From: Pempheris klunzingeri
Taxonomy: Eukaryota > Chordata > Actinopteri > Acropomatiformes > Pempheridae
Assembly: GCF_042242105.1 (NCBI RefSeq)
Contig: NC_092030.1
Location: forward strand, 1 to 64,000
Length of the DNA: 64,000 bases
Reading direction: 5' to 3'
In this document: piece after piece, positions 1 through 64,000 of the stretch
Layout: every line of letters begins with the position of its first letter
How positions within the stretch are numbered: the stretch's first letter is position 1
Notes under the pieces: generated by a model
Databases searched by the model: none
What the model was told of the DNA's origin: nothing
The model's input: the letters and a program-made list of their open reading frames with translations, nothing else
Translations under genes and position numbers: made by a program

Positions 1-3000
1 CTAACCCTAACCCTAACCCTAACCCTAACCCTAACCCTAACCTAACCCTAACCCTAACCCTAACCCTAACCCTAACCCTAACCCTAACCCTAACCCTAAC
101 CTAACCCTAACCCTAACCCTAACCCTAACCCTAACCCCTAACCCTAACCCTAACCCTAACCCTAACCCTAACCCTAACCCTAACCCTAACCCTAACCCTA
201 ACCCTAACCCTAACCCTAACCCTAACCCTAACCCTAACCCTAACCCTAACCCTAACCCTAACCCTAACCCTAACCTAACCCTAACCCTAACCCTAACCCT
301 AACCCTAACCCTAACCCTAACCCTAACCCTAACCCTAACCCTAACCCTAACCCTAACCCTAACCCTAACCCTAACCCTAACCCTAACCCTAACCCTAACC
401 CTAACCCTAACCCTAACCCTAACCCTAACCCTAACCCTAACCCTAACCCTAACCCTAACCCTAACCCTAACCCTAACCCTAACCCTAACCCTAACCCTAA
501 CCCTAACCCTAACCCTAACCCTAACCCTAACCCTAACCCTAACCCTAACCCTAACCCTAACCCTAACCCTAACCCTAACCCTAACCCTAACCCTAACCCT
601 AACCCTAACCCTAACCCTAACCCTAACCCTAACCCTAACCCTAACCCTAACCCTAACCCTAACCCTAACCCTAACCCTAACCCTAACCCTAACCCTAACC
701 CTAACCCTAACCCTAACCCTAACCCTAACCCTAACCCTAACCCTAACCCTAACCCTAACCCTAACCCTAACCCTAACCCTAACCCTAACCCTAACCCTAA
801 CCCTAACCCTAACCCTAACCCTAACCCTAACCCTAACCCTAACCCTAACCCTAACCCTAACCCTAACCCTAACCCTAACCCTAACCCTAACCCTAACCCT
901 AACCCTAACCCTAACCCTAACCCTAACCCTAACCCTAACCCTAACCCTAACCCTAACCCTAACCCTAACCCTAACCCTAACCCTAACCCTAACCCTAACC
1001 CTAACCCTAACCCTAACCCTAACCCTAACCCTAACCCTAACCCTAACCCTAACCCTAACCCTAACCCTAACCCTAACCCTAACCCTAACCCTAACCCTAA
1101 CCCTAACCCTAACCCTAACCCTAACCCTAACCCTAACCCTAACCCTAACCCTAACCCTAACCCTAACCCTAACCCTAACCCTAACCCTAACCCTAACCCT
1201 AACCCTAACCCTAACCCTAACCCTAACCCTAACCCTAACCCTAACCCTAACCCTAACCCTAACCCTAACCCTAACCCTAACCCTAACCCTAACCCTAACC
1301 CTAACCCTAACCCTAACCCTAACCCTAACCCTAACCCTAACCCTAACCCTAACCCTAACCCTAACCCTAACCCTAACCCTAACCCTAACCCTAACCCTAA
1401 CCCTAACCCTAACCCTAACCCTAACCCTAACCCTAACCCTAACCCTAACCCTAACCCTAACCCTAACCCTAACCCTAACCCTAACCCTAACCCTAACCCT
1501 AACCCTAACCCTAACCCTAACCCTAACCCTAACCCTAACCCTAACCCTAACCCTAACCCTAACCCTAACCCTAACCCTAACCCTAACCCTAACCCTAACC
1601 CTAACCCTAACCCTAACCCTAACCCTAACCCTAACCCTAACCCTAACCCTAACCCTAACCCTAACCCTAACCCTAACCCTAACCCTAACCCTAACCCTAA
1701 CCCTAACCCTAACCCTAACCCTAACCCTAACCCTAACCCTAACCCTAACCCTAACCCTAACCCTAACCCTAACCCTAACCCTAACCCTAACCCTAACCCT
1801 AACCCTAACCCTAACCCTAACCCTAACCCTAACCCTAACCCTAACCCTAACCCTAACCCTAACCCTAACCCTAACCCTAACCCTAACCCTAACCCTAACC
1901 CTAACCCTAACCCTAACCCTAACCCTAACCCTAACCCTAACCCTAACCCTAACCCTAACCCTAACCCTAACCCTAACCCTAACCCTAACCCTAACCCTAA
2001 CCCTAACCCTAACCCTAACCCTAACCCTAACCCTAACCCTAACCCTAACCCTAACCCTAACCCTAACCCTAACCCTAACCCTAACCCTAACCCTAACCCT
2101 AACCCTAACCCTAACCCTAACCCTAACCCTAACCCTAACCCTAACCCTAACCCTAACCCTAACCCTAACCCTAACCCTAACCCTAACCCTAACCCTAACC
2201 CTAACCCTAACCCTAACCCTAACCCTAACCCTAACCCTAACCCTAACCCTAACCCTAACCCTAACCCTAACCCTAACCCTAACCCTAACCCTAACCCTAA
2301 CCCTAACCCTAACCCTAACCCTAACCCTAACCCTAACCCTAACCCTAACCCTAACCCTAACCCTAACCCTAACCCTAACCCTAACCCTAACCCTAACCCT
2401 AACCCTAACCCTAACCCTAACCCTAACCCTAACCCTAACCCTAACCCTAACCCTAACCCTAACCCTAACCCTAACCCTAACCCTAACCCTAACCCTAACC
2501 CTAACCCTAACCCTAACCCTAACCCTAACCCTAACCCTAACCCTAACCCTAACCCTAACCCTAACCCTAACCCTAACCCTAACCCTAACCCTAACCCTAA
2601 CCCTAACCCTAACCCTAACCCTAACCCTAACCCTAACCCTAACCCTAACCCTAACCCTAACCCTAACCCTAACCCTAACCCTAACCCTAACCCTAACCCT
2701 AACCCTAACCCTAACCCTAACCCTAACCCTAACCCTAACCCTAACCCTAACCCTAACCCTAACCCTAACCCTAACCCTAACCCTAACCCTAACCCTAACC
2801 CTAACCCTAACCCTAACCCTAACCCTAACCCTAACCCTAACCCTAACCCTAACCCTAACCCTAACCCTAACCCTAACCCTAACCCTAACCCTAACCCTAA
2901 CCCTAACCCTAACCCTAACCCTAACCCTAACCCTAACCCTAACCCTAACCCTAACCCTAACCCTAACCCTAACCCTAACCCTAACCCTAACCCTAACCCT

Positions 3001-4596
3001 AACCCTAACCCTAACCCTAACCCTAACCCTAACCCTAACCCTAACCCTAACCCTAACCCTAACCCTAACCCTAACCCTAACCCTAACCCTAACCCTAACC
3101 CTAACCCTAACCCTAACCCTAACCCTAACCCTAACCCTAACCCTAACCCTAACCCTAACCCTAACCCTAACCCTAACCCTAACCCTAACCCTAACCCTAA
3201 CCCTAACCCTAACCCTAACCCTAACCCTAACCCTAACCCTAACCCTAACCCTAACCCTAACCCTAACCCTAACCCTAACCCTAACCCTAACCCTAACCCT
3301 AACCCTAACCCTAACCCTAACCCTAACCCTAACCCTAACCCTAACCCTAACCCTAACCCTAACCCTAACCCTAACCCTAACCCTAACCCTAACCCTAACC
3401 CTAACCCTAACCCTAACCCTAACCCTAACCCTAACCCTAACCCTAACCCTAACCCTAACCCTAACCCTAACCCTAACCCTAACCCTAACCCTAACCCTAA
3501 CCCTAACCCTAACCCTAACCCTAACCCTAACCCTAACCCTAACCCTAACCCTAACCCTAACCCTAACCCTAACCCTAACCCTAACCCTAACCCTAACCCT
3601 AACCCTAACCCTAACCCTAACCCTAACCCTAACCCTAACCCTAACCCTAACCCTAACCCTAACCCTAACCCTAACCCTAACCCTAACCCTAACCCTAACC
3701 CTAACCCTAACCCTAACCCTAACCCTAACCCTAACCCTAACCCTAACCCTAACCCTAACCCTAACCCTAACCCTAACCCTAACCCTAACCCTAACCCTAA
3801 CCCTAACCCTAACCCTAACCCTAACCCTAACCCTAACCCTAACCCTAACCCTAACCCTAACCCTAACCCTAACCCTAACCCTAACCCTAACCCTAACCCT
3901 AACCCTAACCCTAACCCTAACCCTAACCCTAACCCTAACCCTAACCCTAACCCTAACCCTAACCCTAACCCTAACCCTAACCCTAACCCTAACCCTAACC
4001 CTAACCCTAACCCTAACCCTAACCCTAACCCTAACCCTAACCCTAACCCTAACCCTAACCCTAACCCTAACCCTAACCCTAACCCTAACCCTAACCCTAA
4101 CCCTAACCCTAACCCTAACCCTAACCCTAACCCTAACCCTAACCCTAACCCTAACCCTAACCCTAACCCTAACCCTAACCCTAACCCTAACCCTAACCCT
4201 AACCCTAACCCTAACCCTAACCCTAACCCTAACCCTAACCCTAACCCTAACCCTAACCCTAACCCTAACCCTAACCCTAACCCTAACCCTAACCCTAACC
4301 CTAACCCTAACCCTAACCCTAACCCTAACCCTAACCCTAACCCTAACCCTAACCCTAACCCTAACCCTAACCCTAACCCTAACCCTAACCCTAACCCTAA
4401 CCCTAACCCTAACCCTAACCCTAACCCTAACCCTAACCCTAACCCTAACCCTAACCCTAACCCTAACCCTAACCCTAACCCTAACCCTAACCCTAACCCT
4501 AACCCTAACCCTAACCCTAACCCTAACCCTAACCCTAACCCTAACCCTAACCCTAACCCTAACCCTAACCCTAACCCTAACCCTAACCCTAACCCT
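1..4596 (+). repeat. Terminal telomere array (CCCTAA)n
   Basis: The + strand is a tandem array of CCCTAA, the C-rich strand of the vertebrate TTAGGG telomere, running from the first base to the first non-telomeric base at 4597. From about 290 to 4596 every 60-base block is ten perfect units. In the first 290 bases there are units with a lost C (near 40-46, 100 and 270) and one with an extra C (near 136). A very long open frame of alternating residues on the opposite strand is an artefact of the repeat. The orientation makes position 1 the distal side. Confidence 0.99.
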
Positions 4597-5583
4597 GCAC
4601 CAGCCCTGTGGCCAGTGCATACCCAGCACCCCTTCGGGGGCGCTGGGAAGACCCAGAACCTAACCCTAATCCTAATCCTGAGTCTAACCCTAATCCTAAT
4701 CCTGAGTCTAACCCTAATCCTAATCCTGAGTCTAACCCTAGGTCTAAGCTCTCCCTCTACAAAACCCTTACCTTAACCACTCTCCTTTAGTGCAGCCCTA
4801 ACCCTAGCAAAAAACACCCTACAATCCACTCCAAAACACCCCCCAGACAACCCTACAATCAACTCCAAAACACCCTCCAAAACACCCCCCAATCCACTCC
4901 AAATGGCCTCAAATGCACCCCTAGGCACTTCCTGGAAACACCTAGGGACAAAAAACACTTGGTCATATTTTCACTCACTATAGTCAATGCAACTTTTCAA
5001 CATAACTCGCCCTAGGAATGTCCCACCAACACCATTCAACCACCCCTAGGCTCCCCTTAAGCCAAGCTACCCGACCCTAGGATTTCAGCTCCACAGCGCC
5101 AACTACTGGTCGACCACTTTTCCAAAAAACACTCTCCAGGACACCCTCCAATCAACTCCAAATGGCCTGAAACGCGCTCCTAAACACTTTCTGGGGGAAC
5201 TTTTTTCAAAAAAACACTTTGAAAAATTTCACCTCACTCAACTCTATGGGGAATTTTCAAACGCCTATAACTTTAAAACCACACCTCCTAGCGCTTTGCA
5301 AACCACTTCCGCCTGCCATAATTCGGCCCTTCTGAACACGCCAGGCTTGGTCCCGTCTCTCTACGACCTTCCCTTCCGGAGATACAACAAAAACAAACTT
5401 TTTTTCGCTACTTACGCCCACTTCCCGACGTCACAGCCACTAGGGGGACCCACCAAACGAAAGACAGCCTATGGAAATGGGGGGGTACCACCCACTTTCA
5501 GCTCTCTACCTCCAACGGTTCGGGAGTTATCACCCAAAAACAGGACCATCAAATTTGATGATCGTGGTTATTACCCCCCTTAC
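4597..5583 (+). repeat. Subtelomeric unit U1, full length, type-1 3' end
   Basis: This is the most distal full-length copy of the main subtelomeric unit. It opens with a GC-rich head containing CCCC-TTCG-GGGG, then several AATCCTGAGTCTAACCCT variant telomeric repeats (about 4660-4740). A body of short A-rich motifs (CTCCAAAACACCC and similar, 4800-5180) and a well conserved 3' half (about 5170-5583) follow. The type-1 end has the 14-base palindrome CATCAAATTTGATG, then TTATTACCCCCCTTAC and the telomeric array. Short open frames exist only from TTG and stay open only because the copies are nearly identical. I see no coding support. Confidence 0.9.
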
Positions 5584-5638
5584 CTAACCCTAACCCTAAC
5601 CCTAACCCTAACCCTAACCCTAACCCTAACCCTAACCC
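5584..5638 (+). repeat. Interstitial telomeric array
   Basis: About nine CCCTAA units between U1 and the next fragment, starting in the phase CTAACC directly after TTAC. Confidence 0.95.
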
Positions 5639-5705
5639 GGTTCGGGAGTTATCACCCAAAAACAGGACCATCAAATTTGATGATCGTGGTTATTACCCCC
5701 CTTAC
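5639..5705 (+). repeat. Subtelomeric unit fragment, 3' 67 bases only
   Basis: A repeat of the last 67 bases of U1, beginning at GGTTCGGGAGTTATC. It is joined directly to CCCTAACCC on its left and to CTAACC on its right. It is the shortest 5'-truncated copy with the complete type-1 3' end. Confidence 0.9.
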
Positions 5706-5749
5706 CTAACCCTAACCCTAACCCTAACCCTAACCCTAACCCTAACCTA
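5706..5749 (+). repeat. Interstitial telomeric array
   Basis: About seven CCCTAA units, one of them short, grading into the variant repeats that open U2. Confidence 0.9.
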
Positions 5750-6656
5750 ACCCTAATCCTGAGTCTAACCCTAATCCTGAGTCTAACCCTAGGTCTAAGC
5801 TCTCCCTCTACAAAACCCTTACCTTAACCACTCTCCTTTAGTGCAGCCCTAACCCTAGCAAAAAACACCCTCCGGAACACCCTACAATCCACTCCAAAAC
5901 ACCCCCCAGACAACCCTCCAATCAACTACAAAACACCCTACAAAACACCCCCCAGATAACCCTCCAATCCACTCCAAATGGCCTATAATGCACCCCTAGG
6001 CACTTCCTGGAAACACCTAGGGACAAAAAACACTTGGGCAAATTTTCAACCACTATAGTCAATGCAACTTTTCCTCATAACTCGCCCTAGGAATGTCCCA
6101 CCCACACCATTCAACCACCCCTAGGCTCCCCTTAAGCCAAGCTACCCCACCCTAGGATTCCAGCTCCACAGCGCCAACTACTGGACGGCCACTTTTCCAA
6201 ATAACACTCTCCAGGACACCCTCCAATCAACTCCAAATGGCCTGAAACGCGCTCCTAAACACTTTCTGGGGGAACTTTTTTCAAAAAAACACTTAGGAAA
6301 ATTTCACCTCACTCAACTCTATGGGGAATTTTCAAACGCCTATAACTTTAAAACCACACCTCCTAGCGCTTTGCAAACCACTTCCGCCTGCCATAATTCG
6401 GCCCTTCTGAACACGCCAGGCTTGGTCCCGTCTCTCTACGACCTTCCCTTCCGGAGATACAACAAAAACAAACTTTTTTTCGCTACTTACGCCCACTTCC
6501 CGACGTCACAGCCACTAGGGGGACCCACCAAACGAAAGACAGCCTATGGAAATGGGGGGGTAGGAAAAACCTCAACTCTCTAGCTCACAAGCTTCTTCAG
6601 TTACCGGCCAGTCTGAGGATCGCCGTTTCGGCGATCGTGGTTATTACCCCCCTTAC
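5750..6656 (+). repeat. Subtelomeric unit U2, type-2 3' end
   Basis: This copy starts within the variant TCCTGAGTCTAACCC repeats, lacks the GC-rich head, and carries the whole body. After the shared GGAAATGGGGGGGTA the sequence differs from U1. It reads GGAAAAACCTC..., then an 8-base-pair hairpin (GATCGCCG-TTT-CGGCGATC, 6618-6636), then the same GTGGTTATTACCCCCCTTAC tail. The two end types share the last 20 bases but not the 60-80 before them. Confidence 0.9.
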
Positions 6657-6691
6657 CTAACCCTAACCCTAACCCTAACCCTAACCCTAAC
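6657..6691 (+). repeat. Interstitial telomeric array
   Basis: About six CCCTAA units between U2 and U3, starting CTAACC after TTAC. Confidence 0.95.
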
Positions 6692-7702
6692 CCTTCTAAC
6701 CCTGAGTCTAACCCTGAGTCTAACCCTGAGTCTAACCCTGAGTCTAACCCTAACCCTGAGTCTAACCCTGAGTCTAACCCTGAGTCTAACCCTGAGTCTA
6801 ACCCTAATCCTAATCCTGAGTCTAACCCTAATCCTGAGTCTAACCCTAGGTCTAAGCTCTCCCTCTACAAAACCCTTACCTTAACCACACTCCTTTAGTG
6901 CAGCCCTAACCCTAGCGAAAACACCCCCCAGACAACCCTCCAATCCACTCCAAAACACCCCCCAGACAACCCTCCAATCAACTCCAAAACACCCCCCAGA
7001 TAACCCTCCAAACCACTCCAAATGGCCTCAAATGCACCCCTAGGCACTTCCTGGAAACACCTAGGGACAAAAAACACGTGGGCAAATTTTCACTCACTAT
7101 AGTCAATGCAACTTTTCAACATAACTCGCCCTAGGAATGTCCCACCAACACCATTCAACCACCCCTAGGCTCCCCTTAAGCCAAGCTACCACACCCTAGG
7201 ATTCCAGCTCCACAGCGCCAACTACTGGACGGCCACTTTTCCAAAAAACACTCTCCAGGACACCCTCCAATCAACTCCAAATGGCCTGAAACGCGCTCCT
7301 AAACACTTTCTGGGGGAACTTTTTGCAAAAAAACACTTTGAAAAATTTCACCTCACTCAACTCTATGGGGAATTTTCAAACGCCTATAACTTTAAAACCA
7401 CACCTCCTAGCGCTTTGCAAACCACTTCCGCCTGCCATAATTCGGCCCTTCTGAACACGCCAGGCTTGGTCCCGTCTCTCTACGACCTTCCCTTCCGGAG
7501 ATACAACAAAAACAAACTTTTTTTCGCTACTTACGCCCACTTCCCGACCTCACAGCCACTAGGGGGACCCACCAAACGAAAGACAGCCTATGGAAATGGG
7601 GGGGTACCACCCACTTTCAGCTCTCTACCTCCAACGGTTCGGGAGTTATCACCCAAAAACAGGACCATCAAATTTGATGATCGTGGTTATTACCCCCCTT
7701 AC
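6692..7702 (+). repeat. Subtelomeric unit U3, type-1 3' end
   Basis: A near full-length copy with an expanded head of about ten CCCTGAGTCTAA / AATCCTGAGTCTAA variant repeats (6692-6850), then the standard body and type-1 end. Relative to U1 it has small differences, for example CCGACCTCACAG where most copies read CCGACGTCACAG (near 7545). Confidence 0.9.
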
Positions 7703-7740
7703 CTAACCCTAACCCTAACCCTAACCCTAACCCTAACCCT
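7703..7740 (+). repeat. Interstitial telomeric array
   Basis: About six CCCTAA units between U3 and U4. Confidence 0.95.
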
Positions 7741-8206
7741 ACTTTTACAAAAAACACTCTCCAGGACACCCTCCAATCAACTCCAAATGGCCTGAAACGC
7801 GCTCTTAAACACTTTCTGGGGGAACTTTTTTCAAAAAAACACTTTGAAAAATTTCACCTCACTCAACTCTATGGGGAATTTTCAAACGCCTATAACTTTA
7901 AAACCACACCTCCTAGCGCTTTGCAAACCACTTCCGCCTGCCATAATTCGGCCCTTCTGAACACGCCAGCCTTGGTCCCGTCTCTCTACGACCTTCCCTT
8001 CCGGAGATACAACAAAAACAAACTTTTTTTCCCTACTTACGCCCACTTCCCGACGTCACAGCCACTAGGGGGACCCACCAAACGAAAGACAGCCTATGGA
8101 AATGGGGGGGTAGGAAAAACCTCAACTCTCTAGCTCACAAGCTTCTTCAGTTACCGGCCAGTCTGAGGATCGCCGTTTCGGCGATCGTGGTTATTACCCC
8201 CCTTAC
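7741..8206 (+). repeat. Subtelomeric unit U4, 5'-truncated, type-2 3' end
   Basis: Begins abruptly after CCCTAACCCT at ACTTTTACAAAAAACACTC, which corresponds to the middle of the full unit. It runs to the type-2 hairpin end (GATCGCCG-TTT-CGGCGATC near 8168-8186). Confidence 0.9.
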
Positions 8207-8318
8207 CTAACCCTAACCCTAACCCTAACCCTAACCCTAACTCTAACCCTAACCCTAACCCTAACCCTCTAACCCTAACCCTAACCCTAACCCTAACCCT
8301 AACCCTAACCCTAACCCT
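8207..8318 (+). repeat. Interstitial telomeric array
   Basis: About 18 CCCTAA units with one CTCTAA variant and one partial unit. Confidence 0.95.
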
Positions 8319-8726
8319 GCTCCTAAACACTTTCTGGGGGAACTTTTTTCAAAAAAACACTTTGAAAAATTTCACCTCACTCAACTCTATGGGGAATTTT
8401 CAAACGCCTATAACTTTAAAACCACACCTCCTAGCGCTTTGCAAACCACTTCCGCCTGCCATAATTCGGCCCTTCTGAACACGCCAGGCTTGGTCCCGTC
8501 TCTCTACGACCTTCCCTTCCGGAGATACAACAAAAACAAACTTTTTTTCGCTACTTACGCCCACTTCCCGACGTCACAGCCACTAGGGGGACCCACCAAA
8601 CGAAAGACAGCCTATGGAAATGGGGGGGTACCACCCACTTTCAGCTCTCTACCTCCAACGGTTCGGGAGTTATCACCCAAAAACAGGACCATCAAATTTG
8701 ATGATCGTGGTTATTACCCCCCTTAC
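8319..8726 (+). repeat. Subtelomeric unit U5, 5'-truncated, type-1 3' end
   Basis: Starts at GCTCCTAAACACTTTC immediately after CCCTAACCCT and runs to the type-1 end. The same truncation point occurs in U6, which suggests the two copies arose by local duplication. Confidence 0.9.
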
Positions 8727-8787
8727 CTAACCTAACCCTAACCCTAACCCTAACCCTAACCCTAACCCTAACCCTAACCCTAACCCT
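8727..8787 (+). repeat. Interstitial telomeric array
   Basis: About ten CCCTAA units; the first is CTAACC followed by another short unit. Confidence 0.95.
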
Positions 8788-9195
8788 GCTCCTAAACACT
8801 TTCTGGGGGAACTTTTTTCAAAAAAACACTTTGAAAAATTTCACCTCACTCAACTCTATGGGGAATTTTCAAACGCCTATAACTTTAAAACCACACCTCC
8901 TAGCGCTTTGCAAACCACTTCCGCCTGCCATAATTCGGCCCTTCTGAACACGCCAGGCTTGGTCCCGTCTCTCTACGACCTTCCCTTCCGGAGATACAAC
9001 AAAAACAAACTTTTTTTCGCTACTTACGCCCACTTCCCGACGTCACAGCCACTAGGGGGACCCACCAAACGAAAGACAGCCTATGGAAATGGGGGGGTAC
9101 CACCCACTTTCAGCTCTCTACCTCCAACGGTTCGGGAGTTATCACCCAAAAACAGGACCATCAAATTTGATGATCGTGGTTATTACCCCCCTTAC
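8788..9195 (+). repeat. Subtelomeric unit U6, 5'-truncated, type-1 3' end
   Basis: Same start, length (408 bases) and end as U5. By eye the sequence appears identical to U5. Confidence 0.9.
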
Positions 9196-9239
9196 CTAAC
9201 CCTAACCCTAACCCTAACCCTAACCCTAACCCTAACCCT
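9196..9239 (+). repeat. Interstitial telomeric array
   Basis: About seven CCCTAA units between U6 and U7. Confidence 0.95.
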
Positions 9240-10226
9240 GCACCAGCCCTGTGGCCAGTGCATACCCAGCACCCCTTCGGGGGCGCTGGGAAGACCCAGA
9301 ACCTAACCCTAATCCTAATCCTGAGTCTAACCCTAATCCTAATCCTGAGTCTAACCCTAATCCTAATCCTGAGTCTAACCCTAGGTCTAAGCTCTCCCTC
9401 TACAAAACCCTTACCTTAACCACTCTCCTTTAGTGCAGCCCTAACCCTAGCAAAAAACACCCTACAATCCACTCCAAAACACCCCCCAGACAACCCTACA
9501 ATCAACTCCAAAACACCCTCCAAAACACCCCCCAATCCACTCCAAATGGCCTCAAATGCACCCCTAGGCACTTCCTGGAAACACCTAGGGACAAAAAACA
9601 CTTGGTCATATTTTCACTCACTATAGTCAATGCAACTTTTCAACATAACTCGCCCTAGGAATGTCCCACCAACACCATTCAACCACCCCTAGGCTCCCCT
9701 TAAGCCAAGCTACCCGACCCTAGGATTTCAGCTCCACAGCGCCAACTACTGGTCGACCACTTTTCCAAAAAACACTCTCCAGGACACCCTCCAATCAACT
9801 CCAAATGGCCTGAAACGCGCTCCTAAACACTTTCTGGGGGAACTTTTTTCAAAAAAACACTTTGAAAAATTTCACCTCACTCAACTCTATGGGGAATTTT
9901 CAAACGCCTATAACTTTAAAACCACACCTCCTAGCGCTTTGCAAACCACTTCCGCCTGCCATAATTCGGCCCTTCTGAACACGCCAGGCTTGGTCCCGTC
10001 TCTCTACGACCTTCCCTTCCGGAGATACAACAAAAACAAACTTTTTTTCGCTACTTACGCCCACTTCCCGACGTCACAGCCACTAGGGGGACCCACCAAA
10101 CGAAAGACAGCCTATGGAAATGGGGGGGTACCACCCACTTTCAGCTCTCTACCTCCAACGGTTCGGGAGTTATCACCCAAAAACAGGACCATCAAATTTG
10201 ATGATCGTGGTTATTACCCCCCTTAC
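9240..10226 (+). repeat. Subtelomeric unit U7, full length, type-1 3' end
   Basis: An apparently identical copy of U1 at a constant offset of 4643 bases, including the GC-rich head and the variant telomeric repeats. It is the most proximal copy of the main unit. Confidence 0.9.
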
Positions 10227-10278
10227 CTAACCCTAACCCTAACCCTAACCCTAACCCTAACCCTAACCCTAACCCTAA
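10227..10278 (+). repeat. Interstitial telomeric array
   Basis: About eight CCCTAA units between U7 and the AT-rich second family. Confidence 0.95.
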
Positions 10279-10648
10279 TTAAAAATTAAAATTTGGAAAT
10301 TTAATTTGAATTGAATTAGACTAATTGGAATTTGATTTGATTTGATTTGAAATTTGTTTTGATTTGATTGATTGGTTTAATTATTTATTAAATAAATAGA
10401 TTAAACAATTAATTAAATAGATAAATTAGTTAATTAATAGATATTAAAATTTGATTTCATTTGATAAAAAACAATTTAAATTCAATTAATTAATAACAAA
10501 GCCAAATTCATGAGTGGATTCGAGGAGGGGTGGACGGCAGTCAGGTACGGCGGAAGACGCCGCCGCCGTCCACCCACCAAGTGGCAGAACTGGGGGATGG
10601 ACCGTGCACCTCCTGCTCCTTATTGGGAGCAGGGTCAGGACACTGTAC
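10279..10648 (+). mobile_element. Second-family element R1: AT-rich leader plus Arg-rich ORF start
   Basis: About 230 bases of very AT-rich sequence lead to an ATG at 10510 in the frame M-S-G-F-E-E-G-W-T-A-V-R-Y-G-G-R-R-R-R-R, continuing through W-Q-N-W and D-R-A-P-P until the telomeric repeat at 10649. A stem CCTGCTCC/GGAGCAGG (10612-10633) lies 15 bases before the junction CTGTAC|CTAACC. Leader and ORF start are repeated in R3. The Arg-rich N-terminus resembles that of fish non-LTR or Penelope-type retroelement proteins by impression only. No reverse transcriptase is present. Confidence 0.6.
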
Positions 10649-10753
10649 CTAACCCTAACCCTAACCCTTAACCATTCCCACCTTATCTTTCCTAACCCTA
10701 ACCATTCCTAACCCTAACCTTAACCTTTTCCATTTCCTTCCTAACCCTAACCC
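10649..10753 (+). repeat. Degenerate interstitial telomeric array
   Basis: CCCTAA units mixed with CCATTCC and CCTTTTCC blocks. This is the most degenerate telomeric stretch in the subtelomere. Confidence 0.85.
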
Positions 10754-11634
10754 TTAATTAATTAATTAAAAATAAATAATTTAAAATTTAAATTGGTTAA
10801 ATACATAAATTTGAATAAAATTGGAGAATTGAAAAATTACTTAGGTTTAAATTCATGATTTTAAATTAATTTGGAGAATTAAAATTGATTAAAATTAGTT
10901 TCATAAATTAGCTGTAAAAACAATTAATACGGAATTCAAATTACTTACATCATTAAAAAACAATTTAAAAATTCATAAATATTAAACAAGTTAAAATGTA
11001 ATAATAAATAGTTAAAATACAAAAAGATTAAAAGTTTTAATTCATTTTAGTAATTTAATATCTTAAAAGTAGAGAATGGGTTTTAAATTTAAGTTATTTT
11101 CTAAAATAAACCAAGTTGTAAAAAAGGCGCAATTTAGGCAGGTATAAATAAAACTCATAGTATACTGCCTTCATTCTGAAGCTTACTTTCGAAGAGACAA
11201 CATCTCTGGAGCAAAGCTGACGGACCATATAGCAGCCAGTGCTTTTTTTTCAATTTGTGCCCTGCCTGAAGAAGACTTGTAATAAGTTGAAACGTCGCGC
11301 ATTGGGCACATTATTGAGTTTATTTAGATAGTTTTGATTTCATAAAATTTATTTTGTTTTATTTCATTTGATAATTCATTTTAATAAATATTAACATAAT
11401 TCATACATTTAATTCATAACTTTTTAATTGAACTTTATTAAAAAATAACAAAAACTTAATTGAAAAGAACAACAAAATTAAAATCATGGCCGATCGGGGC
11501 CGCTGGACGCGGGTGCGCTACGGGAAGCGACCTGCCCGGCAACAAAGGTCCAGGGACCGGGGAGGGAGACCAGCTTGGAGGAAGGACCGAGCACCTCCTG
11601 TCTCCTTCGGGAGACAGGCTCATTCGCCTTCCCC
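10754..11634 (+). mobile_element. Second-family element R2: AT-rich leader, ribozyme-like motif, Arg-rich ORF start
   Basis: About 360 bases of AT-rich DNA are followed by a more complex block (11120-11330) with a hammerhead-like core, then another AT-rich leader. An ATG at 11486 opens M-A-D-R-G-R-W-T-R-V-R-Y-G-K-R-P, continuing through D-R-A-P-P. A 9-base-pair hairpin with a TTCG loop (CCTGTCTCC-TTCG-GGAGACAGG, 11597-11618) precedes the telomeric repeat. The ORF aligns with R1 and R3 at W-T-x-V-R-Y-G and D-R-A-P-P but is clearly diverged. The order ribozyme, leader, ORF fits a Penelope-like element; this is inference. Confidence 0.55.
11257..11309 (+). ncRNA. Hammerhead-ribozyme-like motif
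   Basis: CTGAAGA (11266-11272, matching CUGANGA) is followed by a short stem ACTT/AAGT (11275-11278 with 11284-11287), GAAA (11289-11292) and C-GTC (11293-11296). Closing stem: TGC (11263-11265) pairs with GCG (11297-11299), and GTGCCC (11257-11262) pairs with GGGCAC (11304-11309), leaving a four-base bulge. This is the type-I hammerhead plan with a minimal stem III, as known in Penelope-like elements. There is an extra A after the first core block, so activity is uncertain. Confidence 0.45.
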
Positions 11635-11646
11635 TAACCCTAACCC
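11635..11646 (+). repeat. Very short interstitial telomeric array
   Basis: Two CCCTAA units between R2 and the next fragment. Confidence 0.85.
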
Positions 11647-11818
11647 TTACGCCCACTTCCCGACGTCACAGCCACTAGGGGGTGCCACCCATCGATTCAG
11701 CATGCCATGGGTACGGAGGGTAGGCACCAACTCCAAAACTCTAGGACCCTCCTATCCGGACTTATCGGCTCATGAAGTTCATGGGTAGGGGTACCCATAT
11801 CAGTTTTCATCATATAAC
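11647..11818 (+). repeat. Subtelomeric fragment F1 with type-3 3' end
   Basis: Begins with 40 bases of the main unit (TTACGCCCACTTCCCGACG to CACTAGGGGG). It then switches to a third end sequence that starts TGCCACCCATCG and carries CATGAA-G-TTCATG and GGGTA-GGGG-TACCC hairpins. It ends ATCATATAAC before CTAACC. The switch point shows that the third family shares its upstream part with the main unit. Confidence 0.8.
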
Positions 11819-11843
11819 CTAACCCTAACCCTAACCCTAACCC
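11819..11843 (+). repeat. Interstitial telomeric array
   Basis: Four CCCTAA units. Confidence 0.9.
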
Positions 11844-11907
11844 TTCTTCAGTTACCGGCCAGTCTGAGGATCGCCGTTTCGGCGATCGTGGTTATTACCC
11901 CCCTTAC
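11844..11907 (+). repeat. Subtelomeric fragment F2, type-2 3' end only
   Basis: The last 64 bases of a type-2 unit, from CTTCTTCAGTTACCGG to CCCCCCTTAC, joined on its left to CCCTAACC. Confidence 0.9.
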
Positions 11908-11921
11908 CTAACCCTAACCCT
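11908..11921 (+). repeat. Short interstitial telomeric array
   Basis: Two CCCTAA units. The left end of the next fragment overlaps the array by the microhomology CCTAGGGGG / CACTAGGGGG. Confidence 0.85.
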
Positions 11922-12063
11922 AGGGGGTGCCACCCATCGATTCAGCATGCCATGGGTACGGGGTGTAGGCACAAACTCCAAAACTCTAGGACCCTCCTAT
12001 CCGGACTTATCGGCTCATGAAGTTCATGGGTAGGGGTACCCATATCAGTTTTCATCATATAAC
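11922..12063 (+). repeat. Subtelomeric fragment F3, type-3 3' end
   Basis: A second copy of the type-3 end, differing from F1 by a few bases (for example GGGGTGTAGGCACAAAC against GGAGGGTAGGCACCAAC), with the same ATCATATAAC terminus. Confidence 0.85.
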
Positions 12064-12091
12064 CTAACCCTAACCCTAACCCTAACCCTAA
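12064..12091 (+). repeat. Interstitial telomeric array
   Basis: Four to five CCCTAA units. Confidence 0.9.
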
Positions 12092-12280
12092 ACAAACTTT
12101 TTTTCGCTACTTACGCCCACTTCCCGACGTCACAGCCACTAGGGGGACCCACCAAACGAAAGACAGCCTATGGAAATGGGGGGGTAGGAAAAACCTCAAC
12201 TCTCTAGCTCACAAGCTTCTTCAGTTACCGGCCAGTCTGAGGATCGCCGTTTCGGCGATCGTGGTTATTACCCCCCTTAC
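12092..12280 (+). repeat. Subtelomeric fragment F4, type-2 3' end
   Basis: A 5'-truncated copy starting at ACAAACTTTTTTTCGC and reaching the type-2 hairpin end. Its 3' junction has one extra C (TTAC|CCTAACCC), the main exception to the usual junction. Confidence 0.9.
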
Positions 12281-12300
12281 CCTAACCCTAACCCTAACCC
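12281..12300 (+). repeat. Interstitial telomeric array
   Basis: Three CCCTAA units. Confidence 0.9.
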
Positions 12301-12415
12301 TATGGAAATGGGGGGGGTACCACCCACTTTCAGCTCTCTACCTCCAACGGTTCGGGAGTTATCACCCAAAAACAGGACCATCAAATTTGATGATCGTGGT
12401 TATTACCCCCCTTAC
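12301..12415 (+). repeat. Subtelomeric fragment F5, type-1 3' end
   Basis: A 5'-truncated copy starting at TATGGAAATGGGG. The unit itself reads CCTATGGAAATG, so the CCTA is shared with the telomeric repeat (microhomology at the 5' join). Confidence 0.9.
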
Positions 12416-12437
12416 CTAACCCTAACCCTAACCCTAA
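12416..12437 (+). repeat. Interstitial telomeric array
   Basis: Three CCCTAA units ending in AA, then the AT-rich R3. Confidence 0.9.
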
Positions 12438-12690
12438 ATAGATTAATCAATTAATTAAATAAATAAATTAGTTAATTAATAGATATTAAAATTGATTTCA
12501 TTTGATAACAAACAATCTAAATTCAATTAATTAATAACAAAGCTAAAACTCATGAGCAGATTCGAGGAGGGGTGGACGACGGTTAGATATGGCGGAAGAC
12601 GCCGCCGTCGTCCACCCACAAGATGGCAAAACTGGGGGACGGACCGTGCACCTCCTGCTCCTTATTGGGAGCAGGTTCAGGATAGAGTAC
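12438..12690 (+). mobile_element. Second-family element R3: AT-rich leader plus Arg-rich ORF start
   Basis: A diverged copy of R1. The leader begins at ATAGATTAATCAATTAATT. An ATG at 12552 opens M-S-R-F-E-E-G-W-T-T-V-R-Y-G-G-R-R-R-R-R. From ATG to junction both copies are 139 bases. Most codon differences I checked against R1 are silent (GTC/GTT, AGG/AGA, TAC/TAT in V-R-Y). The CCTGCTCC/GGAGCAGG hairpin is retained and the 3' junction is GAGTAC|CTAACC. Confidence 0.6.
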
Positions 12691-12715
12691 CTAACCTAAC
12701 CCTAACCCTAACCCT
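12691..12715 (+). repeat. Interstitial telomeric array
   Basis: Four CCCTAA units, one short. Confidence 0.9.
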
Positions 12716-13101
12716 GCACCTGTGAAGAATAGAGAAAGAGAAAAGGATTTAGAAACAAAACAATTCCACTTACTTGGAAATAAAACCTGAAATAGAGAGA
12801 ATTAGTTACAAATGATTTTACTTACCTCGAGACCAAACCTGCAAAGGAGAAAAAGAGAAAGAAAAACTCAGGATAGACAATTCCATTTAATTGGAAAGAC
12901 AAACATAGAAAGAAAAATTGAAAACAAATCTCAGCTAAAGAGTAATAACTCACAAGGAAGGGAGTATTGAGATGATATACTTAACTGGAAATGGTGAAGT
13001 ATAACGACATGCGTAGGCCCGTGCCTTGCCTTTGGCTCCCCACTTTCAACTGCCGAGTCGTTGGACAAGGTGGGGGGAGTCATCGAGATAGCTTCTAACA
13101 T
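12716..13101. other. Unidentified subtelomeric segment
   Basis: About 390 bases, purine-rich at first (GAGAAAGAGAAAAG and similar, repeated with changes around 12730, 12850 and 12910), then an unrelated block with CCTTGCCTTTGGCTCCC and GTGGGGGGAGTC. It begins GCACCTGTGAAG after a telomeric array and ends in another. I recognise no gene in it. Confidence 0.5.
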
Positions 13102-13120
13102 CCTAACCCTAACCCTAACC
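13102..13120 (+). repeat. Short interstitial telomeric array
   Basis: Three CCCTAA units. Confidence 0.85.
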
Positions 13121-13180
13121 GGTGTGATGGACCGTGCACCTCTGCTCACCCTCTAGGGTGAGTGGCTCAGTCCCCTCTAC
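13121..13180 (+). mobile_element. Second-family element R4, 3' end only
   Basis: Starts GGTGTGATGGACCGTGCACC, matching the D-R-A-P-P codons of R1 and R3. It carries a third hairpin, CTCACCC-TCTA-GGGTGAG (13145-13162), at the same relative place. It ends CTCTAC before CTAACCC. The stem sequence differs from R1, R2 and R3 while pairing is kept. Confidence 0.6.
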
Positions 13181-13187
13181 CTAACCC

Positions 13188-13209
13188 ATATCAGTTTTCA
13201 TCCTATGAC
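13188..13209 (+). repeat. Type-3 3' tail fragment
   Basis: The 22-base tail of the type-3 end (ATATCAGTTTTCATCCTATG and two more bases), joined to CTAACCC on both sides. Confidence 0.75.
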
Positions 13210-13292
13210 CTAACCCTAACCCTAACCCTAACCCTCATGGTTATTACCCCCTTAGGGTTAGGGTTACCCCCCTTAGGGTTAACCCTAACCCT
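13210..13292. repeat. Inverted telomeric junction at the subtelomere edge
   Basis: Four CCCTAA units (13210-13235) and a unit tail GGTTATTACCCCC are followed by two TTAGGG units in the opposite orientation (13252-13265). Then come a run of C and the palindrome TTAGGGTTAACCCTAA (13273-13288). This is the only head-to-head telomeric arrangement in the subtelomere and marks its proximal border. Confidence 0.85.
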
Positions 13293-13380
13293 GGTTCTCA
13301 GGTTCCTGTGGATCCTGGTTCTCCTGCTGTGGTTCTCAGGTTCCTGTGGATCCTGGTCCTGGTTCTCCTGCTGTGGATCG
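13293..13380. repeat. Two-copy minisatellite
   Basis: GGTTCTCAGGTTCCTGTGG followed by ATCCTGGTTCTCCTGCTGT is repeated twice, the second copy with a six-base insertion (CCTGGT). It directly abuts the telomeric border. Confidence 0.8.
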
Positions 13381-13489
13381 TCAGCCACAGACACTTTTTA
13401 CTGATATCAGTCCTGTTATTATTATTCACATATTAACTATTGTCATGTCAATGTCAATGTTACCACATTGATCAGTATCAGTCACACTC

Positions 13490-13735
13490 CTATTGTCAGC
13501 ACTGTAGTTGCTGTTAGTATTTTGGTTGCTCTTTGTGTTTTTCCCATTAAAGGGGAGTTCTTCCTGCCACAGTTGCCTAATATAATATCTGATGCTGCTC
13601 ATGTGGGGATTCTTGAATCCTTGGGTGAATCCTTGGGTCTCTCTTAATTAAAGAGACCTGCTTAGAAGGGAAGTGTCTTGAGATAATGCTGTTGTGAATT
13701 GGCACTATATAAATAAAGATTGATTGAGATTGATT
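13490..13735 (+). mobile_element. Teleost retroposon 3' tail
   Basis: Contains the blocks AAAGGGGAGTTCTTCCT, GTGGGGATTCTTGAATCC and GTGAATTGGCACTATATAAA, ending in a GATTGATT-rich tail. A second diverged copy lies at about 57000-57325. These blocks are familiar as the 3' end of a very abundant teleost non-LTR retroposon. I cannot assign the family without a library search. Confidence 0.65.
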
Positions 13736-14061
13736 GATCTCATCATAATGTTCACGGAGAGCGTTATGGACTTAGATAATTTCATTTTTCAAATAATAAC
13801 TGTGTTCACTTCAGATAATTAACCATTTAAACACCTGCACACTGTATCAAACCTCTCCAGAATTTCCCCCTGGGGATCAATAACGTATTTCTATCTATTT
13901 CTATCTGAGCCTGTAATGATGTGAAATAAACTGTTTAGTTCACACTTTGGACAGCAGATGTCACTGTTGTCCCTGACAGAGTGTAGAGGCAGACAAACAC
14001 GGATCCTAATCATTGATAAAATCCATCAATCAACCATTTTTCAAGCACAGAGAACAATTTC

Positions 14062-14063
<2 letters not shown>

Positions 14064-14116
<53 letters not shown>

Positions 14117-14133
14117 TGTGCGGGGGGGGGGGG
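14064..14133. repeat. (TG)n microsatellite with poly-G
   Basis: TG repeats with a CGCGCG interruption, ending in a run of 11 G. Confidence 0.95.
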
Positions 14134-14189
14134 TGTCCTCACACCAGATTGAATGGTAAATGTGCTCTCTCTATGCATCTGTCTCTCGC

Positions 14190-14246
14190 TCACACACACA
14201 CACACACAAACACAGATGCACACACACAAACACACACTCTCACACA
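14190..14246. repeat. (CA)n microsatellite, imperfect
   Basis: CA repeats interrupted by AAACACAGATG and CTCT. Confidence 0.9.
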
Positions 14247-15018
14247 TTTTTGAATGTACATAATAATGGGTTTATGCTCCTGATGTGTGATTATGTTCCA
14301 GTAGATAATCACAGGGTGTCTGTCTGTCTGTCCTGTGGGATTAGCCTCATGTAACGACACCCTTGGATATTTAAACTCTTCAGAGGGTGTCAGGGCTCCG
14401 TCTCTCTAAACATGTTCACTAGACTGTAAATACCTCCAATAATAGCTCGGAGGGGAAAAGAGGCTCACAGGATGCCTGCAGTACTTGTGTTTGTCGGTGG
14501 TGGAGTTTTCTTCCTGCAGGACGTCTCCGTTCTGTGTGGAAACCTCTTAATTATCCTGTTTACCCCTTTTACGGACAGAGTGCCGTCATGAAAAGAAGCA
14601 CTTACACCAGCACACACACACGTACAGACAGACAGATACATGCACACACAGTCACATAAAATGGATTTATATTTTTCTGCAGTCACTGAGCAGCAGATTA
14701 TGGTTTCGGTGAAGCTGGACTTTCTTCAGTCACTGGCCAGACTTGAGAGGACAATCAGCCAAGTTTAGAACATCCACGGCCCACATCGTTTCCTGACTAA
14801 GGCGTGACGTCAGTCCGGAGGGAAAAGGGAGGCCCTTTGTGATCCCCTCAGTATCTGCTGAGGATGTGAGAGGCTGTGGCTGCTTCTGCACCGCCCCCTT
14901 TATTTCCCCACAATCAACAGGAAGCCTGGAGGCCAGAGAGAGCAGCCAATCTTCAGGAGAGGAAAGACGAAGGTCCAGCTGTACACTCACAACAAAGGAC
15001 AACAATCAAGGCAGAGGA

Positions 15019-18000
15019 ATGAACAAGAACCAGAAAGAAGTCAAGAAAATCCAGTCAGTTTATCTGCAAAACCTGGAAAAACTGAATCAGGGGATAAAGG
15101 CAGACAAGAAAAGTTGGAAACCAAAGGAAGGAGACTTTACTGCAGCGATGGAAAAGCTGCGACAGCCCCCCATAGCTGGGAAGGTAACCAAGAGCTCAGC
15201 GCATAGAATCAGCAGAGACCTCACCTGCTCCATCTGCCTGGATCTGTTCAAGCAGCCCGTGTCTCTGCCCTGCGATCACACCTTCTGCCAGGGGTGCATT
15301 GAGGGCTACTGGACCGGCCCCCGGGGCCCTGGGCAGGGAGGCTCCGGCTCCTGCCCTCAGTGCAGGAAGGTGTACCCCGGACAAAGCTACAGGCCCAACC
15401 GCATTGTTGCCAACATAGTGGAGAGTTACTGTCAGGGTCTGGAGGAGAGTGGTGCAGCAGCCCGCCTGGCAGATGCTGGGCTGACAGAGAGGGCTCCTGC
15501 TCCTGTCCCACGCTGCAGTCGACATAGAGAGGAGCTGAAGCTCTACTGCGAGGAGGACCAGGAGCTGGTGTGTCTGGTGTGTGGTCTATCCCAGGAGCAC
15601 AGAAACCACACCATGGTGTGTGTCCAGGAGGCTGAACAGAAGTACAGGGTGAGTTCAGCTTCATGCCAAAGTTTGTCGGTACTGAAGAGCTCAGCAGAAT
15701 CTCCACATCGTACAATTTATCTGAAGCCTCAATTAACTCCGTTGAAGTTCTGCGCCTCAGGAGGTTAGGTGTGTGTGACTTATTGCGCAACACAGAGTCT
15801 GTGGTCAGCAACAACACCAGCGCTACTTCACCATGTTATTCCTGTACCTGTGTTTTGTTATAAAGAATAGCAGATGTGACTTTGTGTTTGTCATGAGCTG
15901 CAGCTCAGTGTGCAGTCGTGTCTGTCTCTGTCTGTCAGGCGTCTCTCAACAGCTCCATGGATTCCCTCAAAGCTGAGCTCAACACAGCGCTGCAGTGTGA
16001 CCGGGAGGCCGAGGAAGAGGTTAAAAAGCTCAAGGTGAGAGGAAATGCCACCACAACAACCACATATGGACACACTGCAATCACTGCTGCATTTCTGTAC
16101 CACTATGGAAGTCCACTGTGACCCCTTTAATGTCTTAAAACCAGATTTGACCACACAGAAATGAGTCTGCTGATGTCTCTTGTTTCTGATTCATTAGTCC
16201 CTTTTTCATTTGTGCTGTGCTTCCACTGTAATAAAACGTGTAATGACAATTTCCATCATCCTCCACCTACGTAGGAGCACACTGCTGACCTGAAGCAGCG
16301 CATTGAGGCCCAGTTCAGTGACCTGCATCAGTTCCTGTACCAGGAGGAGAAGCTGCTGCAGGTGAAGCTGAAGACGGAGGAGCGCAGAGAGCTGATCCGA
16401 CTAGACGAGCACAAGGCCCTGCTGTGTGTGGAGATCTCCCGTCTGCAGAGAGCCGTCCATGAGATAGAGGACAAGCTGAGGGAGCAGGACGCCTTCAGTC
16501 TGCTGCGGGTGGGTTCAGCTCACATCAACTTCATACAGCTGGAAGTTATTAAGAGCATGATGAGTCAGCTCTGGGGACGATTACGGCCAGAAGAGCTGAG
16601 CTTTGGATTTCAGACATAAGAACTATTCATATGAGACTGAAACTTGAGGTAAGGAGGTAAAGTTTGTGGTTAATTTATGTTTCTGTGCTGAAATGTTAAA
16701 CAGGATCCAGCATCAACTTTCAGCATTTTACTTCAGCAGGGTGTGACCACTTTGGCTTTCCTGTTGCACTTCTTGAGCATGTTAATCGTGTCGGTTTGAG
16801 TGAGTTTGAGGAGTTTGACGTACCGGTAAAAACATGCTTTTGCAACATTTTGCAGCTATTCTAAAGACAAAGGGCTTGGGCAGTGAGCGTAGACAGGATA
16901 TAGGCCAGTGATCTCACCCGCTGATCTTGAGGATAAGGAGTTTGGCTGAGGCTCAGGGCCACACTGAGGCCACGGCTGCGGGACTTTCCCCGGCCACAGC
17001 GAGAGCCCACAGGGTGGGATAGCGTGAGCTCAGACATTGATGTAATGTGGAAAAAGCTCTCTTTTCTCTCAGATCCAACAAAACTAATCAGCAGTCTGTC
17101 TCCCTTTTCCTGTGTCTCATTTCAGAGCATCAAAGTCCTACTCCAGAGGTGAGTGTGGGAACTACTTTTTCCTGGAAAGGGTTTGTTTTTATTCTCCCTC
17201 CACTGCTCTGACTTTGCTTTTGTTGGCAGGCCTTCGCTGAAGTTTGAGAAGCCCACATTTACACCGCCCAGTTTGTGTGAAGGTCGGTTTGCAGGGCCCC
17301 TGCAGTACAGAGTGTGGAAATCCATGAAAGGAAGCATTTATCCAGGTACTTTGAGTAACTCGTATGCCTTGGCAAGTGTAAATTACCAGCACTGAACTAC
17401 ACAGAACCAACACCGATCATCTGAGCATTACTGTGTATTACTAGAAAACCCTCAGTCTGATTTTCTATTTTTCTTGTTTTTAGTCCCGGCAGCCATTACC
17501 TTTAACTCGAGCACAGCCAACCCTTGGCTCAGCCTGACCTCCTCCCTCACCTGTGTTCGCTACCAGACCTTCAACCACACGGTGCAGGACAACCCCTACA
17601 GGTTCAACGCTGCCCTGTCACTGCTCGGCAGTCAAGGCTTCACCCACGGACGGCACTACTGGGAAATCGAAGTGTACAGCAGCACAGTGTGGACTGTGGG
17701 GGTGGCCCGTGAGTCTGTGCCCAGAAAGGGTGTCATCAAAGCCCTTCCAGCCAACGGCTTCTGGACTCTGACCCTCTCCTACGGGATACAGTACATGGCT
17801 GGCACTTCACCGCCAACCGTGCTGTCTCTGGAGGAGCCGCTGGCCAGGATCGGAGTGTACCTGGACTACAAGAGGGGTCTGGTGTCCTTTTACAATGCAG
17901 AGAGCATGACACACCTGTACACCTTCAGGGAGACCTTCAGCGAGACGCTGTACCCGTACTTCAACTTGGGCTTTCTGGATAAAGTGCATGAAAATGAGCC

Positions 18001-18028
18001 TCTCAAAGTTTTCTTACCAAAGATATAA
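15019..18028 (+). CDS. TRIM-family E3 ubiquitin ligase (RING, B-box, coiled coil, PRY-SPRY)
   Basis: Six exons: 15019-15648, 15939-16034, 16275-16508, 17126-17148, 17230-17345, 17484-18028; 547 aa. Exon lengths of 96, 234 and 23 bases are typical of C-IV TRIM genes, and all splice sites are GT-AG with phase closing exactly. RING at about residues 70-118 (C-S-I-C ... C-D-H-T-F-C-Q-G-C ... C-P-Q-C). B-box-2 at about 166-197 (C-S-R-H ... C-x2-C ... H-R-N-H). Coiled coil in exons 2-3. PRY-SPRY from about 366 (exons 5-6), including W-E-I-E-V and a C-terminal Y-P-Y-F-N-L-G. Such proteins transfer ubiquitin to targets recognised by SPRY, often in innate immunity. The ATG at 15019 is the first in frame; a 69-residue Lys-rich segment precedes the RING. 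The exact paralogue cannot be assigned by eye, so no symbol is given. Confidence 0.93.
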
Positions 18029-18427
18029 AGGCTGTGATGAAAGTACAGCTGAAAGGGAGCCAAAGGGTAAAACAAACAGGAGGAAAACAATTCTGGTTTC
18101 AGATGACAGAAGCGTCTGCCCATTAAAAACAGAAAGGGTCCCCCTGGAGTTAAACTAAACTAAACACTGTGTGTAGCCTTTGCCTTTTTATTTCTGCCAC
18201 CTGTTGCGCACAAGGATAGTGTGAGCGTTAGGTCTTCACTCATTTGAGAGCAGCCTCTCCTAAAACTGCACAGGGACACTTTGAACAACCTTTTGTCCAG
18301 TTTGTGGACCTCTGGGATCCGTCACGTTTCACTTCAGAGAAACTGTACGTCAGCGAAGAAAGTGAAACTGAATAATGTGCTCTTCTGATTCTTTTAATCA
18401 TTCAGTAATCATTTTCATGCATGATTC

Positions 18428-18433
18428 AATAAA
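18428..18433 (+). promoter_or_regulatory. Candidate polyadenylation signal of the TRIM gene
   Basis: AATAAA 400 bases after the stop codon, followed by a T-rich stretch (18440-18460). Confidence 0.5.
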
Positions 18434-19659
18434 ATGTCTCTTTATATTGTGATTTTTTGACATGTTGAATTTATATACGTGATATTTTAGTTGATTATGT
18501 CATATTACACTAATGATTTATTTGGTGCATTTAATGACCCTGGGAAATGTTAAACTTTTTGATTGGAACAGTGATCAGATGTGTGTAAAAGCCACTTGGA
18601 TTTAACAGTCCTGTGAACAGATGGTTGTGATCTGGGGTATATTTGTACCTGTGGCAGACGTCCTGACGTACCACCTGTTTACTCAGGCCACATTGAGTGG
18701 AACCAAATATCACTCAGAATTTTGTGGGTGACATTTTAATAAAAGCATTTCTGGAAACTTTTTCCAAGCGTGCTTATTCCACCACAAAATAAACAGAACA
18801 TTCTTGTCATCGGCGTTTGGTAGATGGTGATGCACTATTGGTTTAAGACTGTCAGAGGTCACATGACCACACCTGGCCCCCTCAGGTGAGATCTCTGCAC
18901 CTTAACCAGAGACTGTGTGAGTGTTGTCGGCATCCTGAGGTGAACTATAGCCTACCCTTATCTAACACCAGGCTGAAACATTTTGCTGTGCACTGTGGTG
19001 CGCGGTTTCTCCTCTGACCACACTCAGCAGCCCAACGGGCGGGGCCAGGTGTATGCTGGTGCAACTGTGCCCACGCCCACTGGTGATGTTGACAGTGCAC
19101 CATCTCCCTCCAGAATACACCTCTACATCGCCGATGGTAGCCTTAAGTCTCTGAGGTCAGCGCAGAGCATGTTTACTGATGCAGTCTGAGATGTAAAATA
19201 TGGTAGGGATGGAAGAAGTGATGTTAGCAGCTGTGAGAGAAACGCTCAGAAACACCCACCCTCAGGTGAAAAGCAGAAAAATGTGGAAAAATATGAAAAG
19301 TATCCAAAGGGATGTCAAAAGGGTTGAGCCGCCTGGAGACTCAAAGACCAAACTGAAGGAGCCTTCAACACATTGGACTTCCTCCGACGTTCACACTCAG
19401 CATCAGTATGTGCATTTATCCAGTGATATAATACAACAAAGTGCATCACATTCACCAGAAGTGATCAAACCTTCCACCACAGACAGCAGAAAGTGACAAA
19501 ATAACACGATTAAAAAAACGGCAAACAGTATCACATTATATACATTTTATAAGTGAAGACAGCGCTAGGACCATCAGCTCGTTACAGGCATGAGACTGAA
19601 TTCAGTCCAGACAATCACTGCAGACCCGGCGTGCCCTCCATCCTGTGCAACTATCTAGT

Positions 19660-19689
19660 GAGGAGGAGGAGGAGGAGGAGGAGGAGGAG
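19660..19689. repeat. (GGA)n microsatellite
   Basis: About ten GGA units, probably in the bmp1 3' untranslated region (CCT repeat in the transcript). Confidence 0.9.
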
Positions 19690-19849
19690 TGAGGTCTGTG
19701 CGTGGCTTCACTCTGACTAACACATGTGAACGTGAAGTCTGCGGCCTGGTGTTTGTGGTGTCAGTCATGGCTCCTCGTCTGGAGACGGGTGTGTCCCACC
19801 AAATGTTGGGGCTCACGTCTCCATTTAGGTTTGGGGTCGGTCTACAGAG

Positions 19850-32496
<12,647 letters not shown>

Positions 32497-33877
32497 CTCA
32501 TCGGAGCCTCTCAGACTAACGACACCCCGACCCTCATCGGAGCCTCCAGCAGCTCCGGAGCTGAAGAGAGCGCAGACACAGCGGCCGGCACAGTTTACAA
32601 CAGCCCCCCCCCCCCGGACTGAGCGGCACTCAGTCACTGACAGGCACACGCGCACGCACACACACGCGCACGCACACATCTGGCTTTTATTAGCTGTTAG
32701 TTAGTTAGTTGGTTAGTTAGTTAGTTAGTGACCATAGTGACAAGGTCTCAGCTGATGAAGCTAACCTGGAGAAGAGAGCAGGTGAGCGAGGAGGAAGACA
32801 AGAGGGAGCCAGAGGGAGGAGGAAGAGCAGAACGATCAACCAGAAGGTGTCCTCCTTTTCCCAGTGAGGAAGAACAGATAATCTCACACACATGAAATAT
32901 ACCTGCTCCAGCCTTCAAAAGTCCTCTTACCTGCTTTTCTGTTCCTGTCCTGTGCTGTAGATGGATGGATGTCAGTGTCCTTCCCTTCCACAGGAGCAGA
33001 ACGGCCTGAGCAGCATCTCTGTTCTTTGCTGGAAACTTTCACTGTTTGATTTTATCTTACATCAGCACATCAACAGTTCCCAGTTCCCTCCTTCAAATGC
33101 AGAAAACTGTCTTGGTAACAGTGAAGTGCATGTGTTTCCCTGTAGGTGGCACTGAGGAGTTAAGTGTAAAACTGAGGAAACCTGCAGGAGGAGGAAAAAA
33201 AAAACAAAGTGTAAGAAGGAGGTGCTGAAAGCTGAAGGGTCATTCAGACACACAGAGGAGAAAAAATCAGCCGCTGGGACTTTGTTCTAACTGAGTCAAG
33301 GTGATTGTACGGCGGAAGAGAGAGGAAGAAGACGGAGACAAAGACTCAGACCCAGCAGCTCCTCAGCTGTTGAGGACTTGAGACACCGAGGACCTGAGAC
33401 ACTGAGGAACTGAGACACAGAGGACCTTAGACACAGAGGACCTGAGACACCGAGGACCTGAGACATTGAGGACCTGAGACACCGAGGACCTGAGACATTG
33501 AGGACCTGAGACACAGAGGACCTGAGACATTGAGGACCTGAGAAACAGAGGACCTGAGACACAGAGGACCTGAGACATTGAGGACCTGAGACACAGAGGA
33601 CCTTAGACATTGAGGACCTGAGACACAGAGGACCTGAGACATTGAGGACCTGAGACACCGAGGACCTTAGACACAGAGGACCTGAGACACAGAGGACCTG
33701 AGACATTGAGGACCTTAGACACAGAGGACCTGAGACATTGAGGACCTGAGAAACAGAGCCAGGAAGGAGACGCTCTGCTGACAGCAGCAGGGCTGTGAAG
33801 TGACAGTGGATAGAAACCCTCCGACTGGACAGCGTTGATGTTCACCTTCTCTTTGGCTGGCCCTTAAACTAGGAGTG
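32497..33877. promoter_or_regulatory. Shared head-to-head upstream region of bmp1 and antxr1
   Basis: The two start codons diverge and are 1.38 kb apart, so the promoters of both genes lie here unless further 5' exons exist. The part next to bmp1 (32500-32680) is GC-rich with a CA/CG tract. The part next to antxr1 is a 16-base minisatellite (33371-33759). No TATA box was assigned. Confidence 0.5.
33371..33759. repeat. 16-base minisatellite upstream of antxr1
   Basis: About 24 copies of GAGGACCTGAGACAYN with three main variants (ACACAGAG, ACACCGAG, ACATTGAG), ending 118 bases before the antxr1 ATG. On the opposite strand it gives a repeated open frame that I regard as a shadow. Confidence 0.9.
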
Positions 33878-36800
33878 ATGTCCCACAGCGGGGACAGACA
33901 GGCTCTTCTGGGGCTAGTTTTGGTGGTCCTGGTGGCTGGCGGCGGTGGACAGACCCACGACAGGAGGGAGCCAGGGTCGTCCTGCTATGGAGGATTTGAC
34001 CTGTACTTTGTTCTGGACAAGTGAGTGAGTGCTGCTGCTCTGACCGACCACAGATACAATGATGATGATCTCCAGAGGCACTGATGATGAAACACTGCGA
34101 TTGTGTGCTACAAGCAGCAGCTTTCAGTCTGCCGGTGTCTCTGGTGTTTGGCAGGTTTCAGGCTCAGCAGAGGTATTGAGACCTGTGAGCCTGGCTGGTG
34201 TTTACAGCACATTTATTCAGTGTTAATGTAAAGTCTGTCAGAGCTGAAGGTTCAAAGAAACAGTTGGTCAGTCATCAGATCTGCTGATCTCTTCTGGTTC
34301 TCTGTCTGTGTGTGTGTGTGTGCACTTTATTGGTCCATCATTTTCACCTTGTTGAAATTGAGAAGTAAACCAACCAGTAGACGACATACTCTTGTCTTTA
34401 TCGGTTAATCTGCCCATTATTCCCCCTGTTAATCTTTGGTTGATAAGATGTCTTCCAGGTGACATCGCCAGGCGTCTCTGACCCAAAGATCCAGATGCAA
34501 TAAAGTACAAGAGAGAGAGCAGCAGGAGCTGGAGCCACACAAACCAATTATTGATTGAAATAGTTGTAGATTAACGTCATTTGATCAGCGAGTCAACCAG
34601 TTGATCAATAGCATGTGCAGTACTGTGACAGAGACAGGAGCAGATGTCCAGAGCCCTGAAGCCCTGTGAGGGCAGACACACAAGGGTTTATGAAGTCAGT
34701 GACGAAGTGTACTGCAGGGATGATCCCTGTTGTCGGACGTGGCCATGTCTCACCAACAGGAGCCCACGTCTCTGGTCCGACGCATTGTTCTGCAGAACCC
34801 TTTCTCCATCAGAGCCAGATGTTCCAGAGATCCCTGGTCTCTGGAACTCGCATCACAGGCTAAATGAAAGCACGAGGGAGGGACAAGGAGAAGGAGAGGC
34901 AGCGTCAGACGGGGCTGCACAGTCACTTTTCTCTTTAATTACTGAAATTGGCTTTAAAACTGCATTTTTCTTCTGGTTGTTTGGTTGAGTCTGCACCTGC
35001 TTCCAAATCAGGATATGACATGTCGCTGAGCTCCTTTCAGAGGATGACGTGGCTCCACAGCTTTAGTTTATGGAAATATTCATCATCAGAACTCTTGGAT
35101 TCATCTGTGTAGAGTCAGCAGAGTTTGGTAACTAGAGAGCTGCACACAACAGTCTTGATCAGCTGTTAATCACCGAAATCTTTTCATTCAAACCAACACA
35201 AAAGAAAGAAGAGCCTCCAGCCTCTCAAATGTGATAATGTCCTGCTTTTCTTTGCCTGATTTGATGGGAAATGTCTTATGAATATGTAACTGTTTGTTTG
35301 GACATAACAAAGCAGCTTCTGATATTTTATAGACTCAGCAGATGAATCAGTAAGAAACAGAATTAGGAGCAGCAGGATTCAAGTTTAATCAAACATTAAT
35401 CGGCCCTCCCTGAACCCTCCTCTCAGGTCCGGCAGCGTGCAGCATTACTGGAACGAGATTTATTACTTTGTTGACCACCTGGCGCACAAGTTCATCAGGT
35501 GGGTCCTCACAGAAACACTGGATTTAAAGAGAAAGGCATTGTAGGAGTGTGAAACATGACAGTGGTCTCTCCTTCAGTCCTCAGCTGCGGATGTCTTTCA
35601 TTGTGTTTTCTACAGAGGGACGGACCGTCATGGCACTAACAGAGGACAGGTAATCACACCCCCGCTCCTCTCAGACCTAATGTCTAACTAGTAGATATTA
35701 GTCTAACTAGTAGTCAGACATAGACTACTGTCTAATGTCTGACTGAATGTAAATTTGATGCTTGTACATGTTCCTTCCCCACCCATGACCAGAGAGCAGA
35801 TCCGGGCTGGACTGGAGGAGCTTCGCATGGTTCAGCCAGGAGGAGACACCTTCATGCACAGAGGGTTTCAGAGAGTGAGTGAGTGATCCTGCTGCCCAGC
35901 ACTGAGCCATCTGACTTTTAAAGTCAGACTCATTAACACTTAAAGCCACTGACGCCTCAAAACTTGTCCCTCAGGCCAGCGAGCAGATCTACTATGGGAC
36001 CGGAGACGGTAAGCAGAACATTTTCCTCTTTAACGCTTCATCTTCCTTCTTCATCCATCCATCAGGACATGTGGAAGAATCATCATGTGAAGAAAGAACA
36101 AAAACACAGCTGCTCCTCCGATCACTGAACAATTATGTTTGAACTGTTTGTCTCACTTTGACTCTGACTGTAAAAATACATGAAAATGGGTTGTTTTCAT
36201 GGCACTCTGTCAGGTTACCGGACAGCTAGCGTGATCATCGGCCTGACGGACGGAGAGCTGAGAGAAAACCAGTTCGACCTGGCACAGAGAGAGGTGACCT
36301 GAAAACCAGTTCACAGCGTTAGTCATTAATGAGTAGACAGCTGATGTCTTCTCAAACCCTAAGACCAGCAATAAAAGTATGGAATGTGACTTTAATATTA
36401 TCATGTAATGGACTTTGGTCATGTGACAATGACATGAAACCAGAGATGCTAAAGGGTAAATCCTTACTGAATTATGTACAGCAGGAAGATGTTTTATCTT
36501 TGGGTAGAGAACTTCCAGACGTGCTGTGTTGCGGCCATGCTCCTCTCAGTGATGTTTTCCAGCAGCTTTCTATCACAGCCATCAGCAGTTACATCACGAC
36601 GGAGGCGTGGTCAAAAGCTTCAGCCTCCCTGATGTGATTTAGAGAGCGTTCATCATCGTCATGTAGCTCTCCTCTGGTGTTTTTTCAAAATCAGGCCAGC
36701 AGAGCACGCCAGTTGGGGGCCACCGTGTACTGTGTGGGAGTAAAAGACTTCAATGAAACGCAGGTAAAACCCTCCTTCAGCTAGTAAGGCAGGTAACCAG

Positions 36801-39800
36801 TGGATAAACCAAGCAATCACTCACCCATAATACAAATAACTGTTCAGTGGTTCCCCCTGACAGCTGTCAACCATCGCAGACAGTAAAGACCACGTCTTCC
36901 CTGTGAATGATGGATTTGAGGCTCTCCAAGGAGTCATTGACTCGGTACCAAAGACACCAACATGACACAGAAAGATACATGTTTAATGACTTAACCATTA
37001 CAGGTCAGGTTTTTATGCTGTGACTTTTCTTAGATTTTGAAGAGATCATGCATAGAGATCCTGGGTGTAGAGCCGTCTACCATCTGTGAAGGAGGTGAGG
37101 ACACTCGGCCATACATGTCCAACACGTCATATTTCCTTTAGATAATCCTGCTACTGACAGGAATATTACACAGAGTCTATATATGAACTATCACATTGCA
37201 GTGATGCATTTCCTGACTTAGCGTAGGAAACTGATATTAACGGACCATCTAACCCCTCTCCAGAATCTTTCCAGGTGGTGGTCAGAGGAAATGGGTTTCT
37301 TCACGCTCGAGACGTCCAGAAAGTTCTCTTCAGCTTTCGAATCAATGACACAGTTACTTTGAGTGAGTTCATGCTCCATGGTTTTCATTCATTGACTGTA
37401 CTTCTGTAGTGTTTCACTGCTGTCCAGGCAGACAGAGATACACTAGACGTAATCTTTGGTAGTTCTATGGAGGATTTTAGCATCTTTCAGCTCACTGATT
37501 TGTTTTTTATTTTGATGCTGCCAGTCCACCAACAAATGGCACAGAGACAACATTAGTGAGCAGCTGGTGAACATTCAGACGTCAAAAAGCCTGAGTCAGA
37601 GCAGACTGGACTTGCATTCATACATGACAGCAGATAATGCTCTGCGTCTGCTGGATGTGAAAATACACAAATGTTTGCTACATGAACCTCATAACAATAT
37701 GTCAAACAGAGACTAAACTCATCATAATTATTAATTCATAGAATAGAAAAGAAGCAGCTTTTGGAACTCCACTTAGCAACCATTTTCACCGTTTGTTTTG
37801 GCCATCCACAAGGAGGATGGGGGGTGGGCAGGTCTTTGTGGCTTCCAATGATTTAAATCCCAGTCCTCCACAAAAACCATCAGCACCATCTTCCCCAGCT
37901 TTAAATGTGCTGCTTTAACACTCAGCGCCTCTCAGATTTCTGAAGGGGAATGTGGATCTCATCAGGGACAAGCTCACTGTCTCTGTACACACTCGACACT
38001 CACTCAGCCAGGGTAAATAAACCACAAGCCTCCCCCTCATCTGCCTCATTTTCCAGAGGGAAAGGAAGTCCAGGAATTCAAGAACAAAAAGAATATTTAC
38101 AGGCTTGAATCTCTTAGGCTTGAAGTTTTAAGGCTGGTAGAGAAAAGTCAAGTAACCGTTTTTCACCAATGACCTTGACGTATTTACTCTCAGGTCATTG
38201 CAGCATGTCATGATTGTCCAGTCAATTCCTTCCCACAGTGAAGAGACCTCTGGTGGTGAGAGACACCTACCTTTTGTGCCCAGCTCCTGCTCTGGAGAAA
38301 GAAGGAACGTGAGTGATTTCTGTCCAAACACAAGGCTCAGATTAGACTCAAACTACAACAGTAACTTAATGTCAGCATCATAGTTTCATCTCTTTAGTTT
38401 CATGTGAGATTTTAACATCAAATAGCATGTTTCACCGATATGGACAGTCAGCATGCAGTAGCCCGTGGTAGTGCTGTATTCGCAGTCAGAGGAACGTTGA
38501 CCTTTTCCTCTCAAACTGTTTCCACAGGTCTGCTACTCTGCACATCAGCATGAATAATGGCCTGAGCTTCATATCGAGCTCTGTCACAATCACTGCAGTC
38601 AGATGTGTAAGTGCAGTGTAAAACAGGATGCTACAAACGCTGACACACACATGAACTTAAAAAGTATTCTATGAACTCTGTGTTTAAAGGAATCTCTTTT
38701 TCTGTCAGCACAGCAATGATATATTCTGTGCTACTGGCCATATAGAGTCCCAGATACACTCCATCAACGCTCTTTTGTTTCTTTGTTCACAAGTAATTCA
38801 TATAGTCCTCTCCAACTGTTTCCCACCATGATAAATGTCCTTGAAAGGATACAGAGGAACCGGTTTTCTGAAGTACTTCACCTTCTCTCTGGTTTTGGCT
38901 GAAAGTGAAAGTTGTATCGGCATGAAATACACATGTAAAAAACATAAAGGAAGAAACCTCTGACTTCTTTCTCATGGATGATTGTGTCAGGTTGGGTCAG
39001 GTGTTTTTCTCTTTTTGTCCATCTCCTACTCACCCTGAATCTATTTTCCTTCCAGTCTGATGGGACCTTTGTGGCCATTGCTCTGCTCATCCTGCTGTTC
39101 CTGCTCACCGTCGCTCTGCTGTGGTGGTTCTGGCCCCTCTGCTGCACCGTGGTACGACGGCCATCTTGGATCCTCTCAGACTGAAGAACATGCATATGTG
39201 GAAATGTGTCACCAGACATCCTTTGAGACTGACACCATGCACATTTCTTTTTCATGTCTGCAGGTCATTCATGAGCCGCCTCCTCCAGTGATAGACGACA
39301 TCTCTGTGAGTGGTTTTATTTCACTTATTTCACCTCATCACTAAATGATCAAACAAAATCAAAAACAAATCATTACAACACGTGCTCTTCAGCTGTACTC
39401 TCATTGATTTCCTGCAAGCACGAATACTGCCTCCTCCTTCCTCAGGATGATGAGGATGGTTTTCCTAAGAAGAGGTGGCCCATGGTGGACGCCTCGTACT
39501 ACGGAGGACGTGGAGTCGGAGGCATCAAGAGAATGGAGGTAGAAAGAGAAAACAGCAACCCAGATTAAAAAGTCAAGTGTAATAATTCTAACGCATATGA
39601 AATAAAATGTGTTCAATACACCAAATGTTCATACACAGCAGTCACAAGACTTTCATGGAAATAAAATCACAGCTATGACGTTTGGTAAAGTGAGTTACGG
39701 CTTTTATGAAAATGATGGATCGTATATGCGTCACAGTGCACGGAATGAATGAATCTACATTGAATATGGAATCCTTAATACTTAATGCTAGAATTAAGTC

Positions 39801-42800
39801 GACTGTATGTCTGTATGCACCAAACAGCTTCAGGTTCAGACGAAACAGAGATCAAACAGTTCGGCAGCAACACAAAGAGAAACAGGAGGCGACTCCTTCC
39901 TCAAAACAGCCAAGTTCATGCTGGAGGAGACTGAGTCACTTTGTTGTTGAGACTGGCTCAGAGAAAGATGAAGATGAGGCCATATGGCTAGTAAAGTGCA
40001 GACACTGCAGATCTACCATATGCTTGGTAAAAGCAGAGAGTCGGACTGTTAGCAGCCCAGCCTGGCGGAGCTAGCACGGTCGGATTGTGGGTGTTACACG
40101 ACAGGCTACGTTCTATGGTTTGTCCCGTTGCCCTGTCCCTTCGCAGTCTTAGATGAAAAGGAAAAGGTGAGCAGTGGTATGAAAAGTCAGTTATCTGAGC
40201 CTTGCTAACAGGTCAAGTGGAACCAGATGTGTTTGTTGTCAAAGAGGAGAAAGGTAAAGGAGACAGAAGCGCCCCCCCCCTTGGGTTGAGGTGCTTTACA
40301 GCTGACGAGACTGGGCTCTGAACACCCCTTCCAAACAGAGCAATGGAAAATATGCACAACTTCTTTTAAGTGCTTTCTCTGCCAAGGGAAAGTGTTTGTG
40401 GCTCGTGTGCACAGGAATAAATCCTGATGAACCTCTGAGGTCGCTTTGACAGCACTGGTTTCACTCCTGATGTGATGGTGGTTTTTGACATTTGCTTTCA
40501 CGTATTTAGTGTCACTTTGAGCATTGAGGTAATTATGTTGGAAAAAAACATCTTTACATTAGGAAGGCAGACAGCCTGTGGCCATGGGTCTGACAGGTTT
40601 TATACCATCAAACAGCTTCCAGAATAAATGCTTTATGTTCCCTCAGAGCTTTAGGAAAAAGTCAGAAACTTTGGAAAACAAATGGATGCAATGAAATTTC
40701 AGAGGGCTAGGGTTATGTACAGTCATTTTTTAAATGTAAGATAATGCAGCAACTTGTTGCAAAGTTAAAATAATATTGAGATATCTGAGTCTGGACCAAA
40801 GTGATGCACCAGCTGACCTACAGGTCAGCGTCGCCATGACTACAGCCGCTGTTAACACGGCTAAGAAAAGCTCCTGTAACCAAACAGTATTACGGACTTA
40901 TCAGCCGTCTTCCTGTTTTAAACGTGTCTGACTCCAAGTCAAAGCGTCTGATTGGTCACTGCCCTGCACTGCCCTGAAAGCTTCTGTTCCCATCCAGGTC
41001 CGATGGGGGGACAAAGGCTCGACCGAAGAAGGAGCCAAACTGGAAAAAGCCAAAAATGCACGAGTTGTGATGCCTGCAGAGGAGTTTGATCCACCTCGGC
41101 CAAACTACACCACGCACAAATTCATCCGCCCCCAGAAGTGGTACTCTCCCATCAAGGTGCTCCACTTATTCATTGTCCTTCATTTTAATTAAATTACTTA
41201 TTCATTCGCTCCATTTATCACACTGACGACATGGATGTAGCTTTAAATTCTTCTTAAATACTGACCTCAGTGTCCACTTTCCAGAACTTTCAACCACAGC
41301 TAATGGTCTTCCTCAATCTGCTCAATATGTAGATCACGTGATGTTAACATATGTAATCTGATTCCTATTCCAGATGTTTTGAAACTAGTTATGACATTAA
41401 AGACCTTATCCTGATGATGGTCCAAAACCTAAAAACATTTCATTGTTAGTGTTTCTGGGAGTCATGTGTGACCAGGAAACAGTTAATAAAATGTATTTCC
41501 TACCATATTCGTCAGCTGGATGGATGGTAATAGGAACCAGACATGAACTGAGCCAACCCCTGGATATGGGATCTGTGAAGCGGGTGTTGTTCCTAAATAC
41601 ACTCTGTGTTGAGCCGTCTATTTTGACCAAATAAAGCCTCCAATGCAAAAATCTAAGAGGAGCAGATAGAGTCCGACAGAAACCCAGAGAAACAGACCAA
41701 CTCTGCCTGTTATTTAACTCAGCTTTTTAAAGGCCTGTTAACGTCCTGGTTGTTTTTTGGGATCACTGCCTTAATGTATCTGTGATCATCTTTGTACAGG
41801 GCAAACTGGATGCGCTGTGCGTTTTCCTGAGAAAAGGCTACGACAGAGTGTCTGTGATGAGACCTCATCCCGGAGACAAGGTGAGGCCGAATAATACGCA
41901 GTCATCAGTCCAGTCGTCTGTGAAAAACAGCATCTGCTCTTCACAGCTGGAACATAAGACATATTAATTCAAAGCAGAGCAGTTTACGAGACTGTGAACC
42001 AACCATGTCACGTTATGGTAGGCAGACGTCCAAGGGTTTGTTAGATTTTAAATTCTTGACTTCTGGAGATGTGGGTTGAGGGAGGGTTGGAGCGAAGGGA
42101 GCAGAAACCAAACTGAAATGATATCTGCATGACATTAAGTACAGTTAGAAGAGTCTATACTCCATCAAATTGTAGAAATAGTGGATTCCACAGGTGGCAC
42201 AGTGAGTGGACAAAGGTAAAACCAGCTGTAGTGGTGTCTGCAGACTAATGGCTCCTGTCTGCACAAGTCGTTAGGAGTTGAGCTGGCAGCAGCTCTCTTT
42301 TCTTCCATGACTCTCACTAACGGAGGAATTTCCTCTTTCCATCCGTTCCAAGCGGTGCCCTTCCAAACCCATCACTGTGCTGCAGCAGATTTAGCAACCA
42401 TTCACACTATACGCTGCAGTTTACTGTCAAATGCAGTTTTCTTTACATCTCATGCTTGACAGATTCATCTACACTGACCCTAACCATCACCCCCTAAGAA
42501 CCTGATCCCTTAAATGACCCAAACTCCCTGCAGTGACCCAAACCCAAACCTTTGCTCTGAACAGATGTGTCCTCCTTTCCTTACAGGGAAAGTGCATAAA
42601 CTTCACCCGCAGTAAATCGTACCCGGCTCCTCGCTATCCCGTCTACAACCATCCCTCCACACCTGTCTACACTTTGCCCCACAGATACCAGCGACGCCCA
42701 TCAGATGACTTCCATTTGCCCCCTTCGCCAACTTCAACGCTCCCCCCTCTTCCATCCACCCCGCCCCCATCCTCCTCCACCCCTCCCATGTACACCCCAG

Positions 42801-42955
42801 CTCCAAACGGAGCCCTGGCCCCTGCTGCTGCGAGCCCAGCCTCTGCGCCCCCGTCTCCGACCGGCTCCCTGCCACCTCCACCCCAGGGTCCACCTCCGTG
42901 TAGAGCACCTCCTCCGTCACGCCCCCCGCCACGCCCCAATCACGACATTAACTGA
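33878..42955 (+). CDS. antxr1: Anthrax toxin receptor 1 / tumor endothelial marker 8 (host vWA-domain collagen receptor)
   Basis: Eighteen exons: 33878-34020, 35427-35498, 35578-35649, 35793-35874, 35975-36008, 36214-36293, 36695-36763, 36864-36944, 37034-37094, 37264-37362, 38239-38308, 38528-38606, 39056-39151, 39264-39305, 39446-39538, 40998-41156, 41800-41880, 42587-42955. The joined frame of 1782 bases closes exactly: 593 aa (human ANTXR1 564). Signal peptide about 1-25; vWA domain with MIDAS D47-K-S49-G-S51, then the Ig-like extracellular domain. Single membrane helix in exon 13 (about 319-341), followed by W-W-F-W-P-L-C-C. Cytosolic segment with [17 protein letters not shown] and a long Pro-rich tail in exon 18. 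The tail identifies ANTXR1 rather than ANTXR2. It is a single-pass cell-surface receptor for collagens linked to actin. Teleosts have several antxr1 copies; which one is unresolved. Confidence 0.95.
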
Positions 42956-43399
42956 TGACGACCAAGATCCAGGAAGGTGACTGGGAGGGTCCGAGCTCAG
43001 GATGGAGAGACGTTGTCAGCGTGGCTCTGAAGTCCAGACAGAGTGAGAAGGAAAGACTGAACAACACCCAAAACTTTCAGTCAACAAGCGGCTCACGCAT
43101 CGCACCTTCAAGTCTAGAAAGTGAATATTTAGTGTAGCAAGCAAAGCTTTGGCTAGTAAATGCTATTGGAGCTCAGCAATTTATTCATTTTTCAACGTTT
43201 CTGCTTATCAAATCAGACAAATTAGTTAAGCGTTGCGCCGTGCTATGGAGTGATTTAAACTTGCATTTAACCTGAACTGAATCTTTCTATCCGATTGACA
43301 GATCTGCTTTGCAAAATGAAACACAGTAATCGTGAGTTTCAACAGCAGCTGCGTCATGTGTTTTATACATGCAGTCTGTATATTTATGAATGAATTTTA

Positions 43400-43405
43400 A
43401 TTAAA
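43400..43405 (+). promoter_or_regulatory. Candidate polyadenylation signal of antxr1
   Basis: ATTAAA 445 bases after the stop codon, in an AT-rich 3' region. Confidence 0.4.
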
Positions 43406-44030
43406 TGACACAAATATATATCTACACATCACATGGCTCTATGTGTCTGACTGAAGTTGGAAGATTGGTTGAAGGAATAATTTGACATTTTGAGAAACAG
43501 CCCTAATAGCTTTCTTGGTGAGTATGAGTGGATGGGTACTGCTGTAAATACCGAGCCAGAGGCAGCATGTGACCCTTTAACCAGGAAGAGGATCGAAGCT
43601 CCAGTGTAAAGTTAACCTACATCCCAACATTTTCACACTTTGCGTGCGTTTGAGGATTTCTGTGGTTAACTGGTGAGTTTTAGAGGTGCACATTGGTAGA
43701 TGCTGAAAAACCTGAAAAAACCTGAGTGGTAACAATCTTTTCAGTGAATTCTTAAGAAAGTCAGTAAGTGTATTTCACTGAAAGTCCATGTACTCCTTTA
43801 GATTTATACACTAATGCCACATTGTACACCCCTTCTCACACACGCCTTGGGAATGCTATTAAAAAGATAGCTTTCTGGTAAATTATCACACAGGACCACA
43901 GACATTAATCTGTGAAACTCAGGTGCCATTTGAGTTCTGTAACACCGACAAAGTGACGACTGGAGGAGGCTGATACAGTGGCCAGAGTGAGTTTCCTGAT
44001 GTGTGTGTCACCATGATTTAGGGTGTAAAG

Positions 44031-45298
44031 CAGGGGTCACCAACCTTTTTGAAACTGAGAGCTACTTCATGGGTACGGAGTCATACGAAGGGCTACCAGT
44101 TTGTCACACTCCTCTGAAATAACAAATTTGCTCAGTTTGCCTTTAGTTATATATTATTATTAATGATACTCATCTATGTGAAGACACTGATCACGTTAGA
44201 GATTTCTCACAATAATGAGCAACAATGATTTAAGGTGGGAAACAGATAATATCAATATTACACATTTAATTTCTATTCATCTCAGCAATTGTTAGGGTTA
44301 GGGCAATTTTCAGATGATCACTTCTACAACATTTCAAAGAAAAAATGTCCCATTTTCACTGCCCACTGACAAAGAGCCTTTAAACACATCACCAGCTATG
44401 TTGCACCAAGTTTGAGAAAGTTATCAATCATGTAATGTTTAAGAAAAATCAACTTTCAGATTTTTAAATAAATCTTATCACATTTTAAACTAACGAACAC
44501 ATCTGTGGCATTTTTACCAAATTATATCCGTTTACATTTCATGATCACACTTTTGAATTGAACACAATTTTTCAATATTTTTATTCAGCGTTGCCATGAC
44601 ACCGCCATGTTGCCACTGACAACATCTGGTATCTGTTTGAAAATGTGGAGCTCTAAACGGGGCTTCGGCTGCTTTTTAGGATTTTTCCTCCGGCCTGGTG
44701 AACAAAGACTGCTGCTTACCCAAAGCTGCCTTCAGCTCACGGGCTGTTTCTGCCCGTAGCGCGCTTCCCGGTGGGCAGTTAGCATGCTAGTTAGCGTGCT
44801 AGTTAGCGTGCTAGCTTTGTGACACGTAGTGAAGCGTCTCTCCACATTGTGCCGCTTTGTCGTCGCCCCGCAAATGAGACACACGCAGTTTTCTTTCACA
44901 GTAGTAAAAAAGAACTCTTCCTCCTATTCACTGTGAAAATGATGAGCTTTCTTTCTTTTTTCTGCCATGTTTCTTGGGTTAGAAACCGCATTCAGATCCA
45001 TCATCTCCGCTGCGCCCGCTAGCTTACTCTGCACGAGCGCCACAGTTTTGTCATGCGCACAACACTGACCTTTGACCTTTGAACTGGAAGAGGTCAGAGT
45101 TCACCTAAAACTATCTAAACTAATTCTTTTATTTTTAAGATATAGTCATTTTCAAATCTATATAAATGCAAGAAAAAATTACATTTTAGACGCAGCTCAC
45201 TGGTGAGTTGTGCTATTTTTAGAACAGGCCTGCGGGGGCGACTCATGTGGTCCTTGGGGGCGACCTGGTGCCCGCGGTCACCGTGTTGGTGACCCCTG
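44031..45298. mobile_element. hAT-type non-autonomous transposon, 1.27 kb
   Basis: The left end CAGGGGTCACCAAC is exactly matched by the right end GTTGGTGACCCCTG. Both ends are flanked by the 8-base direct repeat GTGTAAAG (44023-44030 and 45299-45306). The 8-base duplication and CAGGGG terminus fit the hAT superfamily. There is no transposase frame; the interior is AT-rich. Confidence 0.9.
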
Positions 45299-46462
45299 GT
45301 GTAAAGGATGAAGACAGGAGGTCTCCTCTCAGGTTATAACTGGAACAAATTGTGAAACTGAGAAAACTATGAGATTATTTGAAGAAGACTCTGACCACAG
45401 CAGCTGTAAAAGGAAACAGAGATTACAATCACTTAGCGTCATTAGTGACAGCTGTAGTGTCGCACAACCGTGAGATTCCATCTGCAGTATAAATGCATTG
45501 CATTGTGGGATTGTTAGCACACAGAGGTGTACATACCATGGGCAGGCCTTGTTTGCACAACAGGCCTTTTTCACAGAAGATATTCTGATACTCTGTTCCC
45601 AATTAAATGATGGATGGCTAGATTCCATTTAGCTGCTTCACTCTCACTGTCAAACTGTCATGGCCATGGGGGTGGGGTGGGGTGGGGTGTAGGTCAAAAG
45701 GACGAAGAAGAAGAGGAGCTGAAATCACCTGTGCAGGCTAAAAACAAAGAAACCTTAAAGGGACTTGTTGGTGTGGGGGCTGCGTCTGCTCTCATGTCTC
45801 TCTTTTGGAGAAAGAGGGAGAGAAAACATATTTGCCTGTGATCAAAATATGAGAAAGAGTCCAAACTACAAGAATGAGGCGTCTTTATTTCGTTCCTGGC
45901 TTCAGCAGACGACCAGCTGCTGCTTACGGAAAAACTACATAAATGTGCAGGAAAAGCATACGTGGGCGCCTCTGCTGTGCAGGAAAAGTGCTCACAGCTG
46001 GAATGTAGATGAGTTTATATATTTCTAACGCTACTCCTAAATATGTTAAACAGGGCAATCAGATGCCTACAGACTCACTCTATATACAACGAGGTAACTT
46101 GATTCTCTGAGTCTGTGATTATGCAACAAGCCCAGAGCAGCCAGACAGCTGAGCCTTATTCCACTGAGATCTCCTGAAATATCTTTTCCGTGTGCTTTCC
46201 TTAATTTCACTTCTCTTCTGATTTGGAGACGGACTTCATGGAGGCTTCTGAGAGAACAATAAAATCAGGCGCCATGACGTGCAGGAGGGGTTTACACAGC
46301 TCGTCATGAACATACTGAACATCGTACAACATTACATTCTCTTTTGTCCATTTCTAAAGGACAACAATGTGACACAGACTCAGCACAGTGGGGGCAGCAA
46401 CCAGTATGGGGCTCTGTTGCGCACCACTGACGTCAGGCAGCTCCTCAGATAATCAACCAGCG

Positions 46463-46646
46463 CAAAGCCGGCTCTAGCCATAATGGTGCCCTAGGCGAGA
46501 TGCGCACCGATCACTCTCCCCGTGCCCCCTCCAAGGTGTAGGACGGGGGGCGCCACTCGGGGATTCAAATTATTACCGGCAGCGCCCCTCCAGCAGCTGG
46601 CGCTCTAGGCGACCGCCTATATGGCCTATGCCTAGAGCCGGCCCTG
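46463..46646. mobile_element. Short hAT-like MITE, 184 bases
   Basis: Termini CAAAGCCGGCTCTAG and CTAGAGCCGGCCCTG are imperfect inverted repeats, flanked by the 8-base duplication AACCAGCG (46455-46462 and 46647-46654). Confidence 0.85.
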
Positions 46647-48035
46647 AACCAGCGGGTCACTCACTCTGAACTCACTGACAATCTCAGACAGATCCCCTTC
46701 CACCCATGTATGTATACTATCACCACACGTTCTCTGTGAAAATCAGCTCTGCAGCTTGTGCTGCTTGAGTCCCAGGTTCATTAAAATCAGTCTCTTTCTA
46801 AGCAGAGTGTTTTTGCAATATACCGCTAAAATACCGCTGAACCGTAATGTGAAGAAGGTCTTCTGATTCCACTCTGACGTCAGCAGAGCGCTGGTAGAAT
46901 CTCCTCTAACAACCATTAACCACCTTAATCAGATGACTCACAGACACAAAAGTGACACAGGAGACAAGAGACGAAGTTCCTGGACCAGAACCAAACATCA
47001 TGTCCGCATGTGTCTGAGCAGAGAGAAGAACAAGGACACAAACCTGGAATAAAATAAAATACAGAAAAAACACTCTAAAGTAAACTAAAGTTAGTTTTCA
47101 CTGGCAACCTTTGATATTGTGCAGTATTAACATTCAGAAATACTGTTGGAGGCAGAAATAGTCTCCTCATCTGTGCCACAGTTCAATTCTAAGCATCACA
47201 CACTGAGAAGGGAGCTCGGTACACATGATTTCTGTGTCTTTAACACTTTGAGTTCTAATGTTGGAAAACATCAGTGAATTACAGCAACAGACCTGATATG
47301 TTTCATTCAAAATACATAAGACAAACCACATTAGCAGGTTAAAGAGTCCTTTAATGGCCCCTCAACATTGGTCCCAGCATGATGCTCTCTAGCGACCAAC
47401 CATTTGGGATTTTACATAAAAATATGTATGGAACATTTACGTTAATGGAGTCATAGCTGTAAAATGCCTTTTCACCATTACATTTACTTGGCTGTTTGCT
47501 GTTAGAGTTAGCTGCAGCTCAGATGCTGAATATTGACCAGAAGCCTGCAAACATTTTGGAAAAATGATCGCACTGATATTAAAGGCCTAATCTGTAATTG
47601 TAGTGTTTGTGTCAAATGGATTGAGATGTTATTTTATCAGTAAGCTGTGAATGATCTGTGATGCTGTTAAATATTCGTAATGTTTGTGAAGGTCTCACTA
47701 AAAAAAACTATATATACTTTATACTTTTAATTTGTTATTTGAATGAAACCGTTTTTATTTACATGCTTACAAAATTAAAGATTGGGCCTTTACCCAAACC
47801 CTTTTGATGAGTCTGATGTTGGATCCAGGACCAGTCCTGCATGACTCTGTGGTGCTCAGGATGAAAGACAACCACATGACTGAGGTAGAGCTCCAAGTCT
47901 CGTTAAAGGATCATTTCATGCCTATTATACTGCAGCAGAGGTCATGAGGAGACTTTGGGAAAGGGCGTGACGCTGCGACTGAGCCGCACTCTGGCTCCCT
48001 CTGAAGTCACAGAGAAAAGCTCGGATGGCGTGTTT

Positions 48036-48715
48036 TCAGAGATGATCCTGTAGTCCAGGTTTCCCCTGAGAGCATCTGGGCTGAAAGGGGGCAGCAGTAA
48101 ACGGGTCGTCCAGAGCTCGCCCCCCTATGGTCCAGGCGTGCAGGGGCCCCACCGCCACAGAGCCGACGGCGGCCTGCTGGCCGACCCTGGAGACGACCCG
48201 GTGCATCACCACGGGCTGCTGCAGCAGCGGCGTCTCCGTGTGCAGAAGACGTTGATGCTGGGGGGCGGCAGCAGACGATCCTGGTACCAGCTCGCCCTGT
48301 TTGGTGGCGCCAGCCCACTGCGAGCCAAACTTGAACACGTGGGGGTTTGTGGGAACAGCTCTGCTGGTGTCCCGCTTCTTTCCAAACGGGGCCTGCTGAA
48401 ACACATCAGATGCCTCAGCAGATTTATGAGACGCACAAGAGGTACTGGCGGCCATCTTGCCTTGTCTTGGTGGCATTTTAAAAGGGGCGAGCTGGAAGAC
48501 ATCAGAGAAGTCGGGGCTGTGGGGGGGCTGGGGCCAGGACACTGGGTGCAGGCTGGTAGACGGAGCTGCTGCTGCTGCTCTGGGGTGTCTGCTCCTCTCC
48601 GCTGAAGGCACCACACATTTGTTATGGACACATGCGGCCGTCCTCTGAGCGTCCACAGCGAGCCGAGGCCCCAGAGAGGCACCAGCCCCGGTGCTGCTGA
48701 GCTCCCTCTGCTGGT
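48036..48715 (-). CDS. aak1: Possible alternative terminal exon of aak1 with DVFxxAPF-type repeats
   Basis: On the - strand an acceptor (CATGCAG) at 48716 opens a 680-base frame ending TGA at 48036-48038. The frame contains S-D-V-F-Q-L-A-P-F, S-D-V-F-Q-Q-A-P-F and D-D-P-F-T-A-A-P-F. This kind of repeat is characteristic of the long C-terminal tail of BMP2K, the AAK1 paralogue. The exon needs one base from its upstream partner, exactly what the aak1 exon ending at 53842 provides, so it could replace the exon at 53514-53420. It may alternatively be the remnant of another gene or a low-expressed isoform. Confidence 0.6.
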
Positions 48716-49654
48716 CTGCATGTGAACAGATGGGACAAATGTCAGAGACAGAGACACGACCTCGGAGTTCAGCTGTCCACTCAGGCTCTCACATGTTAGA
48801 GAAAAGATGAAGCATCACAGAGAGAAATGTCAGAAATGTCTCTCTCAAGTGGATCAAACCCAGTGATGTGAAGTCGGGTGGGTTTTAGTGGCTGAGCTCT
48901 GTAGATGAGACATGTGATGTTAATCAGCTCACGCAGGTGAGGTGAAACCAGCCCAACCTGCCTGTAAGCAAGACTGTTGAAGAGCAGAGAGTTCAGAGTT
49001 TAAAAACATCCAAGAATGATGTACAGTATGTAACTAAACACCTCCCAAGCATTTCTGATGAAGACCCCCTAAATGTTATAATTAAACAGTGGTGAAGTGC
49101 TCTGTGGTGGACAAACTATCTGCTCCAGTAGGAGCAGGAGGACCCCCGACCCTTTGGATTCTACTCCCTTCAGGAGCATGAGCATGAAGTTTGGTCTTAA
49201 TCACTAGTGAATTACAGTTAATGATAAATAAACTAAACACTGACATACAGGACCCCCCCCCCCCCCAAAGACCTGCACACAGACTTTGGGTAGAAGATCT
49301 AGAGGCTTAAAGTTGGAGTGAGTCTGCAGCAAAGTTCTTTAAAATGTGGAATATACTGAAATTTACCAACAAAACACTGAATCCGTCTTTTTACATTCAT
49401 GACGGCAAAATCTTTGAATCAATGCTCAACACGGTGACATTCACATTTGTATTTTATTTGCCGTACCTTTATAATTCTTTCATTATCTCACAAAAATAGA
49501 AGGAGCACATGACACCACAGCTCTGACGCAGGTTTGGGCCATACAGACAAACACTCAGAGAATCAGAGAATTGGCCGTGTTCATCGTTGGCAGGAGAGCA
49601 GAGAAACGAGGGGCTTCAGCTTCACGTCAAGGACTACCATCCGATTACAGCAGC

Positions 49655-49972
49655 AGGGAGGGGGCTGCAGGGAGGGAGCTGCAGGGAGGGGGGCTTGCAG
49701 GGAGAGAGCTACAGGGAGAGAGCTACAGGGAGGGGGCTGCAGGGAGAGAGCTGCAGGGAGAGAGCTGCAGGGAGGGGGCTGCAGGGAGAGAGCTGCAGGG
49801 AGAGAGCTGCAGGGAGAGAGCTGCAGGGAGGGGGCTGCAGGGAGAGAGCTGCAGGGAGGGGGCTGCAGGGAGAGAGCTGCAGGGAGGGGGCTGCAGGGAG
49901 AGAGCTGCAGGGAGGGGGCTGCAGGGAGAGAGCTGCAGGGAGGGGGCTTGCAGGGAGAGAGCTGCAGGGAGG
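49655..49972. repeat. 14-base minisatellite
   Basis: About 22 copies of GAGAGCTGCAGGGA / GGGGGCTGCAGGGA. Confidence 0.92.
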
Positions 49973-52778
49973 ATTGCATAGGGGGGTTGCATAGGTCCAA
50001 ACGGTTACTGCAGATCGTGAAATTGTTCCGAGAACGAGAAAAACAAAAGCAAAACCTCCAGTAACACACCGCTGACACTCTAAAACCCGCTGACATTTGC
50101 AGTTTTCACAAATTCACTCGACTTTTAGCCTCAAAGAACATGTGAACAGATCACTGACTCTAACCCAACTACCCTAACCCACCTCGCTCTAACCCTTCAT
50201 GCTTTAGGCATTGTTCTCACATTCTGGATTTTCAGACCCAGGATTTTTTCTCTGCCACCACCTGGCTGTTAACATTTTATTCCACATTCTATGTGAGTCT
50301 GTTTGTTTCCTAGCTCATCACTCACAGCCCTTGTGGCTTAAATGGGAGTTACTTTGCAGAAGGGAGCGTTCTATCTCACAGAAACACGCCTCCTCTGGAC
50401 GTTATGACAAAATGAAAACATGATGCTGCCTGAAAACCAAACTGCAGTGATGGTTGTCTGCTGTAATGGATTATTAACCCTTTCAGAGATTATTAACCCT
50501 TTCACAGATTAGCTCTTCACTCGTTAGCAGTCACAGATTCTCTTAACTGAGACAGGGAGCACAGACGGCGAGGCTGGGGAGCAGTAAGCCAATTTGTACC
50601 CAGCTCTTGGAGAGGGGGGGTGGGTGGGTGTAGCTCTGACTTCCTGAGAGTGTTTTTGGGGGGGGTGGGGGGGGCTGTGCTTTCAGAGGAGAGTTTAAGG
50701 ACAACGACAGTGTATCCATATTTGCAACAAACAACAACACAAGTAGGCTACTGGAAAACACATCCGATTACTCTGCTACTCTGAGTCTTCACGCACACAC
50801 ACACACACACATCAACACACAGGAACAATACTCAACAACACCGCCATGCTTTTTCTGTTGAGTGTGTGGTCACTAAACCGGAGAGCAAAACAAGGCTTTA
50901 CAAAGCACAACTTCAGGAAAGAGTTCCAGTTTCATGAGATGAGACGAAGGTTCAGCTCCCACCGTCCAGAAGAGCGTCTGAATAAAAATATAATCCATCA
51001 TCAGTCCAAACGTCACTCAGGCTCACTGTGTCCAGGAGAGGAGGAGGAGTAAGACTCAGCACTCTCCAGGGGGACAGACACTGGGATCATCATCTACACA
51101 TTTTAATGTTCTGACAACTAAGCAGAGAAAACCAAGAGAAAAACAACTTTCTCAACACACAACTCCACAAAGAGGAATGAAATATTTAAGTAATCTTCAG
51201 TATTTTTCACAGATTATGTTGTTAAGAATCATAGATATTTTTTATTATAGACTAATATTTATTTCTTACATTCATTCTCTAACACTCTATTCATATTAAC
51301 ATTTACAACAGGAAAACAACTTTCATTCATGTATATATCTATATTTATCTATAGATTTATACATGAGACTTAACAGGTAAAGCAATATGTTTTCCACACG
51401 TAAAGCTTCATGACAATGACTTCATATATACACAGGAAGAATAACCAGGCCTGAAGTCTGGAGAAGATCTTTTTACAAAAATCAGGAGGAGAGAAATGAC
51501 AGGAATGTAGGATGGATCGCACAATGTGGAATGAATCTTTGTGTTGATGGCAACAAAAGAAAAGTGAGTGAGTGAAAACCAGTTTCTGTTAGCGCCAAAA
51601 GATGACCTGAATAGTCATGAGCGGTCTCTGGATATAAAGAGTAGCTACTGTGTTTCTACTGCTTCCTACTGTTGTTAATTATTCAAATTATTTTCAAGAT
51701 TTCATGCATCTTCCTGTGATATGGCACGCTGCTATGAACACGGCTAATGGCCCCGGGTCATCATTTAATCCCAATCAGCCTATTGCTTGCTTCGAGGATA
51801 AAATTAAAATTATGTTTAAAATACCAGCAAATGAGATCAGGTCTTCGTTTGAAAGGAGGTCACTCAGACATTATTCTATCTCAGAGCTCCACCAGTCAGC
51901 AGCTCTCCTCAGCTTATTTTATGGCACTTCAGTCTGATCAGGAACCTGTCTGTGTCCTGCTGGGGTTTAGGGTTAACTCCTCCAACCCTAACCCTCTCGT
52001 CACCACAGTAACTTTGCCCGGCTTGTAGAGGACCGGTGTCATGGCGCTGTGGTTTCCAGCCTGTAACTTTGTCCTTTTCCACTCTGCTGCAGCTTTAAAT
52101 CATATAACATATTCCACCTGACTGCCCTGACAAAGGAACATTTATGCCAGTTTCATTTTACAGCAGAGATGAACAGACCTCACTGAACAAACTGTCTCCT
52201 GTTGAGACTCACGGCAACTTGACCACATGCAGCCACCGCCGCCGCTCCTTCAGACTCTGCTACATTTTTGTTTTAACCTGCATTTTTTCTGCTTTATTGC
52301 TCAAACGTGTCAGAAAAACACTCAGCAGCACAGGAGAAGGAAGGGTGGGGTTCAGATCCTCTGCCCTGCCAGACGAAACCAGAACCAGAACCCAGGAGGA
52401 CGGAGTCGGTCCTCGTCACCTAAGGCCTAAACCTAACCAAGGTCACAGAAACAGAACCAGGGACGGTGCATCACCTCGATAAGAGCCATGAGATCCCAGA
52501 TTGGACCTGAGGCTCACCTGAGTAAGGTGGACTGAACGAAATATGACCTGATCCACAACTCTACACAGACCTGATCACCGTCTGGACAGAGAATTGATCA
52601 CCGTCATCATAATCATTACTATCCTCTTGCTGCTGTTGACTTTCGTCCAGAGTGGGTTAGGGTTATACCCAATGTGTATAAAAACCCGTCGGCTCTAAAC
52701 ATAATTATCTGTATTTACAGTTTGTTCTGTGTGGAGCGTGAAGGGGCAACAGCTTTCATTTGGTTGTGCTTTCATTGT

Positions 52779-52836
52779 GTCCTAACCCTAAATCCTACCC
52801 TAATCCTTCCTCTACCCTTCCCCGACCCTAACCCTG
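52779..52836 (+). repeat. Degenerate telomere-like repeat
   Basis: CCTAACCCTAAATCCTACCC and similar, a decayed CCCTAA cluster about 40 kb from the subtelomere. Confidence 0.6.
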
Positions 52837-53419
52837 TGTTGGAAAATGAGAAATAAATGAACCTGTGACTGTGAACCTCAACTTTTGCATGGTTTTACTT
52901 TAATATGTGCAAATAAATTTGGGGAGGAGAATTTAAAAAGGCAAACTCGACAAATTCACATGTGCACCATAATAACTACAACCACTTACAACTATGCCTA
53001 TTGTACGTTACAACAATGATCTTCTATTGTTTGCTATTAGACACAATGTAATATTGTTCAAACAATGGGATAGCTATATCATATCCTGATTGACAGAAAA
53101 ATGGTTAATCTTTAAAGAGGGCGATGTTAGTGTGCTGCCCACTCTTTAACCCATGGACATACAAGACGTGCAGACACTGGGACAAAGAGAAGATGTGAGT
53201 GAGAGAGATGGGAGGTGAAGAAAAGACAGATAATGTGGTTGGTTTAGCGGACAGGGCAGGAATGAAGAGGCATTGAGAGGCGAAGGCTGTTTCTACTGTA
53301 GGACTAGAATGGAGATGATGGCAGAGGGGAGCAGGAAGCGAGCTAGAACAGTGTTGATTGCGGTTATGCTATGCCGGTCTAGAATCCAATGTTACAGCCT
53401 CTATGGGGGAGGGGGGCGC

Positions 53420-64000
<10,581 letters not shown>

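Follow-up and report, generated by a model that had tools for sequence, protein, structure and literature searches.

Telomere-attached retroelements

The HeT-A and TART elements of Drosophila attach serially, head to tail, to chromosome ends, and an ORF1-bearing element that lacks a reverse transcriptase (RT) is kept intact. Arrays at chromosome ends of the fish Pempheris klunzingeri recall this system by analogy, because attachment appears to be serial and head-to-tail and because one RT-less family, termed D, has an intact ORF1. Unlike HeT-A and TART, the fish elements do not belong to the non-LTR LINEs, their copies are separated by telomerase-type repeats, and D ORF1 is akin to the ORF1 of a Penelope-like element (PLE), not to HeT-A Gag.

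PLE RTs and telomerase are reported to share common ancestry, and the telomere-attached PLEs described in the same reports, from rotifers and other eukaryotes, are endonuclease-deficient (PMC3846280, PMC6431247). As described there, the Athena elements and Terminons of bdelloid rotifers resemble the fish elements in having a Penelope-type RT, a hammerhead motif (a putative one in the fish), head-to-tail arrays of copies 5'-truncated by telomeric repeats, and, immediately 3' of a terminal fold, a telomeric motif in reverse complement (PMC6431247; PMC3846280). The fish copies likewise appear to join the telomere at their 3' side through such a motif and to be truncated at their 5' side by telomeric repeats. 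A GDSL-like accessory ORF is also possible in the fish (a single weak Pfam match in the relative L033, Lipase_GDSL_2 in ORF1 at 1e-4, under the cut-off). In contrast to the rotifer elements, the fish PLEs join RT and GIY-YIG endonuclease in one ORF, whereas Terminons may carry separate GIY-YIG-like proteins; the fish fold beside the telomeric motif is a simple ORF1 hairpin, with a hammerhead-like motif further upstream. The endonuclease-deficient telomeric class does not accommodate the fish elements, three full-length relatives of which carry GIY-YIG.

Poseidon/Penelope elements such as PAc of Anolis also combine RT and GIY-YIG with pseudo-LTRs (pLTRs) and a hammerhead motif, which has a putative counterpart in the fish, and PAc reverse transcription is reported to begin internally, within a stem loop 111-118 nt from the start of the ORF (PMC11167929). 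The internal ORF1 site described below fits this start. However, PAc as reported there cuts AT-rich DNA and starts without homology to its target, whereas the fish site carries CCTAACC and joins telomere repeats, and the fish RT ORF is preceded by a separate ORF1. Other telomere-associated retrotransposons, as reported, are non-LTR elements, namely MoTeR and FoTeR of fungi, Tx1-1_ACar (a vertebrate telomeric LINE, from the anole), and TRAS/SART of insects (PMC7367193; PMC12857005; PMC10088271). MoTeR arrays share short interstitial tracts and 5' truncations with the fish arrays (PMC7367193), which differ in their Penelope-type RT, pLTRs, and GIY-YIG. Among the titles and abstract openings listed in a search of open-licence literature, with most subscription journals and bioRxiv outside its coverage, none reports PLEs at fish telomeres.

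Copies in the window

The window comprises positions 1-64,000 (forward strand) of contig NC_092030.1, assembly GCF_042242105.1. The chromosome ends read were the window and the left 20 kb of each of C1-C10; C1 and C6 have no array within that distance. The features in the window are as follows.

1-4596, +, terminal telomere tract (CTAACC)n
4597-5583, +, short hairpin tail (4597-4659), degenerate telomere-like stretch, and X copy ending ..CCCTTAC
5639-5705, +, X copy, 5' truncated
5757-6656, +, Y copy, used as reference
6695-7702, +, X copy, used as reference
7742-8206, +, Y copy, 5' truncated
8319-8726, +, X copy, 5' truncated, identical to 8788-9195
8788-9195, +, X copy, duplicate of 8319-8726
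9240-10226, +, identical duplicate of 4597-5583
10279-10648, +, 3' part of a C1-type PLE: ORF1 start (by eye, MSGFEEGWTAVRYG..) and terminal hairpin
10669-11632, +, 5'-truncated pLTR of a C2-type PLE, with a lead of degenerate telomere-like sequence, then an AT-rich part, a hammerhead-like motif, and the first 49 ORF1 codons
11257-11309, +, PLE-type hammerhead-like motif (CTGAAGA..GAAACGTC, stem I GTGCCC/GGGCAC)
11486-11632, +, initial 147 nt of PLE ORF1 (MADRGRWTRVRYG..), truncated by the junction
11597-11618, +, terminal hairpin CCTGTCTCC-TTCG-GGAGACAGG, 14 nt ahead of the heptamer
11633-11639, +, telomere heptamer CCTAACC, which the full-length ORF1 has natively; putative start of reverse transcription
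11648-11818, +, Z copy, 5' truncated
11845-11907, +, Y copy, 5' truncated
11923-12063, +, Z copy, 5' truncated
12092-12278, +, Y copy, 5' truncated
12303-12415, +, X copy, 5' truncated
12438-12690, +, 3' part of a C1-type PLE, 5' truncated
12716-13101, +, E-type copy, probably the 3' part of a third PLE (link via C7 and L041)
13121-13180, +, C13-type hairpin tail
13187-13209, +, Z/W-type tail fragment
13236-13292, no strand assigned, XY-tail fragments joined to G-strand then C-strand repeats, in inverted order

Proximal junctions and orientation

The sequence-only reading of the window had placed the proximal junctions at one position, and all 16 that it listed read AC/CTAACC (the slash marks the junction). 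ACCTAACC occurs 22 times in positions 1-13400, three of them within the terminal tract, and twice, plus once as reverse complement, in 13400-64000. The exceptions in the window are one extra C at 12278, CC/CTAACC at 11632, CAT/CCTAACCC at 13101, and the small piece at 13236-13292 that is joined to G-strand repeats.

Flanks from the chromosome ends read were mapped to reference copies after those shorter than 40 nt or containing N were dropped. All but one of 146 proximal flanks map, stopping at the exact last base of the reference copy in 95 cases and at most nine bases away in nine. By our own reading, 15 others stop where a C-, E-, or D-type copy contained in a longer reference has its 3' end, 24 fall within the 5' part of X, Z, or D that resembles degenerate telomere repeats, and two are left without explanation. 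Genome-wide, the commonest tail (XY) is found at 676 places, with CTAACC directly after it in 658, and the ZW tail at 194, with CTAACC next in 175; reversed-pattern controls for both tails gave no places. The 3' end adjoins the older, proximal telomere tract, as had been proposed.

One prevailing orientation, also claimed earlier, holds with few exceptions. Among the places listed, the 3' end points toward the centromere for 100 of 100 ZW tails (two of them 0.7-0.8 Mb from a chromosome end) and for 87 of 100 XY tails, 15 of which are clustered on C3, 0.69 Mb in from its right end. The other 13 XY places lie in internal clusters on C1 (23.26 Mb) and C4 (24.21 Mb). L009-L028 contain no G-strand runs. 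Three of 41 C2-type matches are reversed, on C5, ~45-50 kb from the right end.

Penelope-like elements and their internal site

Full-length relatives with an RT, which the sequence-only reading had suggested looking for, were found. The relative of 10669-11632, on C22, encodes RT and GIY-YIG endonuclease and carries the hammerhead-like motif, and there are two more PLE families besides the C2 type. Pfam matches are RVT_1 at 3e-5 and GIY-YIG at 4.8e-11 for L040 ORF2, 7.3e-6 and 2.9e-7 for the L041 ORF, and 1e-4 and 2.5e-4 for L033 ORF2; RVT_1 is below the curated cut-off in all three, and GIY-YIG, just below it, in L033 alone. The DID..YTNI, GTAMG, and LDDI motifs and the GIY-YIG Y, G, R, E, and N residues are kept in the five proteins aligned. 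The RTs of L040, L033, and L041 are predicted, partly from these motifs, to be of Penelope type. All three loci encode GIY-YIG in the same ORF as RT, a canonical PLE trait. The earlier comparison was with endonuclease-less Penelope elements, which these PLEs are not. Of 7999 proteins scored, 2307 match L040 ORF2 (the best 120 are listed).

Two L040 pLTRs of 1119 bp, 99.6% identical, lie on either side of ORF1-ORF2. Each includes 49 ORF1 codons; the left pLTR continues into ORF1 (CCTAACCGG), and the right stops at CCTAACCC. L033 is part of a 7107-bp tandem. Both have a pLTR or tandem layout with the ORF start inside the pLTR. Pfam has no match for L040 ORF1 or the D ORF.

The constant end of the C2 type is internal, 147 nt into ORF1 and ~14 nt beyond the hairpin (+112 to +133), and the element spells CCTAACC itself. 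A query across this site has 41 genomic matches, of which 36 stop exactly after the heptamer (200+7), three stop within 4 nt, and two read through. The proximal boundary, previously taken as an RNA 3' end, is a fixed point, but in this one family with a full-length copy it is not the RNA 3' end. That the site lies within a longer element would be an extrapolation in the case of D, E, and X/Y/Z/W.

Covariation of the hairpin was tested on 10 of 14 tail rows (eight distinct) against 500 shuffles. Pairing is kept in 72 of 72 cells. Two-sided changes affect 14 cells (4.9 in shuffles) and covariation is 0.702 (0.313 in shuffles), values that none of the shuffles reached; two-sided changes at five of nine pairs were reached in 102. 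The stem lies 14 nt from CCTAA in 13 of the 14 rows, and 13 nt in the remaining row, where the stem is one pair longer.

The hammerhead-like motif, which Rfam models did not list, is found with both stems nine times in 148.3 kb of arrays, always on the + strand and five times in D copies. Twenty first-order shuffles gave none with both stems, nor did control regions, where five cores lack stems. The motif, a putative ribozyme, is enriched and strand-specific, and it is present in the C2, D, and L033 types.

The claim that the copies are retroelements stands for the PLE types. X/Y/Z are the commonest copies in the window, and X/Y/Z/W make up most of them. They resemble PLE copies in following the junction rule, in orientation, in occurring in arrays, and in having a hairpin at the terminus. 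However, homology in coding sequence or pLTRs does not place them among PLEs: Pfam has no match (one X stretch searched), the copies lack the hammerhead motif, and their bodies have no similarity to the L033, L040, L041, D, E, and C4 references beyond degenerate telomere-like repeats. X/Y/Z/W are short non-coding elements that obey the same junction rule and are presumably served in trans by PLE enzymes.

Distal ends and duplication

The chromosome ends read have 51 distinct 5' starts, and the eight distal cut points listed earlier are real, some being shifted by one or a few bases because of overlap with the telomere. None of 36 strictly mapped 5' junctions lacks a nucleotide shared with the telomere, compared with 46.7% expected, in support of the proposed capping. 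Mean microhomology exceeds expectation under one of two nulls, the other giving P 0.09.

In the window, 4597-5583 matches 9240-10226 at all 987 positions, and 8319-8726 matches 8788-9195 at all 408 (TRF period 469). Multi-segment units recur with tract lengths preserved on C2, C3, C4, and C9. These identical pairs and repeated units show that part of the copy number is DNA-level duplication and that some copies are not independent events. The earlier picture of serial RNA-copied attachments is partly supported.

A candidate mechanism and its alternatives

These data suggest that RNA-to-DNA copying of the elements begins on the telomere itself. Our best reading includes an array of PLEs and short non-coding elements under one junction rule. 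PLE reverse transcription probably starts at the CCTAACC site on the telomeric G-strand, with telomerase healing distal ends and DNA recombination multiplying blocks. We infer the RNA, priming strand, enzyme activity, telomerase step, and order of events as follows. A tandem or pLTR-bearing element would be transcribed toward the centromere, and its RT would bind the hairpin early in ORF1. CCUAACC, ~14 nt 3' of the hairpin, would pair with GGTTAGG of the G-strand, which at an eroded end or nick would prime synthesis toward the RNA 5' end. Synthesis would halt at a variable point, or the end would later be trimmed, and telomerase would extend that end with new repeats, using at least one matching nucleotide. 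Rounds would repeat, and recombination between interstitial tracts would multiply blocks.

Several observations count against this reading, among them the lack of PLE homology in X/Y/Z/W, the absence of the hammerhead-like motif from the Rfam listings, the three reversed C2-type matches, and the mixed microhomology result. In addition, end priming is not required when GIY-YIG is retained, and junctions can be copied by DNA processes, as the block duplications illustrate. GIY-YIG is present in each of the three full-length ORFs, as expected if the endonuclease nicks inside a long tract and the 5' end is joined by microhomology to distal repeats already there, with neither end priming nor telomerase. 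Microhomology joining at a PLE 5' end is described for Adineta (PMC3846280). The nucleotides shared at every strictly mapped 5' junction also fit such ordinary target-primed insertion. However, short tracts follow the XY, ZW, D, and E tails (n=102, median 51 bp, five longest 215-754), although C2, C3, C4, C5, C9, and C19 have ends whose longest tract reaches 2.5-4.6 kb. Random sites in long tracts should give longer spacers unless these later shrank, and we regard this route as rather unlikely. A process involving only DNA, in which a short telomere invades an interstitial telomere tract with its G-overhang and the segment next in the distal direction is copied by break-induced replication, which then aborts and is capped, would yield fixed proximal and ragged distal ends without RNA. 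The repeated multi-segment units and identical pairs agree with it, and break-induced replication is reported as inferred for MoTeR arrays (PMC7367193). This process leaves unexplained the PLE identity, the near-constant spacing from a covarying hairpin, and why nearly all matches, 80-100% identical, break at the same ORF1 base while two copies run through; it is decidedly improbable.

The raggedness of the 5' ends, although confirmed, does not prove incomplete reverse transcription, because terminal loss followed by telomere addition yields the same picture. MoTeR truncations are reported to arise in this way (PMC7367193), and nucleotides shared at 5' junctions are consistent with it. Erosion or breakage of outermost elements is a possible, if not the favored, source of these ends; its predictions here equal those of stalled reverse transcription, both may act, and the fixed 3' site remains unexplained by it. 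Terminal arrays are hard to assemble, and some clusters are internal (C1, C4), but misplacement of repeats at contig ends is very improbable given the same rule at left and right ends, in mirrored orientation, at hundreds of places, and in diverged families.

A possible ORF1-only partner

As a tentative extension of telomere-primed PLE copying, the coding sequence of endonuclease-bearing PLEs in this fish may have acquired a start site complementary to the telomere, and these PLEs may extend chromosome ends again and again, together with a selected, RT-less ORF1-only partner and non-coding riders. If true, a vertebrate retaining telomerase-type repeats would have a second telomere system resembling HeT-A/TART. 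Intact endonuclease-bearing PLEs are in any case present in vertebrate chromosome-end arrays, with a copy-end site that spells the telomere repeat near where the Anolis enzyme starts. PLE mechanism, telomere attachment, and an RT-less partner are thereby linked within one genome.

The candidate partner is D. ORF1 is the sole long ORF in D units on C5, C8, and C10, which have no RT match among the matches listed. D ORF1 is related to that of a PLE, its relative L033 having a Penelope-type RT and GIY-YIG. That relationship, and capping of the arrays by CTAACC/TTAGGG-type repeats, do not agree with D as a non-LTR lineage that replaced telomerase. D appears to be an RT-less, ORF1-only element under selection: 43 of 57 ORF1 matches span the full length and contain no stops, and 11 of 15 copy pairs have dN of 0.003-0.006 versus dS of 0.026-0.029 (the remaining four differ at 0-2 sites), with Fisher tests of 9e-6 and 2e-5 for the two pairs tested.

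Segment junctions at the telomere

The window forms the left end of contig C19 in a genome of 646 Mb. Its first 4596 bp consist of (CTAACC)n, and a segmented array then extends to ~13.3 kb, with short telomere tracts separating the segments. Segment types X, Y, Z, W, C (several subtypes), D and E were named by their 3' tails. Ends were read in the window and in the left 20 kb of each of contigs C1 to C10, and right ends are known as search matches alone. No array was found in the left 20 kb of C1 or C6.

The sequence-only reading had proposed that the segments are retroelement copies attached to the telomere, with a fixed junction on the proximal (centromere) side and ragged distal ends. The fixed junction, AC|CTAACC, is present at all 16 positions noted there, and the rule extends to other chromosome ends and to the whole genome. 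We mapped 145 proximal flanks: 95 coincide exactly with the final base of the reference copy, and nine more come within nine bases of it. By our own reading, a further 15 are 3' ends belonging to C, D or E copies that longer references contain, 24 are in degenerate telomere-like stretches, and two are unexplained. Genome-wide, CTAACC comes next in 658 of the 676 places where the XY tail is found, and in 175 of 194 places for the ZW tail. The proposed interpretation is right in kind, with details corrected below.

As was also noted previously, the 5' ends are ragged, with 51 distinct starts in the ends read, versus the fixed 3' junctions. In a strict test, starts in the first 160 bases of the reference or with unmatched first bases were dropped. 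None of the 36 junctions left lacks a nucleotide shared with the telomere, versus 46.7% in simulation. This lack of zero-overlap junctions is a prediction of telomerase healing, and equally of microhomology joining; among the overlap measures, it alone is robust. Mean microhomology was dropped as proof of telomerase action, since it is in excess under one null model but gives P 0.09 under the other. The ragged ends may reflect stalled copying or later loss.

The single orientation reported for the window largely holds. The left-end loci contained no G-strand runs. Matches to the D open reading frame (ORF) number 57, and by our count all 33 at chromosome ends have their 3' end toward the centromere (of the rest, 21 are on small contigs and three are either internal or unplaced). 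The same orientation is seen in 37 of 41 C2-type matches, four of these 0.8 Mb from the end of C5; three face the opposite way and one is on a small contig. Some 45-50 kb separate the opposite-facing copies (C5:29760917-29767879) from the right end of that contig, and these copies are possibly a local inversion. In these counts, high coordinates on C12, C13, C15, C16, C18, C20, C21 and C23 were assumed to be right ends.

Full-length Penelope-like elements

A query with positions 11150-11632 of the window, within its C2-type segment, matched 40 other places, mostly chromosome ends, with 40 of 49 candidates scored; in all genome searches, only the best candidates were scored. One locus, L040 (C22:84000-93500), holds a complete element with two 1119-bp pseudo-LTRs (pLTRs) of 99.6% identity and two ORFs, of 622 and 716 amino acids. 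ORF1 has no Pfam match. ORF2 matches GIY-YIG (4.8e-11) and, below the cut-off of that family, RVT_1 (3e-5). Relatives of ORF2 number 2307 among 7999 scored proteins, of which the best 120 are listed; the named relatives of the elements are from fish (Nibea, Seriola and Channa). The one exception, P0020, is filed under a bacterium and is taken to be fish DNA. A search of solved structures with the reverse transcriptase (RT) ORF gave weak matches alone, the best of them, at E 0.0097 or worse, to RTs of retrons and group II.

Two other families were found. L033, on C89, is a 7107-bp unit in tandem whose ORF1 weakly matches GDSL lipase (1e-4, below the Pfam cut-off) and whose ORF2 carries RT and GIY-YIG. 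L041, on C22, carries both domains in one ORF. The final 862 fetched bases of L041 share 98.6% identity with the first half of the C7 copy used as the E reference, so that the E tail is probably the 3' end of L041, lying past the fetched part. Presumed catalytic motifs are retained in all three families. We class these families as Penelope-like elements (PLEs). Their array works like that of endonuclease-deficient telomeric PLEs, but we do not place them in that group.

Two other assignments were rejected. The peptide MADRGRWTRVR at 11486 is not a LINE ORF1, because a Penelope-type RT lies downstream in the full-length locus. The 3' hairpin is not that of a Helitron, because by eye no end fits what we take to be the Helitron end motif, and the relatives carry a Penelope-type RT.

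A fixed internal site that resembles the telomere

The proximal boundary had been taken to be the 3' end of the element RNA. For the C2 type this is refuted by L040, whose left pLTR continues across the junction site into ORF1 (..CCTTCC|CCTAACCGGCC..). The right pLTR ends at the site, with CCTAACCC and other sequence beyond it. A search with the site and 200 nt on either side as query, in which 40 of 55 candidates were scored, yielded 41 matches. Two read across the site; 36 end at query position 207, where the heptamer CCTAACC finishes, and the other three at 205, 206 and 211. The C2-type boundary thus lies inside the element, at a site where its own sequence spells the telomere repeat.

Within ORF1, the site is at 147 nt, 14 nt past a hairpin at +112 to +133. 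Hairpin sequence varies among subtypes with pairing kept: in eight distinct but related sequences, 72 of 72 cells are paired, 14 cells carry two-sided changes versus 4.9 in shuffles, and covariation is 0.702 versus 0.313 when shuffled. The number of pairs with two-sided changes, five of nine, is not unusual, being matched by 102 of 500 shuffles. Of the 14 distinct tail rows, 13 have 14 nt between stem and CCTAA; the last has 13, with a stem one pair longer.

For a Penelope element of Anolis, the purified protein is reported to begin reverse transcription internally, in a stem loop located 111-118 nt from the ORF start; this requires the ORF's first 172 nt, and the same sites are where genomic copies end (PMC11167929). 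That start is described as not homologous to the target, whereas the fish C2-type site is. In rotifer Terminons, telomeric repeats are reported to truncate copies at the 5' end, and the G-overhang is proposed to pair with a stretch of reverse-complement telomeric sequence that lies immediately downstream of the terminal fold (PMC6431247). Terminons are called EN-deficient, some having separate GIY-YIG-like proteins, whereas the fish PLEs have GIY-YIG in the RT ORF. As far as these descriptions go, the fish elements unite the two, with GIY-YIG retained.

The primer could be a chromosome end or a nick within a telomere tract. The lengths of 102 tracts (median 51 bp) favor short ends, unless the tracts shrank later.

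Elements without a reverse transcriptase

D is a relative of L033, with 58% identity between their ORF1 products; it carries GDTN where relatives have the GDSN motif. No RT was found in the D units on C5, C8 and C10. An internal copy (C1:21990048-21996345) has an ORF1 96% identical to that of D and, 2-4 kb further downstream on that strand, an RT match; thus, D most likely lost its RT part. ORF1 is full length and stop-free in 43 of the 57 matches. In D units such as L017:7079-9457, the intact ORF1 has 793-837 amino acids. Intact D ORF1 is under purifying selection, with dN of 0.003-0.006 versus dS of 0.026-0.029 in 11 of 15 copy pairs; the other four have 0-2 differing sites. Fisher tests on two pairs gave 9e-6 and 2e-5.

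The X, Y, Z and W references are 0.85-1.0 kb and hold no known ORF. Their bodies are 92.5-96.3% identical over about 705-719 columns, and their 3' terminal domains of ~147 nt are 53-78% identical with the hairpin kept. We interpret this divergence as rapid change or an exchange of modules, restricted to the telomere-joining end. A search for PLE homology in these segments found none, and a search for a full-length parent likewise. They follow the same junction rule and bear the terminal hairpin, and they may be riders on PLE enzymes.

A hammerhead-like motif with both stems occurs nine times by our own scan (five in D copies), all on the plus strand, versus none in 20 first-order shuffles and none in control regions. 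Rfam lists neither this motif nor anything relevant.

Block duplication and array edges

Multi-segment higher-order repeats with preserved tract lengths occur on C2 (5-18 kb), C3 (4.3-19.3 kb), C4 (5.8-16.2 kb) and C9 (13-19.4 kb). They are block amplification at the DNA level. Blocks were clearly multiplied by DNA recombination, and therefore the number of places does not equal the number of events.

Clusters of XY tails also lie deep within chromosomes, at C1:23264537-23279174 and C4:24214256-24214367. The cluster on C1, the longest of the contigs sized, could mark a misjoin or the place where two chromosome ends once fused. Where the window's array meets the interior (13236-13292), pieces of XY tail adjoin telomere repeats in inverted order, first G-strand and then C-strand. 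The C4 array has at its inner edge (L016:9421-9999) a C1-type tail and CCTAACCC, and an endonuclease-like ORF comes directly after them (Pfam Exo_endo_phos_2, 7e-4, below cut-off). By eye, a putative TRIM-type gene with RING, B-box and SPRY-like exons (window about 15000-18000) begins <2 kb from the array.
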